Source: Sporocytophaga sp. (GTDB taxonomy: Bacteria; Bacteroidota; Bacteroidia; Cytophagales; Cytophagaceae). Taken from it: a stretch of DNA of 64,000 nucleotides. The stretch spans positions 62,001 to 126,000 of the forward strand of contig NZ_JAGHZZ010000001.1 of assembly GCF_017745095.1 (NCBI RefSeq). Direction: 5' to 3'. Below the pieces are notes generated by a model. The model was given only the letters and a program-made list of their open reading frames with translations, ran no database searches and was not told the origin of the DNA. Made by a program: the position numbers and the translations under genes. How positions within the stretch are numbered: the first letter of the stretch is position 1; each line of letters opens with the position of its first letter. Of this stretch, positions 1 through 64,000 are shown one piece after another.

Positions 1-1
1 T

Positions 2-376
2 GCTCAGATTAGGGAAAAGGCAACATACCTTAATTTAATAAAACGACCAGATCTAGATATAAAAGATCTGGCAAATATTAACGAAGACACAAATAAACTA
101 ATCTCTAATTATAGCGACGATATAGTTGAGCAAACTTCAATAGAAGTAAAATATGAAAGCTATATCCAGAAAGAAGAGGCATTGGCTAAGAAAATGACAA
201 ACATGGAAAACTTTCAAATAAATGAATCTATGAATTATGATAGTTTAGTCGCTCTATCAGCTGAAGCAAGAGAAAAGTTAAAACGAATCAAACCAAAAAC
301 ACTAGGACAAGCATCAAGAATAAGTGGAATAACACCATCTGATATATCTGTTCTAATGATTTATCTAGGAAAATAA
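2..376 (+). CDS. mnmG: tRNA uridine-5-carboxymethylaminomethyl modification enzyme MnmG, C-terminal part (5' end outside window)
   Basis: The reading frame is open from base 2 and encodes the last 124 residues of MnmG (GidA). With MnmE this FAD enzyme installs the carboxymethylaminomethyl group on the wobble uridine of several tRNAs in the cytoplasm. The visible part is the C-terminal helical domain, with the family signatures IEVKYESYI, LSAEAREKLKRIKP and the closing block LGQASRISGITPSDISVLM, then YLGK at the very end. The FAD-binding N-terminus lies to the left of the window. An internal TTG at 182 is not the start. The next gene begins one base after the stop, so the two are probably co-transcribed. 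mnmG often sits beside the replication origin in bacteria, which matters for the gap at 2873-3317. Confidence 0.95.
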   Translation, partial: AQIREKATYLNLIKRPDLDIKDLANINEDTNKLISNYSDDIVEQTSIEVKYESYIQKEEALAKKMTNMENFQINESMNYDSLVALSAEAREKLKRIKPKTLGQASRISGITPSDISVLMIYLGK

Positions 377-377
377 A

Positions 378-1259
378 ATGAAAGAAATAACCTCATGTCC
401 TGTTTGCCATTCCACAGGATTAGGCCTTAAATTAAATATTAAAGATTACTCCATTACACAGGAGAAATTCAATCTATTAGAATGCCCTAAATGCAAACTA
501 AACATTACTTCACCTCAACCAGATGAAGAGAGCATAGGAAGATATTACCAATCTGAAAAATATGTATCACATACAGATTCTAAGAAAGGTATCATCAACG
601 CAATCTATCATAGAATAAGAAAAATAACTCTTAATGCTAAACTTGAGTTAATAAACAAGTATTCAAAACCGGGAAACCTATTGGATATAGGATGTGGAAC
701 AGGATACTTTCTTAAGAAGTGTCAGGAAAACGGATGGAGGATTACAGGTACAGAACCTGATAGGGGGGCAAGGCAAAAAGCTCAAGATTTAACTGGAAAA
801 GAAATTTATGGAAACATAAATGAAATAAAAGCTATAAAAGAGTTTAATGTAATCACTCTTTGGCATGTCCTCGAACATATTCATGATCCAGTTAAGGTAC
901 TAGCTAGAATAAAAGAATTATTGAAAGATGAAGGGACATTAATCATTGCAGTACCAAATTTAGAATCTAATGATTCAAAATACTATCAAGAAACTTGGGC
1001 AGCATACGATGTTCCTAGACATCTATACCATTTTTCAAAGACAGCACTTAACAATTTACTTGATCAAACAGGTTTTCAGCTGATCGAAACAAAACCAATG
1101 AAATTCGACAGTTACTATGTAAGCATGTTAAGTGAAAAATATAAAGGAACAAATAACATTCTAAATGCTTTCATCACAGGATATAAATCGAATTTAAAAG
1201 CTAAAAAAGAATCAGGAAACTATTCTAGTATCATCTACATCGCAAGAATAAAAAAATGA
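378..1259 (+). CDS. Class I SAM-dependent methyltransferase with N-terminal zinc ribbon
   Basis: This 293-residue protein starts with a probable zinc-binding knuckle (CPVC near residue 8 and CPKC near 37). A Rossmann methyltransferase domain follows, with motif I LLDIGCGTGYF (about residues 101-111), an acidic ribose-binding position in GTEPDRG, and a later WHVLEHIHDP block typical of the Methyltransf_11/23 group. Both cysteine pairs are intact. The substrate cannot be told from sequence; relatives occur in glycan, quinone and small-molecule methylation. The gene begins 1 bp after mnmG and its stop overlaps the start of the next gene by 4 bp (ATGA), suggesting translational coupling. The same architecture recurs at 39769-40659. 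Confidence 0.85.
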   Translation: MKEITSCPVCHSTGLGLKLNIKDYSITQEKFNLLECPKCKLNITSPQPDEESIGRYYQSEKYVSHTDSKKGIINAIYHRIRKITLNAKLELINKYSKPGNLLDIGCGTGYFLKKCQENGWRITGTEPDRGARQKAQDLTGKEIYGNINEIKAIKEFNVITLWHVLEHIHDPVKVLARIKELLKDEGTLIIAVPNLESNDSKYYQETWAAYDVPRHLYHFSKTALNNLLDQTGFQLIETKPMKFDSYYVSMLSEKYKGTNNILNAFITGYKSNLKAKKESGNYSSIIYIARIKK

Positions 1260-2872
1260 TAAGAAACATTTTTACAACAATAACAGCAATTTTTATAATC
1301 ATATTTTTGAAAGCCTGTGCAAATATTCAGGCTCCTCAAGGAGGTCCCAAAGATCTAAAACCTCCTAAACTAGTCAAATCATATCCAAAGCCAAATTCCT
1401 TAGAATTCAAATCAAACACAATGATCTTTGAATTTGATGAAGAAATAAAAGAAAACAATTTCATGGAGCAATTAATAATATCTCCTACTATCAATTCAGA
1501 ATATACTTACAAGATTAGAGGTAAAAAACTAACAATAACATTCAACAAACCATTTGAAGAAAATACTACTTATACACTAAACTTTAGAAACGCAATCCAA
1601 GATATTACCGAAAACAATCCGCCAAAAAATCTTTCAGTTGCTTTCAGTACAGGAGCAATACTGGATACACTTACCATTTCCGGAAAAGTTACGGATTTAC
1701 TTACCAATAAACCATTATCAAATATATCTGTAGCTCTATACAAAAGTGACGATACTTTAAACATATCGAATTCCAAACCATTGTACTTTGCTAAATCAGA
1801 GAACGACAAATACAAAATCACCAACATTAAAAAAGGAACTTATGATCTATATGCCTTGGAAGACTTAAGTAATAACCTAAAATATGACTCTAAGGAAAAA
1901 ATAGGATTCAAAACAAAAATTCCAATTGATAGTAACATTACTAATTCAGATATATATCTAACTAAAATAGATACTACAGCTCCTGAGATAATATCTACAT
2001 CCATTATTAATGAAAATGAATTTACTATCAAACTAAAGGAAGGGGTTAAATCACAACACATTGATTATCAAAAAGATACGTCATTTAATGTAAGTTATCT
2101 AATTGAAAATCAAGGCAATACAATAAAAATATTCAATACATGGAAAATAATGGAAGATAGCATTCCACTCAAACTTGTATTAGAAGATTCATCAGGTAAT
2201 ATAGGAAGAGGAAACATTAGAATTATCTATGAATCCAAGACAAAGAAGAAAACAGAAACAAAGACACCTTTACTTATTACCATCAATCCAGATAATGGAA
2301 AACTAAATCCAAAAGGAAACAAGATCAAATTAAACTTCTCAAGTCCAGTTACAGAAATAGATTTCAGCCAATTCCAGATAAAGGAAGACTCAATAGTCAA
2401 ACCATTCGAAAAGAAAAACTTTACTCTTAACAAACAGAAATTACAGGCAGAGGTGGATATCTATTATCCAGAGAATAAAGATTCCTTATTCCTGATTATG
2501 CCTGACAGTACAATAAAGGATTTCTTAAATAACTATAATAGGGGCTTAAAGGAGAAGTTTACTGTAAAAAAGGAAGAAGACTATGCAATCCTTTCAGGGA
2601 CTATTACTACAGAAGCTAAAAACTATTTTTTTGAGTTATTAGATGATAAGTACAACCCAATTCTGACATTAAAGAACCCTAAAAAATACGAACTGAATTT
2701 TCTTAATCCAGGAACGTATTATATAAGAATTCTCGTAGATGTTAATAACAATGGTAAATGGGATAATGCAGACCTTGAAAAAATGATTCAAGCAGAACCA
2801 GTAATCCACTATAAAGAGAAAATAGCGCTAAGAGCTAACTGGGAAGTCAGAGATATCAACATAGAATTTTAA
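1256..2872 (+). CDS. Ig-like (SbsA/Big_5-type) lipoprotein
   Basis: This is a 538-residue predicted lipoprotein. A hydrophobic N-terminus ends in the lipobox LKAC, which places the lipidated Cys near residue 21. The segment QAPQGGPKDLKPPKL and the repeated 'YPKPNS...FEFDEEI' pattern are characteristic of the Bacteroidota Ig-like-domain lipoproteins with an SbsA Ig-like fold. At least two beta-sandwich repeats are visible, one near residues 30-130 and a similar one near 330-430 (ITINPDNGKLNPKGNKIKL). A carboxypeptidase-regulatory-like segment (ISGKVTDLLTNKPLSNISV) lies near 140-230. The protein is probably anchored at the cell envelope, and its role is unknown. Base composition is A- and C-rich on the coding strand, unlike genes right of 3318. 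Confidence 0.8.
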   Translation: MIRNIFTTITAIFIIIFLKACANIQAPQGGPKDLKPPKLVKSYPKPNSLEFKSNTMIFEFDEEIKENNFMEQLIISPTINSEYTYKIRGKKLTITFNKPFEENTTYTLNFRNAIQDITENNPPKNLSVAFSTGAILDTLTISGKVTDLLTNKPLSNISVALYKSDDTLNISNSKPLYFAKSENDKYKITNIKKGTYDLYALEDLSNNLKYDSKEKIGFKTKIPIDSNITNSDIYLTKIDTTAPEIISTSIINENEFTIKLKEGVKSQHIDYQKDTSFNVSYLIENQGNTIKIFNTWKIMEDSIPLKLVLEDSSGNIGRGNIRIIYESKTKKKTETKTPLLITINPDNGKLNPKGNKIKLNFSSPVTEIDFSQFQIKEDSIVKPFEKKNFTLNKQKLQAEVDIYYPENKDSLFLIMPDSTIKDFLNNYNRGLKEKFTVKKEEDYAILSGTITTEAKNYFFELLDDKYNPILTLKNPKKYELNFLNPGTYYIRILVDVNNNGKWDNADLEKMIQAEPVIHYKEKIALRANWEVRDINIEF

Positions 2873-3166
2873 TATTTATTAATAAAAATATAAAATATTG
2901 ATATTAAAGACTTAACAAATCAACATTTTCAACATTCAATGTGACTAAATCATTAAGAAATTAATTTTCAAAATCTGAAAACAATCTGAGATGAGACTTT
3001 TATCAACGAATCAAAATTCCACAAAAATAACATGGTCAAAAATGGTGGATTATTTATAACAATCCTCAATCCACAATGTTTAAGGATAAATACACATTAA
3101 AAAATTTTGTTTCGTTAATAAAAACCAAATATATCTAATAATCAATCATTAAATCGTTATATAACC

Positions 3167-3175
3167 TGTGGATAA
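3167..3175 (-). promoter_or_regulatory. DnaA box (perfect consensus)
   Basis: TGTGGATAA on the plus strand reads TTATCCACA on the minus strand, an exact match to the bacterial DnaA-box consensus, inside the 445-bp gap. Confidence 0.55.
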
Positions 3176-3219
3176 AAAAGATATAAATCAAGAATTATAA
3201 ACTTCACAAAAAATCAAGA

Positions 3220-3228
3220 CGTGAATAA
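3220..3228 (-). promoter_or_regulatory. DnaA-box-like site (one mismatch)
   Basis: CGTGAATAA on the plus strand reads TTATTCACG on the minus strand. It differs from the TTATNCACA consensus only at the last base and lies 14 bp left of the next box. Confidence 0.4.
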
Positions 3229-3242
3229 TTAAAGTTTTCAAC

Positions 3243-3251
3243 TTATTCACA
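3243..3251 (+). promoter_or_regulatory. DnaA box next to AT-only block
   Basis: TTATTCACA matches TTATNCACA. It is followed directly by GGG and a long A/T stretch, an order that resembles basal unwinding systems described at other bacterial origins. Confidence 0.5.
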
Positions 3252-3326
3252 GGGATATATTATAAATAATAATTATTTAAATATTTAATTAATAAAATAA
3301 GGGATTAATAAGTCAGTTTGAAAAAT

Positions 3327-5165
3327 ATGAATGTGAAGAAGCTTTATATTTCCTTAACCACTCTTGTTGCATTTTTGTTTTTGGCAACCTCTAACTTTTT
3401 ATATGCACAAGTCTCACCTGAAATAAAAATTGCCAATGAATATTTTAACAATCAGGAATTCAGTAAAGCTCTTTCTGAATACGAAAAAATTAGTAAAAAG
3501 TCTGAAAATCTTCCCCTGATATATTCTAATTACTATAATTCATTAATCCACGAAAAAAATATTACTGAGGGAGAGAAGCTCATCAAAAAAATGATTAAGA
3601 GCAGTCCTAACGAATCTTATTATAAAGCTGACCTCTATCTTCATTTACAAAAATTCTCTTCACAGGACAAAGCTCAGAAGGAATTTTCAAACCTTTCTGA
3701 AGCTGTTGGTGAAAATCCTTCTCTAACTGAAAAAATTGCTGATTATTTAGTGAAATCCGGAAATGTGGATAAAGCTGCAGAATTGTATATAAACTCCAGG
3801 AAGGCACTGAATGACAGAAATTTATATAGTTTTAAACTTGCTGAACTGTTTAAAATTCAGAATAATAATGCATTAATGATTGAAGAAATGCTGAATTATC
3901 TGAAAAATGATCCAAATGAATTGGAAAATGTGAAAAACCAGTTTCAGAATATTCTTACAGAAAAAGAAGATTTTGACCTACTGGAAACCACTTTGTATGA
4001 TAAAATACAAAAAGACCCTAATGATGCTGCTTTTAATGAAATGCTTCTCTGGATGAATATTCAGCAGAAAAATTTCACTAAAGCCTTTATGCAATCGAAG
4101 GCTCTTGATAAAAGATATAAGATGCAGGGAATGAAAATGATTGAGGTAGGGAGAATTGCGATGGAAAATAAAGACTATGAAGCAGCTTCAAAATTTTTCC
4201 AATTTGTTGTGGATGAATACCGGAATGGTGTTTATTATGGTCAGGCGAAAAGAATGTTAATTAATTCCAGAGAAGAACTGATTAAAAATACATTTCCTAT
4301 TAATGAAAGTCAGATCAGGTTGTTAATAACAGATTATTCGAATCTTATTAAAGAGCTGGGAAAATCTCCTTATACGACGGAGGCTATGAAAAACATGGCT
4401 TTACTAGAAGCATTTTATCTGGACAAAAAAGATACAGCAATTATAATATTAAACGATGCTCTGAATTACTCCAGAAATGATGATCGTTTAACAGCAAAAA
4501 TCAAGATTGACCTTGGGGATATTTATCTCTTAAAAGAGGAACCTTGGGAGGCGACACTATTGTATTCCCAAGCAGAAAAAGCGATGAAGGAGGATCCGAT
4601 TGGTCATGAAGCGAAGTTAAAGAATGCCAAATTAAATTATTACAAAGGAGAATTTGAGCTGGCTCAGGAACATCTTGATATCCTTAAAATGGCTACCTCA
4701 AGAGAAATTTCAAATGATGCTATGAATCTTAGCCTTCTGATTCAAGACAATACTATTCTGGATACAGATACAACTAATGAAGCAATGAAGGAATATGCCA
4801 AGATAGATTTTCTTCTGTTCAGAAATAAAAATCTTGAGGCTATTGAAATGGCAGAAGAAATTCTAAAAAAATATCCGAAGCATTCTTTGGCTGATGAAGT
4901 GCTTTTACTGGAAGCAAAGATCTACAGAAAATTAGGTGACTTCGATAAAAGTCTTATTGCACTAGAAAAAATAAATACTTCTTTCTCTACTGATATCCTT
5001 GGTGATGATGCTTTGTTTTTAACTGGCATCATTTATGAAGAAAATAAAAAGGATAATCAGAAAGCGATGCAGATTTATCAGGATTTTATGATTAAATATC
5101 CTGGAAGTATCTTTAATGTTGAGGCCAGAAAACGATTTAGAAAGCTACGTGGCGATAAAATTTGA
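3327..5165 (+). CDS. Secreted or periplasmic tetratricopeptide-repeat protein
   Basis: The product is about 612 residues from ATG 3327; a TTG nine bases upstream is possible but less likely. A Sec signal peptide (MNVKKLYISLTTLVAF then a hydrophobic run ending LYAQ) is followed by many degenerate TPR helices. Examples are 'NEYFNNQEFSKALSEYEKI' at the start of the mature protein and the C-terminal pair around 'AMQIYQDFMIKYPG'. The C-terminal block resembles the tol-pal-type TPRs that end in FNVEARKRFRKLRG. No catalytic domain is visible, so it is probably a scaffold or envelope protein. It is the first gene right of the candidate origin and its base composition is G-richer than the genes to the left. 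Confidence 0.8.
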   Translation: MNVKKLYISLTTLVAFLFLATSNFLYAQVSPEIKIANEYFNNQEFSKALSEYEKISKKSENLPLIYSNYYNSLIHEKNITEGEKLIKKMIKSSPNESYYKADLYLHLQKFSSQDKAQKEFSNLSEAVGENPSLTEKIADYLVKSGNVDKAAELYINSRKALNDRNLYSFKLAELFKIQNNNALMIEEMLNYLKNDPNELENVKNQFQNILTEKEDFDLLETTLYDKIQKDPNDAAFNEMLLWMNIQQKNFTKAFMQSKALDKRYKMQGMKMIEVGRIAMENKDYEAASKFFQFVVDEYRNGVYYGQAKRMLINSREELIKNTFPINESQIRLLITDYSNLIKELGKSPYTTEAMKNMALLEAFYLDKKDTAIIILNDALNYSRNDDRLTAKIKIDLGDIYLLKEEPWEATLLYSQAEKAMKEDPIGHEAKLKNAKLNYYKGEFELAQEHLDILKMATSREISNDAMNLSLLIQDNTILDTDTTNEAMKEYAKIDFLLFRNKNLEAIEMAEEILKKYPKHSLADEVLLLEAKIYRKLGDFDKSLIALEKINTSFSTDILGDDALFLTGIIYEENKKDNQKAMQIYQDFMIKYPGSIFNVEARKRFRKLRGDKI

Positions 5166-5262
5166 TTTGGTCGGGCATTAAAAAAATTTTCCCGCTTCGC
5201 GGATTATAATATCCGTATACTTGCCTTTCCCGACAATTATTTCCACAAAATTCTTTAAAGCT

Positions 5263-7029
5263 ATGGAATTTAAAAGACTATTTGATTTGCTTGAGTATCA
5301 GGTAAAAAGTTTTCCAAAAGATGATGCTCTTGCGTGTAAAATAAATGGTAGCTGGAAAAAATTCAGTTCACTTGAATATGCAATCATAGCAGATAAACTA
5401 AGCACCGGCCTTATCAAACTCGGAATCAAAAAGGACGACAAAGTTGCTATCGTTTCTCCCAATCGGCCAGAATGGAATTTTGTTGATATAGCATTACAGC
5501 AGATAGGGGCAGTGGGTGTACCTGTTTATCCGACGAATACTGTAGAAAACTATAATTTTATCTTTCAGGATGCAGATGTAAAATTGATTTTTGCAGCTGA
5601 CCAGGAGCTCTATGATAAATCAAAAGAAGCTTCGAAAGGCATAGCATCGATCAAAGAAATTTACTCTTTTGATAACATTGCGGGGGTAAAACACTGGAGC
5701 GAGATTAAAAATCTGGGAGAAGAAATTAATACCACGGAACTTCAAAAGATAAAGGCATCAATTAAATCTGAAGATCTTGTCACTTTGATTTATACTTCTG
5801 GGACAACTGGAAATCCTAAAGGAGTAATGCTAACCCATTCAAATATTCTGAGTAATGTGGAAGCTTGTGCACCCTTGCTGCCGGTTAATCATCATCATAA
5901 GGCTTTAAGTTTCTTACCACTCAGTCATGTTTATGAAAGGATGCTTAATTATCTGTACACTCGCCTTGGGATTTCTATTTATTATGCAGAAAATATTAAT
6001 ACAGTTGCAGAGAATCTGAAGGAAGTGCAGCCGCACATTTTTGTCACTGTACCACGACTTTTGGAAAAGGTATATGACAAGATTGTCGAAAAAGGAGCCT
6101 CTCTCAGCGGATTAAAAAAGAAATTATTTTATTGGGCACTTGATTTGGGCCACCAATTTGAAAATAATGTAAATCAAGGTATTTTTTATAACTTTCAACT
6201 TTGGTTGGCGAACAAAATTATATTTAACCAATGGAGAGCAGCTCTCGGGGGAAATATTATTGTGATCATTTCGGGAGGTGCGGCTTTGCAGCCAAGACTG
6301 GCAAAAGTATTCTGGGCTGCTCAGGTAAAAGTAATGGAAGGATACGGCCTCACCGAAACCTCTCCGGTTATAGCAGTTAACAGACCGGAAGAAGGGGATA
6401 GTATGGTGGGGACAGTAGGTTTGGTTTTGCCCAATGTAGAAGTTAAAATTGCTCCAGATGGAGAAATTTTAACAAAAGGTCCACATGTAATGAGAGGCTA
6501 CTACAATAAACCTGACCTAACAGCAGATGTAATAGACGGCGAAGGCTGGTTCCATACCGGTGATATAGGTGAATTTATTGATGGAAGATTTCTTAAGATC
6601 ACAGATCGGAAAAAAGAAATGTTCAAAACTTCTGGAGGTAAATACATTGCACCTCAAGCTATTGAGAATAAATTCAAGGAGTCAAGGCTTATTGAGCAGA
6701 TAATGGTGGTAGGAGATGGAAGAAAATTTGCTTCAGCTTTGATTGTGCCGTCATTTACAGGTCTTAGGGCCTGGTGCTCCATAAAAGGGATTCAATTTTC
6801 AGATGAATCTTCTCTTTTGAAAGATCCGGCGGTAATAGAAAAGTTTGAAAAAGAAGTAGAGGCTTATAATGAAAATTTTGCTCAGTTCGAAAAAATAAAG
6901 AAATTTCAGCTGGTAAAAGATCTATGGACGATAGAGTCAGGAGAACTGACACCTACTTTAAAGCTTAAAAGAAAAGTAATTCTTGCAAACTTTAAAGATG
7001 TGATTGAAAGGATGTATACAGAACCTTAA
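5263..7029 (+). CDS. Long-chain fatty-acid--CoA ligase (AMP-forming acyl-CoA synthetase)
   Basis: This 588-residue ANL-superfamily enzyme would activate a fatty acid to acyl-AMP and then to the CoA thioester, feeding phospholipid synthesis or beta-oxidation. The ATP/AMP signature LIYTSGTTGNPKGVML, the GYGLTETSP block, the GWFHTGDIGE motif and the hinge region ITDRKKEMFKTSGGKYIAP are all intact, ending with a usual C-terminal lid domain. The start was set at ATG 5263 (MEFKRLFDLLEYQ), because the upstream TTG extension does not resemble the family. A short GC hairpin (CCGC-TTC-GCGG) lies in the gap after the TPR gene. Length is normal for Bacteroidota FadD-like proteins. Confidence 0.92.
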   Translation: MEFKRLFDLLEYQVKSFPKDDALACKINGSWKKFSSLEYAIIADKLSTGLIKLGIKKDDKVAIVSPNRPEWNFVDIALQQIGAVGVPVYPTNTVENYNFIFQDADVKLIFAADQELYDKSKEASKGIASIKEIYSFDNIAGVKHWSEIKNLGEEINTTELQKIKASIKSEDLVTLIYTSGTTGNPKGVMLTHSNILSNVEACAPLLPVNHHHKALSFLPLSHVYERMLNYLYTRLGISIYYAENINTVAENLKEVQPHIFVTVPRLLEKVYDKIVEKGASLSGLKKKLFYWALDLGHQFENNVNQGIFYNFQLWLANKIIFNQWRAALGGNIIVIISGGAALQPRLAKVFWAAQVKVMEGYGLTETSPVIAVNRPEEGDSMVGTVGLVLPNVEVKIAPDGEILTKGPHVMRGYYNKPDLTADVIDGEGWFHTGDIGEFIDGRFLKITDRKKEMFKTSGGKYIAPQAIENKFKESRLIEQIMVVGDGRKFASALIVPSFTGLRAWCSIKGIQFSDESSLLKDPAVIEKFEKEVEAYNENFAQFEKIKKFQLVKDLWTIESGELTPTLKLKRKVILANFKDVIERMYTEP

Positions 7030-7048
7030 CAAGACTAAAATATATTTC

Positions 7049-7987
7049 ATGAGAAGAAATTTTATTAAAGCCATTTTTTTTAGTGCAGCGTTCATGGCTG
7101 CTGCCACCACTTTTGCACAAAAAAAGCAAGCTGCTCAGATTGTAAAAATTGAAAGCCCAGCTGCTGGTCAACAGACTTACAAAGTATCATTGGGCAATAC
7201 AGTTATGGCGATTGATGCAGGACAGGGTGCAAGAATAACTTCCTTTACTCTTGGAGGAAAAGAGATTATCGGACCTGGCGGATCTACATTCTGGACTAGT
7301 CCTCAGGATCCATGGGGATGGCCTCCCGTTCCAGAGCACCATGACAAACCTTACAAAGTAACAGCGACAAAAAATTCTGTTGAATTTACCAGTGAAAAGG
7401 ATTCTAAGTTAGGTGTAGTTTTAAAGAAAAATATTACTGCAAATCCCGCCGATTCTAGTTTTGTGGTGACTTATACAATCACTAACGAAAGTGGAAAAGA
7501 GCTGAAGGTGGCACCTTGGGAAAACACCAGAACAAAAAAATCATCAATAACTTTCTATCCAAGAGGAGAAAAAGAATTTGAGCAAAGCAGCCCTGTAATG
7601 AGCGTTCTTAAAATGAAAGACATTGATGGGATAAGATGGTTTGCTTATTCACCTGATAGAGTGACAGATGGCAATATGGCGAAGCTATATGCTGATGGAA
7701 GCGAAGGTTGGATAGCTAATACAGACGAAGGTCTTTTATTAATTAAAAAATTCGAAGATACAAAAGCAAGTGAGCGTGCACCAGGAGAAGGGGAGATTGA
7801 GATTTTTGCAGATACTCAGAATCCATTTATTGAAATGGAACAGCAGGGAGCCTACAAAACACTTGCACCAGGCGCAAAACTGACCTGGCAGGTGAAATGG
7901 TACCTAAGATCTTTACCAGCCAGTGTAACTAAAGAGGAAGGAAATTCCCAACTGGTAAAAATTGTGAGATCAGTTGTAAAAAAATAA
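7049..7987 (+). CDS. Secreted DUF4380 protein (aldose-epimerase-like fold)
   Basis: This 312-residue exported protein starts at ATG 7049 (MRRNFIKAIFFSAAFMAAA, cleavage after TTFAQ). The longer frame from 7004 overlaps the preceding gene and lacks a proper signal start. The mature part matches DUF4380: a mutarotase-like beta-sandwich opening with 'AIDAGQGARITSF', then STFWTSPQDPWGWPPVPEHH near residues 85-105 and a block rich in beta strands. Catalytic function in this family is not established; a sugar-binding role is plausible from the fold. A strong hairpin terminator follows 10 bp after the stop. Confidence 0.8.
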   Translation: MRRNFIKAIFFSAAFMAAATTFAQKKQAAQIVKIESPAAGQQTYKVSLGNTVMAIDAGQGARITSFTLGGKEIIGPGGSTFWTSPQDPWGWPPVPEHHDKPYKVTATKNSVEFTSEKDSKLGVVLKKNITANPADSSFVVTYTITNESGKELKVAPWENTRTKKSSITFYPRGEKEFEQSSPVMSVLKMKDIDGIRWFAYSPDRVTDGNMAKLYADGSEGWIANTDEGLLLIKKFEDTKASERAPGEGEIEIFADTQNPFIEMEQQGAYKTLAPGAKLTWQVKWYLRSLPASVTKEEGNSQLVKIVRSVVKK

Positions 7988-7997
7988 ATTTTTGAAG

Positions 7998-8032
7998 GGG
8001 AGATGTTTATAACACATCTCCCTTATTTTTTT
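7998..8032 (+). terminator. Rho-independent terminator after the DUF4380 gene
   Basis: A 9-bp perfect stem (GGGAGATGT at 7998-8006 pairing with ACATCTCCC at 8014-8022) has a 7-base loop and a T-rich tail ending near 8032. Confidence 0.85.
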
Positions 8033-8042
8033 AACAAATTTT

Positions 8043-8720
8043 ATGGAAAAAGCTGAATCAAAATTGGAAAAGGTGCTCATTCAGCTAAAGTCCCAGGCTC
8101 GACCCGAAATACTTTCCTCTCTGTTTAAATTTGGAGTCAATACAGAAAAAGCTCTAGGTATATCCATACCGGTATTGAGAAATATTGCTAAAGACCACAA
8201 GAAAGATCACTTGCTTGCCATAGAACTCTGGAAAACAGAAATACATGAGGCGCGGATATTGGCTTCCATGATTGATGATCCTTCACAGCTCCAGGAAAAA
8301 CAAATGGATTTATGGGTAAAAGATTTTAACTCCTGGGATTTGTGTGATCAGGTGTGTTTAAATCTTTTCAGAAAATCACCTTTTGCTTTTGAAAAGGCAA
8401 AGGTCTGGACTGAAGCACAGGATGAATTTGTAAAGAGAGCAGGTTTTGTACTGATCGCCACATTGGCTGTTCATAATAAAAAGGTAGATAATGAAATATT
8501 TACAGCATTATTCCCTTTGATAGAAAAGCATTCTAACGATGAAAGGAACTTTGTGAAGAAAGCGGTGAATTGGGCACTGAGACAGATTGGAAAAAGAAAC
8601 GAGGAACTATGCAACGAAGCAATTGTAGTAGCAGAAAGGATAAAAGGTATGGATAGTAAATCGGCAAAATGGATAGCTAGCAATGCATTAATGGAATTGA
8701 GAACAAAGAAATGGAATTAA
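8043..8720 (+). CDS. AlkD-like DNA alkylation repair protein (HEAT-repeat glycosylase family)
   Basis: This 225-residue all-helical protein belongs to the DNA_alkylation (AlkC/AlkD) family, whose studied members excise N3- and N7-alkylated purines without base flipping. Family landmarks are GISIPVLRNIAKDHKKD (around residues 38-54), ELWKTEIHEARILASMIDDP, the aromatic/acidic block FNSWDLCDQVC, and VKKAVNWALRQIGKRN near residue 180. The Trp-Asp pair in SWDLCD corresponds to the DNA-contacting region. It is a single-gene transcription unit between two terminators. Biochemical activity is inferred from family only. Confidence 0.85.
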   Translation: MEKAESKLEKVLIQLKSQARPEILSSLFKFGVNTEKALGISIPVLRNIAKDHKKDHLLAIELWKTEIHEARILASMIDDPSQLQEKQMDLWVKDFNSWDLCDQVCLNLFRKSPFAFEKAKVWTEAQDEFVKRAGFVLIATLAVHNKKVDNEIFTALFPLIEKHSNDERNFVKKAVNWALRQIGKRNEELCNEAIVVAERIKGMDSKSAKWIASNALMELRTKKWN

Positions 8721-8756
8721 CCATATATTGTGGAATGTATTGAATTTCAAAAAAAA

Positions 8757-8782
8757 GAGGCTGCCAATTTCTTGGCAGCCTC
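8757..8782. terminator. Bidirectional terminator between convergent genes
   Basis: A perfect 11-bp stem (GAGGCTGCCAA / TTGGCAGCCTC) has a 4-base loop. It sits between the plus-strand AlkD-like gene and the minus-strand glycosyltransferase gene, with an A run on its left that would be the U tract for minus-strand transcripts. Confidence 0.85.
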
Positions 8783-8802
8783 TCTCCGTTAGGTGGCTAA
8801 TA

Positions 8803-10614
8803 TTATTTATAACTTTCAATTTCAATATTGTCAACAGCAAGTGGAAGAGAGCTTCCACTATTCCAGAAAAGCACCTGAACATTGTCAAACCATTGTTCTG
8901 GCATTTTAGTGTCAATATAAATATCTTTTGTTTGTCCGTCTGTTAACATTCTAAATACTCTGATCGATTTTTCCTTCACAACATTATCTCTATCGCAGTA
9001 GCGAACAATAAATTGAGCCATTTTCCATGTATCCCATTCTTTATTTTTGCAACGGAAATTACATTTTACTCTTACCCATTTTGCCTCTCCTTTTGCCTCA
9101 GGATTTATTGGGCATTTGTAAATAGGGCTATACTGATTGGAAGCATCCAACATCAGTGATTTAGAACCTGCAATTGGTTCTAATTCTCCTGCTTTAACTA
9201 AAGTGTCTGATTCAAAATCATTTTTATATAGAACTTTAACATTTGTCCTTTCTGCAGTAAACTCTTCGTCTGTGTCAAGTAATTTGAAAACATCTTCAGA
9301 AACTTCATACCTTCCTACTACTTTCCAGAAATAACTTTTTGTCATTTGACCTACATATAACAAGCCGCCTAAATGAGCCTGATGAGTGAGCCATATATTG
9401 AAATATACAAAAAGAGTAGCGATCGCAAGAAAGGCATAATTTAATAGTTTGAGGTTTTGAATTCTTTCAATGAATATTGCCAGAGGAAAAGCAAGTATTG
9501 GATAAGATTGAATCATAGCTCTTTGGCCAAGACTTCCTCCATACCACCAAATGTCCCATGCGAAGCATATGTAAATAAATAGAGAGGCAAATGCTGCTGT
9601 AGGAATAAAGAGCTTTCTTTGATCTTTTAATAGAAAAAGAAATCCTATTATTGAAAAAACCATTATTGGTGAATATACTAGCCATCCTGTTCTATAGCTG
9701 AAGATTCCATTGTATAGATGGGGTTTAGTCCAGCTAAATGATTGCTCTCCATAACTGTAAAAGAGCCAATGGCCGGATGAATATTTCCAGTATATTAATT
9801 GTATAGAACCTAATGCAATACAGATTATTGCAGATATCCTTAGTTTTGAGGAGTTTTCTCTGAAAAAATTAATTCTAGTTTGAATTGAATCTCCGCCAAA
9901 ATCTAATCCCCATAAAATTGGAATCAATATAGAGATGATTTCAGTTGGCCTGATTAAAGCAGCAAGTCCAATACAAGCTCCGATTATAAGGGCCTTTTTG
10001 TTATCAGGATTTTTATAAAAAGAAATTGTGGAATATATAAGTATGCAATAGACGGTAAACAAATTGTTATGAGTCATTGCGCCGTCGATAGACGAGTAAT
10101 TGAGATAATTTGTACCAATGGAAATCAAGAAAAGTGTGATTGCGGTAATTTTATCACTAAAGAAATTCAGTAATACTTTTCTTAAATAGTATAAACCAAT
10201 AAATGCAACAATCAAACTCCCCAATCCTATTGCAATCTGATAAGGAAAAGAAAATCCATCTGCCGGATAATTTGAGGAAAGGGCATAAAAATGGCCAATT
10301 AAAAAAAATGGAAAGTATAGTAGTGATTGACCTATGGAATATTTCAGAACATACTTACCATTGTCTGATGGCATTGCAATATGATCAATTCCGGAAGTCT
10401 GATGGTATTTATTTAAAATTGAATCAGTAAACTTTAGCTCCCTGATATCCTTGTAAATAAAAATAGCTGGTAAATAGTAGTAATAACCATTAACATCCCA
10501 ACTGATTGTTGCTTCGGATTGCGGTTTTTCCCATTTTGGATAATAGAAGAAACTTGCAAAAAATAATATAACACAGCTAATGATTAAGGAATTCTTTGAT
10601 AGTTTATTTTCCAT
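8803..10614 (-). CDS. Multi-pass membrane glycosyltransferase-like protein with C-terminal soluble domain
   Basis: This 603-residue protein has about ten predicted membrane segments. An extracytoplasmic acidic loop follows the first helix (SWDVNGYYYYLPAIF), a layout seen in GT-C fold enzymes of the PMT/GT39 kind that use polyprenyl-phosphate sugars. The last roughly 150 residues are hydrophilic and beta-rich and may form a periplasmic carbohydrate-binding-like sandwich. No exact family can be claimed. Its ATG overlaps the stop of the upstream GT2 by one base (TAATG), so the two are almost certainly co-translated. The GT2 could supply the lipid-linked sugar that this protein transfers. Confidence 0.7.
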   Translation of the reverse strand: MENKLSKNSLIISCVILFFASFFYYPKWEKPQSEATISWDVNGYYYYLPAIFIYKDIRELKFTDSILNKYHQTSGIDHIAMPSDNGKYVLKYSIGQSLLYFPFFLIGHFYALSSNYPADGFSFPYQIAIGLGSLIVAFIGLYYLRKVLLNFFSDKITAITLFLISIGTNYLNYSSIDGAMTHNNLFTVYCILIYSTISFYKNPDNKKALIIGACIGLAALIRPTEIISILIPILWGLDFGGDSIQTRINFFRENSSKLRISAIICIALGSIQLIYWKYSSGHWLFYSYGEQSFSWTKPHLYNGIFSYRTGWLVYSPIMVFSIIGFLFLLKDQRKLFIPTAAFASLFIYICFAWDIWWYGGSLGQRAMIQSYPILAFPLAIFIERIQNLKLLNYAFLAIATLFVYFNIWLTHQAHLGGLLYVGQMTKSYFWKVVGRYEVSEDVFKLLDTDEEFTAERTNVKVLYKNDFESDTLVKAGELEPIAGSKSLMLDASNQYSPIYKCPINPEAKGEAKWVRVKCNFRCKNKEWDTWKMAQFIVRYCDRDNVVKEKSIRVFRMLTDGQTKDIYIDTKMPEQWFDNVQVLFWNSGSSLPLAVDNIEIESYK

Positions 10615-11333
10615 TATTTAAAAACGTTATATCTGATAATACAATATATTGCTCTGAACCCGTCTTTCCAGTTTATTTTTTTTCCTTCAGCATAAGTTCT
10701 TCCATAGTAAGAGATACCAACTTCATAGATCCTTATATTTGGTATTCTGGCAATTTTGGAAGTTACTTCCGGCTCAAACCCAAATCGTTTTTCTTTTAGG
10801 TCAAGGCTTTGAACAAACTTAGTATTGAACATCTTGTAACATGTTTCCATATCTGTCAAATTCAGATTTGTAAACATGTTTGACAGAAAGGTTAGGAATT
10901 TATTTCCTATTGTGTGCCAAAAGAATAATATCCTATGCGGTTTACTTCCCATAAACCTTGAGCCGAATACTACATCTGCCATTCCTCTGATTACAGGTTT
11001 TAGGAGATCATTAAATTCTTCCGGATCATATTCCAGGTCAGCATCCTGGACAATCAGAAAGTCGCCGGTCGCTTCTTTTATTCCAGTATGTATCGCAGCA
11101 CCTTTACCCTGATTGACATCATGTTTATGATAGATCATAGGAAATTCCGGATGACTTTTCTGGTAATTAAGAATTGCGCCTTCTGTGTTGTCAGAAGAAG
11201 CATCATTGATAATGATTACTTCTTTTTTGATACCATTTATTAATTGGACTTCTCTTACCTTATCAAGAATTTTATGTAATGTTTTTTCTTCATTATAGGC
11301 AGGAATGATAATGGAAAGCTTTTCGAGCTTCAT
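10614..11333 (-). CDS. Family 2 glycosyltransferase (dolichyl-phosphate mannose synthase-like)
   Basis: This 239-residue GT-A enzyme has IIIPAYNEEKTLHKILDKV at the N-terminus, VIIINDASSDNT near residue 40 and the DxD-type motif in VQDADLEYDPEE near residue 96. GKGAAIHTGIKEATGD lies between them. It lacks C-terminal membrane helices, as in short DPM1-like enzymes that charge polyprenyl phosphate with a sugar. It is the first gene of a two-gene unit with the GT-C-like membrane protein downstream. Sugar donor and acceptor cannot be read from sequence. Confidence 0.88.
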   Translation of the reverse strand: MKLEKLSIIIPAYNEEKTLHKILDKVREVQLINGIKKEVIIINDASSDNTEGAILNYQKSHPEFPMIYHKHDVNQGKGAAIHTGIKEATGDFLIVQDADLEYDPEEFNDLLKPVIRGMADVVFGSRFMGSKPHRILFFWHTIGNKFLTFLSNMFTNLNLTDMETCYKMFNTKFVQSLDLKEKRFGFEPEVTSKIARIPNIRIYEVGISYYGRTYAEGKKINWKDGFRAIYCIIRYNVFK

Positions 11334-11411
11334 AAAAATTAAAGATTTATGTATTAAAAGACAAAAATAGGGTTTAAATATTAAAAAATGATATAATTTT
11401 AACTACATAAA

Positions 11412-11861
11412 TTACTTAACCCGATTCCAATATTCGGTTCTTCCAATAAGTGAAAAGCCAATGTATCCTCTGACTTTCATAATGTTCTTATCTTGAAGGG
11501 AAATTTGACAACTATAAGTATTGCCACTTTTGGGGTCGTATATTTCGCCATCTTCCCACATGTCTTCCTTATTAAATACAAATCCTTTCAAGATTTCAAG
11601 ACCAACAATAGGTCGATTTTGCAAAGATTTGTCGGGGTTATTCTTGTCAGTGAGCACTTGTCCGTTCTCACCTTTTCTTTTCAACCATATTATTTTACCA
11701 TAATATTTATTACCGGATTTAAATATTTCAATTCGGCCATTGTCATTTCCAGGCGTTTCCCAGATTCCTATGATTTCATCTCCCGAGTATTGAGCGAATG
11801 AATCAGAAGAAAAAAAAACTGAAAGAAGTACAAGTATGTAGAGCGCAATAATTTTTTTCAT
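11412..11861 (-). CDS. Secreted DUF2147 protein
   Basis: This protein is about 149 residues long from ATG 11861; a GTG two codons upstream is also possible. A signal peptide (MKKIIALYILVLLSVFF, ending SFAQ) is followed by a DUF2147 domain: IIGIWETPGNDNGRIEIF, YYGKIIWLKR, and the C-terminal VRGYIGFSLIGRTEYWNRVK. Members are small lipocalin-like periplasmic or outer-membrane-associated proteins of unknown function. It lies downstream of the PID-CTERM-like gene, separated from it by a hairpin terminator, so it probably has its own promoter. Confidence 0.85.
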   Translation of the reverse strand: MKKIIALYILVLLSVFFSSDSFAQYSGDEIIGIWETPGNDNGRIEIFKSGNKYYGKIIWLKRKGENGQVLTDKNNPDKSLQNRPIVGLEILKGFVFNKEDMWEDGEIYDPKSGNTYSCQISLQDKNIMKVRGYIGFSLIGRTEYWNRVK

Positions 11862-11931
11862 AAACACTTATTCGAATGAAATACAATTATTAAAAGATAA
11901 AAGTAATAATCGTCCTAATAAAAAAAAATCA

Positions 11932-11957
11932 GGGCTGCCTCATTAAGAGAGCAGCCC
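11932..11957 (-). terminator. Terminator downstream of the PID-CTERM-like gene
   Basis: GGGCTGC at 11932-11938 pairs with GCAGCCC at 11951-11957, with a further short pairing in the loop. The minus-strand transcript then meets a run of eight T residues (A run at about 11921-11928 on plus). Confidence 0.8.
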
Positions 11958-11991
11958 CAGGTCCACAGGTAAAAAAATAAAAAAATATCTC

Positions 11992-12207
11992 CTATATAGT
12001 CTTTTTTCTCTTTCTCAACTGAAGGAGCAAAATGCCGCCACTAATTAATCCTCCTGCAAGGAAAATATATGAGCCGCCTTCCAAAGGAATAGCTGCTGCA
12101 TCGCCCGCGGGAACCGGCTCAGGAGCACCAGTATCAAAAGATGGAGCTTGTGCAAATGCATTTAAACTAAATAATATGGTCAATATGACGGTATAATAAA
12201 TTTTCAT
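11992..12207 (-). CDS. Small exosortase-substrate-like protein (PID-CTERM-type tail)
   Basis: This 71-residue protein has two sorting signals. A Sec signal peptide (MKIYYTVILTILFSLNAFAQ, cleavage near residue 20) is followed by about 20 Pro/Ala-rich residues. The C-terminus is tripartite: a short motif PLEGG (around residues 41-45), a hydrophobic helix rich in Gly and Leu, and a basic end RKRKK. This matches the layout of PEP-CTERM proteins and most resembles the PI[DE]GG (PID-CTERM) tails of Bacteroidota. The start codon is only 5 bp after the stop of the LRR/T9SS gene, and an exosortase gene lies 3.7 kb upstream on the same strand. It is the likely substrate of that protease. The function of the mature peptide is unknown. 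Confidence 0.7.
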   Translation of the reverse strand: MKIYYTVILTILFSLNAFAQAPSFDTGAPEPVPAGDAAAIPLEGGSYIFLAGGLISGGILLLQLRKRKKTI

Positions 12208-12212
12208 ATCAA

Positions 12213-15200
12213 TTATAACTTTACAATTTTGTATACAAATAATTCTTCATTACTCTTCACTTTCAATATGTAAATTCCGCTTCCTTCGGAAAGGGGCATT
12301 TGAAGAGGACCTTCCTGGACGTTAGACCATTGAGCTATTTCTGCACCCATAGGATTAATAAGTACAACATCAGCATTTTTTGCTCTTCCGAGTGTAAGTG
12401 TTACCTGATCTTTTGCTGGATTAGGGTACACTATCGGTGCAGATTCAGTAATTGAAGTATTATTGCCTGTTATTATAGAAGTGAAGGAAACTCTGAATCT
12501 GTCAGAAATGTCTGTTGAATTAGTGGTGAATTCATATTCAGTTTCATTCGAGATTTCTACTTCCTTACCAAGTAATTTATCTGTCAGATAAGCGCTTGTG
12601 CCTTGCAGAGTTTCTACATTTTTAAATGAAAAAGAGAATTTCCCTGTTCTTGCAGCAGAAATCTGTAACGGGTAAGATCCTGAAAGGAGAGGAATTGAAT
12701 TGATAGAAAGGTCTTCACCATCTGAGGATTTCGTAGAAATGTTGATGACTGTTCCAGGAAGTTTGTATGCATCAAATTCATCATCAAAATTTTTGCTTGA
12801 GCCATCCACTTCTCGGAATAGCAGCTCATCAGACAGGTCTTCAATTTTATCGTTTAGTATAACTTTCAAAGAAGACTCAACAAAAGCGGTTCTTAAGAAA
12901 CTTGTAAACTGCTTTGATTTCGCGGACTCATTAATAATCAGTTTAGGATTTGCTCCGGTTGCCTTGATAAAGAAAGCTTGTCCAATCGCAATAGTCGGGC
13001 CTCCATCATTTGTCGAAGCTCCGTTTACATAAGATGCGTAACCAGATTTAGCCGGATTCCAGATATAAATTCCACTTGTGATGTTAGTTTTTGTCCAGCC
13101 ATCTGCATTTGTCCAATCAATTGGAGAAAGATACGGATTGGCAATTAGGTTCCAGCCACCATTATCATATCCGGCAGCATCAAAAGTAATATTCAAATCC
13201 TTTGTTCCTTTGAAAGGGATACCTGCAAAAACTATCCTGTCCGATTGGAAACTATAAACTCTGAATCCTGTACCTGGTGCATATGGACTAGTTAGGCCGC
13301 TTGGGGCCACCCAGTGATTTAAACTTGTCTTGGTGCCGTCATATGCATAAATGCTTTGGTTTTTTCCTCCGAAGCCCAATGTAATAGATGCATCAAGAGT
13401 TTTTAGTGTCTGATTAACCATTGGGTTACCAACAAATGACCAGCCACTTACTACATATTGAGCATTTCCAATCAGTCCATTTCTAACAAAATCAGTTACC
13501 GGAGTTGTGCATTTGTCCAGTGCCTGTATCCATAAAGTGTCATTGTTAGCATCAATAAAACCACTAAGGATGGATAATGTATCAAGACTATAATCAGATC
13601 CTTTGTAAACTACTCCATTCGGATTTTTTATGATTAGATGTTTGAAAAAATCACCATTATTTTGATACTCATTTAATGTAGGGTTATAGACGCTTGTAAA
13701 TTTTCCTTTTATAGTCTGATTTGCTGTGCTTCCGTCCATAATAACCGGATAGTTAAAAGATGATCCACTATTTGTTATGTCACCTTTTACCGATAATGAA
13801 TATGGGCCAGAAACTATTGAGTTTCTTATATCCAGATTTTTAACAGATAGATCCGAAGCATTGATGTTTGGATATCCGTTTATAATTAAAACATCGTCAT
13901 TTTGTGTCGGAACGGTTCCCTGAGACCAGCTTGAACTGCTAGTCCAGTTACCTGATGATACTTTCCAGCAGTTTTTATTGCAAACCAATTGGATGTCACT
14001 ATCAGCTAAATTTTCAGGAAAGTTTGGTAAACATGTAAATTGATTTCCTTTAGCTTTAATTCTATACAAAGACTCTGGTAATGTTGGGATACTTGGCAGA
14101 TTATTATTTTCACAATACAGCTCTGTTAATGCTGCTGGAATTGTGCCAGTAAACGAAGTAACTTTAGTTTTCGAAAAGTTTAAAATTTGCAAGCCTGCAG
14201 GTGCGGCAAAAGAAGTGATGTTTGTATTTGATAAATTTAGGTAATAAAGAGTCGCAGGAAGTGAAGAAAGCGTTCCGCTAAGATTATTAGAGCTAACATC
14301 AAGATACACAAGATTTGCCGGTAGTACTGGAACAGCTGTTATCTTATTGGAATCTAGATACAAATACTCCAGAGTTGAAGGGATTGATGGAACACTTGTA
14401 AGTAGATTTTTAGATACGGATAAATTTTTAAGACCAACAGGTAAAGTTGGCAAACTAGTCAGTTTGTTTTTTGATATGGATAAGTTTTCCAGACCTGATG
14501 GTAACGTTCCCAAATTAGAAATTAAATTATTCTCTGCATTTAGGTAATTAAGAGAGGAGGGAAGTGCAGGTAGATTTGTCAGCTTATTATTTGATACATT
14601 AAACTCTTTAAGACTATCAATTGAGGTATTAACTTGAATGTTCTCCAGAGCATTATTATTAAGATATAAATTAGTTATGCTTGAAGGTAAAGTTATGTCT
14701 GTTAGTTTATTGTAACTTAAATCCAGAGTCTTTACTTGACTATTTGCCAAAGCAGCATTTGTAGACTGAATTTTGTTCGATCTCAACCACAATGTTGTCA
14801 GATTAGAAGGTAAGCTATCTGGTAGAGCAGCAATATTGCTAGCGGTTAACTCCAGATATTTCAGATTAGACGGTAATGTCGGAATTACTGTTACCGTTTC
14901 AACTTCTGATTGATTTCCTAGTGACAGTGATTCTAAACCGGCAGGCAAATGTTTTAATGCACCAGGTGCATTTACTGAAATAGAGTTGCTATATAAATCT
15001 ATCTTTTTTAAAGTAGCAGGAAAAGTATCAGGAAGGATTTTAACGTAGTTCCATCTGACAGAAAGGTTCTCCAGCTTGGTGAAGTATTTAACCCAGCTGA
15101 TATCATTCATCGGATTTTTATAGTCAATAGTTAATGACTTTACATCCTTGAATTTGGCACAATTCGGATTTATGACATCTTTATTATCAATGTCTTTCGT

Positions 15201-15374
15201 AACGCAGCCTGAATAATAGGTTTTCAAATATAAGATATGCCCTGTCTTTGTTTCCTTTTCCGGGACATCATTCTTAAAATCTTCCGGTGGATCAAAATTT
15301 TGTGCATTGGCACTACCGATTGCAGCTGACAACAGTAATGCTGTCAATGGTTTTCGTAATTTTAAAAATTGCAT
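12213..15374 (-). CDS. Secreted leucine-rich-repeat protein with type IX secretion C-terminal domain
   Basis: The product is about 1053 residues from ATG 15374 (MQFLKLRKPLTALLLSAA, signal peptide ending ANAQ). The first 40% is an LRR solenoid of roughly 20-residue repeats, such as LPSGLENLSISKNKLTSLP and its many variants. After a Cys-containing cap comes a segment starting SSGNWTSSSSWSQGTVPTQ that resembles the N-terminal beta region of many Bacteroidota surface proteins, then beta-rich domains. The end is a T9SS type A sorting domain: YPNPAKDQVTLTL, GIYILKVKSNEE, and a final VYKIVKL. It should be exported by the Por/Gld machinery to the cell surface. It is directly upstream of, and probably co-transcribed with, the 71-aa exosortase-substrate-like protein. 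The longer start at 15416 is rejected because it spoils the signal peptide. Confidence 0.9.
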   Translation of the reverse strand: MQFLKLRKPLTALLLSAAIGSANAQNFDPPEDFKNDVPEKETKTGHILYLKTYYSGCVTKDIDNKDVINPNCAKFKDVKSLTIDYKNPMNDISWVKYFTKLENLSVRWNYVKILPDTFPATLKKIDLYSNSISVNAPGALKHLPAGLESLSLGNQSEVETVTVIPTLPSNLKYLELTASNIAALPDSLPSNLTTLWLRSNKIQSTNAALANSQVKTLDLSYNKLTDITLPSSITNLYLNNNALENIQVNTSIDSLKEFNVSNNKLTNLPALPSSLNYLNAENNLISNLGTLPSGLENLSISKNKLTSLPTLPVGLKNLSVSKNLLTSVPSIPSTLEYLYLDSNKITAVPVLPANLVYLDVSSNNLSGTLSSLPATLYYLNLSNTNITSFAAPAGLQILNFSKTKVTSFTGTIPAALTELYCENNNLPSIPTLPESLYRIKAKGNQFTCLPNFPENLADSDIQLVCNKNCWKVSSGNWTSSSSWSQGTVPTQNDDVLIINGYPNINASDLSVKNLDIRNSIVSGPYSLSVKGDITNSGSSFNYPVIMDGSTANQTIKGKFTSVYNPTLNEYQNNGDFFKHLIIKNPNGVVYKGSDYSLDTLSILSGFIDANNDTLWIQALDKCTTPVTDFVRNGLIGNAQYVVSGWSFVGNPMVNQTLKTLDASITLGFGGKNQSIYAYDGTKTSLNHWVAPSGLTSPYAPGTGFRVYSFQSDRIVFAGIPFKGTKDLNITFDAAGYDNGGWNLIANPYLSPIDWTNADGWTKTNITSGIYIWNPAKSGYASYVNGASTNDGGPTIAIGQAFFIKATGANPKLIINESAKSKQFTSFLRTAFVESSLKVILNDKIEDLSDELLFREVDGSSKNFDDEFDAYKLPGTVINISTKSSDGEDLSINSIPLLSGSYPLQISAARTGKFSFSFKNVETLQGTSAYLTDKLLGKEVEISNETEYEFTTNSTDISDRFRVSFTSIITGNNTSITESAPIVYPNPAKDQVTLTLGRAKNADVVLINPMGAEIAQWSNVQEGPLQMPLSEGSGIYILKVKSNEELFVYKIVKL

Positions 15375-15444
15375 AGAGTATGTGTGATTTTTGTATGAGA
15401 AAATTAGTCCCAACACAATACTCTATATTTAAAATACTTAGCGC

Positions 15445-15464
15445 AATACCTACCGATAGGTATT
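15445..15464. promoter_or_regulatory. Perfect 8-bp dyad upstream of the LRR gene
   Basis: AATACCTA and TAGGTATT flank a 4-base centre CCGA. The dyad lies 71 bp upstream of the LRR start codon and 46 bp downstream of the exosortase partner gene. Five T residues follow only on the plus side, so as a minus-strand terminator it would be weak. An operator or RNA hairpin is equally possible. Confidence 0.45.
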
Positions 15465-15509
15465 TTTAAAAGTCATTCGACGGATGTATGAATAATGTCA
15501 ATCAATCAC

Positions 15510-15959
15510 TTAATTTCTGGTATAATCAGAAGTGGATTGCTCCATTTTTTTATACAAATAGAATGAGGGAAGGAAAAAGAGAAGTAAAATCGGAGTATCC
15601 AGCAACTTCATGAAGGCAAATGTGAGCGGCTCTGTAATGTCATTAAACTGAGGAAGTATTCTTCTGCTGAGCACAATCAGGGCAGCTGCACTGAATATGA
15701 TGAGGTCTGTTACCATATAATAGTAAAGAATTTTTTTCTCTCCGGTAAAAACTTTCACTATGAGTCCGTGAATAAATGCCCTATGCATAATAAAAGTCAG
15801 AAGAAAGAAAATAGGGAATTTAGCTACCTGGGGACCTATAATTGGTGAATTGGTTTTATATAAATCCAGAATTGATGTTCTGTTTAAATCGAGGAGGCTT
15901 TGATATAAATACAGCGCAAGACAGACTAAAATTCTTTTACTGAGCAGTTTTTGCGACAT
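15510..15959 (-). CDS. Exosortase-associated membrane protein
   Basis: This 149-residue protein has four predicted membrane segments, centred near residues 13, 55, 90 and 125, and no recognised catalytic motif. Its start lies 22 bp inside the end of the exosortase gene, so the two are translationally coupled. In Bacteroidota, small exosortase genes are commonly paired with a membrane protein of this size. Assignment rests on that pairing plus size and topology, not on a motif. It may stabilise the protease or help present substrate. Confidence 0.6.
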   Translation of the reverse strand: MSQKLLSKRILVCLALYLYQSLLDLNRTSILDLYKTNSPIIGPQVAKFPIFFLLTFIMHRAFIHGLIVKVFTGEKKILYYYMVTDLIIFSAAALIVLSRRILPQFNDITEPLTFAFMKLLDTPILLLFFLPSFYLYKKMEQSTSDYTRN

Positions 15960-16464
15960 GAGTTAGTTGTTTTTTTGCCCAATAAAGCCAGACTATAAGC
16001 ATAAAACCATAGACTACAAAGTTAAAGGTGTATTTGTGGTTAAAGTCAAAACTCGTATTATAAAAGTAAAAATTAAGAATCAGAAGGATTACTCTTAACA
16101 TGTTTAATACATGAATCGCAAAAATTCCCAGTGGTAAGAACCAGATCTTGGATTTCCACGATGCAGGAAAAGCAAGAACAAAGCAGGTAAATAAACCAAA
16201 AAAAGCAAGGCCATTACAAGGCGTTCCGATATAGAGGGTAGGACGACCATCGAGAGAAATGCAATAAGTTTCTTCAACCCAGTTAAGATTCAATCCTGTC
16301 AATGAAAAAAAATAGCTGCTCGACCAACCCAGAAATGATGAAATTTTATAAGAAAAGGGCGATGTGCTAAGATAGGAAGCATAAAAAGTTTCCCAGATGA
16401 TGTATAACAAAATGACTGTTGCAAGGAATACAAATACTGGATTTTTGCGGCTAAAAAAACTCAT
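15937..16464 (-). CDS. Exosortase/archaeosortase family protease
   Basis: This 175-residue polytopic membrane protein has the exosortase catalytic trio in order. Cys83 is in GTPCNGLAFFG, Arg124 in HVLNMLRVILLILN and His143 in FNHKYTFNFVVYG. These enzymes act as transpeptidases that cleave the C-terminal tail of PEP-CTERM-like proteins at the periplasmic membrane face. The short length is typical of Bacteroidota types (the XrtX/XrtF/XrtN kind), and the exact subtype cannot be fixed here. The partner membrane gene overlaps by 23 bp, and a candidate substrate with a PLEGG-helix-RKRKK tail is encoded at 11992-12207. A tandem repeat array lies upstream at 16617-16918. Confidence 0.85.
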   Translation of the reverse strand: MSFFSRKNPVFVFLATVILLYIIWETFYASYLSTSPFSYKISSFLGWSSSYFFSLTGLNLNWVEETYCISLDGRPTLYIGTPCNGLAFFGLFTCFVLAFPASWKSKIWFLPLGIFAIHVLNMLRVILLILNFYFYNTSFDFNHKYTFNFVVYGFMLIVWLYWAKKQLTHVAKTAQ

Positions 16465-16616
16465 GATTAAGATTTCTGATATCTAAGATACATATTTTTT
16501 GACAGGGATTTTTGGGATTAAGGGATAGACAGGATTTTCTTCGACAAAAAATTAAAATCCTACAAAATATGCTTGTGGGTTAAAGGTTAAAATTGGTTTT
16601 TCACTCCAAAATCTTC

Positions 16617-16918
16617 GAGCTCCTCGTTCAAAGTTCAAAAATCAGAGCTTTTAGTTCCAATTTCCGTGCTTTGTGCCCAAAAATCCGAGCGTTTAACCCC
16701 AACTCTCGAGCTCTGAGGTCAAAACTCCGAGCTTTTTAGCTCGAATCCCCGAGTTTGGCGGTCAAAATTTCGAGCTTTTAACCTCAATCTCCGAGCACTA
16801 AGGTTAAGAATTAGAGCTTTTAACTCTAATCTCCGAGCTTTGAGGTTAAAAATTCAAGCTTGTAACTCAAACCCCCGAGTTCTTAGACTCAAAAAATCAT
16901 TTTGAGTCTTCGAACTTT
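16617..16918. repeat. Degenerate 21-bp tandem repeat array with 42-bp dimeric period
   Basis: The anchor GAGCT or a close variant recurs at 16645, 16666, 16687, 16708, 16729, 16751, 16772, 16793, 16814, 16835, 16856 and 16877. The spacing is 21 bp every time except one 22. Outlying copies are near 16617 and 16904. Alternate units differ: one type reads GAGCTTTTAACCTCAATCTCC-like (at most 21 nt; here split as GAGCTTTTAAC + CTCAATCTCC), the next GAGCTTTGAGG + TTAAAAATTC. The TTAACCTCAA-like core of one unit is complementary to the TTGAGGTTAA-like core of the next, so each 42-bp dimer can fold into a hairpin. No long ORF runs through it. It lies between the DUF4345 gene (3' end) and the exosortase gene (5' end). 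Confidence 0.9.
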
Positions 16919-16959
16919 CAGGGGTTATTTTAAAAATGAACAATCTTAAAAAATTCACA

Positions 16960-17361
16960 TTAGACTCTGGAAAGCTTTCTATTTGCAAGTAACAGAGCCA
17001 ATGCTGCTGCACACATTACCCCTTCGATAAACATCCAATTTGTTCCGAAGCTTCCAAGAGCTCCGTCTTTAACCATTGTAAGAATTCTTGAAACAGAATA
17101 AAAACCGCAAAGTAGTGCGACAAATGCCAGACCCTGAAGCTTGTTTTTAAAAAGTAGATAAATTAAAGTGATGAAAATGGTCATCCCTGCCCCTCCATAA
17201 ACTCCTCGGATTGAGCTATAAGCATCAGTATTGGGAAGCTTAACCTGTACTAAGTCCATTACTGACTGAGGATCAGAAAATGCCATCACACTTACCATCA
17301 GAATACCTAAAGCTGTCAGGCAGATGATGAACGTTCCCGAGTAATTTATAAATCTGTTCAT
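16960..17361 (-). CDS. Small DUF4345-type membrane protein
   Basis: This 133-residue protein has four predicted membrane helices. The pattern SSIRGVYGGAGMTIFITLIY near residue 48 and the closing GTNWMFIEGVMCAAALALLL fit the DUF4345 family of small integral membrane proteins of unknown function. The start was placed at ATG 17361 (MNRFINYSGTFIICL). The 34-residue upstream extension to 17463 would overlap the divergent AraC-family gene and does not look like family sequence. The 90-bp shared intergenic region with that regulator suggests that it is its target. Confidence 0.7.
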   Translation of the reverse strand: MNRFINYSGTFIICLTALGILMVSVMAFSDPQSVMDLVQVKLPNTDAYSSIRGVYGGAGMTIFITLIYLLFKNKLQGLAFVALLCGFYSVSRILTMVKDGALGSFGTNWMFIEGVMCAAALALLLANRKLSRV

Positions 17362-17451
17362 AAATGTAGTTTGTTGTCCTGCTGACAAAATAAGCGTATC
17401 TTCAAAAAAAGCTTGTTGCTCTTTACGCCAATCTATTAGCATAAATACGCC

Positions 17452-18471
17452 ATGCGTGTACACAATGAAATTTTAAAAACGCTAATTAATAATGCTTCCC
17501 ATTTTGGAATTGACGAAATGGAGATTTATAAAGACACCGGACTTAATGCCGGTACTTTAAACGAGGCGGAGGGCATGCAGGATTGGAGTGCTGGTATAAA
17601 GGTCTGGGAATCTATATTGCAAAGGTCAAATTACAGACAGATTAGTCTGAATTTCGGAAAAAGAATCACCTTCTCTGTTCTCGGGTGGATTTCTCCACTG
17701 GTGTCAAGCAGTTCGGATTTGCTTACCGCATGGAAAAGCATTGTAAATTTTTTTCCATTAATGGGAGATATGTTTGAGTATCATTTGCTCGAATTATCAG
17801 ATGGCTCTGTTAAAATAGTATATAAGCCATCAGCAACTTGGGTGGAGAAAAGCTCTGTTACAGCTGCAATGGCAGTAGAGCATGCAATGAGTCTGACACT
17901 GGCGATTTCAGGGTTCCTCGTTGGCCAGAAAATCACCCCTTTGAAAGCGAATTTCACTTATGGTGTAAAGCCAAGCGACAGGAGTTTTTATCAGGATATT
18001 TTTGGAAATGTTTCTTTTGGGGAAAATGAAAACAGCCTACATTTTTCAAAAGAAACATCAGAAACAAAAACAGTTTCCGGAAATCAGCTCACTTATGAGT
18101 TTATGCTAAAGCTTTGTTCGGAAAAGCTTAGCGGCGTTCAGCGTTCTGCCGGATATTATTCAAAAGTAAAACGAATACTTTTTAATAAGGAGAGCTATTA
18201 CAATCTGAAAATTGAGGAGGTGGCAGCAATGCTTAACACAAGCACAAGGACATTACAAAGAAATCTGAAGGAAGAAGGATACACTTATCAAAGCATTTTG
18301 GACGAACATCTCGTCGATAGCGCTACAACACTGTTAGCTAAACCTGGAGTGCAGATTCAGGAGGTAGCGTTTATTCTTGGTTTTGAAAGTGCCCAGAGTT
18401 TCAGCAGGGCAGTGAAGAAAAAGACAGGCAAAAGTCCGACGTCATTAAAGGCAAGCATCTTTAAGGACTAA
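17452..18471 (+). CDS. AraC-family transcriptional regulator (Arabinose_bd-type N-terminal domain)
   Basis: This 339-residue regulator has an N-terminal ligand domain of the PF12625 type found in OruR/ArgR-like AraC proteins (SLNFGKRITFSVLGWIS near residue 65, VEHAMSLTLAISG near 145). The C-terminus is a two-helix-turn-helix AraC DNA-binding domain (residues about 240-335). Family marks there are LKIEEVAAMLNTSTRTLQRNL, EEGYTYQSILDEHLVDSA and IQEVAFILGFESAQSFSRAVKKKTGKSP (split here as IQEVAFILGFES / AQSFSRAVKKKTGKSP). It is divergent from the DUF4345 gene. Its 3' end overlaps the convergent flippase-like gene by 11 bp. Confidence 0.9.
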   Translation: MRVHNEILKTLINNASHFGIDEMEIYKDTGLNAGTLNEAEGMQDWSAGIKVWESILQRSNYRQISLNFGKRITFSVLGWISPLVSSSSDLLTAWKSIVNFFPLMGDMFEYHLLELSDGSVKIVYKPSATWVEKSSVTAAMAVEHAMSLTLAISGFLVGQKITPLKANFTYGVKPSDRSFYQDIFGNVSFGENENSLHFSKETSETKTVSGNQLTYEFMLKLCSEKLSGVQRSAGYYSKVKRILFNKESYYNLKIEEVAAMLNTSTRTLQRNLKEEGYTYQSILDEHLVDSATTLLAKPGVQIQEVAFILGFESAQSFSRAVKKKTGKSPTSLKASIFKD

Positions 18472-19351
18472 CTTCAGAAGACTCCTGTGCAGACACTTTT
18501 TCAGGAAAGATTCCAAAGTAAATCCCGCACAGAGAAGAAAATGCAGAGATCAGGTAAAAGAGCATACTAACTGTCACAGAAGCGCTCATGTCAAGGTTAA
18601 AGTGTTCTGCACCATAAAGAAATGTCAGTTCTCTAGCTCCAATGCCCCCAATAGTAAAAGGAAAAGCTGCCACTATAGAAGATACCAGAAATATAAACAC
18701 ATAAGGAAGGTATTGCTGCTTGACACCAACCAACATAAGAAGGAGCAGAATACATATTACCTGGAGTATCTGTCCTGCAAGACTTTGAAGGTTTGTTTTA
18801 TTAAATACTGTCAGATATTTTTTGTAGAAAAGATAAAGTGCACCCCAATAAACGGCAAGTGTGGCTGGTAATGAAAAGAGGGAAAGATAAAAGAAAACAG
18901 GATGGTTGTAAAAAAGAAAAACCGCACAAATTTCACCTAAAAATAGAATAGCTACCATGCCACTTACCCGATCAATAATACTGAGGGATAGCAGATTTTT
19001 CAGGGGACTTTTAAATAGTTTGTGCAGATAATACACCTTATACCCATCGCCTCCAACACCACCAGGCAGTAGCAGATTATAATACATTCCCAAAAGGTAA
19101 AGCCTGAAATTTACTGCATCCGGAATATTGATATTTATAACTTTCAGAAAATGCTTGAACCGGATAGCAGTAATGTATTTTGATACTAGGTATAAAAGAA
19201 GAGTTGGAAAAAGCAGCCAGTAGTCAGAGTTCTTTAGGAGGTTAAAAACATCTCTGATATTTACCGATCTGAATACAAAGAATAAGGCAACCGAAGAAAC
19301 CGAGATTTTTAAGAGAAGCTTTAATACTTTAATGGTGTTTTCTTTACTCAC
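18461..19351 (-). CDS. Flippase-like membrane protein (UPF0104/LPG_synthase_TM domain)
   Basis: This 296-residue polytopic protein is of the lysylphosphatidylglycerol-synthase transmembrane family, without the aminoacyl-transferase domain. The conserved loop NLLLPGGVGGDGYKVYYLHK lies near residues 92-111, followed by DRVSGMVAILFLG and, later, FPFTIGGIGARELTFLYG. Proteins of this kind are often found with glycosyltransferases and are proposed to move lipid-linked intermediates. It is last in a four-gene operon, with its start overlapping the GT39 stop by 8 bp. In that setting a role in flipping the polyprenyl-phosphate amino sugar is a reasonable inference. Confidence 0.8.
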   Translation of the reverse strand: MSKENTIKVLKLLLKISVSSVALFFVFRSVNIRDVFNLLKNSDYWLLFPTLLLYLVSKYITAIRFKHFLKVININIPDAVNFRLYLLGMYYNLLLPGGVGGDGYKVYYLHKLFKSPLKNLLSLSIIDRVSGMVAILFLGEICAVFLFYNHPVFFYLSLFSLPATLAVYWGALYLFYKKYLTVFNKTNLQSLAGQILQVICILLLLMLVGVKQQYLPYVFIFLVSSIVAAFPFTIGGIGARELTFLYGAEHFNLDMSASVTVSMLFYLISAFSSLCGIYFGIFPEKVSAQESSEVSP

Positions 19352-20912
19352 TTTTTACTATGAAATAATATCTGCCATCATACTGAAACTCAAACAGCTT
19401 TTTGAATGAATGCTCCTGAAAGTAAAAATTTTCCATGATATAATACACATCCTTTTTTTCTCCCACATAATCTCTTTGCAAAATTCTTTTATTTTGAGTG
19501 GTAAGATAATATGTCAGATTGTGCTTGATGAAACTGTTTTTATAAATATATAACGGAAGATCTTTACAAATCTTTGCAGAAGCGACTACATCCTGTTTCC
19601 ACTGCACTTCCGGAGAAACAGTTGCCCTTTCCGGCAACACAAATAGGTCAAATCCGATTCTGGCGATGATCAGAGCAAGAGGCAGATAGAACAGATTTTT
19701 TCTTCCGCTTTTGAAGAAAAAATATGTAATAGTAATCAGCGTAATGAGTAGTAAAGATGCCTTTAAGTTTTTTAAAGAAATCTGCGCATGAATCTCCGCA
19801 AAAAATGGGAAGCAAGCCATTACGACAAATACAACAAATGCTACTGACAATAAAATGGAAGTTATTAACTTTTGCTTTTCTGCACCTTCTTTGAAATAAA
19901 AGTATATCAATATAGAAAAGATGAAGGGGAAAAGCAGAAATAAATACCTAGGTCTTGTCTCCGGAGAAATCCAATAGATTGGAATGTTTACAGCAACAAT
20001 AATCAGGCAAAAAAAGATAAACGGATTGTTTTTAGCAATCGTGAAAAAATCTTTCCTGAAGCAGGTAACAATCAGTAACGACCAGGGCATCAGATGAAAT
20101 AGATATTCGAAAGGAAAGATGAACAAGAAGGATAAAGAGGATTTCCAGTTATTTTCGAATGCTGTTCTTTTGCTTGACTCACTCCAAAGGGTTTTAAGGA
20201 AATCGTCAGAAGAGTTGTATTTATTGTAAATCAGAAAATAGCTCCCGATTATTAACATGAAAATAGCTATCCCTAAAAAATGAGCGGGGTGAAATAAAGC
20301 TTTCAATTTTTTAAAGATTAAAAATGTAACACCTAGTGATAATCCCAGAAACACCAAGGCCGGGAGTCCTTTCATCAAAAAGGCAAGAGCGGTGAGAAAG
20401 TATGAAGAAGGAAAGAGTAGATAATAGCGCTCTTTTACAATGAAATAGAATATCGAATAAATAGCAAGATAAAGGATCAATGAGAATAGTATATCTATAT
20501 GACCAAGCATGGAGTCATAAAATAACATTCTCCCGAATGTTAAAAATGCAAAAGCAGAAAGCAATGCAATTTTAGATTCGACATGCTTTTTCATGGTAAA
20601 ATAGATTGTAACAGAAAAAGCCAGAAGAGAAACAACTGCAGGTAATCTCAGTATCCATTCGTCTGCTCGCCCGGAGGTATTAAAAAGTAAGACGAGCAGC
20701 CAGTTATATAAAGGAGGTTTGTTATAATATGCTTCGCCATTGATTGTAGAAAAAATGTAATTTTTGCGAAGCATAAATTCAAGTGCGACCAATGCTCTTG
20801 TTGCTTCATCGCCGAGTGTTGGCATGACATCCAGATTGATCAGCAGTGCGGGAACTGCCAGAATACAAATAAGAGCAACAAGATATTTGTTGCTTTCTAT
20901 TTTTTCCAACAT
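19344..20912 (-). CDS. ArnT-like GT39 polyprenyl-phosphate sugar:lipid glycosyltransferase
   Basis: This 522-residue GT-C membrane enzyme has the ArnT/PMT signature in its first periplasmic loop: LGDEATRALVALEFMLRKN (Asp-Glu near residues 34-35), then INGEAYYNKPPLYNWLL (near residues 58-74) with the KPPL element. About eleven membrane helices and a small C-terminal periplasmic region follow. Known ArnT enzymes move an amino sugar from undecaprenyl phosphate to lipid A phosphate in the outer periplasmic leaflet. The neighbouring GT2 and YdjC deacetylase support an amino-sugar donor. The gene is 10 bp downstream of the deacetylase and overlaps the next gene by 8 bp. Confidence 0.85.
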   Translation of the reverse strand: MLEKIESNKYLVALICILAVPALLINLDVMPTLGDEATRALVALEFMLRKNYIFSTINGEAYYNKPPLYNWLLVLLFNTSGRADEWILRLPAVVSLLAFSVTIYFTMKKHVESKIALLSAFAFLTFGRMLFYDSMLGHIDILFSLILYLAIYSIFYFIVKERYYLLFPSSYFLTALAFLMKGLPALVFLGLSLGVTFLIFKKLKALFHPAHFLGIAIFMLIIGSYFLIYNKYNSSDDFLKTLWSESSKRTAFENNWKSSLSFLFIFPFEYLFHLMPWSLLIVTCFRKDFFTIAKNNPFIFFCLIIVAVNIPIYWISPETRPRYLFLLFPFIFSILIYFYFKEGAEKQKLITSILLSVAFVVFVVMACFPFFAEIHAQISLKNLKASLLLITLITITYFFFKSGRKNLFYLPLALIIARIGFDLFVLPERATVSPEVQWKQDVVASAKICKDLPLYIYKNSFIKHNLTYYLTTQNKRILQRDYVGEKKDVYYIMENFYFQEHSFKKLFEFQYDGRYYFIVKSE

Positions 20913-20922
20913 TAAGATGTAT

Positions 20923-21726
20923 TTAATGTAACTCCTTAAAAGAGATTAATTTGACCGAATTTTTTTTCATAAAAGATTTCCATTCACAGGATTTTAAAAA
21001 TTCATATTCTTCTTTTCTTTTCAGATAAGAACCAGGCCGGTCCATAGTACCGGGATGTGTCATCATTTCTGCAGTCTGATACTTTTCAAAAGCGCTGGTT
21101 AAAGACTTTGAAAATACCTCCATATCTGCTTTTTTATCAGCAGAAAAATCGGAAAGAAGAACCTGCGGACTGATAAATTTTTTTATTTGCCTGTGAGGAT
21201 ATAGGCTCATGGCTTTTAGGATCATTCGCCTTTTATCGGAAAATCTGTTTGTATTAAGTTTTCTTATTTTTTTTATTCCGGCTTCATTTAAAACCTTCAG
21301 AATGAAATCTCCTAATACAGGGTATTGATGAATATGTCGATGGCTGTCTGCATGAGAGATCTCAACCCCCATTTTTTTCAGGCGATGAATCTGATTTAAA
21401 ATTTCAGTTTTAATTTCAGTTTTACTCAGTTTGTTGAGTAGAAATTTCCTATAGATGTTCTGAGCGGAAAGAAATTTTCCATCTTTATCTAAGAGAGACT
21501 TCACATGAGAATGCCTGGATACCGGATCACCATCAATGAGGTTTAGGTGAAATCCTACAGAGATATTGCCTAAAGCAATCAGTTCCTTTATGTCCCGGGC
21601 AGTAACATGGGTAGCCAAAACAGTAGTGCTGGAAATGGCATTTCTCTTTGCGAGATCCAATATTCCCTCTGTGGCGAAAGTATCCCACCCAAAGTCATCT
21701 GCGTTTATGATCAAACGTTTATCCAT
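20923..21726 (-). CDS. YdjC/ChbG-family carbohydrate deacetylase (NaxD-like by context)
   Basis: This 267-residue metal-dependent deacetylase is of the YdjC family. The metal/catalytic motif NADDFG is at residues 8-13, GFHLNL at 58-63, and the HADSHRHIHQYP block at 125-136 supplies metal-binding and catalytic His residues. Family members remove N-acetyl groups from amino sugars. NaxD of Francisella and Bordetella acts on undecaprenyl-phosphate-linked hexosamine before ArnT-type transfer. Here the gene lies between a GtrB/ArnC-like GT2 (8-bp overlap) and an ArnT-like GT39, the same logic. The exact sugar is not deducible. Confidence 0.85.
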   Translation of the reverse strand: MDKRLIINADDFGWDTFATEGILDLAKRNAISSTTVLATHVTARDIKELIALGNISVGFHLNLIDGDPVSRHSHVKSLLDKDGKFLSAQNIYRKFLLNKLSKTEIKTEILNQIHRLKKMGVEISHADSHRHIHQYPVLGDFILKVLNEAGIKKIRKLNTNRFSDKRRMILKAMSLYPHRQIKKFISPQVLLSDFSADKKADMEVFSKSLTSAFEKYQTAEMMTHPGTMDRPGSYLKRKEEYEFLKSCEWKSFMKKNSVKLISFKELH

Positions 21727-22735
21727 TCATCAATTGACCAGAGCTTTGATTCTCTAATTTTAAAGGGATAATAATTTTTTCGTCAGTAATAACTTCCCTT
21801 ACTCTGTAAGGAGGAGCAAATGATTTCTGGAAATAATTGTAAACACCGATTTCGGCTATTATTCCAATTGATAGGAACATGGTACCTATGAGCATGAGAA
21901 ATACGCTGAAAAGAAATTCTGCCAGGTAATGCTCTTTTATGTTCATGTGAAAAAACAATGATCCGACTGTAAAGCCAGTGGTAAGCGCAATTCCTATCAG
22001 AAAATTGATCAGTCCGATGAGGCCGAAAATTCTGAATGGCTTGTTGATGTATGAGATAAAGAATTTTAAAAACAAGAGATCAAGTATTACCAAAAATACC
22101 TTGCTGATTTTATAATTGCTTTTTCCTCTTTTTCTTTCTCTGATTTCAATAGGCAGCTCAGTATATCGGGTTCCTTTGCGGGCTACAATGGCGCCGAGAA
22201 ATCTGTGGCTGTCTCCCAACATGTTACTGCCTTGCAACAGATAACTTCTATAAGCTTTAAAGGTAGCGCCAAAATATCTGAGATTAACGCCAGAGATGCT
22301 TTTGATGATTTTATGTCCTGTTTCTGCAAGGAAATTTTTAAAGGCAGACTCTGGTCTTCGGATTTTTGCACCACCGACCATGTCGTAGTTTCCTTTTTGC
22401 ATTTCCTCTATAAAAACAGGAATATATTGCGGGTCATGTTGCAAATCCCCATCCATTGCTACAATGATTTCCCCGGAAGCCTGTTCAAATCCGGCTCTCA
22501 ATGCCATGGTCTGGCCATAGTTTCCAGCGAGATTTATTGCTTCTATTTGCTTAAACCCTTTTGCAAGAGCCTGTATTTTACTCCAGGTATTGTCTCTGCT
22601 TCCGTCATTTACCAGTAAAATCTGATAGCTGTAATCAGTAGCATTCATTACAGACACAAGCTCGTGTACAAGCTCAAATACATTTTCTTCCTCGTTGAAA
22701 AGGGGAACAACAACAGACACTAAATATTTAGCCAT
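21719..22735 (-). CDS. Polyprenyl-phosphate glycosyltransferase (GtrB/ArnC-like GT2)
   Basis: This 338-residue GT2 begins VSVVVPLFNEEENVFELVHE and carries LLVNDGSRDNTW (near 40), GNYGQTMALRAGFEQASG (near 73) and the DxD-type motif MDGDLQHDP (near 95). The ERKRGKSNYKISK motif near 205 precedes two C-terminal membrane helices. This is the ArnC/GtrB/DPM arrangement that charges undecaprenyl phosphate with a sugar on the cytoplasmic face. It is the first gene of the operon that continues with the deacetylase, the GT39 and the flippase-like protein. About 395 bp of non-coding DNA upstream must hold the promoter. Confidence 0.88.
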   Translation of the reverse strand: MAKYLVSVVVPLFNEEENVFELVHELVSVMNATDYSYQILLVNDGSRDNTWSKIQALAKGFKQIEAINLAGNYGQTMALRAGFEQASGEIIVAMDGDLQHDPQYIPVFIEEMQKGNYDMVGGAKIRRPESAFKNFLAETGHKIIKSISGVNLRYFGATFKAYRSYLLQGSNMLGDSHRFLGAIVARKGTRYTELPIEIRERKRGKSNYKISKVFLVILDLLFLKFFISYINKPFRIFGLIGLINFLIGIALTTGFTVGSLFFHMNIKEHYLAEFLFSVFLMLIGTMFLSIGIIAEIGVYNYFQKSFAPPYRVREVITDEKIIIPLKLENQSSGQLMNG

Positions 22736-23130
22736 AAAAGGTCATTTAATTCAAGGCTATATTAACCCTGAACCTTAAATAGTGTTTAAAGAACTGGTTA
22801 ATAAATTGTTATATAAACATGTAGTTTGTTAAGTTTTTTAACAGGTAAAAATTGTCAGGGATATCCTCGAAAATTCAAAGCAACCGATAACGGTCTATGT
22901 GACAAGGATCTTCAGGCAAATAGTTTTTGATCATTAAAAAATACCATATTGATTGCTAAATTGTGGACTTAAACCGGGATTAAGCATTAAAAATATATGT
23001 TTTAAAGTATATCAGATTTTGGAGCATAATAGTAAAGTGATTGATTAAATGGTTAACACGATTTTTAATGGCTAATGATTAGTTTGAGTTAAATAAAAGG
23101 AGCTTGTTCAATATTTAAAGGAGAAAAATT
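22736..23130. other. Divergent intergenic region, no gene seen
   Basis: AT-rich 395 bp between the minus-strand amino-sugar operon and the plus-strand dioxygenase gene. It must carry both promoters. I see only a small dyad (ACCG-ATAA-CGGT, near 22882-22893) and, at its right end, a good ribosome-binding site (AAAGGAG) 7 bp before the dioxygenase ATG. Confidence 0.5.
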
Positions 23131-23661
23131 ATGGCAGTTCAAAGACCATTCAGTTTTAAAAAGTGGATAGATGAAAACAGGCATTTGCTGAAACCTCCTG
23201 TGGGAAACCAGCAAGTGTTCAAAGGCAATGATGATTTTATAGTAATGGTAGTCGGCGGACCTAATTCCAGAAAAGATTATCACTTTAACGAAGGAGAGGA
23301 GTTTTTCTATCAGCTGGAAGGCGATATCAATCTGAAAATTCTTGAAGATGGCAAACCAGTAGACATTCCAATAAAGGAGGGGGAGATTTTTCTTTTACCA
23401 GGAAAAGTACCTCATTGTCCGCAAAGGCCAGCCAATACTATTGGCCTGGTTATGGAGCGCTACAGAAAACCTGGAGAAAAAGATGGTTTTATCTGGGTTT
23501 GTGAAAACTGCGGCAATAAGCTTTATGAAGAGTATGAATATATTTCAGACATAGTAAAACAGCTTCCTCCAATCATGGAAAGGTTTTATTCTTCAAAAGA
23601 GCTTAGAACCTGCAAGGTTTGTGGAACTGTGATGGAGCCACCGGCTAAACCTAAGGCTTGA
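23131..23661 (+). CDS. nbaC: 3-hydroxyanthranilate 3,4-dioxygenase
   Basis: This 176-residue cupin dioxygenase opens the ring of 3-hydroxyanthranilate to the semialdehyde that cyclises to quinolinate. The iron ligands are visible as His51 and Glu57 in DYHFNEGEEFFYQ and His95 in PGKVPHCPQRP. Substrate-contact Arg47 (NSRKD) and Arg99 and Glu109 (MERYRKP) are present. The C-terminus keeps the bacterial rubredoxin-like second metal site, CENC (124/127) and CKVC (161/164). The RBS AAAGGAG is unusually strong for this phylum. The gene stands with kynureninase and kynurenine monooxygenase, although a 306-bp gap with a repeat separates it from them. Confidence 0.95.
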   Translation: MAVQRPFSFKKWIDENRHLLKPPVGNQQVFKGNDDFIVMVVGGPNSRKDYHFNEGEEFFYQLEGDINLKILEDGKPVDIPIKEGEIFLLPGKVPHCPQRPANTIGLVMERYRKPGEKDGFIWVCENCGNKLYEEYEYISDIVKQLPPIMERFYSSKELRTCKVCGTVMEPPAKPKA

Positions 23662-23747
23662 TTTCAAAAATTAGTTTAGGTATTTAGTTAGCGTAACGTG
23701 TCAAAAAAGAAGGATCTCATTCCTAACTCTTCTCCTGAAGCGCACCT

Positions 23748-23872
23748 TGTCATGTTGAGCTTGTGAAACATCTGAGTTTTCAAAAGGATGAAAATTTACC
23801 TATCTGGCAGGTTGTAATTTGAATTTGAAATTATTTTTGGACTATCAGATCCTTCGCAAGCTCAGAATGACA
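23748..23872. repeat. Imperfect long inverted repeat (MITE/REP-like) between kynurenine genes
   Basis: The left arm (23748-23779) starts TGTCATGTTGAGCTTG. The right arm (23841-23872) is its imperfect complement and ends AAGCTCAGAATGACA. The arms match at about 25 of 32 positions around a 60-bp AT-rich centre. Sequences of the form 'GTCATTCTGAGCTTG...' are widespread intergenic repeats in Bacteroidota. Just to the left (23713-23740) a phrase like CATTCCTAACTCTTCTCCTG is a relic of another common intergenic repeat, also seen near 45030-45054. Confidence 0.7.
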
Positions 23873-23967
23873 AAATAGTTTAGAATTACGGCGATTCTTT
23901 GAAGTGGCACAAAGAACTAATACCTAACACAGAAAAATAAAGTATAAAAATTTTCACCTTCTGCTTA

Positions 23968-25269
23968 ATGGCAATGAGAAATATGAAATTTTCCACGGAT
24001 AAAAAATTTGCAAAAAGTCTGGATGTAAAAGATCCTCTAAAAGATTTCAAAAAACAGTTTTTAACTCCGGGAAAAGGTAAAAACAGCCAGATTTACTTTT
24101 GTGGTAACTCTCTGGGACTTCAGCCTGTGACGGCTAAAAAATATGTTGAAACAGAACTGAATGACTGGGCAGAGCTGGCTGTGGAAGGGCACTTTAAAGG
24201 AACCAATCCTTGGGCAGATTATCACAAGCTTTTCAGAAAACCTTTGGCGGCACTTTGCGGAGCATTGCCGGAGGAGGTGGTGGCAATGAACAGTCTTACA
24301 GCTAATCTTCACCTTTTGCTTGTGAGTTTTTACTGGCCTCGTGAGAAAAGAGTAAAAATTCTTACGGAAGCAGGAGGCTTTTCATCTGACATATATGCGC
24401 TTACTTCTCAAATTGAGATCAGAGGTTTTGATCCGGCAGAATGTCTGGTAGAAGTGGGTCCCCGAGAAGGAGAGTTTGCCATTCGCGATGAAGATATCAT
24501 TAAGAAAATTGAGGAGTTGGGAGATGAGCTGGCATTGGTAATGATGAGTGGTGTGAACTACTATACCGGTCAGGCATTTGATATGGAAGCAATTGCAGAA
24601 GCAGCTCATACTGCAGGTGCCTACGTTGGTTTTGATCTTGCGCATGCTATTGGAAATATTCCTTTAAATCTCCATGAGTGGCAAGTAGATTTTGCAACCT
24701 GGTGTTCTTATAAATATCTGAATGCAGGCCCAGGAGCTACGGCTGGGTTGTTTGTGCACAGTGAAAATTTTCATTTGCCAAGATTTGCCGGATGGTGGGG
24801 CAATGATGAAAAGGAAAGATTTCTGATGAAGCCGGAATATGAACCGTCCATTGGTGCGGAAGGCTGGCAGTTGAGCAATGCGCCTGTTTTGCCGATGGCA
24901 GTATTAAAAGCTTCTTTGGATATTTTTCAGAAAGCAGGATTGAAAAAGATTTTTAAAAAGAGCGAGCAGCTGACAGCATATCTGGAGTTTTTGATAAAAA
25001 TCAAATGTACTCCAGCTCAAAAGCCAAAGCCTTACAAAATAAGAATCATAACTCCGACAGAGCCTGTTCGACGCGGAGCTCAGCTTTCAATATTCTTTGA
25101 GAGAGGCGATGGTAAAAAGCTGGTACAGCAATTTGCCAAAGAAGGTATTATACTTGACTGGAGATCGCCTAATGTTCTCAGGGTTTCACCGGCACCGCTT
25201 TACAATTCATATACAGAGGTATATACCTTTGTTGAAAAGTTTGCAGAATTCTGCGAGTATACAAATTAA
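23968..25269 (+). CDS. kynU: Kynureninase
   Basis: This 433-residue fold-type I PLP enzyme cleaves kynurenine or 3-hydroxykynurenine to (3-hydroxy)anthranilate and alanine. Family marks are IYFCGNSLGLQP (near residue 42), ALPEEVVAMNSLTANLHLL, GVNYYTGQAFDM, the PLP-aspartate region GFDLAHAIGN, and the Schiff-base lysine Lys249 in CSYKYLNAGPG. The substrate-binding GWWGND and WQLSNAPVLPMA blocks follow. Length is normal. The kynurenine monooxygenase gene begins 3 bp after its stop, so the two form one transcript. Confidence 0.96.
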   Translation: MAMRNMKFSTDKKFAKSLDVKDPLKDFKKQFLTPGKGKNSQIYFCGNSLGLQPVTAKKYVETELNDWAELAVEGHFKGTNPWADYHKLFRKPLAALCGALPEEVVAMNSLTANLHLLLVSFYWPREKRVKILTEAGGFSSDIYALTSQIEIRGFDPAECLVEVGPREGEFAIRDEDIIKKIEELGDELALVMMSGVNYYTGQAFDMEAIAEAAHTAGAYVGFDLAHAIGNIPLNLHEWQVDFATWCSYKYLNAGPGATAGLFVHSENFHLPRFAGWWGNDEKERFLMKPEYEPSIGAEGWQLSNAPVLPMAVLKASLDIFQKAGLKKIFKKSEQLTAYLEFLIKIKCTPAQKPKPYKIRIITPTEPVRRGAQLSIFFERGDGKKLVQQFAKEGIILDWRSPNVLRVSPAPLYNSYTEVYTFVEKFAEFCEYTN

Positions 25270-25272
25270 AAA

Positions 25273-26625
25273 ATGATGGAGGATAAAAAAGTTGTTTTAG
25301 CCGGCGGAGGACTAGTGGGAAGTTTACTTGCTTTGTTGTTAGGCAAAGCAGGTTATGAAGTGGATGTTTATGAAAAGCGGCCGGACCCACAAATGACTGC
25401 TCCTGAAACTGGAAGATCCATCAATCTTGCATTAAGTCATCGCGGAATCAGAGCTTTACAGGCAGCGGGGGTAGAAAAGGAAATGCTGAATATTGCCATT
25501 CCAATGAAAGGCAGATACATTCATCATGAAGACGGCTCCAATTCTTTTCAGCCATATGGTGATGAAGGTCAGGTTATTTATGCAGTCTCCAGAAGTGATC
25601 TGAACAAGACGCTTCTGAATAAAGCAAGAGAAGCGCACAATGTAAACCTGTTCTTTAATGAAAGATGTGTTAAGGTAAATATTGAAGAGTTCAGTATTGA
25701 ATTTGAAAACAAGCAGGATGGAACGGTTAAGAACAAAGAGTTTTCAGTGCTGTTTGGAGCGGACGGAGCTTTTTCACAAGTACGAAGTGCGCTCCTGCCG
25801 ACGAGTAGATTTAATTATTCTCAGGAGTATCTTGAATATGGATACAAAGAATTAACGATTCCTTCCAACGCAGGAGCGCACAGAATGGAGAAGAATGCAT
25901 TGCATATCTGGCCGAGAGAGAAGTTCATGCTGATAGCGCTGCCTAATCTTGATGGGACTTTTACGGCAACGCTTTTTTTACCATTTGAAGGAGAGATTTC
26001 TTTTACGTCATTAAAGACCGATTCTCAGATTGAGACATTTTTTAATCAGTACTTTGCAGATGCCGCCGGTCTTATACCAGAGCTGAGCAAGCAGTTTGCC
26101 GAGCATCCTACTTCAGCGTTAGTGACTGTAAAATGCTATCCATGGGTATATGAAAATCGGATCGCATTGATTGGTGATGCTGCGCATGCTATTGTGCCTT
26201 TTTATGGACAAGGCATGAATGCGGGCTTTGAAGACTGCCGGGTGTTGTATGATCTGATTACTAAAAATGGAAGTTTGAAAGCAAGTCTTCAGGAATATCA
26301 GGTGCTGAGGAAGCCGGCGGGAGATGCAGTCGGACAATTGGCACTTCAGAACTTTATCGAAATGAGAGATCTTGTTGGCGACAAGAAATTTCTGTTGAGG
26401 AAAAAGATTGAAGCTAAGATACATCACAAAATTCCAGGTTATCTTCCGCTTTACAGCATGGTGACCTTCAGCGATCTTCCATATCATGAAGCTTTGGATA
26501 AAGGGAAAAAGCAGGACAGGTTGATGGAAGAGATTATGAAGCTTGAAGATGTGGAGGAATTGTCTGAGAAAAAGGAGGTTTGGAAGAAGATAGAGGAGTT
26601 GGTGGAGAGGGAGATGGGGAGGTGA
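25273..26625 (+). CDS. kmo: Kynurenine 3-monooxygenase
   Basis: This 450-residue FAD-dependent aromatic hydroxylase converts L-kynurenine to 3-hydroxykynurenine with NADPH and O2. It shows the N-terminal Rossmann motif GGGLVGSLLALLLGKAGYEV and the family stretch ETGRSINLALSHRGIRALQ. The second FAD motif is RIALIGDAAHAIVPFYGQGM, followed by NAGFEDC. The C-terminus is shorter and less hydrophobic than the membrane-bound eukaryotic enzyme. Together with kynureninase and the dioxygenase it gives the kynurenine-to-quinolinate section. Tryptophan dioxygenase and formamidase are not in this window. Confidence 0.95.
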   Translation: MMEDKKVVLAGGGLVGSLLALLLGKAGYEVDVYEKRPDPQMTAPETGRSINLALSHRGIRALQAAGVEKEMLNIAIPMKGRYIHHEDGSNSFQPYGDEGQVIYAVSRSDLNKTLLNKAREAHNVNLFFNERCVKVNIEEFSIEFENKQDGTVKNKEFSVLFGADGAFSQVRSALLPTSRFNYSQEYLEYGYKELTIPSNAGAHRMEKNALHIWPREKFMLIALPNLDGTFTATLFLPFEGEISFTSLKTDSQIETFFNQYFADAAGLIPELSKQFAEHPTSALVTVKCYPWVYENRIALIGDAAHAIVPFYGQGMNAGFEDCRVLYDLITKNGSLKASLQEYQVLRKPAGDAVGQLALQNFIEMRDLVGDKKFLLRKKIEAKIHHKIPGYLPLYSMVTFSDLPYHEALDKGKKQDRLMEEIMKLEDVEELSEKKEVWKKIEELVEREMGR

Positions 26626-26706
26626 GTTTAATAGAGATTAGAGCCAATTAAAAATGGAAAATCAGTGTATTATTTAATAATATTTTACAAAACACCATAA
26701 GTATCG

Positions 26707-27510
26707 ATGCATCAAAAGCATAATCATTATGTTCCTAAAGTTTATTTAAAGCGATGGTCTTTCCAACGAAAAGGAAAAAAATTAATATATAGCCTAAATT
26801 TAAAAAACAAATTAATTCGGTCTCAACCCACAAATGAAGTATGCAAAAAAAAGAATCTCTATACCATTCCATCTTCATATGGATTAGACGAAAATAAGAT
26901 ATCAGAAAAATTCTTGTATAAAATCTGGGAAGATAGATGGCAAGTCGTATTAGCTAAAACTTTGGACAAAGGACTTATTCCAAGAAATGAGGAACTAGGT
27001 GATATAATGGCCTTTATAATTGTTCAGTCTATGCGATCTCTAAAATTTAAAAATGACTCACAGGCTTTAATCAATAAAATTGCTTCTGATGAATTAAAGA
27101 ATATTGATTTCACTCTTTCTTACGCATACCTTGCAATACAAGGGTATACAGATTTGATTAACAATTGTACGATTGAGCTCTATAAAGCAAACTTAGGAAA
27201 AAGGTTTATAACAACAGATAACCCTGCGACTCATTGGATAGTAGAAGGAAAATTGTATACCAATATAAAATCATTAATCCGAAATATGGATGTGCTTGCT
27301 AACCCCAATTATAAAATTATTTGCCCTATAACACCATATTGGTTAGGTATATTAACTCCAAATTTAGGTATTCCAGTAACAGTTTCTCAGAGAAATACTT
27401 GTAACGTTTTCGAATTATCTTTGGAGGAAATTAATATTTTTAATACTCTACTTGAAAATACCTCTCACGAAATGATATTTGCGAAGAGTTTGAATGACTT
27501 TATTAAATAG
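26707..27510 (+). CDS. DUF4238 protein
   Basis: This 267-residue soluble protein opens with HNHYVPKVYLKRWSF, the diagnostic start of DUF4238. The family continues with a helix-rich middle and the later TTDNPATHW segment (near residue 173), also typical. Function is not established; members are patchily distributed and often sit in variable genome regions. Base composition is noticeably AT-richer than the adjoining kmo gene, consistent with an acquired segment. It marks the left edge of the accessory-looking stretch to about 36 kb. Confidence 0.8.
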   Translation: MHQKHNHYVPKVYLKRWSFQRKGKKLIYSLNLKNKLIRSQPTNEVCKKKNLYTIPSSYGLDENKISEKFLYKIWEDRWQVVLAKTLDKGLIPRNEELGDIMAFIIVQSMRSLKFKNDSQALINKIASDELKNIDFTLSYAYLAIQGYTDLINNCTIELYKANLGKRFITTDNPATHWIVEGKLYTNIKSLIRNMDVLANPNYKIICPITPYWLGILTPNLGIPVTVSQRNTCNVFELSLEEINIFNTLLENTSHEMIFAKSLNDFIK

Positions 27511-27687
27511 CCCTGGTTCCCTCCAATTCCCAGGAGGCACCCTATGAGACCTTTCCATGAGAGCTGAACTAATTAATATACCTAAAAGTGTGTTTATTGA
27601 ATAAAGTGAAATTCTTTTCCTCCTTTGACAGGGATTGATACAAGCCGAGAGGAGAAACAGTTAACCCCTAAATTTTAAATAGTAAAA

Positions 27688-28185
27688 ATGAAACTTAAAG
27701 AATTATATCTTGTCATTATAATACTTATAATAACCCTCACAATCTTCTTATTGACATTCGGTATTAAATCTCTAGGTGAAACTCGATTAGATATTCAATT
27801 TAATGATAGCCATATTTTTATACCCCCTCTCCTGTTGTATTCAATATTTTATACCTTTATTGTGTACTTGACTTATGCAGGGATATCTATAATAAATGAG
27901 GCTACTTTAACCCGATATATATTACTGGGATGTTCCAATTTTGCTCTAATTATTTTCCTTATAGTAATTTCAAGAATTATCTCTCAACTTGAATTATTCG
28001 GTAGTGATCGTACAATATATCCTCCTCTGAGTGCGCTTCCTGAAGCAATAGCATCGGAAAATGATAGCGGTTCGTACACATTCATTTTAAATACAATAAC
28101 AATAATTCAATTCTTTCTTCTGGTCTCTTTATTCTTGATAGGATACCTTTTGGGAAAGTTTAAAAATATAAATAGGTTAGATTAA
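27688..28185 (+). CDS. Hypothetical four-helix membrane protein
   Basis: This 165-residue protein has four hydrophobic segments (near residues 7-25, 50-72, 82-105 and 130-155). A short extracytoplasmic loop with DIQFNDSHIFIPP lies after the first helix. I do not recognise a family. It ends 4 bp before the zinc-ribbon DUF4272 gene and is probably co-transcribed with it, which suggests a shared role. Nothing in it points to catalysis. Confidence 0.6.
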   Translation: MKLKELYLVIIILIITLTIFLLTFGIKSLGETRLDIQFNDSHIFIPPLLLYSIFYTFIVYLTYAGISIINEATLTRYILLGCSNFALIIFLIVISRIISQLELFGSDRTIYPPLSALPEAIASENDSGSYTFILNTITIIQFFLLVSLFLIGYLLGKFKNINRLD

Positions 28186-28189
28186 ATCA

Positions 28190-29116
28190 ATGTTATTCTG
28201 GAATAGGAAAAAAGAAAATCTAATAATCCAATGTTCGAATTGTGAGTGGCAACCAGATGGTGAAATACATTGGGCCTGTAGCTGTGGACATAGGTGGAAT
28301 ACTTTTAAAACGAAAGGGAAGTGTCCTAGTTGTAAAAAGCAATGGGAGAATACATGGTGTCCCGGTTGTGGGAAGTCTACGCCTCATAAAGATTGGTACA
28401 AAACTAAAGAGGAGGTTGAAAAAATTGAAACCACAGGAGACCTTGTATTAAGGAGAAAAAAGAAGTCTCTTGAATCAAGACTCATTGATTATGGGATAAA
28501 GAATTACAGAGTAAGTCATTTGGAGTATCTGGATCATTCAAAGGAAAAGTTCCAAACAGCGTATGATGCCGGTTGCAGAATGATAATTCTTTATGCAATT
28601 GCATATTTAGTACATAACTTGGATGAGAGGCCCTCTTTTATTGATTGGTTCAAGACTGAAAAGATTTGGGAAAAAGTATCACCAAAAGAAATGGAGTTTT
28701 TAATGAATCCATCTCCAGAAGAGAGGATGCTTATGGATTTGTCTTGGTGTATCGAAGGTGCTATAACCTTGGCTTGGTGTTTAAAAAAGGTAGACGTTTT
28801 GCCTAGATTGGATGATGAAAATAATGTAGTTGAGGAGTTCCAACAAAATTTGCCAGAACTTGGCGATTCGTTAATTCTGTTCTTGTCTCAATCAGAATTT
28901 CGAAATTTTGAAGAAATTTATGAAGAGAATTTATTAAATGAATTAGCAACTACCTATTTCAGGGATTTACTGTTTAACGGAAAAAAGGACACAACTAGAA
29001 TAAATAGATCGGTAAGTTATGAAAGGCACAAAGTTTTAAATTGGCTGAGAACGTATTATGAAGAAGGGGGTGAAGTTACTGGAGAACTTTGGGACGAAAC
29101 TGATACTTCGACATAA
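28190..29116 (+). CDS. Zinc-ribbon protein with DUF4272 domain
   Basis: This 308-residue protein has three Cys-pair knuckles in its first 65 residues (CSNC, CSCG, CPSC, CPGCG), a probable double zinc ribbon. The rest (about residues 85-300) resembles DUF4272. It shows a conserved Arg in AGCRMIILYAIAYLVH, the SPKEMEFLMNPSPEERM element, and WCIEGAITLAWCLKKVDVLP, which fits the family's 'W-x-x-E-a-x-x-x-l-x-W-a-L' pattern. DUF4272 proteins have no firmly known function. The fusion of zinc ribbons to this domain is noteworthy. The gene is coupled to the small membrane protein upstream. Confidence 0.7.
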   Translation: MLFWNRKKENLIIQCSNCEWQPDGEIHWACSCGHRWNTFKTKGKCPSCKKQWENTWCPGCGKSTPHKDWYKTKEEVEKIETTGDLVLRRKKKSLESRLIDYGIKNYRVSHLEYLDHSKEKFQTAYDAGCRMIILYAIAYLVHNLDERPSFIDWFKTEKIWEKVSPKEMEFLMNPSPEERMLMDLSWCIEGAITLAWCLKKVDVLPRLDDENNVVEEFQQNLPELGDSLILFLSQSEFRNFEEIYEENLLNELATTYFRDLLFNGKKDTTRINRSVSYERHKVLNWLRTYYEEGGEVTGELWDETDTST

Positions 29117-29163
29117 AATATTAGAGTGATCTGCTTACTTGACACATCGGTACTAAAAACAAA

Positions 29164-29706
29164 ATGAATTATTCAATACAACACCTATTAAACAGAATCA
29201 ATAACGGCGAGAGGCTGAAGTATATTTATTTCTGGGGACATCAGCCGAGTAAGGACGGGACAATCACCAACTCATGTTTCAGTCAATGGTGGATTGCGGA
29301 TTTTAAAGTTGATGGAATTACATATAAGACTGCCGAACACTGGATGATGGCAAAGAAGGCAGAATTATTTGGAGATAAAGAAATATACGAAAAGATCATA
29401 AATTCTAAATCGCCAGGAGAGGCAAAGGACCTGGGACGCAGGATATCAGGATTTAATAAGGAGAAGTGGGAAGCATCACGATTTGAAATTGTAGTCGAAG
29501 GGAATTACCACAAGTTTACCCAATATCCGGATTTGAGAGAATTTCTCTTGAATACACAAGATAGAATACTAGTCGAAGCTAGTCCTATTGACAACATCTG
29601 GGGTGTAGGATTAGCAAAGGATAATGCACGGATAGAGAATCCGGAAGATTGGAATGGCTTGAATCTATTAGGATTTGCTCTGATGGAAGTGAGAGATAGG
29701 GTTTAG
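29164..29706 (+). CDS. NADAR-family N-glycosidase (YbiA-like)
   Basis: This 180-residue protein has the NADAR/YbiA signature: FWGHQPS near residue 23, CFSQWWIADFKVDG near 38, and YKTAEHWMMAKKAELFGD near 54-71 with the key Glu in AEHWM. The WGVGLAKDNARIENPEDWNGLNLLG stretch (given here as WGVGLAKDN...ENPEDWNG) closes the active site. Family members hydrolyse N-glycosidic bonds in riboflavin intermediates or remove ADP-ribose from guanine as antitoxins of DarT-like toxins. No DarT-type toxin is adjacent, so the housekeeping (RibA-linked/YbiA) reading is equally open. Confidence 0.85.
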   Translation: MNYSIQHLLNRINNGERLKYIYFWGHQPSKDGTITNSCFSQWWIADFKVDGITYKTAEHWMMAKKAELFGDKEIYEKIINSKSPGEAKDLGRRISGFNKEKWEASRFEIVVEGNYHKFTQYPDLREFLLNTQDRILVEASPIDNIWGVGLAKDNARIENPEDWNGLNLLGFALMEVRDRV

Positions 29707-29877
29707 TAAGAAATAAGGTGGCCGTTGCCATTGCTTTGTTGAGGTGAATCGAATTTTAAGTATGATATTTTTTCCATATCACTTTTTAGTTTTGCGAACA
29801 TTATTTAGCGAGTAATAGAATTGGAAGTTGAAAACGATCTAAAGAACTATGTTTAATCAGGAATAGTAAGGGAAATA

Positions 29878-29987
29878 GACCTCGAAGAGGTCAAATGTTT
29901 ATAGTGGACAAAAACTATCCATCCGACCCCTTTGGGGTCGCACCACTCCCTGACACTAAACTATAAATATTAAATCCCTTCAGGATT
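29878..29987. repeat. REP-like palindrome cluster upstream of Y1 transposase
   Basis: Three small palindromes lie just before the broken transposase gene. They are GACCTC-gaa-GAGGTC (29878-29892), CGACCCC-TTT-GGGGTCG (29924-29940) and AATCC-CTTCA-GGATT (29973-29987). The middle one is enclosed by a further pair, TTTATAGT (29898-29905) and ACTATAAA (29960-29967). Such hairpins are the recognised DNA of REP-associated tyrosine transposases. Confidence 0.75.
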
Positions 29988-30188
29988 AAAAACAAATATG
30001 GCAGGAACATATTCTCAGATATACATTCAGGTGGTCTGTGCAGTTAAAGGCAGAGAAAGCTTAATACAGCCCTTTTTGGGAGGTGGAATTGTATAAATAT
30101 AGCACAGGTATAGTTAGAAATAAAGATCAAAAGTTGATAGCCATTAATGGTATGCCGGACCATATTCATTTTTTAATCGGAATCAGAC

Positions 30189-30230
30189 TGTAGGCTCCCC
30201 TTAAATTTGGGCCATTCAAAAATAGAGTTT
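30189..30230 (+). repeat. Terminal inverted repeat (left) of the IS3-family element
   Basis: This repeat pairs with 31389-31429. It starts TGTAGGCTCCCC and ends ATAGAGTTT. The two copies differ by a 1-bp length change and a few substitutions. Confidence 0.88.
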
Positions 30231-31016
30231 TTAATCCAAAACTTCGCATAAAAGATCTGCAGGTGTTTTATACCCTAATGATTTATGAGGCTTTTGAGTA
30301 TTGTAATCAATCCTCCATTCTTCAGCCATTGTTCTCACTTCAGTGATAGTCTTAAAAACATAAGCGTTTAAAAGATCTCTTCTTATTGTTCCGTTACATC
30401 TTTCGATAAAGGCATTCTGAGTTGGCTTTCCTGGTTGTATAAATGCCAATACTATTTTATTCTCTTTACACTATGCATCCAACTTTGAAGAAATAAACTC
30501 AGGTCCATTGTCCACTCTTATCATTTCTGGAAGACCTCTGCTTTCTTTTAATTGTTCAAGAACTCTAAGTAATCTTAATGTTGGTAGAGATGTGTCAACT
30601 TCGACCGATAACATTTCTCTATTGTAATCATCCATTATGTTTAACAGTCTGAAGCGTTGACCATTCCATAAACTATCTGACATAAAATCTATTGACCATA
30701 CCTGGTTAATTTTACTCGGTTGGAATAATTCCTGCTTTGCTCTTGCAGGTAATCTTTTCTTGGGACGTCTTCTGATATTTAGCCCCATTTTGGTGTAAAC
30801 TCTATACACACGTTTATGATTCCAAGTATGCTTCATTCTTCTTATCCGATAAAAGCTATTCCAAAAGCCTATAGTACGAATCTGCTCAGTAAGTGAAGTC
30901 AAGACCTCTATTATGGGTTCATCGTTCTTTACAACTGCTTTATATTCAAATGTGCTTCTGGATAATCCAAACTCCTTACAGGCCCGACGAATACTTACTG
31001 AATGCTCAGTAATCAT
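30231..31016 (-). pseudogene. IS3 transposase OrfB (DDE integrase core) with in-frame amber stop
   Basis: The rve-type catalytic domain is recognisable: INQVWSIDFMSDSLWNG (first Asp), MIRVDNGPEFISSKLDA (second Asp), and in the distal part IQPGKPTQNAFIERCNGTIR (catalytic Glu). A TAG at 30471-30473 splits it just after SSKLDA. The frame continues CKENKIVLAFIQPGK without other damage. The usual residue there is Trp, so a single TGG-to-TAG change explains the stop. The catalytic Glu lies after the stop. Upstream of the first ATG the frame runs back to the A7G slippery site in orfA, which is where translation would normally enter. Confidence 0.9.
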
Positions 31017-31048
31017 ATGGGTTATAAGTATTTTCTTTTCGTCAGGCT

Positions 31049-31315
31049 TTAAAGCTTTTTTTCAACAGCATCTTTGTAGGCATGATGGACAAGACTTAGT
31101 TCTGCATACATTTTCTTTAGCTTTGCATTTTCCTCCTCAAGATCCTTCATCTTTTTAATATCACTGGCTTCCATTCCTCCATACTTCGCCTTCCAATTAT
31201 AAAAAGTAGCATCACTAATACCATGTTCTCTGGATATTTCGGATACTTTCATTCCGGCTTCCTGTTTTTTGAGGATAGCAATAATCTGGGTTTCTGTAAA
31301 TTTGGTCTTTTTCAT
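31049..31315 (-). CDS. IS3 transposase OrfA (helix-turn-helix)
   Basis: This 88-residue DNA-binding subunit has the HTH pattern KFTETQIIAILKKQEAG then VSEISREHGISDATFYNWKA, and a leucine-zipper-like coiled coil (LEEENAKLKKMYAELSL). The end contains A7G (AAAAAAAG, plus strand 31054-31061 region), a typical -1 ribosomal frameshift signal that would fuse it to OrfB. This ORF is intact, so the element can still make OrfA, which in other IS3 elements can act as a repressor. Confidence 0.9.
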   Translation of the reverse strand: MKKTKFTETQIIAILKKQEAGMKVSEISREHGISDATFYNWKAKYGGMEASDIKKMKDLEEENAKLKKMYAELSLVHHAYKDAVEKKL

Positions 31316-31388
31316 AGGGCTTATTTAAATTTAATAATTTTTAAGTTCTAACGCACTCATTTCGGACAAAGCCTCAATGAGTTTGTTG

Positions 31389-31429
31389 AAACTCTATTTT
31401 TAAATGGCCCTATTTTGGGGAAGCTTACA
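31389..31429 (-). repeat. Terminal inverted repeat (right) of the IS3-family element
   Basis: Read inward this is TGTAAGCTTCCCC... ATAGAGTTT, matching the left end. The AGAC duplication begins at 31430. Confidence 0.88.
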
Positions 31430-31890
31430 AGACCAAGCTGTTGTCTTTCAGATTTGGTTAGAGAAATTAAGAAATCATCCAATGATTTTATTAAGGAGAA
31501 GAAATTTTCAAAATTTAAATTTCAATGGCAGGAAGGTTATGGCGCATTTTCATATAGCCATTCTGCATTGGATAGTGTAATTGCATATATTAACAATCAA
31601 AAAGAACATCATAAAAGGCAATCATTTAAAGATGAATACAAAGGTTTTTTGACCAAATTTCAGATTGAACATAAGGACGAATATTTATTTGAATGGATTG
31701 AATAAGACTCAACTTCCTTTCTTGTCTCATTGAATGGAGCCTTTTTAAAGGAGGTGCACAAAAGACAGACAAAATTGTTTGAGAATTCCTTGTTTGACGA
31801 GGGAAGCTGGGTTTTTATTTCAGCCAATCGTTTAATATTAATGCTTTCTTCTGGGTCAAAAACTGGAGAGCCGCAGCAAAAAACAAACCT

Positions 31891-32232
31891 ATGACCACAG
31901 AATCATTCAATAACGAATTAGAATTTGACGCAAGTCGAGTCAAGACAAAAGTTGTGATAGAAACTTCTTTTTCAAAAGAGATACGAATCCTTTTAAGCAA
32001 AGGGCAAATTATGAAAGAGCACAAAACTCCTTTCCCAATTTTAATCCACATTTTAGAGGGGGAAATTATGTTAGGTGTTAAAGGTACAGCTCATATAATG
32101 AGGAGTGGCGATATTATAGCATTGGACGGCGATGTTCCTCACGATTTAACTGCTAAAGAGAATACAATTGTACGACTTTCTCTTTCAAAGCACGATAGGG
32201 TCGAACGGCTTAAAGATGTCTTGCATAATTAA
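31891..32232 (+). CDS. Small cupin-domain protein
   Basis: This 113-residue single cupin shows motif 1 as MKEHKTPFPILIHILEGEI (near residues 46-64) and motif 2 as MRSGDIIALDGDVPHDLTA (near residues 70-88). Both His positions (KEHKT and VPHDL) are present, so metal binding is possible. There is no second domain. It lies 39 bp upstream of a Crp/Fnr regulator start and is probably co-transcribed with it. In other bacteria similar pairs respond to redox or nitrogen-oxide stress, but nothing here shows that directly. Confidence 0.8.
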   Translation: MTTESFNNELEFDASRVKTKVVIETSFSKEIRILLSKGQIMKEHKTPFPILIHILEGEIMLGVKGTAHIMRSGDIIALDGDVPHDLTAKENTIVRLSLSKHDRVERLKDVLHN

Positions 32233-32271
32233 AATATAAGTCTGTTGCAGGGACAACCAGAATACAACAAA

Positions 32272-32844
32272 ATGAAGGAAACTATAAAACTATATTTCAG
32301 TAATTTTCTTCCACTCGAAAACAGTGACTTAGAGATGTTCGCCGGGAAATTTACGTCCAAACACTTTAAGAAAGGCGAGTATTTTATAAAAGAAGGGAAT
32401 TTGTCCTCTGAAATCGGATTTATATTAAAAGGATGCTTAGTCTGCGTATATAACAAAGAGGGGGTCGAGTTTATAGATGAGTTTTGTATGGAGAATGAGT
32501 TTATATCCGACTACCCAAGCTTGTTAGACAATAAGCCAGCTGAAAAAGATGTAAAGTGTCTTGAAGATACGGAATTGCTGGTTGTTAAAGCAAGCGACTT
32601 GAATGACCTGTATAATCAAAAGCACTCGTTTGAAAGGGTTGGAAGAATCATTGCCGAGTCATTATTTAAAAATTGGCACCAGAAAGCAGTTTCGTTAATG
32701 CTGGATGATGCTGAAACAAGATACAAGAAGCTAATTAAAAACAGACCAACATTGCCTCAGAGAGTACCTCAATACTTAATCGCCTCATATCTAAACGTTA
32801 CGCCTGAATCACTAAGCAGAATCAGGAAAAAAATCAGCCAATAA
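32272..32844 (+). CDS. Crp/Fnr-family transcriptional regulator
   Basis: This 190-residue protein starts at ATG 32272 (MKETIKLYFSNFLP), with the nine-residue TTG extension rejected. A cyclic-nucleotide-binding-like beta-barrel (about residues 15-125; KKGEYFIKEGNLSSEIGFIL) is followed by a helix-turn-helix that ends VPQYLIASYLNVTPESLSRI, as in many Bacteroidota Crp-like proteins. The cNMP-binding Arg and Glu signature is not clear, and no Fe-S Cys set is present, so the effector is unknown. It follows the cupin gene closely. Confidence 0.87.
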   Translation: MKETIKLYFSNFLPLENSDLEMFAGKFTSKHFKKGEYFIKEGNLSSEIGFILKGCLVCVYNKEGVEFIDEFCMENEFISDYPSLLDNKPAEKDVKCLEDTELLVVKASDLNDLYNQKHSFERVGRIIAESLFKNWHQKAVSLMLDDAETRYKKLIKNRPTLPQRVPQYLIASYLNVTPESLSRIRKKISQ

Positions 32845-32933
32845 TCTTTCTTACCATAGGTCAATGAAAGTCGGATTCTGTCGGGATTACTTTTGCTTCA
32901 TAAATTTTTTACAAGCATTTAAAACACAAAATT

Positions 32934-33752
32934 ATGAAGACAGTAATTTTACTTTTAAGTATCTGTTTAACAAGTGTACTAGCTTTTGCACAAGAAAAGG
33001 CATCTGACAAAAATGTAGTTTTTATACACGGAGCCTGGTCAACAGGAGAGGTTTGGAATAACTACAAGCATTACTTTACGGAACAGGGATACAATACAAT
33101 CAGTCCCACATTTCATTACCATAGTGTAGAACCGAACGACTCATTGATAGGTGTGAGCATGGAAGATTATGTAAATCAAATCCGAAAAGTATTACTAACC
33201 TTTGAAAATCCACCGACTATTGTTGCTCATTCGATGGGTTGTATAATTGCTCAAAGGTTGGCAGTGGAAGGATTGATTGGAAAAATGATTCTTATTGCAC
33301 CACCTACCAATTATGGAATGATGCCACCCTCGAAAAGTATTAAGTCAGTTAAATGGGTTAATAAGGTGAAACATTTAAAAGATAATGTAGCAAAACCCAC
33401 ATTTGAGCAGGCTGTCATTGGAATGTTGCATAATTTATCGGAAGAAAAGCAGAAAGAAGTTTATTATAAAATGACCTCTGAGTCAGGATTGGTAATGAAA
33501 GAGATGATCTGGATAAAAAACCTATTTGGAAAACAACCAAACAAAATAGAATATTCAAAAATCTGCAATCCTGTATTATTTGTTTCCGGAGGTATTGATA
33601 ATGCTTCACCCGTCAGGATTTCTGAGAAATTATTTAAAAAATATAAATCACCAACAGAATTGAAGGTGTTTGAAAATAATGCTCATTGGATGATGGAAGA
33701 AGATAATTGGAAGGAGATTGCAAAATATATTAAAAGCTGGATTGGAGAGTAA
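32934..33752 (+). CDS. Secreted alpha/beta hydrolase
   Basis: This 272-residue protein has a signal peptide (MKTVILLLSICLTSVLAFAQ) and an alpha/beta-hydrolase fold. It shows the oxyanion strand VVFIHGAWSTGEVW, the nucleophile Ser100 in VAHSMGC, probable acid Asp222 in SGGIDNASP and His251 in NNAHWMMEE. The order and spacing fit esterase or lipase-like enzymes of the family. Substrate is unknown. It stands alone, 89 bp after the Crp/Fnr gene. Confidence 0.87.
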   Translation: MKTVILLLSICLTSVLAFAQEKASDKNVVFIHGAWSTGEVWNNYKHYFTEQGYNTISPTFHYHSVEPNDSLIGVSMEDYVNQIRKVLLTFENPPTIVAHSMGCIIAQRLAVEGLIGKMILIAPPTNYGMMPPSKSIKSVKWVNKVKHLKDNVAKPTFEQAVIGMLHNLSEEKQKEVYYKMTSESGLVMKEMIWIKNLFGKQPNKIEYSKICNPVLFVSGGIDNASPVRISEKLFKKYKSPTELKVFENNAHWMMEEDNWKEIAKYIKSWIGE

Positions 33753-33851
33753 TTCTTAATCTAGAGTTGTCGATGAGACATAAATGGAATATTAAAATAG
33801 AAGCATATAGATACTTTATTGTTTATAAAAACTAGCCACGAGACTGTGAAA

Positions 33852-33923
33852 ATGAAAGTAAGGAGAATATTACTGGGTATAATATTATTGATTTGCATTT
33901 GGTCCAATAAGGAGGATTCCTAA
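33852..33923 (+). CDS. Possible 23-aa signal-peptide-like small ORF
   Basis: ATG 33852 opens a short frame with a basic start (MKVRR) and a hydrophobic stretch (ILLGIILLICIW) before ending NKEDS. It could be a tiny secreted or membrane peptide or the remnant of a lost lipoprotein gene. Nothing supports expression. Confidence 0.2.
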   Translation: MKVRRILLGIILLICIWSNKEDS

Positions 33924-33960
33924 TAAATTTAGCTCGTTGCTATTACATGAATAACTGTTA

Positions 33961-34587
33961 ATGAAAGAAACCATGAAATCATCCGTCAAATTACTCTTTA
34001 TTTTATTTTTCATTTTTATACTCTCAGATCCATTGAGAGCCTCTGATGAACAAAACACAGACTCATTAAAGATATCTCGTATCGTTTCTGATTTTTATAC
34101 ATGGTATTTAAATGCAATCAACAATGAGAAGCACAATGAATACATGCCAAGGTTTATTGCGAACGAATCAGGAATGACCACCATTGATTATTCTAATTAT
34201 ATTAAGAATCTTAAGAAATATTATATCTCGGATTCATTAATAATTAAAGAGATAAAAAGTTATCAAGCGTGTAAAGAAAATTTAAAGTTTGTAAAGTATT
34301 CTGATTTCGAAATAAAATTTAATGACTTAGATGAATTCGAACGTGCTCAATGTGACTTCGGGAATTATTACAGGTGGATAGGTGGACAGGAGCCAATTGG
34401 AGGGATAAGAATTAAAGAAATTCAATATATAAATACGGAGAAGGCCCTTGTCACAGTTGACTACTATGATATAAATGATAAGGATAGTAACAAGTTTTTT
34501 TATGGAGAAAACAAGGTCGGATTAATAAAAATAAAAAATCAATGGTATATAGATAGTGTTGATTCTTGGAATTTAATATTCAGATAG
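33961..34587 (+). CDS. Secreted DUF3828-like protein
   Basis: This 208-residue exported protein has a signal peptide ending near DPLRAS, with either ATG 33961 or the Met four codons on as start. The mature part begins with IVSDFYTWYLNAINNE, a pattern seen in DUF3828 and related NTF2-like secreted proteins, and ends with a beta strand block VGLIKIKNQWYIDSV. There are no catalytic signatures. Relation to neighbours is not evident. The family assignment is tentative. Confidence 0.55.
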   Translation: MKETMKSSVKLLFILFFIFILSDPLRASDEQNTDSLKISRIVSDFYTWYLNAINNEKHNEYMPRFIANESGMTTIDYSNYIKNLKKYYISDSLIIKEIKSYQACKENLKFVKYSDFEIKFNDLDEFERAQCDFGNYYRWIGGQEPIGGIRIKEIQYINTEKALVTVDYYDINDKDSNKFFYGENKVGLIKIKNQWYIDSVDSWNLIFR

Positions 34588-34842
34588 TTTATTGGATAAA
34601 ACACCAGAGTCTAACAATTGCAGGATGATGTGGAAATTTCTAAGTGTGCTGCTTTAAACACTGAGCTTTTTGTTTATATTTATTTAAAGGGGCTGATTTA
34701 ATTTAGCGGGGAGACATGCATTGAATCAATGACCTATAAATCTGCACCTTAAATTAGCCAATTATAATCGCTCATTGAGGTAAATGCTTTATATCTTCAG
34801 CTAGTCAAACATATATTTAAAAATTCCAAGTATAAATTTTGA

Positions 34843-35373
34843 ATGAAAGTATTATCCTCTTTTATTATTTTTATTTCCTTTTTTAATCCTTCATATTCCC
34901 AAGATTCTATCAAGATTAAGAATAAAATAATTCTTAATGTACAGAGATGGCCTGATTCAAGGTACTCGATTTCGTCGATGAAAGCGGATAGTTCTAATGG
35001 AATTTTTGTAAAGATTTTGGCTTTAGAGGAAGATTCAAGGTTAGGTAAAATTAAATATACATTACGAGAAGCAGGAAACCATGCAAGCATTAAAGAAGAT
35101 CCTAATTCAAAGAATGCTTTCTTCGTAACTCCAGTTTCTAAGAAACTTAAACCCAAGGATAAAGAGTCTATTAGATTAGATATTTGGATTAAGTTTAGTG
35201 ATAATGTTGATGATTTGTACATACCTGTTGCTTTAAATAATGAAGAAAGGTTATATGATTCAATGGGATTAGTAATTTTGGATAACGCCAAGTGGAAAAA
35301 GCTAAAGGATGTATATACTTTCCGGAAAAATAAAATCCTAATATCTGATGTTTGGCTTAAAGTAATATTCTAA
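34843..35373 (+). CDS. Hypothetical secreted protein
   Basis: This 176-residue protein has a short signal peptide (MKVLSSFIIFISFFNPSYSQ). The rest is mixed beta with many charged residues. A possible small beta-sandwich is suggested by SIRLDIWIKFSDNVDDLYIPV. I do not recognise the family. Stands alone between AT-rich gaps. Confidence 0.5.
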   Translation: MKVLSSFIIFISFFNPSYSQDSIKIKNKIILNVQRWPDSRYSISSMKADSSNGIFVKILALEEDSRLGKIKYTLREAGNHASIKEDPNSKNAFFVTPVSKKLKPKDKESIRLDIWIKFSDNVDDLYIPVALNNEERLYDSMGLVILDNAKWKKLKDVYTFRKNKILISDVWLKVIF

Positions 35374-35549
35374 AAATTAGGAAGCTTTAGTTTGTCTCCA
35401 TGTGTCATAAAGATGCAAATAATGGAGCTATTTGACTTTCAGATACAACAGAGCAATAATATGAATCAAAGTTAATAGACCATAATCCTTAGTTTCCAAC
35501 CTTCGTAAAACTGCTAAACGGTATAAACAAAATAAAATTTACACTAATA

Positions 35550-36086
35550 ATGGAAAATCAAACGACTATTTTAAATCAGGAGGGGACCATAATTGACAAC
35601 GATATTGAAGAACAAAAAATAATTAGTCTTTGGAGGTTCATATTTTTGTCTGTTATAAGCTTGGGAGCTTATGAGATTTGGTGGATGTATAAAGCCTGGC
35701 GGTTTTATCAGCAAAAGGATAAATCCGATATAAATCCTGTAGCAAGGGCTATTTTTAGTATTTTTTTTATTAATTCTTTATTGGGAAAAATACTTTCCTT
35801 CGCCAAAGAAAAGGGCTACAGTGAAAATTATTCTTCAGCAGGCCTTGCAACTGGCTTTATTGTAATCAATTTACTTTCAAGTTTACCAGATCCATTCTGG
35901 GTTATTTCGATTTTAAGCTTTCTATTCTTAATACCAGCTTTTACCGCATTTAATTTTGCAAAACTAAATTCTAATGACTTTCAAGTTAAGGAGCAAGATT
36001 CGTTTAATGGAAGACAAATTGCTTTAATAGTAATTGGAGCGATTCTTTGGTTTATAATTATCATTGGACTTATAGAAGGGGAATAA
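35550..36086 (+). CDS. Hypothetical multi-pass membrane protein (DUF4234-like N-terminal pattern)
   Basis: This 178-residue protein has a hydrophilic start. The segment FIFLSVISLGAYEIWWMYKA near residues 30-49 resembles the 'G-Y-x-I-x-W-x-Y/W-K' stretch of small membrane proteins such as DUF4234. Three more hydrophobic segments follow (near 70-85, 100-130 and 155-175). Function unknown. It is the last gene before the surface-sugar-like cluster, and a 280-bp gap separates them. Confidence 0.5.
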   Translation: MENQTTILNQEGTIIDNDIEEQKIISLWRFIFLSVISLGAYEIWWMYKAWRFYQQKDKSDINPVARAIFSIFFINSLLGKILSFAKEKGYSENYSSAGLATGFIVINLLSSLPDPFWVISILSFLFLIPAFTAFNFAKLNSNDFQVKEQDSFNGRQIALIVIGAILWFIIIIGLIEGE

Positions 36087-36366
36087 TATAACATAAAGCA
36101 ATACTTGCATAATGATATCGATTGCTTTAAGTACCGGATTTTTCCTTGTCAAGAAACAATAACCTACTGAATATCTACATTTTAATTGCGAAAAAATGGA
36201 GTTAAATGGGTAAACAACTAGCCTTTGGAGAACTTGCCTCAAAAAAATCATAAGTTATGTAACATTATTATATATTTGTTGGTGGAGACCCCTGATTGTA
36301 GAGGTCAGAAGCTCTACCCTGATTGGAATTTTTGAGAGTTTTTGTTAGTGAAAAATTCGGTTCATT

Positions 36367-37341
36367 ATGAATATAGTGTTAGTTGGTGCTGGTCAGATAG
36401 GAAGCAGGCATTTGCAGGGATTGGCATTGCTTAAAGAAGACAATATAAGGATACAAGTACTTGATCCTTCAGAAGACTCCTTGCGGATAGCTAGAGATCG
36501 TTTCTACGAAATAGCCAAGGATAAGAATAACATCTCAATTGAATTTATAAGTAATTTCAATGAGGTTGTGAATGATGTTAATGTTGCGATTGTTGCCACC
36601 AGTTCAAAAGTGAGAAGAACGGCAATAGAAGAGCTGGTCCAGGGTAGAAGCATTAAATATCTGCTTTTGGAAAAATTCTTGTTTTCGGATATCAGAGATT
36701 ATGAGGTGATTCAAAATCTTATAAATGAGAAGCAGATTAAAGCATTTGTAAACTGTCCGAGAAGATTATATCCGGATTATATTGAAATTAAAGATCTATT
36801 GAAGGATCAGAAGAATTTTATTTTTAATGCCGTAGGATCTAATTGGGGCTTGGGTTGTAATGGGATACATTTGCTAGACCTATTTTGCTTTTTTACTGAG
36901 ACAAAGGAATTAAGATTAAATAATGATTGGCTTGACGAAGAAGTAATACCAAGTAAAAGGGCTGGCTATGTTGAATTTTCCGGTACAATTACAGGAACAA
37001 ACAATGGAAGCAAGTTTCTAATTACTTCTTATCCATCAGGAAATAGCCCTTTGGTTATTTCAATGTTTAATGAGAATTTCAGAATACTTATTGAAGAAGG
37101 TTCCGGAACTTATTTTTACTCTTCTGTTTCTAATGGTTGGGCATGGGAGCAAAAGAAATTTACTATAAAGTTTCAAAGTCAATTGACAAATCTTGTGGTT
37201 GAAGAGTTGGTTGCGACAGGGACTTGCGGACTTACTGCATACGAGGAGTCAGCGTATTTGCACCATTCTTTTTTGAAAAATATTTTATCATTTATAGAAA
37301 GAACACAAGGTAAAAAAACGACAGAATGTCTAATTACATAA
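36367..37341 (+). CDS. Gfo/Idh/MocA-family oxidoreductase (variant catalytic motif)
   Basis: This 324-residue NAD(P)-dependent oxidoreductase-like protein opens VLVGAGQIGSRHLQGLALL (Rossmann GxGxxG). At the place where the family has Glu-Lys-Pro, it reads LLLEKFLFSDI, so the Pro is replaced by Phe. NCPRRLYPDY and CNGIHLLDLFCFF supply the usual Arg/His-rich active-site region. It begins a unit of four same-strand genes and overlaps the next by 16 bp. Such enzymes act on sugars or sugar nucleotides; which one is not evident. Confidence 0.8.
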   Translation: MNIVLVGAGQIGSRHLQGLALLKEDNIRIQVLDPSEDSLRIARDRFYEIAKDKNNISIEFISNFNEVVNDVNVAIVATSSKVRRTAIEELVQGRSIKYLLLEKFLFSDIRDYEVIQNLINEKQIKAFVNCPRRLYPDYIEIKDLLKDQKNFIFNAVGSNWGLGCNGIHLLDLFCFFTETKELRLNNDWLDEEVIPSKRAGYVEFSGTITGTNNGSKFLITSYPSGNSPLVISMFNENFRILIEEGSGTYFYSSVSNGWAWEQKKFTIKFQSQLTNLVVEELVATGTCGLTAYEESAYLHHSFLKNILSFIERTQGKKTTECLIT

Positions 37342-38279
37342 ATAAAGATATATTATTGGTTGGTGCCGGACCTATGGCGGTGGAATATGCAAAGGTATTG
37401 ATGCATTTGGATTGTTCTTTTGAAGTCATTGGTCGGGGAGCTGAATCTTCAATGAAGTTTGAAGAGTCGACAAAGAAGAAAGTACATGTTGGTGGTCTTG
37501 AAAAATTTGTAAACAACAATAAACAAGGCTTTGAATTCGCCATTGTTTCTGTTGGGGTTGAGAAACTGGCAGATATCACCATTGCGTTGTTGGAAATGGG
37601 TATAAAGAACATATTAGTTGAAAAGCCTGCCGGATTAAATTTTGAAGAAATACAGAAGGTTGCTGTTAAAGCAAAGGAGAAGACAGCGAAGGTTTTAGTT
37701 GCCTACAATAGAAGGTTTTATTCTTCTGTTGAAAAGGCAATTGAAATTATAAAGGAAGACGGAGGCGTTGCATCTTTTAATTTTGAATTTACAGAGTGGA
37801 GTAATAAAATCAAGAATATAGAGAAGGCTCCGGGAGTAAAAGAAAACTGGCTATTAGCGAATTCTACACACGTAATAGACCTGGCTTTTTTTCTTGGTGG
37901 CAAGCCTAAAGAGATGTCAACATATTCAGGCGGAAGTTTGGAGTGGCACGACAAGGCAATATTTTCAGGTGCAGGGATAAGTGAAATGGGAGCCTTATTT
38001 TCTTATCAGGCTAATTGGACGGCGCCTGGCAGATGGGTTGTAGAGGTATTGACTAAAAAGCATCGTCTTTATTTTAAACCCATGGAAAGTTTACAGATTC
38101 AGGAAATAGATTCTGTTCAGGTAAATCCAGTATCTATTGATGATGAAATTGATAAAAAATTTAAACCCGGAATTTATAAGCAAGTAGAAAACTTCTTGTC
38201 TGGCCAATTGGATAGATTTTGTACAATTGAAGAGCAGGTAGAGAATGTTAAGTTGTATGAAAAGATTGCCGGGAGATAG
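37326..38279 (+). CDS. Gfo/Idh/MocA-family oxidoreductase
   Basis: This 317-residue protein has an N-terminal Rossmann fold (DILLVGAGPMAVEYAKVL), the intact family motif VEKPAGL near residue 96, AYNRRFY near 121 and a catalytic-region NSTHVIDLAFFLGGKP near 180. It is a full-length companion to the preceding variant oxidoreductase and overlaps it by 16 bp. The two may form a heteromer or act in sequence on a sugar. Base use is similar to neighbours. Confidence 0.85.
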   Translation: MSNYINKDILLVGAGPMAVEYAKVLMHLDCSFEVIGRGAESSMKFEESTKKKVHVGGLEKFVNNNKQGFEFAIVSVGVEKLADITIALLEMGIKNILVEKPAGLNFEEIQKVAVKAKEKTAKVLVAYNRRFYSSVEKAIEIIKEDGGVASFNFEFTEWSNKIKNIEKAPGVKENWLLANSTHVIDLAFFLGGKPKEMSTYSGGSLEWHDKAIFSGAGISEMGALFSYQANWTAPGRWVVEVLTKKHRLYFKPMESLQIQEIDSVQVNPVSIDDEIDKKFKPGIYKQVENFLSGQLDRFCTIEEQVENVKLYEKIAGR

Positions 38280-38294
38280 TAATTAGTTAATAAA

Positions 38295-38852
38295 ATGGTT
38301 AAGAAAATATCTATAGATATCGATGGAATTTTTAATGATTATCCCCATTGTTGGGTAAGATTCATTAATCTGGCCATTGGAGCAAATTTCCAGGCAAAAG
38401 AGGACGCAAGGAATTCTTTGGGCGAACAGGAATATGAACGACTTAAAAGTTTGTATAGGACCTCAGAGTACAAAGCAAATCTTGAAGTTTCAGATGAAGC
38501 CAGATCTTTCTGCGATCATTTAACCAACAAAGGTTATGAGATAATTATAGCTACATCAAGACCTTTGAAAAGTCCGAAATATCCGGGATTATATGATTTG
38601 ACATATAATTGGTTAAAGAAAAATGACGTTCCCTTTTCATCATTAATTTACAAGGAAAGAACAGACGCGTTTTTGAAAGAAGTTGAAGGTGTATCGTATC
38701 ATATTGAGGACGAGATAGAATATGCCGACTTTTTTGCGCGTAATGGAATTACTACTTTTTTGTATGAAAAAAGCAGAAAAGTAGGTAAAGCGGAGTTGGA
38801 AAACATTATTGTTTTTGAGTCATTCAAAGAGTTAGAATCTTATATTGATTGA
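38295..38852 (+). CDS. HAD-superfamily-like phosphatase
   Basis: This 185-residue protein starts KKISIDIDGIFNDYPHCW, where the DxD pair fits HAD motif I. IIIATSRPLKSP near residue 78 fits motif II and YHIEDEIEYADFF near 136 fits the acidic motif III/IV. It resembles 5'-nucleotidase or sugar-phosphate phosphatase HADs of Bacteroidota. It sits between the oxidoreductases and a GT2, so a role in sugar-phosphate or sugar-nucleotide synthesis is plausible. The specific substrate is unknown. Confidence 0.7.
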   Translation: MVKKISIDIDGIFNDYPHCWVRFINLAIGANFQAKEDARNSLGEQEYERLKSLYRTSEYKANLEVSDEARSFCDHLTNKGYEIIIATSRPLKSPKYPGLYDLTYNWLKKNDVPFSSLIYKERTDAFLKEVEGVSYHIEDEIEYADFFARNGITTFLYEKSRKVGKAELENIIVFESFKELESYID

Positions 38853-38853
38853 T

Positions 38854-39768
38854 ATGCCTTTTTTTAGTGTATGTATTTCCAGCTTTGACAGGAGTGAAAC
38901 GATTGAAACTACGCTTAAATCTTTATCCCTTCAGGAGTTTAAGGATTTTGAAGTGATAATAGTAGATTGCTCCAGTACAGATAATACAGTTGAAAAGATC
39001 CAGCATTTTTTTAACTCTGATTTTTTTAAAAAGCATCCATTTACATATCAGTTTGTACAAAGGGATTATGAGCCCCAAACCGTTGAAGACTGGAATGAAC
39101 CAGTTAAACTTGCTAGTGGGAAATACATTGCAATGTTGGAAGGAGACGATCAATTCTTGCCAGACCACCTAGAAAAAGTTTATAAAACATTAGTGGAGGC
39201 TCCTAAAATTGGGATTTTTGCAACAGGTAATCAAAATGGAGCGCGCAAAAAACAAGGACTATTTAAAAGCCAGGATTATTTTGAATACCTCTATACACTC
39301 AAAGAAGTTCCCCCTCCATCTGAAGCTATATTCTTAAGGTTAAATAAGCAAGGAAATCCTTATTATTACAATGATAAAGATTTCATATATGCACCCGAAA
39401 TTGATTTATATATGCGAATAGCGTTGGATGGCTTTGATACTTTTATTGCTCCTTCTCAAGGAGTAATCCGAGATGTTAAAGTGAAGTCAAGAGCCAAGTG
39501 GAAATATTATGCCGATCATTATTATATCCTGGATAAATACAGATCGTTTCAAAAAGGGACAGATGTATATCATGAAGTGAAGCGTGAAATTGATTCAAAA
39601 GCATATATGGCTTTTGTTTATGATTGGTTGTATTACAAGACCAGTGAAAGAAAAGCATTAAAAGAAAACCTTATAAAAAGATACGGAAGCTTTAACTTTT
39701 ATTTAAATACAACGAAAGGCATATTTGCAGCAGTGTATAAGGGAATTATCAAAAGAATTTTAAAATAG
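38854..39768 (+). CDS. Family 2 glycosyltransferase
   Basis: This 304-residue GT-A enzyme is placed from ATG 38854 (MPFFSVCISSFDRSETIETT), one base after the HAD stop; the TTG at 38845 would overlap that gene. FEVIIVDCSSTDNT near residue 33 and the DxD-type motif MLEGDDQFLPDH near 93 are visible. The C-terminus has no membrane segment. It ends immediately before the convergent methyltransferase gene, with the two stop codons abutting and no terminator between. Probably adds a sugar to a surface polymer. Confidence 0.85.
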   Translation: MPFFSVCISSFDRSETIETTLKSLSLQEFKDFEVIIVDCSSTDNTVEKIQHFFNSDFFKKHPFTYQFVQRDYEPQTVEDWNEPVKLASGKYIAMLEGDDQFLPDHLEKVYKTLVEAPKIGIFATGNQNGARKKQGLFKSQDYFEYLYTLKEVPPPSEAIFLRLNKQGNPYYYNDKDFIYAPEIDLYMRIALDGFDTFIAPSQGVIRDVKVKSRAKWKYYADHYYILDKYRSFQKGTDVYHEVKREIDSKAYMAFVYDWLYYKTSERKALKENLIKRYGSFNFYLNTTKGIFAAVYKGIIKRILK

Positions 39769-40659
39769 TTATTTTTTTAACTTATGAATATATAATACTT
39801 TGTCATTTTTAGGTAACACCTTATCCAGGGTTTTAGAAAGGACAAAGTATAACTTTCTTAGAAGTTTCTTTTGAAGTATTTTTTGAATGTTTGCGTTAAA
39901 AACTAAAATAAGAGAGGAGAGGAACGCTCCAGAGAAACCCAAAGGTAATCTTTGAACCGTTTCAAAACCATTAAATAAAATATCAATACCTTTTTTAGAA
40001 TATAGAATTCTATGCCTCGGTGTATCCAGATGCACCCATTTTCTTCCGAATAATTTAAATGAACTGGAGTATATATTGGGGAAGTCATTAATAGAATAGC
40101 AGATCTCCTTAGAAGCATTTTTTATCAAGTCAACATAAGCCTGTGGATCTTGAATATGTTCAATGAACTGAGAGGAAGAGAATACATCAAATCTTAATCC
40201 TTCAGGAACCGCTCCATAATCGCCTTCTATTAAATGTATATTTAAATTTTTAAGATTCTGTTCTGCAAATTTGATATTAAAATCAATTCCGTATAGCTCG
40301 CTTTGAGGAAAGTATTGTCTTAGTATTAATAGCATTTGTCCATTTCCACAGCCAACATCTATAAACCTGAATTTACCATCCGGAAAATATGATTGTAATA
40401 GTTTAATTCTTATGCTTATAGCGTTGTTCTTATCATTTAAATCAACTGTGCTGAATTTATTAGTGAATGGCGTATAAGAATCACCATAATAGCGTGCTAA
40501 TTCATTATTATCAACCTGCGGTAAGATGGACAAAGAATTACATCCTTTGCATTGATACCAGTTGTAACTTCCCTCTACGGCTTTAAAATTGATATCCTTT
40601 TGGTTTTTATACAAAATGAAAGTTTCAGATTGGCAAACCGGGCAATTTAATTTTGTCAT
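39769..40659 (-). CDS. Class I SAM-dependent methyltransferase with N-terminal zinc knuckle
   Basis: This 296-residue protein begins MTKLNCPVCQSE and has a second pair CKGCNSL near residue 38, a probable zinc site. The Rossmann motif I is FRFIDVGCGNGQMLLIL near 95-111. SSQFIEHIQDPQAYV and the DTPRHRILYSKKG segment match the Methyltransf_23 type common in polysaccharide clusters. It has the same plan as the methyltransferase at 378-1259. Convergent to the GT2 with abutting stops. Confidence 0.85.
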   Translation of the reverse strand: MTKLNCPVCQSETFILYKNQKDINFKAVEGSYNWYQCKGCNSLSILPQVDNNELARYYGDSYTPFTNKFSTVDLNDKNNAISIRIKLLQSYFPDGKFRFIDVGCGNGQMLLILRQYFPQSELYGIDFNIKFAEQNLKNLNIHLIEGDYGAVPEGLRFDVFSSSQFIEHIQDPQAYVDLIKNASKEICYSINDFPNIYSSSFKLFGRKWVHLDTPRHRILYSKKGIDILFNGFETVQRLPLGFSGAFLSSLILVFNANIQKILQKKLLRKLYFVLSKTLDKVLPKNDKVLYIHKLKK

Positions 40660-40900
40660 TATAAGAGATGATTTATGATCAATCCAGGCGGTAAAAATAT
40701 TAAAAAATATATACTATTGAGAAAATAGTTTTTAGCAAGTATAGTGCTTATCTACAGAGCTTTAGAGATAATATAGTTAACGGCTTTTCTATGCTTTGAA
40801 ATAGCATGTGATAAATAAGAATAAAAAGATATTAACATGAAAAATTTAAAAACAAGCATTCTTACACAAGTTTATGATTTAACAGGCAATAAATTGTTCT

Positions 40901-41218
40901 TTAATAGTAATTGTTTCTAAAAAATGTCATTATCGAATTGACATTATCAAAATACACCCACATTGCATAGCTATAATTCGAATTGATCAAATCTTTAGTA
41001 GGTAGAGAAATATAAGAAGATCCATCAAAATGATAGGCGCTGTTTTCTTTACCACATCTGTCGGTGGTTAAAGTGGCTCCGAAAGACGTTCCATTATTAT
41101 CATTTCCTGAAGCATCTTGAATATTAGAAGTGAATGGATAATAAGCAACTAACTTATTCTGAGATTTAACAAATTAAAAATTTAATAAAATTACAATCAG
41201 CGGTAAAAATTTTCTCAT
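40901..41218 (-). pseudogene. Broken LamG/concanavalin-like secreted protein gene
   Basis: From ATG 41218 the minus strand reads MRKFLPLIVILLNF and then a TAA at codon 15. The same frame continues with NKLVAYYPFTSNIQDASGND, NNGTSFGATLTTDRCGKEN and SAYHFDGSSYISLP. This is the typical start of a LamG-like jelly-roll domain in Bacteroidota surface proteins. The frame ends after SIMTFFRNNYY, far short of a full domain. The early stop in the signal peptide and the missing 3' part both mark it as a relic. Confidence 0.8.
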
Positions 41219-41582
41219 AAAGATTTTTCCCTTTTAGTTAAGAAAAATGCAAAATCTTTATCTACTAATTTCCCCTATAATTAGATCCTTCAACTTTTCT
41301 TTTAATAATCCTCAATTGAATGCCATAAGACTATAAAGCGACAACCAATTGTTTATTCACTATTATAACATATGGTTATCTGGCTCTTCGTAAAAAACAG
41401 TCTTGAAAAATCAAAGTGTTGTATTGCAGATCAATAATTTAGAATTATTCGGAAACAATTTCCTGTTAATTTTACCATTTTTTAATTCTATTTCTTCTGT
41501 TACAATCTGGTTTAGAGATGGTAAAAAATTTTCCTCATGCATAAGAAGCGTCAGAACCTTCAATTGTTCTCCGTTCAATAAA
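41219..41582. other. Intergenic region with possible small minus-strand coding relic
   Basis: Mostly AT-rich without recognisable sites. On the minus strand, directly after the HxlR stop, a frame is open from 41578 (TTG) to 41411, 55 codons. It has protein-like sequence (LNGEQLKVLTLLMHEENFLP, then IVTEEIELKNGKINRK). I do not recognise it. It may be the tail of a lost gene or an unannotated small protein. Confidence 0.3.
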
Positions 41583-41942
41583 TCACTTTACCGGAAGATT
41601 AGCCTCTCCCCATTTTTCCATTCTATTTAGGATATCTTCAAGAGACTTACCTCGTTCTGTCAGTTCATATTCTACTTTTGGAGGGACTTCCTGATAAACA
41701 ATACGATTGATCAATCCATCGCTTTCAAGTTCTTTTAACTTTGCAATAAGCATCCTTTCAGAAACACCAACCAGCCTTTTTTTCAATTCATTGTAGCGGA
41801 GTTTTTTTTCATTCAGGAGATAAACAAGGATATTGATTTTCCATCTTCCACCGATTAAAGATAAAATCTGGGTAATACCACAATGCTCTTTCCAGTATTT
41901 CTCATTGATGCTATTGGTAGAATGTTCCTTTCTTGATTTCAT
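41583..41942 (-). CDS. HxlR-family winged-helix transcriptional regulator
   Basis: This 119-residue regulator starts at ATG 41942 (MKSRKEHSTNSINEKYWKEH), chosen because the longer frame to 41990 would run through a dyad that looks like its operator. The domain shows LSLIGGRWKINILVYLLN (near residue 28), LRYNELKKRLVGVSERML and the wing segment KVEYELTERGKSLEDIL. HxlR proteins usually regulate a divergent redox, detoxification or DoxX-type gene, and here DoxX is divergent. Confidence 0.88.
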   Translation of the reverse strand: MKSRKEHSTNSINEKYWKEHCGITQILSLIGGRWKINILVYLLNEKKLRYNELKKRLVGVSERMLIAKLKELESDGLINRIVYQEVPPKVEYELTERGKSLEDILNRMEKWGEANLPVK

Positions 41943-41957
41943 ACTCACTTTTTTGTT

Positions 41958-41982
41958 AGTACCATACAATTTAGTATGTACT
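41958..41982. promoter_or_regulatory. Putative HxlR operator dyad
   Basis: AGTACCATAC (41958-41967) and GTATGTACT (41974-41982) form an imperfect dyad with one extra base in the left arm. It lies between the divergent HxlR and DoxX genes, as HxlR sites usually do. Confidence 0.6.
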
Positions 41983-42039
41983 TTCTTCACTCTAAATAAA
42001 TCAAAATATTTGCAAAGTAAGATTTAAAAAGAACTAAAA

Positions 42040-42411
42040 ATGGAAACGATCAAAGTAGTATTTTACTGGACAAGTTATGCTTATTATCTCTATGTGTTTG
42101 GATATGCATCTCTTTTCAAGGTATTTCAAAAAAAATCAATGATGGACAGTATGCTATCTCTTGGGTTTAATAAAATCTGGACTATTCTCATTGGAATTGG
42201 TGAACTGATAGGAGTTATCTTAATTGTGGTAGGATTGATTAAACCTCAGTTTAGAAATCTAGGAATTTTATTGCTGGTCCCTTTTTCGGTTGGCGCATTC
42301 ACAGCACATATGGCGCATCAGGAATATCAGCACTATTATAATTCATTGATAGTGTGCATACTTACGATTGTCATGCTTGCCTTAGACAATAATTTCAAAA
42401 TTCAGTTTTAA
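42040..42411 (+). CDS. DoxX-family membrane protein
   Basis: This 123-residue protein has four membrane helices of DoxX type. After the first helix the sequence reads FGYASLFKVFQKKSMMDSML, then GIGELIGVILIVVGLIKPQ and a conserved AHMAHQEYQHYYNSL near the last helix. The family includes subunits of quinol- or thiosulfate-linked oxidoreductases and many of unknown use. It is divergent from an HxlR regulator with a dyad between, so regulation by that protein is likely. Confidence 0.85.
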   Translation: METIKVVFYWTSYAYYLYVFGYASLFKVFQKKSMMDSMLSLGFNKIWTILIGIGELIGVILIVVGLIKPQFRNLGILLLVPFSVGAFTAHMAHQEYQHYYNSLIVCILTIVMLALDNNFKIQF

Positions 42412-42579
42412 AAAAGATGTATGCTTGCACATCTTCATTGTCGTTAGATTCAGGATATGATCAACCTTTTGTTAGAAAAGATTAATTAGGTTTATTTCCT
42501 TAATTTAACGACAAGGACACGTGCATCTATAAACCATAGGAATTACTTTAACATAGCACTAATGTGCCACAAATCAGAA

Positions 42580-43203
42580 ATGGAAAATGAAAAACCAGAG
42601 TTCTGGGAAATTAACTTTATTGAAAAGCAGGAGATGTGGGGCTTTGAGCCAGCAAATGCTGCAATATTAACAAAGGATTTTTTTGTTAAGAATGCAGTAA
42701 AAAACATCCTAATTCCTGGGATTGGATATGGAAGAAATGCACAGGTTTTCAGAGAAAACGGAATAAATGTAACTGGGATTGAAATATCAAAAACGGCTAT
42801 AGCAATGGCAGAGAAACATTACGGCAATGAGATGAAAATCTATCATGGCTCTGTAACTAATATGCCCTTTGATAACTGTCAGTATGATGGAATTTTTTGC
42901 TATGCCCTAATCCATTTATTGGATAGATATGAAAGAGAGAAGTTAATCAGTGAATGCTACAATCAACTGGCGGAAAATGGCTACATGATTTTTACAACCA
43001 TTACCAAAGAAGCATCTACCTATGGTCAGGGACAATTAATCAGCAAAGATCGGTATGAAATGTTTGGCGGGGTTAAAATGTATTTTTATGACAGAGAGTC
43101 TATCGCCTCAGAGTTTAGCGGGGCAGGGCTGTTCGAAATCACAGAAATTGATGAGAACTATCCGTTCTATTTAATTAAATGCAGAAAAGTCAGAAGCCTT
43201 TAA
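42580..43203 (+). CDS. Class I SAM-dependent methyltransferase (TehB/thiopurine-like type)
   Basis: This 207-residue protein is placed from ATG 42580 (MENEKPEFWEINFIEKQEMW). WGFEPANAAI and the motif I variant ILIPGIGYGRNAQVFRENG (near residues 44-62), then VTGIEISKTAIAMAEKHYG and CYALIHLLDR, are typical of small methyltransferases that act on tellurite, thiols or other small molecules. The true substrate is unknown. It is a single-gene unit ended by a shared hairpin. Confidence 0.85.
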   Translation: MENEKPEFWEINFIEKQEMWGFEPANAAILTKDFFVKNAVKNILIPGIGYGRNAQVFRENGINVTGIEISKTAIAMAEKHYGNEMKIYHGSVTNMPFDNCQYDGIFCYALIHLLDRYEREKLISECYNQLAENGYMIFTTITKEASTYGQGQLISKDRYEMFGGVKMYFYDRESIASEFSGAGLFEITEIDENYPFYLIKCRKVRSL

Positions 43204-43226
43204 TATTTATAATAAGCCATTAAAAA

Positions 43227-43251
43227 AGGCTGTCCATATTATGGTCAGCCT
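43227..43251. terminator. Bidirectional hairpin terminator
   Basis: AGGCTG at 43227-43232 pairs with CAGCCT at 43246-43251, with an inner CCAT/ATGG pairing. It lies between the convergent methyltransferase and lipocalin-like genes, and an A run on the left serves the minus strand. Confidence 0.75.
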
Positions 43252-43305
43252 CTTCTTAACTTTCAACTTTAAGATTTGTGCTTAAAACTTAATACTTCGA
43301 ACTTA

Positions 43306-43686
43306 TTACTTTTTCGGTACAAGTGTCACAGCTCTCATCATGCCATGCTCTTCACCTTCAAAAGAAAGCTTCTCTTCGCTGATATCTTTGATTTGTTTTT
43401 CAACAGTTTTGCCACCTTCGCTGTAGTGTAAAGTAATTGTATTGTCATTTACTTCCCAGGTTCCATCCTGAGTTTGGCCCGCTTCAGTATATTCAAATTT
43501 GCCATCATTGGTAAACGAATAATAAACGCCTCCAATCGCATCTGGTGAAACTGTCGTTCCTCCAAGGACCAATTCTGTTGCCTTCCATTCTTTGGCAATC
43601 ATTTCCTTTTTTTCTTTAGCACAAGCCGTTACAAGTATTATAAGAACGATCAGAGCAGCGAATCTTTTTAAAAGCGAGGTTTTCAT
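43306..43686 (-). CDS. Lipocalin-like lipoprotein
   Basis: This 126-residue predicted lipoprotein has a lipobox near residue 22 (LVTACAKE). The mature part is a small lipocalin-like beta barrel: AKEWKATELVLGGT, YYSFTNDGKFEYTEAGQTQDG then TWEVNDNTITLHY and a closing EEKLSF strand. This pattern is frequent among Bacteroidota outer-membrane lipoproteins of unknown role. Single-gene unit. Confidence 0.8.
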   Translation of the reverse strand: MKTSLLKRFAALIVLIILVTACAKEKKEMIAKEWKATELVLGGTTVSPDAIGGVYYSFTNDGKFEYTEAGQTQDGTWEVNDNTITLHYSEGGKTVEKQIKDISEEKLSFEGEEHGMMRAVTLVPKK

Positions 43687-43882
43687 GATGATTTTTTAGT
43701 CAATAAGATGTTAATTTGCAGATCAATAAAAATTCTGTTTAAATCTACAGAAATTTTTATGCAAATGTAATAAAGCTTTTTAAACGGGAAAAGCCATCGT
43801 TGTAACTGCCTGTTAAGTACAACTAAACTTTTCTATGCCCAGATTGCTTTATGGAGTTTTACTTATAACTTTTCAGTTTCCA

Positions 43883-44986
43883 ATGGAAGTTCGTTTTCCA
43901 ATATATTTTAAGTTTACAACAATTCTTCTTGGACTAATCCTATTGGTTTATGTCCTAATAGAGGCACAGAACATTTTAATATTACTGGCTCTTGCCGGAC
44001 TTATTTCTCTTTTATTGCTCCCTCTGGTCCGCAGACTTGAGCGAAAAATACCTTCTACTTATGCAATTCTTATAGGCCTCGTCCTGATTATTATTGTCCT
44101 GGGCCTAGTTGGCATTTTCGTGTATTCCCAATTGGTAGATTTGATGGAATCACTTCCTGATATTACTCAAAGGCTCACCAAACTTGTAGAGCAAGGGAAT
44201 CCTTTCTTTGAAAAGTACTTAGGCGTAAAAAGAGGGCAGACCATAACTTATCTGAAAGAAGAGCTAATTAATTTACTTCATCAAAGTACAGCGATATTTT
44301 CGACAACTCTTTCTGTTACTACCGGGATATTTACAGCAGTAGGTCTTGTTCCGGTATTTATATTTTTCATGCTTTACTACAGGGCTTTTTTCAAGGATTT
44401 TTTACTTCTCTTATTTAAGGAAGAAAGTCATGGAGATGTGTTAAAGACAATTGAAAAAATAGAAATGGTAGCTCAATCATATCTTTCCGGATTGCTTATT
44501 GTCATTTCAATAATTTCAATTCTGAACGTAATAGGCCTCTATATAGTAGGAGTGGAATATGCAATATTCTTCGGATTGTTTGCAGGTATGCTGAATATAA
44601 TACCCTATATCGGAGTGTTTTTAGGCTCTACTCTTCCTATCGTATACACCGCCCTCAAAGGAGGTTCATTGATTCAATGCGTTGGTGCCGGTGCAGCCTT
44701 GTGGGTTGTTCAATTGCTTGAATCAAATTTTATAACACCAAACATAGTCGGAGGTAAAGTAAGTTTGAATCCTTTTGCTTCCATACTTGCTCTATTGATT
44801 GGCGGTGCAATCTGGGGTCCTTTGGGAATGATTCTCTTTGTCCCCTTCACTGCTATTCTAAAAGTTATCTTTGATGCCATTGACCCGCTTAAGCCTTATG
44901 GATTTATCCTTGGAGAACCTCCAACTGATAAGGATGAAGACAAAGAACCTTTCTACAAAAGAGTCTGGCCGTTTAAAAAGAAGTAG
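43883..44986 (+). CDS. AI-2E (TqsA/PerM-type) membrane transporter
   Basis: This 367-residue polytopic protein starts at ATG 43883 (MEVRFPIYFKFTTILLG). It shows the family plan: two N-terminal helices, a central soluble-like segment (LVEQGNPFFEKYLGVKR), and C-terminal helices with the conserved GLFAGMLNIIPYIGVFLGS near residue 230 and LLIGGAIWGPLGMILFVPF near 310. Members export AI-2 or other solutes, or sodium. Which solute is unknown here. A charged tail (DKDEDKEPFYKRVWPFKKK) ends it. Confidence 0.9.
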   Translation: MEVRFPIYFKFTTILLGLILLVYVLIEAQNILILLALAGLISLLLLPLVRRLERKIPSTYAILIGLVLIIIVLGLVGIFVYSQLVDLMESLPDITQRLTKLVEQGNPFFEKYLGVKRGQTITYLKEELINLLHQSTAIFSTTLSVTTGIFTAVGLVPVFIFFMLYYRAFFKDFLLLLFKEESHGDVLKTIEKIEMVAQSYLSGLLIVISIISILNVIGLYIVGVEYAIFFGLFAGMLNIIPYIGVFLGSTLPIVYTALKGGSLIQCVGAGAALWVVQLLESNFITPNIVGGKVSLNPFASILALLIGGAIWGPLGMILFVPFTAILKVIFDAIDPLKPYGFILGEPPTDKDEDKEPFYKRVWPFKKK

Positions 44987-45429
44987 AAGTAAGTATATTT
45001 AGCTCTCGCTTATCCAAAGTAAATGGACTTCATCCCTAACCTTTCTCCTGAAGACATAAACTCCAACTTAATCATTTTATAAATAATTCTTAAATAAAGA
45101 AAATAGCAACAGTGTGCGCAACAGCAAGGTCTTATCGGAAACTTTGTTGCTCTTTCTCAAACTGTTGCTCCCTATCTTATTATTACATTCCTCCTTAGCT
45201 TTCCTTATGATTAAGGAGAATTAATTCTTAATTCTACAAAGATGTATTAAGGGCAGTGGATTAATTATAATTTTTCTTCAAAAGGTTACACAGGAAATTT
45301 TTCTATTAAAAAAGCAATTATAAGCTCCTGTATTTCAGTGAGCATGTTAGATGACCTTAACAATTTTTAATTCTTTACAGTTCTTCAAGTACAGCTTCTC
45401 TCAGAGTTTGAATCTAAAAGCCTTTACTT
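44987..45429. other. Intergenic region with long imperfect hairpin and repeat relic
   Basis: No gene is visible. A phrase near 45030-45054 (CATCCCTAACCTTTCTCCTG) is a relic of a common Bacteroidota intergenic repeat, also near 23713. At 45105-45169 the perfect arms AGCAACAGT and ACTGTTGCT enclose further complementary GCAACA/TGTTGC elements, giving a large imperfect hairpin that may end the transporter transcript or be a mobile repeat. Confidence 0.55.
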
Positions 45430-46923
45430 ATGAGAAGAATCCTACAACAACAAAAAGACTTTGTCTTTTTATATTTTATTATTTCGGTTATGTGCCTTTC
45501 CTGCAGTTTTGCAGAGCAGGAGTCAGAAGAAAGGTGTGAGGGAAACATAGGAGTAGTGAAAGAAGATCATTCGGATAAACAATTTCAACACCTAATAAAG
45601 TTTGTCAATAACAATACTTCCCATTCATCTACTGACCTTCATAAAATTCGTCAAAGGGGTGTTCTGAAAGCCATAACAGGACTGGGCAGAACTAGCTACC
45701 ATATAAATAACAATGGAGCTCCTGGCGGATTCGAATATGAAATGTTACAAGCTTTAGCAAAACATCTCAACATTAAACTTGAAATTGTAGTTGCTGAAAG
45801 TGTGGAGTCTATGTATGATATGCTTAAAAGAGGAGAAGCTGACCTTATTGCATATCATTTGGTGCCAAGCAGGGAGAGGGATGATGACGTTAGTTATACC
45901 GTACCCTATAACCACATGAGGCAGGTAATTGTGCAGAGAAGTTCATCTTCTCTTCTGAAGGCCCCTTCAGATCTGGCTGGTAAAACAGTTCACATCCCCA
46001 AAGGGTCTCCTTTTAGGACGAGATTGGAACATCTTGAAGAAGAAATTGGTGAAGACATTCATATTCAAGAAAGAACTAAACTCGTCGGAGAGGAAGATTT
46101 GATATTGCAGGTTGCCAGAGGAAAAATTGATTATACAGTTGCGGAAGAAAATATTGCTCGCCTTACCCGAGCGTATTATCCAAACCTTGATATTCAATTG
46201 GCTATAAGTTATCCTCAGAAAATTTCCTGGGCAGTGGGAGAAAACACTCCCGATTTGTTAATGGAAATTAATAGTTGGATGACTAAGTATGTAGAAGGAA
46301 AAACATTTACGAAGACCTACAACAAGTATTTCCGATCGGGCCAACAAGGCCATGTCCAATGCGCTAGAGGCAAAGGGAAAAATTTGTCACAATACGATTG
46401 TCTTATAAAAAAATCGGCAAAGGAGATCGGATGGGACTGGAGGCTTTTGGCAGCTCTGGTATATCATGAGTCTAAGTTTAATCCACTTGCAAAGTCTTGG
46501 GCAGGAGCTTGCGGACTGATGCAGTTGATGCCATCTACAGGAGCACTCTTCGGTTTGGAAAACCCAGAAGATCCATATGAAAATATGAAAGCAGGCATCA
46601 AATATCTTAAATGGTTGGATAAGTACTGGAAAGAAAAGGTACCTGATCAGGATGAACGGCTCAAGTTTGTGCTGGCTTCCTATAATGCCGGTCAGGAGCA
46701 TGTTGCTGACGCCCAGCGTCTGGCAATAAAATATGAAAAGGATCCATTGGTATGGGATGATAACGTAGCTTACTTCTTGCTACAAAAGGCCCAGGTGAAG
46801 TACTACTCAGATCCGGTTGTCAAATTCGGATACTGCAGAGGCTCTGAGACATTTAACTATGTGAGCAATATTATAAGCAAGTTTCAATATTACAAGCAAT
46901 TAATACCTGACGAGATTATTTAA
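45430..46923 (+). CDS. MltF-like membrane-bound lytic transglycosylase with substrate-binding domain
   Basis: This 497-residue protein is probably a lipoprotein (VMCLSC before residue 25). Residues about 70-300 form an SBP_bac_3 ligand-binding domain (GVLKAITGLGRTSYHINNNG, YDMLKRGEADLIAYHLVPSR). Residues about 330-460 are a soluble lytic transglycosylase domain with the catalytic Glu in ALVYHESKFNPLAKSWAGAC and the GLMQLMPSTG and VLASYNAGQEHV motifs. MltF-type enzymes cut peptidoglycan to anhydro-muropeptides and couple this to ligand sensing. Full domain set is intact. Confidence 0.9.
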   Translation: MRRILQQQKDFVFLYFIISVMCLSCSFAEQESEERCEGNIGVVKEDHSDKQFQHLIKFVNNNTSHSSTDLHKIRQRGVLKAITGLGRTSYHINNNGAPGGFEYEMLQALAKHLNIKLEIVVAESVESMYDMLKRGEADLIAYHLVPSRERDDDVSYTVPYNHMRQVIVQRSSSSLLKAPSDLAGKTVHIPKGSPFRTRLEHLEEEIGEDIHIQERTKLVGEEDLILQVARGKIDYTVAEENIARLTRAYYPNLDIQLAISYPQKISWAVGENTPDLLMEINSWMTKYVEGKTFTKTYNKYFRSGQQGHVQCARGKGKNLSQYDCLIKKSAKEIGWDWRLLAALVYHESKFNPLAKSWAGACGLMQLMPSTGALFGLENPEDPYENMKAGIKYLKWLDKYWKEKVPDQDERLKFVLASYNAGQEHVADAQRLAIKYEKDPLVWDDNVAYFLLQKAQVKYYSDPVVKFGYCRGSETFNYVSNIISKFQYYKQLIPDEII

Positions 46924-46942
46924 AGTATGATTTTTATAAAGT

Positions 46943-47425
46943 ATGGAACATGTTCATCCATTTGTAGTTCATTTCCCTCTGGCATTGCTCATTACAGCGA
47001 GCTTTATGGGGTTGGTTGGTATATTTTACAGAAGAGGTTTGTTTAAAGAGATTGTTTTATGGCAATGTGTAGTTTCTTTATTCTTCCTGTTTCTTGCGAT
47101 TTTAAGTGGTTATAGTGATGAGGAAAGAATCATTGGTTCTTTACCTGTAGATGAGCTAATGACTGTACATAAGAAAAATTCTTACATTATTACTATACTG
47201 TTCCTTCTTCTTACTTCATGGCTGGTATTAAGAAAGAGGGTGATGAAAACAGTTGAATACTCTTCTTGGGTCGTATTTCTTACTATAGGAGGAGTTTCAG
47301 TTATTTATCAGGCCGTATTGGGAAGTAAGCTTGTTTATCGGGAGGGAGTTGGTGTGAAGCCTATGGAAATGGCAAAAGCTAAAGCTGCCGAGAAAATAAA
47401 ACAAGAAGCGAACATTAATTATTGA
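46943..47425 (+). CDS. DUF2231 membrane protein
   Basis: This 160-residue protein opens MEHVHPFVVHFPLALLITA, the hallmark of DUF2231 (two His near the start of the first helix, which could bind a metal or heme). Four membrane helices follow, and the tail is charged. Function unknown; some relatives sit beside redox genes. It begins 19 bp after the MltF-like gene, so it may be in its transcript. Confidence 0.85.
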   Translation: MEHVHPFVVHFPLALLITASFMGLVGIFYRRGLFKEIVLWQCVVSLFFLFLAILSGYSDEERIIGSLPVDELMTVHKKNSYIITILFLLLTSWLVLRKRVMKTVEYSSWVVFLTIGGVSVIYQAVLGSKLVYREGVGVKPMEMAKAKAAEKIKQEANINY

Positions 47426-47440
47426 AAAACAATGTAGCAT

Positions 47441-47468
47441 GTAGAGACGCCATGCATGGCGTCTCTAC
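47441..47468. repeat. Perfect 28-bp palindrome, dispersed-repeat type
   Basis: GTAGAGACGCCATG is followed by its exact complement CATGGCGTCTCTAC. It lies 15 bp after the DUF2231 stop. Very similar GTAGAGACG-type palindromes are scattered in genomes of Bacteroidota and other phyla. It could also end transcription, but no T tract follows. Confidence 0.85.
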
Positions 47469-47640
47469 TGAAATCGTTGAAATGATAATATGTACTTCTT
47501 TTAATTTTTGATTAGTTGACGGCTTTCGTGGCAGGCTTTAAAAGAAGGTCTTTTTTAAGTCTTGCTAAATTTCCATGGAGCTGTTTTATTTATTGAACAA
47601 GAATGAATTTCCCGGGTTAGCAATAATCAGGGATTTTTTT

Positions 47641-50600
47641 ATGAAAATACTAAAAAGCTTGAGTATTAGAAATAAGCTCCTTTTGCTTATAGGAGTCTTG
47701 CTCTTCCCTCTGCTTTACTTCAGTACAATCAATTTAATAAACCAAGTTAATGATCAAAAAAGGCTAGTATCTATTTTTGATAAAATCAAAAAGACGGAAC
47801 TTACATCCAACCTTATAAATGCTATTCAGAATGAAAGGATACTTAGTCAAGCATTCCTGGGCAATGAGGGAAAGCAATTTGAAAGGGAGCTTATAATTGC
47901 CAGAAAGGGGACGGACAAGGAAGTCGTTATTTTTAAACGTTTCCTGAATGAGTCTGACGAAGAGATTTCACATGGTTTTTACCTGACTCAACGGATTGGA
48001 GAGTATAGAAACGAAATAGATCATCTGAAAATAGACTCTTTATCCGACAATATCCTGTATAGTGATATTATTTACCATTTGCTTGATGATATTGAGCATA
48101 CAGCCTTTGTTATCAAAGAGCCGGCTCTTCAAAATGAAGTTTATACATTTCTTTATCTTCTTAATGCAAAAGAATCATTAGGCCAATTGCGGACGCTAGT
48201 GATGCGAGGAATCACCACAGGAAATTTTTCAATTAAAGACTACGGAGCTTTCTGTATTCGAAAAGCCTCCTATGAAAGAGATATTCAGGACTTTTTAACG
48301 GAATCATCCACAGATGTCTATAATTACTATTCTCAGGTTATTAAGGACAAAGCGTTTAAGGAAGTTCTGAGTACAATCGCTTTGATATATGAACGAGCAG
48401 ATATCGAAAATGTCGTCCAGACTCCTGAAGCATGGTTGACAAAAACAACAATTTGTATGGGGCAGCTGAATAGTGTTGCCATGTATGATATAAACCTCCT
48501 TAAAAAGGAGATGGATGACCTTCTTCATGTAGGACGAAGGAAAATGATAGTCTTCACAGCTTCTATCACGCTATTGGTTTTAATTTCTGTATTTCTTGCG
48601 ATTTATTTTATAAGAAACATTTCCATGTCTGTTATAAAATTAAAAGATGCATCAGAGCAAATCTCAAATGGTGATACCAATGTTGTACTTAAGATAAAAT
48701 CTAATGATGAGATCGGAGCCCTTGCCAAATCTTTTACATTAATGAGTGAAACAATGAAGCGTCAGGCAAATGTTGCTTCTGAAATCGGTAAGGGCAATTA
48801 TGATGTTAACATTGAGGTAAAGAGTGAACATGATCTTCTTGGTAACTCATTAAAAAAAATGAACAATAACCTCCGCAATTTTTCTATAAGAGAAAAAAGG
48901 AGAACCTGGGAACTCGACTTTGACAGGGAGCTTAATGACCTGATGCGCGGCCAAAGAAGTATTGATTTGCTGCTCAAAAAGATTATAGATTTTATTTCTG
49001 AAAAATTAAATGTACAAGTTGGTCTGATATACCTTTTGTCTGAATCTGAGGTGCTTAACGTTAAGGCTGCATGGGGTATCGATATTGATAAAGTAAGCGA
49101 TAAAGAATTTTCTTTTGAAGATTCAAGGCCGGGTCTCGCACTGAAGTATGAAAGGGTGGTAAAGTTAAAAGATATACCGGAATCTTATTTCAAGATTTAT
49201 TCAGGGCTTATAAAAGGACTACCATCCAATATTATCTGGGTGCCGCTGGTGTTTGAAGAGTTTAAAATAGGGGTTTTTGAACTTGCTTCTATTGAAGAGA
49301 TATCAAGGGAAAACATAGATTTCTTTATGGCCGAATGCGAAAAGATTTCAATGGTACTTCTAGGTCTGAGAGCGGTTGAGCGAACAAACGAATTACTCTC
49401 CGAATCTCAGAGCCAGGCAGAAATATTATCTGCTCAGCAAGAAACACTGAAGGAGGTTTATGAAGAATTGCTTTTACAGAAAAATAAGCTACAGGCATCC
49501 GAAGAAGAACTAAAGTCCAGTCAGGAAGAGCTGCAGGAGAAAAACGTGGAGCTAGAAGAAAAGGCTAGTCAGCTAGAAGAGCAGTATCAAGAGCTGAGGG
49601 TAAAGAATAGCCAGTTGGAGGAGGCTAGAAAATCAATTGAAAATAATTTGCTTCAACTCGAGGTTACATCCCGTTATAAATCAGAGTTTCTTGCAAATAT
49701 GTCTCATGAGCTAAGAACACCTTTGAACAGCATATTGATTCTATCAAAACTATTATTAGACAGCAAAGATGGCATTGAAGATAAGCATAAAGACTATGTT
49801 AAAATTATAAATCATTCTGGTGCAGATCTATTAAAGCTTATTAATGATGTACTTGATCTTTCAAAAATAGAGGCCGGAAGAATTAATACAGAAATAGTCA
49901 GTACACCTTTGGATGATTTGTTAATGAAAGACCAGTTCATCCATATTGCAAAGGAAAGAAATATTGAATTTAAAACGTCCATAAAACCCGGTCTGCCTGA
50001 GAAAATTTATACTGATAAATTCAGAGTGCAGCAAATTTTAAAAAACCTTCTTTCCAATGCATTCAAATTTACGCCATCCGGGGGCCAAATTTCTGTATCA
50101 GTTTATTATACTGATGATCAAGTAACATTTCAAAATGATACCTTAAAAACCTCAAAAAGAGTTATAGCATTTTCAGTAACTGATAGTGGTATTGGTATTT
50201 CTGAAAAAAAGCAGAAACTTATTTTTGATGCCTTCCAGCAGGAAGATTCATCAACCACAAGGAAATTCGGAGGCACTGGCTTGGGACTTTCTATTAGTAA
50301 GGAATTGGCAACTTTATTAGGAGGGGAAATTCATCTTAAAAGTGAAAAGGATAAGGGAAGTATTTTTACCCTATATCTGCCTGAGTTATCAGATGATTAT
50401 GAGCAGTCAAGTCCTTTGGTTTCACATGCAGAAGAAAAAGAAAATTCAGAAAAGGAGCAGCAAGAAAATATAGATATACAACGAAATGAATCTGTTTTGC
50501 TGATTATTGAAGATGACGTCAATTTTTCTAAAGTCATATCTGATATTGCGCAATCCAAAGGATACAGGACCATTGTTGCACATACGGGCCATGATGCTAT

Positions 50601-51666
50601 AAAAATGGCATTTGAAAATGCTCCTGGAGTTATAATACTGGACATTGGTTTGCCCGATATAACCGGATGGGAAGTACTTGAAAAGATTCGGAAGCATGAC
50701 ATTTTGAAAGATGTTCCGGTTCATATTCTTTCAGGAGAGAAAGATGCAGGCCTAGTTAAAGACTTTTCCAATGTTTGGTTTGAACAAAAGCCTGTTGGTA
50801 AAGAAGTCCTTGAAAAGACATTTTTTGAGATAGAAAGACATAACAATAAAGCACTCAAACAAATTTTGATTATTGAAGCAGCAAATGAGTTGGAAGAGAA
50901 AATCAAGAGAGTTGTTAATCAGGATTCTGTGAAAATCGCGCATTCCCAAGTAGTTGAAGAGTCCGAGAAACTGATACCATTAAAAAAGTTTGATTGCATT
51001 ATTATGGAGTTCCATCTTTCTGATAATGATTTCCAGGTATTGCAAATCATCAGAAGAGATGAAAAAAATTTTAACACCCCTGTTATTATTTATACTGAAG
51101 AAAGTTTTTCTGAAGAAGATGAAAGGAGGATAAAAAAGTTTACGGAGTCAATCATCATAAAAGCTCCTCAATCAGGAGAACGACTTGCCGATGAGATAAA
51201 TCTGTTTTTGTATCATGTTAAAGGAAGCAGATCAAAAGATAATGCTCTAAAAGGAAAGTTTATTAGTTCAGATAATGCATTGAGGAACAAAAAAGTATTG
51301 ATCGCTGACGATGACATCAGGAATGTCTATGCTTTGATAAATGTTCTGGAATCCGAAGGAGTGAAAGTCATTTCAGCGGGTGATGGTAGAGAGGCACTAC
51401 AGCAAATAACTGAACATAAAGACATTGATTTGGTTCTTATGGATATCATGATGCCTGAAATGGATGGATATGAAGCAATGAGGCGAATCAGGGAAATAGA
51501 TGAATATAAGGACATTCCAATTATAGCGCTCACTGCCAAAGCCATGAAGGGCGACAAGGAAAAGTGCATAAAAGCAGGAGCTTCTGACTATGTGAGCAAA
51601 CCAATGGATGTTGAAAGATTGTTATCTCTTATGCGAGTGTGGTTGTATGAAAGAAGGAAAAGATAA
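47641..51666 (+). CDS. Hybrid sensor histidine kinase with three receiver domains
   Basis: The product is 1341 residues from ATG 47641 (MKILKSLSIRNKLLLLIGVL). Order: membrane helix; extracytoplasmic nitrate-sensing-type helical domain (NLINAIQNERILSQAFLGNE, residues about 58-300); second membrane helix; HAMP; GAF-like domain; long coiled coil; HisKA with His689 in NMSHELRTPLNSI; HATPase with GTGLGLSISKEL. Then three REC domains: REC1 (Asp1001 in ILDIGLPDITG), REC2 with Glu1123 where the Asp should be (IIMEFHLSD) and a lost acidic pocket (IIEAANE), and REC3 (Asp1268 in LMDIMMPEMDG). REC2 may be a permanently 'on-like' or structural domain. The gene overlaps cheR by 20 bp. Confidence 0.92.
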   Translation: MKILKSLSIRNKLLLLIGVLLFPLLYFSTINLINQVNDQKRLVSIFDKIKKTELTSNLINAIQNERILSQAFLGNEGKQFERELIIARKGTDKEVVIFKRFLNESDEEISHGFYLTQRIGEYRNEIDHLKIDSLSDNILYSDIIYHLLDDIEHTAFVIKEPALQNEVYTFLYLLNAKESLGQLRTLVMRGITTGNFSIKDYGAFCIRKASYERDIQDFLTESSTDVYNYYSQVIKDKAFKEVLSTIALIYERADIENVVQTPEAWLTKTTICMGQLNSVAMYDINLLKKEMDDLLHVGRRKMIVFTASITLLVLISVFLAIYFIRNISMSVIKLKDASEQISNGDTNVVLKIKSNDEIGALAKSFTLMSETMKRQANVASEIGKGNYDVNIEVKSEHDLLGNSLKKMNNNLRNFSIREKRRTWELDFDRELNDLMRGQRSIDLLLKKIIDFISEKLNVQVGLIYLLSESEVLNVKAAWGIDIDKVSDKEFSFEDSRPGLALKYERVVKLKDIPESYFKIYSGLIKGLPSNIIWVPLVFEEFKIGVFELASIEEISRENIDFFMAECEKISMVLLGLRAVERTNELLSESQSQAEILSAQQETLKEVYEELLLQKNKLQASEEELKSSQEELQEKNVELEEKASQLEEQYQELRVKNSQLEEARKSIENNLLQLEVTSRYKSEFLANMSHELRTPLNSILILSKLLLDSKDGIEDKHKDYVKIINHSGADLLKLINDVLDLSKIEAGRINTEIVSTPLDDLLMKDQFIHIAKERNIEFKTSIKPGLPEKIYTDKFRVQQILKNLLSNAFKFTPSGGQISVSVYYTDDQVTFQNDTLKTSKRVIAFSVTDSGIGISEKKQKLIFDAFQQEDSSTTRKFGGTGLGLSISKELATLLGGEIHLKSEKDKGSIFTLYLPELSDDYEQSSPLVSHAEEKENSEKEQQENIDIQRNESVLLIIEDDVNFSKVISDIAQSKGYRTIVAHTGHDAIKMAFENAPGVIILDIGLPDITGWEVLEKIRKHDILKDVPVHILSGEKDAGLVKDFSNVWFEQKPVGKEVLEKTFFEIERHNNKALKQILIIEAANELEEKIKRVVNQDSVKIAHSQVVEESEKLIPLKKFDCIIMEFHLSDNDFQVLQIIRRDEKNFNTPVIIYTEESFSEEDERRIKKFTESIIIKAPQSGERLADEINLFLYHVKGSRSKDNALKGKFISSDNALRNKKVLIADDDIRNVYALINVLESEGVKVISAGDGREALQQITEHKDIDLVLMDIMMPEMDGYEAMRRIREIDEYKDIPIIALTAKAMKGDKEKCIKAGASDYVSKPMDVERLLSLMRVWLYERRKR

Positions 51667-52489
51667 TAAAATAGTATTATTAGAAGATGATCAATTAGAG
51701 GATCTGTTCGTGTCACTTAGACAAAGGTATGGATATGATTTTACAGGTTATGCAAAAGCTTCAATAAAACGCAGAGTTCAGAAGTTTATAGATACCATTG
51801 AAATGGAGTCAGTAGATCTCCTCAAAAATCAATTGCTGAGAGATGAAGCGTTTTTCAAATATTTTTTGGATGAGATTACAGTCAATGTAACGGAAATGTT
51901 CCGTGACCCTTTGTTTTTCGCAAGTCTTAAAAAAAATGTTTTTCCCCTGTTAAATACCTACCCTTTTATAAAGATATGGGATGCAGGCTGTTCTTCCGGT
52001 GAGGAATTATATTCTCTTGCCATTTTCCTTGACGAAGAGGGGCTTTATGGAAAATCAAGAATCTATGCAACTGACATTAGTCAGCGTGTTCTCGACAAGG
52101 CAATGGATGGTATTTATCCTATAGACATGATGAAGGAGTACACGGGAAATTATATTCATGCAGGCGGTAAGCGGTCTTTTTCAGAATATTATACAGCTAT
52201 GTATGGCAATGCAATATTTCGTGGCAGACTAAAGAAAAATGTAATGTTTTCTGCTCACAACCTCGCTGTAGATGAGTCTTTCAATGAATTTAATCTCATC
52301 GTATGCCGCAATGTACTTATATATTTCAACAGAGATCTTCAGGAGAGAGTTATTGAGTTGTTTTTAAAAAGTCTACCGGTTTTTGGGTTCCTTGCTTTAG
52401 GTAATAAAGAAACGCTTTCGTTTTCTATATTCAGAGATCATTTCGAAGAAATAGACAAAGCGCAAAAGATATACAGAAGGATAAATTGA
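51647..52489 (+). CDS. cheR: CheR-type protein-glutamate methyltransferase
   Basis: This 280-residue enzyme starts at ATG 51647, 20 bp inside the kinase gene; the upstream frame from 51608 adds residues unlike the family. An N-terminal helical CheR_N part (YDFTGYAKASIKRRVQKF) leads into the SAM domain with IWDAGCSSGEELYSLAI (near residue 105). ARIYATDIS-type YATDISQRVLDKA follows, and NEFNLIVCRNVLIYFNRDLQ fits the family. CheR enzymes methylate glutamates in receptor signalling helices, but no chemoreceptor is encoded nearby, so the kinase coiled coil is a candidate target. Confidence 0.92.
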   Translation: MKEGKDNKIVLLEDDQLEDLFVSLRQRYGYDFTGYAKASIKRRVQKFIDTIEMESVDLLKNQLLRDEAFFKYFLDEITVNVTEMFRDPLFFASLKKNVFPLLNTYPFIKIWDAGCSSGEELYSLAIFLDEEGLYGKSRIYATDISQRVLDKAMDGIYPIDMMKEYTGNYIHAGGKRSFSEYYTAMYGNAIFRGRLKKNVMFSAHNLAVDESFNEFNLIVCRNVLIYFNRDLQERVIELFLKSLPVFGFLALGNKETLSFSIFRDHFEEIDKAQKIYRRIN

Positions 52490-52494
52490 TAGAT

Positions 52495-53076
52495 ATGCTT
52501 GGCAAGATAGAAGCAATAGTAATAGGTGGTTCGTGGGGCGGAATAGATGCTGTGATAAAAATACTATCTGCTCTCCCTTCAGATTTTAAACCTACTATGG
52601 TTATAGCACTGCACAGGCCAAAGAATGTGGTTAATTCGCTTGAAGGTATTTTAAAAAAATATTCTAAAGTGCCATTTTCTGAGCCTTATGATAAGGAGGA
52701 AATAAAGTTGAATCATGTTTACTTGGCTCCGTCTAATTATCATCTTCTTATTGAGAAAAATAAAATCTTCTCATTAGATGTTTCCGAACCAGTAAATTAT
52801 TTCAGACCCTCAATAGACGTCCTGTTTGAGAGTGCAGCGGAGGTATACGGGAAGTTCCTGGCAGGGATTCTCCTTACTGGTGCAAATAAAGACGGAGGAA
52901 ACGGAATGAAAACTATTGCAGGAAAAGGTGGTTTTACTATTGTACAGGACCCTTCTACCGCCGCTTCAGGAATTATGCCTTCGGCCGCGCTTAGATTGAT
53001 AAAGCCTGATTTCCTTGGGAGTGTTCATTCTATCACTGAATTAATTTCATCAGGGAAAGAATTTATATGGCAATAA
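52495..53076 (+). CDS. cheB: CheB-type methylesterase without receiver domain
   Basis: This 193-residue protein is a free-standing CheB catalytic domain. Ser in VIGGSWGGIDA, His in MVIALHRPK and Asp in TGANKDGGNGM form the triad, and PSTAASGIMPSAAL matches the C-terminal family block. The usual N-terminal receiver is absent, so it is not phospho-gated in cis; the neighbouring receiver domains could serve instead. The start ATG 52495 (TTG 52486 is the alternative) lies just after the CheR stop, and the end overlaps the next gene by 10 bp. Confidence 0.92.
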   Translation: MLGKIEAIVIGGSWGGIDAVIKILSALPSDFKPTMVIALHRPKNVVNSLEGILKKYSKVPFSEPYDKEEIKLNHVYLAPSNYHLLIEKNKIFSLDVSEPVNYFRPSIDVLFESAAEVYGKFLAGILLTGANKDGGNGMKTIAGKGGFTIVQDPSTAASGIMPSAALRLIKPDFLGSVHSITELISSGKEFIWQ

Positions 53077-54665
53077 ATTCAAATCAAGAACTGAATATTC
53101 TTTTAGTGGATGACCGGCCGGAAAATCTCTTCAGCCTTGAAAAAGTACTGGAAGATGAACGTCTGAACCTTAAATTTTTTAAGGCAGAATCAGGAACGGA
53201 AGCACTAAAGATCGCCCTCAAAGAGGAGCTTGCCCTCATTATGCTGGATGTGCAGATGCCTGGCATGGATGGCTATGAGGTTGCTAAAATTCTTAAGGAA
53301 AGCAGTAAGACCAGAAATATTCCGGTCATTTTTGTCACTGCTATTAACTATGAAACTTCCTATGTTGTAAAAGGATATGAGTTTGGAGCTATTGACTATC
53401 TCTTTAAACCGCTTGATCCGCAGATTACAAGAGCTAAGGTTGTTTCATTCCTTCAGATTTATATTCAACAAAAAGAGCTTGAATATAAAAACGATGAGCT
53501 GGAGCATCTGGGCTTACTGGTTAATCTAACCACTGATCTGATGTATATCTATGAACCGCAGAAGGAAACCTTTATCCATATTAACCCTGCTGTTGAAAGA
53601 TTTACAGGTAGAACTCTTGAAGAACTTAATTCTGACAACCATCAGAATTCTATAATTGATGGGGAGTTGATGGAGCTATTTAAAAACCCTAAAGACTCGA
53701 AACAAGTCATACAAAATTATGAGCAGCAACATAATGGAAATTGCTGGATAAGCTGGTCTTTCACACTTAACAAAGGCAAGTGGTATGCAGTAGGAAGAAA
53801 TATCACAGCGAGAAAGGAGTCGGAAGATAAACTAGCTTCCGCCAATGCGGAACTTGAAAAGAAGGTACAAGACAGAACTGCAGAAATCTCAAAAACCAAT
53901 AAAGAGCTTAAGTACGAAGTTGATCGCAGGGCCTATGCAGAAGAGCATCTGAGAATTTACAATGAGATGCTAATAGAAAAGAATAAAGAACTTGACAACT
54001 TTGTTTATACGGCTTCGCATGATCTTAAACTACCAATTGCAAATCTGGAAGGATTGATAAAAACATTAAAGGAAGAAATTGCAGAAGATTCAGATCAGGT
54101 GGAGAATGTATTGAGCATGCTTGGTCATTCTGTAACACAGTTAAAAGAGACTGTTCAGGATCTTTTAAAAGTAATTCAGGTGCAAAAAGAAAGGTTGGAA
54201 GAGCCTGATAACTTTGATTGTAAGGAAGTCATTGAAGAAATTAAATTCAGTATTAAAGAACTTATTGAGGAGGCTGCAGCAATAATTATTACTGACATTC
54301 AGAGGTGTGACGAGTTAAAACTTACCAAATCTGACTTTCGAAGTATAATCTATAACCTGATGTCGAACGCAATAAAATATCGTTCACCGAAACGTATCCC
54401 GGAAGTGCAGGTGAAGATGTATGAAACGGATGAACATTTTGTGATAAAGGTTTCGGATAACGGACTGGGGATACCTGAAGATCAACAGCAAAAGCTGTTT
54501 TCAATTTTTAAAAGAGTCTATAGCCATGTAGAAGGCAGTGGCATAGGCTTGTTCATAGTAAAAAAAGCAGTTGAGAGATACAACGGATACATATCAGTAG
54601 AAAGCGCAGTCGATAAAGGAACAGAGTTTAAGATATTTTTTAATAAGCCGAAGCCTGTTCAGTAA
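53067..54665 (+). CDS. Response regulator-sensor kinase (REC-PAS-HisKA-HATPase)
   Basis: This 532-residue soluble protein begins with a receiver domain (LLVDDRPENLFSLEKVL, phospho-acceptor Asp61 in ALIMLDVQMPGMDGYE, conserved Lys in YLFKPLDPQ). A PAS-like domain (residues about 150-255), a short coiled coil, and a HisKA with His318 in YTASHDLKLPIANLEGL follow. The HATPase has VSDNGLGIPEDQ and GSGIGLFIVKKAVERY. The HDLK variant of the H box is common in Bacteroidota. It ends the kinase-CheR-CheB operon, with each gene overlapping or abutting the next. Confidence 0.92.
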   Translation: MAINSNQELNILLVDDRPENLFSLEKVLEDERLNLKFFKAESGTEALKIALKEELALIMLDVQMPGMDGYEVAKILKESSKTRNIPVIFVTAINYETSYVVKGYEFGAIDYLFKPLDPQITRAKVVSFLQIYIQQKELEYKNDELEHLGLLVNLTTDLMYIYEPQKETFIHINPAVERFTGRTLEELNSDNHQNSIIDGELMELFKNPKDSKQVIQNYEQQHNGNCWISWSFTLNKGKWYAVGRNITARKESEDKLASANAELEKKVQDRTAEISKTNKELKYEVDRRAYAEEHLRIYNEMLIEKNKELDNFVYTASHDLKLPIANLEGLIKTLKEEIAEDSDQVENVLSMLGHSVTQLKETVQDLLKVIQVQKERLEEPDNFDCKEVIEEIKFSIKELIEEAAAIIITDIQRCDELKLTKSDFRSIIYNLMSNAIKYRSPKRIPEVQVKMYETDEHFVIKVSDNGLGIPEDQQQKLFSIFKRVYSHVEGSGIGLFIVKKAVERYNGYISVESAVDKGTEFKIFFNKPKPVQ

Positions 54666-54837
54666 AAGAAGGCTATAGCTTTTTTCATCAAAAATTTTAA
54701 CCTGCGAAAATCCAATAATTATCTATACGTTAAAGGGAACCTATAAAGGAATATTTGCATCTTATTATCACTGTCTTTTGCTTGCAAAAACAATCATTTG
54801 AGCTGGGCTGTTAATTTTTTATCCAACAACACTAGCT

Positions 54838-57800
54838 ATGATAATTTCTTACCGGTTATCAATCATGACTTTGGTCATGATATTTATTCAATTCGTTTTT
54901 GTTGATGCATTTTCCCAGACTGAAGATAAATATTGTATAGTTTATAAGTCCGGTCAGTATTGTCCTGAAGAGGGTACTAACCTTTCTCAAAAAACAAAAA
55001 ATCTAAGAAGTGAACATCAGGAATATATACTTGTACAGTTCTTTGAATTGCCAAATGAAACAACACGGGCGCAATTAAAAAGTGCTGGTACAACTCTTCT
55101 GAAGTACGTTCCCAATTTTGCATACTGGGCTTCATTTCAAAGAGCCCTTACAGATGATGAAATAGAAAAATTTAAAATAAGAAGCATTGAAAAAATTTTA
55201 CCAGCTCATAAAATTGATGAAAAACTGAATGAAGCAGTTAAAAAGGAAAAGAGGACGTTTACAGACATCGAAGTAACCTATTTTCAGGATGCAGATACAG
55301 TACGTTTAAAGCATTCATTAGCTAACCTAGGAGCTGTAATTGTAAAAAGTTCACCATTACAGAATAGTTTGATAGTGAGGATTTCACCAGGCAGAATTCA
55401 GGCGCTTGCATCTGTCCCTCAGATTTCATACATCATGCCTGCACCTCCAAAACCTGAGCATAGTAATTTTATTTCAGTAAATCAGCATAGAAACAATGTG
55501 CTGCAATCTGATTTTGCAGGGCAAAGAGGGTTATCAGGAAATGGACTGACTGTGGGCATTGATGATGAAGGCGCTATTGGGATACACCAGGATCTTAAAC
55601 CTATGAGAATTACCAACCTTTCTCCTCCTGCTATTAATAATCATGCTACACACGTAGCAGGTACTACAGGAGGATCAGGAAATATTGATCCCAGAGCCAG
55701 GGGGGCTGCCTTTAATGCATACTTGGTTGCACAAAGTTTCCCAGGCCTAATCAATAATGGTCCTTCTTATTACAATACTTATGGAATGACTGTGACAAAT
55801 AACTCCTATGGTTACCTTTCTTATTGGGGAGTTTATGATAACTCAAGTAATTATACAGATAAGACTCAAGACAATGTGGTAAGTCCAGGATTACTGCATG
55901 TAGTGGCTACCCATAATGGTGGTGCAGCGGGATACTATACTGTAAGTTCTGGCTGGGCTACTGCAAAGAATGTTTTGTCTGTGGGATCGGTAAATGAACA
56001 TGATGTAATTTCCGGGTTTTCCGGGAAAGGCCCTGTCAATGATGGCAGACTTAAGCCTGAAGTAGTCGGACTTGGAGAAAGCGTATACTCAACATTACCA
56101 GGGAACAGCTACACTTATTTTTCGGGAACAAGCATGGCTTGTCCCGGTGTGACTGGTAGTGTTACATTGTTATATGAAAGATACAACCAGCTAAAAGGTA
56201 CAAGAGCCAATGCTGATATAATCAAAGCTCTGGTTTGTAATACTGCGGATGATCTTGGAAATGCGGGACCGGATTATTCTTATGGCTTTGGAAGAATAAA
56301 TTCCAAAAGAGCCGTTGAAGCACTGGAAGCCAATCTATATTTTGAAAATACTATAAGCCAAGGGCAGAATCTGACACATACAATTAATGTTCCAAGTGGC
56401 ACCGGTCAGCTTAGAGTATTATTGTATTGGAAAGATAAAGAAGGTGCCGAGTTTAGTTCGGTGAATCTTGTTAATAATCTTGACATTCAGATTACAAAGT
56501 CTCCAAACACTTATCTGCCGTGGGTTCTCTCTTCCGAGAATCCTAGTAATGTAGCTGTAAGGGGAATAGATAATATTAATAACATTGAGCAGATAACGGT
56601 AGATTATCCGGATGCGGGAAGTTATACGGTTAACATTAAAGGAACAGCAATTCCCTTCGGCCCGCAGAGGTATGTTGTTGCTTATGAATTTGTAAAACCT
56701 TTTATTGCGCTGACATTTCCTTATGGAAATGAATCTCTTATTCCAAATGAATATACTCAAATTCGATGGGATGCTTTTGGTACTGGAAATTACACAGTTG
56801 AATACTCAACGAACAATGGAGGTTCATGGATTAATATCGTATCTGATGTTCCGTCATCTCAGCATTATGCAGATTGGTTTGTTCCTTCCGGTCCAGCAGC
56901 AATGCTTGTCCGTGTAAGCAGTGGTTCATATTCCAGCCAGAGCGTAAGAAATTTTTCTGTAATGACCGTTCCTTCAAACCTCGTAGCGTCTAATCCATCT
57001 ACTGGTGCAATTAAATTTGAATGGAATGCTGTGCCGGGAGCAAGTTCTTATGATGTTTATTTGCTGGAGCCGCAGGATAAGGTTATTGAATTTGAGGCAA
57101 CGACAACCGCAACATCTTATGTATTTCAGAATAGACCGCTGGGCAATGAAAATGAAGTATGGATGAGTGTGAGGGCCAAAACGGCATCAGGGATCATAAG
57201 TGAAAGAGCTTATGCAATAAACAAATCTGCAGTTGAAGTACAGGGTTTGTGTAATGCTTCGGGTACGATCACCCGAGAGGTTTGGACCTCTATCCCCGGA
57301 AGTGTTGTTTCAAATATTCCGGTAAACACTACTCCTAATCAGATAAGCTCGTTAACAATTTTCGAGGCCCCAACAAATTTTGGGGTTAATTATGGACAAA
57401 GGATTCGTGGTACCATCTGCGCTCCTTTATCCGGAAATTATATTTTCTGGATTTCAAGCAATGACAATAGTGAACTTTGGCTCAGCACAGATAGTTCACC
57501 AGCCAATAAAGTAAGAATTGCAAGTATTGCCGGTTACACTGGTGTAAGAGAATGGACAAAATATCCATCGCAAAGATCGGCTTCTATTCCACTTGTTGGA
57601 GGAAAAACTTATTATATAGAAGCACTTCACAAGCAAGGTGCTAATACAGATAACCTTGCAGTAGGTTGGCAATTACCAGATGGTACATTGGAACGGCCTA
57701 TTCCTGGCAGTCGGCTTTCTCCGTTTGGGACGCCTCAGGATCCGCAAGTGCAACATGGTCTGTTAGGTACCTATTTTAGGGATATGAATTTTGATCAGAT

Positions 57801-58467
57801 AGGATATTCAAGGGTAGATTCAGTTGTCAATTTTAATTTTGGAACAAATAGTCCTGCTCCAAATATTAGCCCAGATAAATTTTCGATAAGATGGACAGGG
57901 AAGGTGGAGGCCGTGTATTCAGAGACGTACAGATTTTATACTACCTCTAATGATGGCGTCCGATTAATGGTGAACGGGGAACAGATCATCAATAATTTTA
58001 CAGAGCATCCGGCAACGGAGAATAGTGGCACCATCAGTTTAGTTGCTGGTCAGAAGTATGACATTGATTTGGAGTACTTTGAAAATGTTGGCTCTGCAGT
58101 TATATCCCTTTCATGGTCTAGCAGAAGCCAAGCCAAGCAGATTATACCTTCAGCGAGATTGACGCCATCTGAAACAGATAGTAAAATTGCGTCATTTGAT
58201 CTGCCTTTGAATGCGAAAAATATCGTGGTATATCCTAACCCTGCTGATTACAAATTAAATATCTGGGCTCCTGGCTCAGAGGCCGGAGAGGTTAAACTGG
58301 AAATCCTCGATATGAATGGTTCCCAGTGGCTAAGCGAGGAGTTTGTTGTAAATGATACAGATTATCCCATTGAGCTGGATATTTCAAATATTCCAAGTGG
58401 TTTCTATATGTTTGTCATAAAAACAAACAGCTTCAAAGAAGTTAGGAAATTTAGTGTTGCAAGATAA
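54838..58467 (+). CDS. Secreted S8 subtilisin-like protease with PA14 domains and T9SS sorting domain
   Basis: This 1209-residue protein has a signal peptide (ends DAFSQ) and an N-terminal propeptide-like region (to about 220). The S8 catalytic domain has Asp242 in TVGIDDEG, His272 in NNHATHVAGTTGG and Ser432 in FSGTSMACPGVTG, plus oxyanion Asn in TVTNNSYG. After beta-sandwich and Fn3-like parts come two PA14-type segments (about 860-980 and 985-1105; YRFYTTSNDGVRLMVNGEQ). The end is a type A T9SS domain (VYPNPADYKLNIW, GFYMFVIKT). It should be a cell-surface or released protease acting on polymers. It converges with the GH5 gene on one terminator. Confidence 0.93.
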   Translation: MIISYRLSIMTLVMIFIQFVFVDAFSQTEDKYCIVYKSGQYCPEEGTNLSQKTKNLRSEHQEYILVQFFELPNETTRAQLKSAGTTLLKYVPNFAYWASFQRALTDDEIEKFKIRSIEKILPAHKIDEKLNEAVKKEKRTFTDIEVTYFQDADTVRLKHSLANLGAVIVKSSPLQNSLIVRISPGRIQALASVPQISYIMPAPPKPEHSNFISVNQHRNNVLQSDFAGQRGLSGNGLTVGIDDEGAIGIHQDLKPMRITNLSPPAINNHATHVAGTTGGSGNIDPRARGAAFNAYLVAQSFPGLINNGPSYYNTYGMTVTNNSYGYLSYWGVYDNSSNYTDKTQDNVVSPGLLHVVATHNGGAAGYYTVSSGWATAKNVLSVGSVNEHDVISGFSGKGPVNDGRLKPEVVGLGESVYSTLPGNSYTYFSGTSMACPGVTGSVTLLYERYNQLKGTRANADIIKALVCNTADDLGNAGPDYSYGFGRINSKRAVEALEANLYFENTISQGQNLTHTINVPSGTGQLRVLLYWKDKEGAEFSSVNLVNNLDIQITKSPNTYLPWVLSSENPSNVAVRGIDNINNIEQITVDYPDAGSYTVNIKGTAIPFGPQRYVVAYEFVKPFIALTFPYGNESLIPNEYTQIRWDAFGTGNYTVEYSTNNGGSWINIVSDVPSSQHYADWFVPSGPAAMLVRVSSGSYSSQSVRNFSVMTVPSNLVASNPSTGAIKFEWNAVPGASSYDVYLLEPQDKVIEFEATTTATSYVFQNRPLGNENEVWMSVRAKTASGIISERAYAINKSAVEVQGLCNASGTITREVWTSIPGSVVSNIPVNTTPNQISSLTIFEAPTNFGVNYGQRIRGTICAPLSGNYIFWISSNDNSELWLSTDSSPANKVRIASIAGYTGVREWTKYPSQRSASIPLVGGKTYYIEALHKQGANTDNLAVGWQLPDGTLERPIPGSRLSPFGTPQDPQVQHGLLGTYFRDMNFDQIGYSRVDSVVNFNFGTNSPAPNISPDKFSIRWTGKVEAVYSETYRFYTTSNDGVRLMVNGEQIINNFTEHPATENSGTISLVAGQKYDIDLEYFENVGSAVISLSWSSRSQAKQIIPSARLTPSETDSKIASFDLPLNAKNIVVYPNPADYKLNIWAPGSEAGEVKLEILDMNGSQWLSEEFVVNDTDYPIELDISNIPSGFYMFVIKTNSFKEVRKFSVAR

Positions 58468-58488
58468 AGATTTAAGCAGGTTTTAATG

Positions 58489-58524
58489 AAAACAGCCAGT
58501 CAGATACCTCTGACTGGCTGTTTT
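58489..58524. terminator. Strong bidirectional terminator between two T9SS cargo genes
   Basis: A perfect 16-bp stem, AAAACAGCCAGTCAGA / TCTGACTGGCTGTTTT, has loop TACC. It gives a U tract on both strands, so it can end both convergent transcripts. Confidence 0.92.
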
Positions 58525-58545
58525 CATTATATCTAATTAAAATTA

Positions 58546-60417
58546 TTATTGTTTCGAAATTTTGAAAGCCAAAGGCTTATCATTGATTACCAAACGACCA
58601 AAGTAAAAACCTTTAGGTAACAACTCTCCGAATGAGATCAAGGTCGCACTATTAATATTTTTTGATAAAATATTTCTGCCTGTTTCATCATATACCTGTA
58701 AGCTTCCTGATACGGGAGTTTTAAAACTCAGATTAAAATCATCTTTGCTTGGGTTTGGATAAACCTGGGCAATTGAAGATTCTGTCAGTGGTGTTATGGA
58801 TGTAGCTTTTTCCTCAAAATAAGTAATAAAAGCATCATACAGTGGTTGGTTGACAGTACTTTCATCCACAATACCATTATCGCCTTTATACAAGCCAAAA
58901 GCATCTTCTCTGTAGTCATGATAAGTAAAGTGGAATCCGAGGCTATCCAGCACATGCAAGACATCCTTTACCCATATCTGACCACCTTTTTCTCCGAAGC
59001 ATTCTCTCACTGCTCCAAATTCTCCATAATAAACAGGATATCCCCATTCTCTTAATATGTTTGAAAGATGAAGAATATTGGTTTTTACATATTCGTAATC
59101 GCGAGTCAATACAGGAGCCCCAGACTTGGAAGTATAAAACTCCATGGATATTGCAGCATTTGACCCGGTGGGTATAGCTTCTCCTTTCATCCACCCGCTA
59201 ATGGCATAATATTTATTCATCTCTGGCTTAAACTGAAGGGTATTCAGAATAGTGGTTGAATAATCATCAGTACCAGTTACCTTTATTGAAAAATTATCAG
59301 TATGTCCCACTGTCGCAGTACTTGCCTCTCCTGATTTTGCATCAGGTTTCCAGAAATAGAATTTGGTATTCGCATCAAAATCACTTTTAAGCACTTCCCT
59401 TATCACATTGCCGTTTGCATCCACCTCGTTAATGGTAACATCATCATAGAAAGCACTGCCTGTACCAAGCATTTGTCCATAAAGTACGGGTCTTCCAAGT
59501 ATATAATCTTCATTTGTTATTTTAAATGGTAGTCCTTTGAAATAGGTCCAGTCAGAATTTCCTGTTGGTAATTTTTTATTGTTATACTGACCAGTTGCAA
59601 ATTCAAGATCATTTGGGGGTGTAAGAACATTTGGATCAGGATATTTTCCACCTTCACCTGTGCCTGCCCAGGCCTGATTCTGATGTGTATATTCGTATGG
59701 ATCATAAGAATGAAGTGTGTACATCACATTTTCATCTTCGGTTCGAGGAAAGTTATTTTTCCCATCATTGAAGGAATAATTGCAACCTAAGGCTATTGCA
59801 TTTGCAAGTATGATAAGGTGGTTGTTGTCTACCTCTCTGATTGCATCAGTGATACGTGTTGCAAGGTTATCCCAGTTTTGAATAGTGCCACTTGGCGTAG
59901 GTTCATTAAGCAAATCATATCCGGCAATCTGAGGCTCGTTTTTGTACTTCTCTGCAATTGCTTTCCAGAGTGCTACAAGTCTATCTTGATTCGTCTGATT
60001 TGTCCATAGAGCGTCTCCTTTACACTGAGATTGGAAGCCTCCCTGAGGTACATGGATGTTGAGAATCAAGTATACATTATGTTTTTTGGCCCAGGCGATG
60101 TTCTGGTCTATCCAATTCCAGCCAGCGTCTTTATATGTGTATGGAGCTGCATCACTTTCAAATGTTTGATAATTCATATAAAAGCGAATGCAATTCATTC
60201 CGATTTTGGAAACACGCTCAATGTCTGCTTCTGTATGATGTTCAGATGGAACAGGGTCATTAATCCAAACACGGTTTCCGAATGCAAGCCCTCTTAGCAT
60301 GATTTTTTCGCCGCTTTCTGAAAGAACAAGTTCAGTTCCGTTTCTTTTGATAAAGTTTTGTCCCTGAGCAAAGTAGATATTGGCAAGTAGGGCCAGTGAG
60401 AGTAGTCTTTTTTTCAT
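58546..60417 (-). CDS. Secreted GH5 glycoside hydrolase with inserted CBM-like domain and T9SS sorting domain
   Basis: This 623-residue protein has a signal peptide (MKKRLLSLALLANIYFAQGQ). The GH5 barrel starts near residue 40 (MLRGLAFGNRVW). The general acid is Glu172 in YDLLNEPTP, His236/Tyr238 lie in TLHSYDPY, and the nucleophile is Glu466 in VYYGEFGAVRECF. Between about residues 260 and 440, i.e. inside the barrel between these two catalytic parts, there is a beta-rich stretch (SAFYDDVTIN, NFSIKVTGTDDYSTTI, YYAISGWMKGEA). It resembles a carbohydrate-binding module. The C-terminus is a T9SS domain (VYPNPSKDDFNLSF, GFYFGRLVIND). Likely a surface cellulase, mannanase or glucanase; the exact substrate is not deducible. 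Confidence 0.9.
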   Translation of the reverse strand: MKKRLLSLALLANIYFAQGQNFIKRNGTELVLSESGEKIMLRGLAFGNRVWINDPVPSEHHTEADIERVSKIGMNCIRFYMNYQTFESDAAPYTYKDAGWNWIDQNIAWAKKHNVYLILNIHVPQGGFQSQCKGDALWTNQTNQDRLVALWKAIAEKYKNEPQIAGYDLLNEPTPSGTIQNWDNLATRITDAIREVDNNHLIILANAIALGCNYSFNDGKNNFPRTEDENVMYTLHSYDPYEYTHQNQAWAGTGEGGKYPDPNVLTPPNDLEFATGQYNNKKLPTGNSDWTYFKGLPFKITNEDYILGRPVLYGQMLGTGSAFYDDVTINEVDANGNVIREVLKSDFDANTKFYFWKPDAKSGEASTATVGHTDNFSIKVTGTDDYSTTILNTLQFKPEMNKYYAISGWMKGEAIPTGSNAAISMEFYTSKSGAPVLTRDYEYVKTNILHLSNILREWGYPVYYGEFGAVRECFGEKGGQIWVKDVLHVLDSLGFHFTYHDYREDAFGLYKGDNGIVDESTVNQPLYDAFITYFEEKATSITPLTESSIAQVYPNPSKDDFNLSFKTPVSGSLQVYDETGRNILSKNINSATLISFGELLPKGFYFGRLVINDKPLAFKISKQ

Positions 60418-61021
60418 AAAACACTGGAATAGTTAAGGAAGTGTAATTTGTATATACCTGTGTTGTGACAGGAAGGTTGCCTTAGTTTAAGGCTGTATTT
60501 TCTTTAATTTATTATAAATTTATGAAAAAATGAAAATAATTTTTAGCCTAAGAACTTACTGTATTAGTCGCGTTGTGCCTAATAAGTTGTATACTAGTAT
60601 TTTGGTTCATAACTTATTTTAACACAATTTTTCTAAAATAGATAACACCCTAAATCAGTAGTACTTTTTCGTCATTCTAATAACAAGTAAATTCCATCAA
60701 GGCCTCTTTAAACAGCTTTATTCTTATTAAAAGAGTCAGGCGTTGAAAGTATTTGGTTGGTAATAAATACGGAAACAACCTGAAGAAACTTACTGAAATT
60801 AAAAAAGTCTGGAAATAGATGTCCGAATCAAAGGATCAGGCTTATAAGTCAGCAAAGCTCAAAGTTGATAATTAAAAGGAACTTTCCGGGAAAATATAAT
60901 ATTCCAAATATATGTCATATATGAGTAAAGAGAGACCTTAAGCTTTGCATTGCGAACTACAATCCCTTGACATTTGTATAATTTATAGGTGAAGTAAATC
61001 TTATAAACTATATCACGGATT
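60418..61021. other. Long AT-rich intergenic region, no gene seen
   Basis: 604 bp between the divergent GH5 and GreA/Rnk-like genes, carrying both promoters. I see no ORF above 60 codons, no strong hairpin and no clear repeats. TTGACA with a nearby TATAAT at 60967-60982 is too tightly spaced for a standard sigma-70 promoter. Confidence 0.5.
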
Positions 61022-61432
61022 ATGGGAAACTTGGTAATGAACAGACTTGATTATGCGCGTATTAAGAAGAGCATAATTGATTTAAAGCAATCCAGAGCAA
61101 TTAGTCCTGAAGAGCTGGAAAAACTTAACGGAGAGTTAAATGCTGCACAAATTGTAGATCCTGAAAAAGTGCCGGTTGATGTTGTTACGATGAATTCAAT
61201 CGTTAGAATTTCGTTCAGTAATTCCGGTAAAGTGCTTCAATTTAAAATCGTTTATCCTGACGAAGCTGATTTGAAGGAAAACAAAATATCGATCTTTTCA
61301 CCTGTAGCTACGGCCTTATTAGGCTATAGGGTTGGAGATGAGGTTGAATGGATTGTCCCTGGTGGAGCTACGAAAATATTAATAGAAGAAATAATTTATC
61401 AGCCGGAAGCAGCTGGGCACTTTAATCTTTGA
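61022..61432 (+). CDS. GreA/GreB-Rnk-like RNA-polymerase-binding protein
   Basis: This 136-residue protein ends with the GreA/B C-terminal FKBP-like fold: VRISFSNSGKVLQFKIVYPD, ISIFSPVATALLGYRVGDEV, EWIVPGG. The N-terminal 50 residues form a short helical part, too short for the full GreA coiled coil. It is therefore closer to Rnk or to the short Gre-like proteins of Bacteroidota that bind polymerase without transcript cleavage. ATG 61037 (the sixth codon) is another possible start. Its stop abuts the stop of the convergent zinc-ribbon gene. Confidence 0.8.
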   Translation: MGNLVMNRLDYARIKKSIIDLKQSRAISPEELEKLNGELNAAQIVDPEKVPVDVVTMNSIVRISFSNSGKVLQFKIVYPDEADLKENKISIFSPVATALLGYRVGDEVEWIVPGGATKILIEEIIYQPEAAGHFNL

Positions 61433-62047
61433 TTAGGAGATTAAGATCTTTTGTATCTGAAGGTATTTGGTAAATTCCGCAATCATTGTGGAGACCTGTT
61501 GGTCTTTGCGTTCCATTTCGCTTGTCTCAAGATCGGATTGTTCAATGACAGGCTTCAGTGTGGCCAGGCTTTCATCCAGTTGTTTGATCATTTCGAGTGA
61601 ATGCATTTTTTCATCTTCTTCTACTTCATTGTTCATTACTTTAAGCATAAAATCTGCCTTCAGCTGATCTATGAATAAAAGCATGTCCCATGGATTGTTA
61701 GGGCGGTTCCAGACGAAAGAAATATTACATCTTCTGCACTTATACTTATTAAATTTCCAACCTTTTTCATTCACATCAAGCGAAACATACTTAAGGTGCT
61801 CATTGCTGGAGCAATGTGGACATGAGGCGTTATCCTTAACGATGTTCTTAAGAACATCTCTTTTTTCAAGTACACTTTTCCTGGTTTCTGCGTGTTCGAA
61901 GATGATACCTGATAAGCGCTCACAAGCTTCTACAACACTTTTAAACTCATCAGACAGGGTGCCTTCTTCAATCATGAGTTCAGCCTTTTTTCTGAAATGA
62001 TTGGTGAGCTTTATCAGTTCTTTTTCTTTGTCGTTTAGTTGGTTCAT
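61433..62047 (-). CDS. Zinc-ribbon coiled-coil protein of unknown function
   Basis: This 204-residue soluble protein has a helical start (KEKELIKLTNHFRKKAELM). A zinc ribbon in the middle (CPHC near residue 77 and CRRC near 103, with WKFNKYKC) is followed by a helical C-terminal half. No family recognised. Convergent with the Gre-like gene, with no space between the stop codons and no terminator, so the transcripts probably overlap. Confidence 0.6.
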   Translation of the reverse strand: MNQLNDKEKELIKLTNHFRKKAELMIEEGTLSDEFKSVVEACERLSGIIFEHAETRKSVLEKRDVLKNIVKDNASCPHCSSNEHLKYVSLDVNEKGWKFNKYKCRRCNISFVWNRPNNPWDMLLFIDQLKADFMLKVMNNEVEEDEKMHSLEMIKQLDESLATLKPVIEQSDLETSEMERKDQQVSTMIAEFTKYLQIQKILIS

Positions 62048-62155
62048 CAGAATGATGTCTTTGAAAATGCGAATATTAAAGATGGGGTATTAATTGGTAA
62101 TATCAAAAAAAGTTCAGGTCATGAATGTTGGCTTTAAGTCCTTTATAAACAAAAA

Positions 62156-62176
62156 AAGAAGGCCATTGGCCTTCTT
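62156..62176. terminator. Hairpin terminator after the first paralogous lipoprotein gene
   Basis: AAGAAGGCC / GGCCTTCTT with loop ATT, and A and T runs on either side. It serves the minus-strand lipoprotein gene that ends at 62201. Confidence 0.88.
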
Positions 62177-62200
62177 TTTTATAGAATAGAATAAAAAAAT

Positions 62201-62842
62201 TTAATCAACCATAATTGGACCATTATCTGCAAAATCCTTTTCCAAGAGTGTAACATTTACAGAACCAATAACTTTGGCTGGACTATAGGTTGAGTTTTCA
62301 TACGAAACTATATTCATTGTATAGTCAAACTTCAGTCTACCTGTTGATTTGTTAAATGAGTAATTACTTATAGAAAGGGTAGAAGAAGAGTATCCAAAGT
62401 ATATGTCGCTTCTAAAGTTTGTGTTATCAAAAGTCATGAATTTCAGATATTTTCCATTGCCCAAGGCTTTGTTGTAGGAAAAATTGATAGTAAGTCTTGT
62501 TTCATCAGGTTTCTCTTCAAGAGTTTCAATGTAATTTGAAAAGAGTTCGAAGTAGTCTTCAGATTCTTTTGCACTACGTCTAAAAAGGTTTATACCTCTA
62601 GACTCAGAATACAGAGTATAAGATGCATCATCGAGGGATTCAAAATTTTCATAGGTAAACGTTCCCAAAAGTGTATCTGCTGTTCCTGCAGAGTTAAGCT
62701 TGTAAATTTTACCAGAAATATTTCCTTCTTTTCTCAAGGCATCTTGACCGGCAGGGCCAGGAACGGGATCTTTTTTACTACAGGCAGAACTAATTAGTAA
62801 AAGTGTTGCAAAAACTACTGATAGGTAATTGATTTTTTTCAT
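62201..62842 (-). CDS. Paralogous lipoprotein with collagen-like start (copy 1)
   Basis: This 213-residue lipoprotein starts at ATG 62842, or the Met three codons upstream. The lipobox is ISSACSKKD. Directly after it comes a short PGPAGQDA tract. The rest is a beta-rich domain with the shared block YNKALGNGKYLKFMTFD and, near the end, TLSISNYSFNKSTGRLKFDY and VIGSVNVTLLEKD. The same blocks recur in the next two genes, so they are tandem duplicates. Function unknown; probably an envelope lipoprotein. A hairpin terminator separates it from copy 2. Confidence 0.75.
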   Translation of the reverse strand: MKKINYLSVVFATLLLISSACSKKDPVPGPAGQDALRKEGNISGKIYKLNSAGTADTLLGTFTYENFESLDDASYTLYSESRGINLFRRSAKESEDYFELFSNYIETLEEKPDETRLTINFSYNKALGNGKYLKFMTFDNTNFRSDIYFGYSSSTLSISNYSFNKSTGRLKFDYTMNIVSYENSTYSPAKVIGSVNVTLLEKDFADNGPIMVD

Positions 62843-62946
62843 TGTATACATTTTTTTAAAACCTTGAATTTTACCTGATTTTGATCTATAAGGTTACAGT
62901 TATTATAGTTAGCTTTTATTTTATTCGATAAATGATGGACATAAAA

Positions 62947-62971
62947 AAAGCTTCTGTGGAACAGAAGCTTT
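62947..62971 (-). terminator. Hairpin terminator after the second paralogous lipoprotein gene
   Basis: AAAGCTTCTGT / ACAGAAGCTTT with loop GGA, flanked by an A run on the left that becomes the U tract of minus-strand transcripts. Confidence 0.88.
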
Positions 62972-62997
62972 AAAAAATTCAAATTGAATAATGGCTC

Positions 62998-63615
62998 TTA
63001 CTCAATAATGGATCCTTTTCGGAGATATATCTCTTCATTAAGTGCAGCCTCAACAGAGCCTTTTAATGTAAGATCCATACCACCTTGAACCGAACTCTGG
63101 TATTTTGCCTTATAGTTAAACTTAATTTTTCCCGTAGCCTTATCAAATGAATAATCAGATATTTCCATACTTTCATTGATCGTCGTAGCTGATGCTGTCA
63201 GAGAAAGTAATTTGCCATTTCCAAGTGTATCGTGAAGAGTGTAATCTAAGTTAAAGATGAGATTCTCTAATGGTTCTGAAGGAGCCTGATTTGATGATAT
63301 GGATATGGATGTTAAATTTTTTGTATTTAATCTCCAGATGTAAAATCTGGACAATTCACCTTCCGAATATTGTGAGTTTGTGAAGTCATCTTCATGGAGG
63401 TATTCAGTGGAAAGGATCAAAGAATCATCACCATGTGAGGACTTTGTATATACATCCATTTTCACAAATCCGTTTTTTCTGATATGCTCTTCAAGTGATT
63501 TTCCATCTGGCCCGGCAGGGCCTGTAGGTCCAGGAACTTTTTCTTTTTTACAACCGAAAAAAGTTAACAATGAAGCTAATGCCAAAATATATAATTTAGA
63601 TCTTTTCATTTTCAT
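62998..63615 (-). CDS. Paralogous lipoprotein with collagen-like start (copy 2)
   Basis: This 205-residue lipoprotein has lipobox TFFGCKKEK near residue 22, then the collagen-like tract PGPTGPAGPDGKS. The body shares with its neighbours the blocks TLHDTLGNGKLLSLTAS and MEISDYSFDKATGKIKFNYK and a final SVEAALNEE. The Gly-x-Y tract is longer than in copy 1. It has its own terminator on the right-to-left side. Role unknown. Confidence 0.75.
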   Translation of the reverse strand: MKMKRSKLYILALASLLTFFGCKKEKVPGPTGPAGPDGKSLEEHIRKNGFVKMDVYTKSSHGDDSLILSTEYLHEDDFTNSQYSEGELSRFYIWRLNTKNLTSISISSNQAPSEPLENLIFNLDYTLHDTLGNGKLLSLTASATTINESMEISDYSFDKATGKIKFNYKAKYQSSVQGGMDLTLKGSVEAALNEEIYLRKGSIIE

Positions 63616-63635
63616 CAGTATTTAAAAAAAGTGAA

Positions 63636-64000
63636 TTAATTGTTGACATTACCTGATCTTAAAGTAACTATTTCTTTGAGCGTTACATCCACCGATCCGA
63701 TTACTTTTGAGTTTTTTCCAGAGAGTGTTTCATTGCCAACATAAAGTATTTCAAAATCAAACTTCAGATTTCTCGAGTTTTTATCAAAGCTGTAATTGCT
63801 TATTGAAAATGAAGATTCAGTCCAGGGGCTTACATCAGTTCTGACATTATTGTGAGGACGAGACGTTTCTCCGAACCTTAAATATTTTCCATTGCCTAAA
63901 TCCTTGACATAACCAAAATAGATATTAGTCATTCCAGGCATTATGCCAGGCTTTATGGTATCAGTCATAATATCTATGTAACTGCTTAGTATAAAGATGT
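63636..64000 (-). CDS. Paralogous lipoprotein, C-terminal part (copy 3, runs off window)
   Basis: The frame is open to the right edge; the first Met in the window is at 63968, but in-frame codons upstream (IFILSSYIDI) have no stop, so the start is outside. It shares with copies 1 and 2 the blocks VKDLGNGKYLRFGET, FSISNYSFDKNSRNLKFDFE and VIGSVDVTLKEIV. The lipobox and any collagen-like tract cannot be seen. It is closest to copy 1 in the VIGSV[ND]VTL block. Confidence 0.75.
   Translation of the reverse strand, partial: IFILSSYIDIMTDTIKPGIMPGMTNIYFGYVKDLGNGKYLRFGETSRPHNNVRTDVSPWTESSFSISNYSFDKNSRNLKFDFEILYVGNETLSGKNSKVIGSVDVTLKEIVTLRSGNVNN

Follow-up and report, generated by a model that had tools for sequence, protein, structure and literature searches.

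A conserved four-gene module of Cytophagales with a possible role in amino-sugar modification of lipid A

The question raised by this locus of Sporocytophaga sp. is whether four closely packed genes encode a route by which an amino sugar is carried to lipid A. A preliminary description of the window (the whole stretch of 64,000 nucleotides that was analysed) had proposed such an operon, its four minus-strand genes joined by 8-bp overlaps or a 10-bp gap. ORF calling recovered all four genes at the positions then proposed (Table 1) and the junctions agree, the GT2 and YdjC genes overlapping by 8 bp, the YdjC and GT39 genes lying 10 bp apart and the GT39 and flippase-like genes again overlapping by 8 bp. 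The motifs quoted in that description were also found, intact: the YdjC protein contains NADDFG and HADSHRHIHQYP, the GT39-like protein NGEAYYNKPPLYNWLL. The regulator that flanks the operon in the window is by Pfam of the AraC type and not of the PmrA type. No copy of the strict Bacteroidota promoter motif (TTG ... TA..TTTG) was found in the 395 bp upstream of the GT2 gene; the same interval holds one weaker single-box match, and, counted over both strands, the window as a whole contains the two-box motif 14 times.

Table 1. Genes of the module, with positions in the window
Product	Position	Strand	Length and remarks
GT2, ArnC-like polyprenyl-phosphate sugar synthase with C-terminal membrane part	21719..22735	-	338 aa
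YdjC-family sugar N-deacetylase, predicted	20923..21726	-	267 aa
ArnT-like GT-C transferase (GT39-like)	19344..20912	-	522 aa
Flippase-like membrane protein, LPG_synthase_TM / TIGR00374 family	18461..19351	-	296 aa, GTG start

The predicted deacetylase matches the Pfam YdjC family (E 8e-47), has no N-terminal extension and is apparently soluble. Residues D10, D11, H60, D127, H131 and H133 are invariant in alignments of 16 and 17 rows. One explanation of the protein is that it is ChbG or HpnK and serves chitooligosaccharide or hopanoid metabolism: the Pfam family is common to them, ChbG and HpnK are its best NCBIfam models and, when its predicted model (pLDDT 92.6) was compared with known structures, ChbG (7vi8) tied with EF3048 (2i5i) as the best fold match at Z 29.2. 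However, the scores of 106.9 bits against the ChbG model NF002559 and 101.2 bits against the HpnK model TIGR03473 are each under half of the cut-off (227 and 232.6 respectively). A quick tree of 103 of the 124 rows places the window protein in a clade without E. coli ChbG, which is flagged there as a long branch; the two fall in separate groups (SH-aLRT 96 and 95), E. coli ChbG grouping with three other YdjC proteins of the class and two others. The clustering with chitooligosaccharide deacetylases that would have told against the preliminary description was thus not seen with E. coli ChbG. As for hopanoids, the squalene-hopene cyclase N-terminal family PF13249 was absent from the one genome searched, the organism's own (0/1), under a control that was positive in B. 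subtilis. We regard either metabolic role as very improbable. As a separate observation, YdjC was detected at E <= 1e-15 in 334 of 399 genomes of the class that holds locus L119, a result unlike Gammaproteobacteria and perhaps pointing to Acidobacteriota, and a plasmid search returned 47 records, many of them annotated chbG. A stretch of Cupriavidus metallidurans carried no annotation, and the analysis made no further use of these sets.

The glycosyltransferase at the head of the operon belongs to Pfam Glycos_transf_2 (E 1.3e-29), and its top match in the PDB is ArnC (9hwj, E 1.9e-36, residues 6-317). ArnC is also its top NCBIfam model, with a score of 149.5 bits that lies below the ArnC cut-off of 529. 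The fourth protein passes the cut-offs of both of its families, with 108.7 bits against 33.4 for Pfam LPG_synthase_TM (E 4.9e-31) and 67.1 bits against 43.2 for TIGR00374, and has a weak NCBIfam match to MprF as well. Its sequence assigns it to the LPG_synthase_TM / TIGR00374 family and makes it a putative flippase.

The GT39-like protein itself gave no Pfam match at 0.001 and no PMT-family match at 1, and PMT_2 matches five of the 15 rows in its alignment. A profile of these 15 rows has ArnT (5ezm) as its sole PDB match at E <= 1 (7.1e-18). In a predicted model built from a nine-row alignment (pLDDT 83.8), residues 4-522 match residues 26-568 of the chain of ArnT with undecaprenyl phosphate (5f15), a GT-C fold with a C-terminal domain (Z 26.9, rmsd 4.4, 483 aligned). 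The next fold listed after ArnT is that of ALG12 at Z 18.1, a margin of almost 9 Z units. Work on B. cenocepacia ArnT identified Lys K69 (of YFEKP), Arg R254 (of the second periplasmic loop) and Tyr Y43 (of RYA) as necessary (PMC5377068). When aligned to 5ezm the first two correspond to K65 and R249, both invariant in 15 rows, the latter being mapped by alignment and equal spacing. Tyr43 is not kept, its aligned position being R39, also invariant in 15 rows, and because the RYA tyrosine is replaced the protein is named ArnT-like rather than ArnT. The Glu of FEKP aligns with N64, and the acidic C-terminal E493 has no clear counterpart in the profile alignment to 5ezm.

Among 390 genomes of the order, searched in full, 24 have a YdjC orthologue (E <= 5.1e-31), the window's own included. 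The GT2 gene lies within about 0.7 kb of it in all 24, a flippase-like gene is near in 23, and 23 have a GT39 gene no more than about 8 kb away on that contig, one GT39 being split. Three gene orders were found among the 24 genomes, and the operon sits in the same surroundings in the three other genomes of the genus. Since the linkage is kept across families in differing orders it is beyond chance; scattering of the genes in relatives, which the preliminary description had proposed as a check on its reading, was not found. The four genes make up a genuine functional unit that is conserved in Cytophagales. This unit can nevertheless be divided: Algoriphagus iocasae has the GT2-YdjC pair, with a polyprenyl synthase gene directly upstream, but at E <= 1e-20 no relative of the GT39 protein. 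At that threshold GT39 is found in 33 of the 295 genomes of the family to which A. iocasae belongs. One genome, G336, has a close GT39 relative without a YdjC or GT2 of the window type. Elsewhere, YdjC adjoins a GT2 in 15 of 70 other named loci from several phyla.

Some of the genes beside the module suggest a different lipid. In relatives a diacylglycerol-kinase/YegS-like protein (locus L056) and a glycerophosphodiesterase (L074) are encoded next to it, and the Algoriphagus pair has genes for an acyltransferase and a glycerol-3-phosphate dehydrogenase nearby. No lipid A or LPS gene family matched among the 20 neighbours scanned (14 of 131 listed and six from L104), several of which point to glycerolipids rather than LPS. 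Such neighbours would suit an aminoglycolipid system. Glucosamine would then be joined to a phospholipid or glycolipid of the membrane, the LPG_synthase_TM protein would flip the product, and the GT39 would be an additional or unrelated member. The gpgSDF operon of P. aeruginosa encodes a glycosyltransferase, a deacetylase and an AglD2/YbhN flippase and yields GlcN-PG (PMC12713373), and C. difficile has an analogous operon, hexSDF, whose flippase is MprF-like (PMC10128005). The window operon has in common with both a glycosyltransferase, a deacetylase and a flippase-like gene, and the family and weak MprF match of its fourth protein recall their flippase classes. However, its glycosyltransferase is an ArnC-class GT2, whereas GpgS is annotated as GT4 and HexS is of the MGDG-synthase type. 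The two systems use other glycosyltransferase and deacetylase families, act directly on the lipid acceptor and have operons without an ArnT-like enzyme, which in Cytophagales is linked to the module in 23 of 24 genomes. We consider an aminoglycolipid product improbable.

The reading that we prefer, and judge modestly probable, is that the module encodes a lipid-linked amino-sugar pathway ending on lipid A or the LPS inner core. The GT2 would transfer an N-acetylhexosamine from a UDP-sugar to polyprenyl phosphate at the cytoplasmic face, and the soluble YdjC enzyme would take off the acetyl group and leave a free amine. The LPG_synthase_TM protein would then flip the polyprenyl-phosphate hexosamine to the periplasmic face, where the ArnT-like enzyme would pass the hexosamine to an acceptor, most likely lipid A (or the inner core). 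The added hexosamine would make the surface less negative and so probably confer protection against cationic peptides. Computation gave the enzyme classes and the linkage of the genes, while the substrates, the order of deacetylation and flipping, the acceptor and the phenotype are what we infer. Lipid A is made by this organism, since LpxC is present in the genome (E 9.2e-91), and sugar-bearing lipid A is real in the order, since D-GalA is reported on the lipid A of two Echinicola species (PMC8707317). The operon proposed in the preliminary description has stood in part: the conserved module of ArnC-class GT2, non-ChbG YdjC, ArnT-like enzyme and flippase-like protein speaks for it, and the absence of Tyr43 and the Algoriphagus iocasae case speak against it.

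As far as can be judged from the sequence, no feature of the locus fixes the acceptor or the sugar. The same polyprenyl-linked pathway could instead serve an O-antigen or core sugar, a glycan of T9SS cargo or another glycoprotein, or another periplasmic glycan. GT-C enzymes that share the fold serve many acceptors, and OST, PMT, Emb and ALG all appear among the structure matches. T9SS cargo is glycosylated in the periplasm of C. hutchinsonii, whose glycoproteins were found to contain glucosamine (PMC11858162), the Bacteroidota O-glycan OTase, ligase and core-glycan flippase are described as undiscovered (PMC12871550), and in B. cenocepacia an inner-core sugar is a further target of ArnT (PMC5377068). 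The lead of ArnT among the structure matches, over residues 4-522, and the sugar known on lipid A in the order argue against such an acceptor, although both are compatible with one. We think it plausible but, on balance, unlikely that the acceptor is something other than lipid A.

Several known systems resemble the module. Lipid A amino-sugar glycosylation alters cationic peptide resistance and immune recognition and is, to our knowledge, known from few Proteobacteria. In Francisella the YdjC protein NaxD is encoded beside flmF2 and flmK, and the Bordetella Lgm system includes LgmA and LgmC together with LgmB, which is akin to ArnT. Three-component glycosylation systems consist of a carrier-linked sugar synthase, a flippase and a GT-C transferase; compared with these, the extra deacetylase of the module would yield a charged sugar. 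In F. novicida the glycosyltransferase genes flmF2 and flmK are numbered consecutively (FTN0545 and FTN0546) and Francisella lipid A carries galactosamine (PMC4688374), while LgmB modifies the phosphates of lipid A with glucosamine (PMC8168481). As with FlmF2-NaxD-FlmK and LgmABC, genes for a GT2, a YdjC protein and an ArnT-type enzyme are linked here (GT2 in 24/24 genomes, GT39 in 23/24), but the module differs from both the Francisella and Bordetella systems in including an LPG_synthase_TM protein and in its phylum. The E. coli ArnCDT-EF operon likewise combines a carrier-linked sugar synthase, a deformylase, a flippase and ArnT. However, ArnD is only a remote fold relative of YdjC (8t0j at Z 13.2, against 29.2 for ChbG), ArnE and ArnF of the aminoarabinose pathway are short proteins, and neither the RYA Tyr nor the FEKP Glu of ArnT is kept. 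No description of a Bacteroidota YdjC/ArnT lipid A system was found among the openly licensed papers listed in literature searches. A conserved Cytophagales system would bring lipid A amino-sugar glycosylation to another phylum and would supply a candidate flippase for a polyprenyl-phosphate amino sugar. One relative appears to be Cytophaga hutchinsonii, a species where genes such as ugd have been deleted (PMC11858162), and the idea is therefore directly testable.

Some other Cytophagales that lack YdjC have members of the transferase family too, with a GT2 of a different clade nearby and sometimes a GalE-like epimerase. It may be that the sugar which caps lipid A in Cytophagales depends on the lineage. 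A single ArnT-like family, in many cases accompanied by an LPG_synthase_TM flippase, would then be served either by GT2 and YdjC (giving a free amino sugar) or by the other-clade GT2, partly with a GalE-like epimerase (giving e.g. a uronic acid like the Echinicola D-GalA). We put this forward tentatively and think it rather doubtful. If true, outer-surface charge would be set by the donor cassette of the lineage while the acceptor machinery stayed constant. The galacturonic acid reported on Echinicola lipid A has a candidate source in the YdjC-free version of the family. The first GT39 tree had the window kind and the YdjC-free kind intermixed. With the ambiguous G336 row removed, no more than one change is required by the branches with good support, and the window kind as a single clade was not rejected (p-AU 0.64), the constrained tree being even of higher likelihood. 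Repeated exchange of the donor cassette is therefore not forced by the tree, and the two cassettes may either have been exchanged or have diverged in place. The GT2 trees did not bear out one separate clade of YdjC-adjacent GT2s from all phyla; in an unrooted tree with the long branches left out, the window kind, the YdjC-free kind and the other phyla each lie on one side of a branch.

The four genes that the preliminary description had placed on the minus strand were all recovered there as open reading frames, with the overlaps and gap it gave and its quoted motifs intact. In operon order, neighbouring genes overlap by 8 bp at the first and third junctions and are 10 bp apart at the second. 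GC content ranges from 0.35 to 0.38 in these genes and is 0.354 in the window as a whole. The genome itself comprises 6.63 Mb in 64 contigs and belongs to the same family as genome G362. An AraC-type gene (17452-18471) converges with the 3' end of the flippase-like gene, overlapping it by 11 bp, and a divergent gene set starts 395 bp from the operon's other side. This set (window 23131-26625), which we take to be kynurenine-pathway genes, is kept within the genus. Further away on the minus strand lie an exosortase-family gene (15937-16464; nearest model XrtX, 147.5 bits against a cut-off of 170), an overlapping gene for a 149-aa protein (15510-15959) that had no Pfam or NCBIfam match, and a gene for a 1067-aa leucine-rich-repeat-like protein (12213-15416) whose C-terminus, as read from its translation, resembles a T9SS sorting domain. 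The first two of these also occur in all three remaining genomes of the genus, although in one of them the shorter gene is partial.

Genes of the operon, in operon order, with window positions
Gene	Position	Strand	Product length
GT2	21719-22735	-	338 aa
YdjC	20923-21726	-	267 aa
GT39	19344-20912	-	522 aa
Flippase-like protein	18461-19351	-	296 aa

The GT2 protein matched Glycos_transf_2 in Pfam, and its top NCBIfam model was ArnC (149.5 bits, below the cut-off of 529); ArnC was also the closest solved structure, followed by sll0501. The GT39 protein alone had no Pfam match, PMT_2 being matched by 5 of the 15 rows of its alignment. When its profile was compared with the PDB, ArnT was the sole match at E <= 1 (7.1e-18), and 483 residues of the predicted model (pLDDT 83.8) aligned, at rmsd 4.4, to ArnT in complex with undecaprenyl phosphate (Z 26.9), the second-best fold being ALG12 at Z 18.1. 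If an index offset of 3 is assumed, invariant D35 and D140 align with the two catalytic-site Asp of Cupriavidus metallidurans ArnT, D55 and D158. In B. cenocepacia ArnT, Lys69 and Arg254 are described as required for polymyxin resistance (PMC5377068), and their counterparts K65 and R249 are invariant; Tyr43 of that enzyme is not kept, R39 standing at its position, and the Glu of ArnT FEKP is replaced by N64. The fourth protein exceeded the curated cut-offs of both LPG_synthase_TM and TIGR00374.

The deacetylase belongs to the Pfam family YdjC, and the NCBIfam models for ChbG (chitooligosaccharide) and HpnK (hopanoid) each scored less than half of their cut-off. Its predicted model (pLDDT 92.6) gave Z 29.2 both to ChbG 7vi8 and to EF3048, and 26.4 to CmCBDA 8jqf. 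Alignments revealed D10, D11, H60, D127, H131 and H133 as invariant acidic or histidine residues, some of which are presumably metal ligands. The enzyme should be cytoplasmic, since the first strand of the model begins at residue 3 and leaves no space for a signal peptide. In a quick tree of 103 of 124 rows (21 short matches were left out), picked by similarity to the window protein, with some duplicates and without NaxD, the window-type YdjCs formed a single clade (SH-aLRT 96). The lone row labelled 'other' inside it duplicated the Algoriphagus row. E. coli ChbG, a long branch, fell outside, and its group (95) contained three further YdjCs from the class along with two others.

A whole-genome search gave a YdjC match at E <= 0.001 for 66 of 390 Cytophagales genomes, and a score gap set apart 24 of them, the window's included (E <= 5.1e-31), from the remainder (best 5.7e-18). 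Comparison of the 23 non-window regions with the window proteins placed GT2 within ~0.7 kb of YdjC in 24/24, at 51-62% identity outside the genus, and the flippase-like gene was found in 23/24. GT39 was on the YdjC contig in 23/24: 21 of the 23 compared regions (broken into three matches in G372), the window, and G556, where it sits just beyond the compared region. The exception for both genes was G390, with a contig of only 4.4 kb. The order GT2-YdjC-GT39-flippase occurred in the 4 genomes of the genus and GT39-flippase-GT2-YdjC in 5 genomes, while 14 genomes of the family containing Hymenobacter had two convergent pairs, 0 to ~7 kb apart. Linkage of the same genes in different orders argues for a shared function and not merely an inherited neighbourhood. 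In G471 (L055 8862-9877 and 12265-13613) GT2 and a monooxygenase-like gene are each in two frames, which may reflect assembly indels. A class sample gave YdjC matches in 22/295 genomes, two of them from the window's order; named carriers were six Hymenobacter records (L099-L103, L105), Algoriphagus iocasae (L104) and three MAGs (L097, L098, L106).

The GT39 profile matched 66/390 genomes of the order at E <= 1e-20; 23 of these were among the 24 with YdjC, and 43 among the remaining 366. A sample of 32 regions comprised 20 of these 43 and 12 of the 33 with GT39 in the family of A. iocasae, one genome appearing twice (L195, L240). Within 4 kb of GT39 there was a GT2 in 12 regions, LPG_synthase_TM in 11 and a GalE-like NAD-dependent epimerase/dehydratase in 8, the last falling below every NCBIfam cut-off in all six proteins scanned. 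YdjC, ChbG and ArnD (E <= 1e-5) were absent from the matches listed within that distance, and 16 of the 32 regions, some on short contigs, had none of these partner kinds there. The GT2s split by kind into two groups of 27 and 11 rows, each with full support. The Cytophagales GT39s of both kinds together were one clade (100); there is thus one transferase family with two donor cassettes, which may have been exchanged or may have diverged in place. A single clade of window-kind GT39s was not rejected (p-AU 0.64). The GT39 of G336, a genome without window-type YdjC, scored 535 bits, intermediate between the two score groups, and stood beside a window-type GT39 in the tree; it is adjoined by a Polysacc_synt protein and a GT2 of another type, which is counted among the 12. 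The DUF4345/AraC-type divergent pair adjoining the operon (window 16960-18471) turns up again (L186 14543-16030) ~5 kb from the epimerase-type GT39 gene of G398, which belongs to another family.

A. iocasae carries GT2-YdjC with no GT39 match at E <= 1e-20 in its genome; a polyprenyl synthase gene, GT2 and YdjC are consecutive (L104 5981-8804). YdjC also lay beside GT2 in 15 of 70 other named loci, with a weak adjacent match in one more (L154), from Aminicenantes, Planctomycetota, Acidobacteriota, Magnetococcales, Elusimicrobia, Bacillota (Negativicutes) and one unplaced MAG. YdjC with GT2 is therefore the more widespread pair, to which the Cytophagales version adds GT39 and the flippase. In L107, L145 and L169 (Aminicenantes) and L111, L115, L137 and L140 (Planctomycetota) the GT2 is 35-42% identical to the window's. 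The class to which the genome of L119 belongs is rich in YdjC: 334/399 genomes have it at E <= 1e-15, and a single genome can have as many as five matches.

The lipid A of Echinicola pacifica and E. vietnamensis is described as mono-phosphorylated, its non-reducing glucosamine bearing D-GalA (PMC8707317). E. vietnamensis is placed in Cytophagales (Cyclobacteriaceae), and sugar-bearing lipid A therefore exists in the order; the epimerase-type cassette would be a natural candidate source of UDP-GalA. In Zunongwangia (Flavobacteriaceae) the lipid A phosphate is reported to carry 2-aminoethyl in some cases (PMC9470727). LpxC is encoded in the window genome. In the proposed pathway GT2, by its enzyme class, would form a polyprenyl-phosphate sugar, probably HexNAc given the adjacent deacetylase. 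YdjC, with its fold and invariant residues, would deacetylate this product, a substrate suggested by its neighbours. The LPG_synthase_TM protein may, from its family, flip the carrier-linked sugar; its gpgSDF relative is described as a putative flippase only (PMC12713373). The enzyme with the ArnT fold would then transfer the sugar to its acceptor. We consider it very probable that these four steps hold with some acceptor, and lean towards lipid A or the core as that acceptor. Searches of a collection of openly licensed papers brought up no account of such a system from Bacteroidota. The parts are already known; the novelty lies in the phylum, in the presence of a flippase-like protein and in the existence of two donor cassettes.
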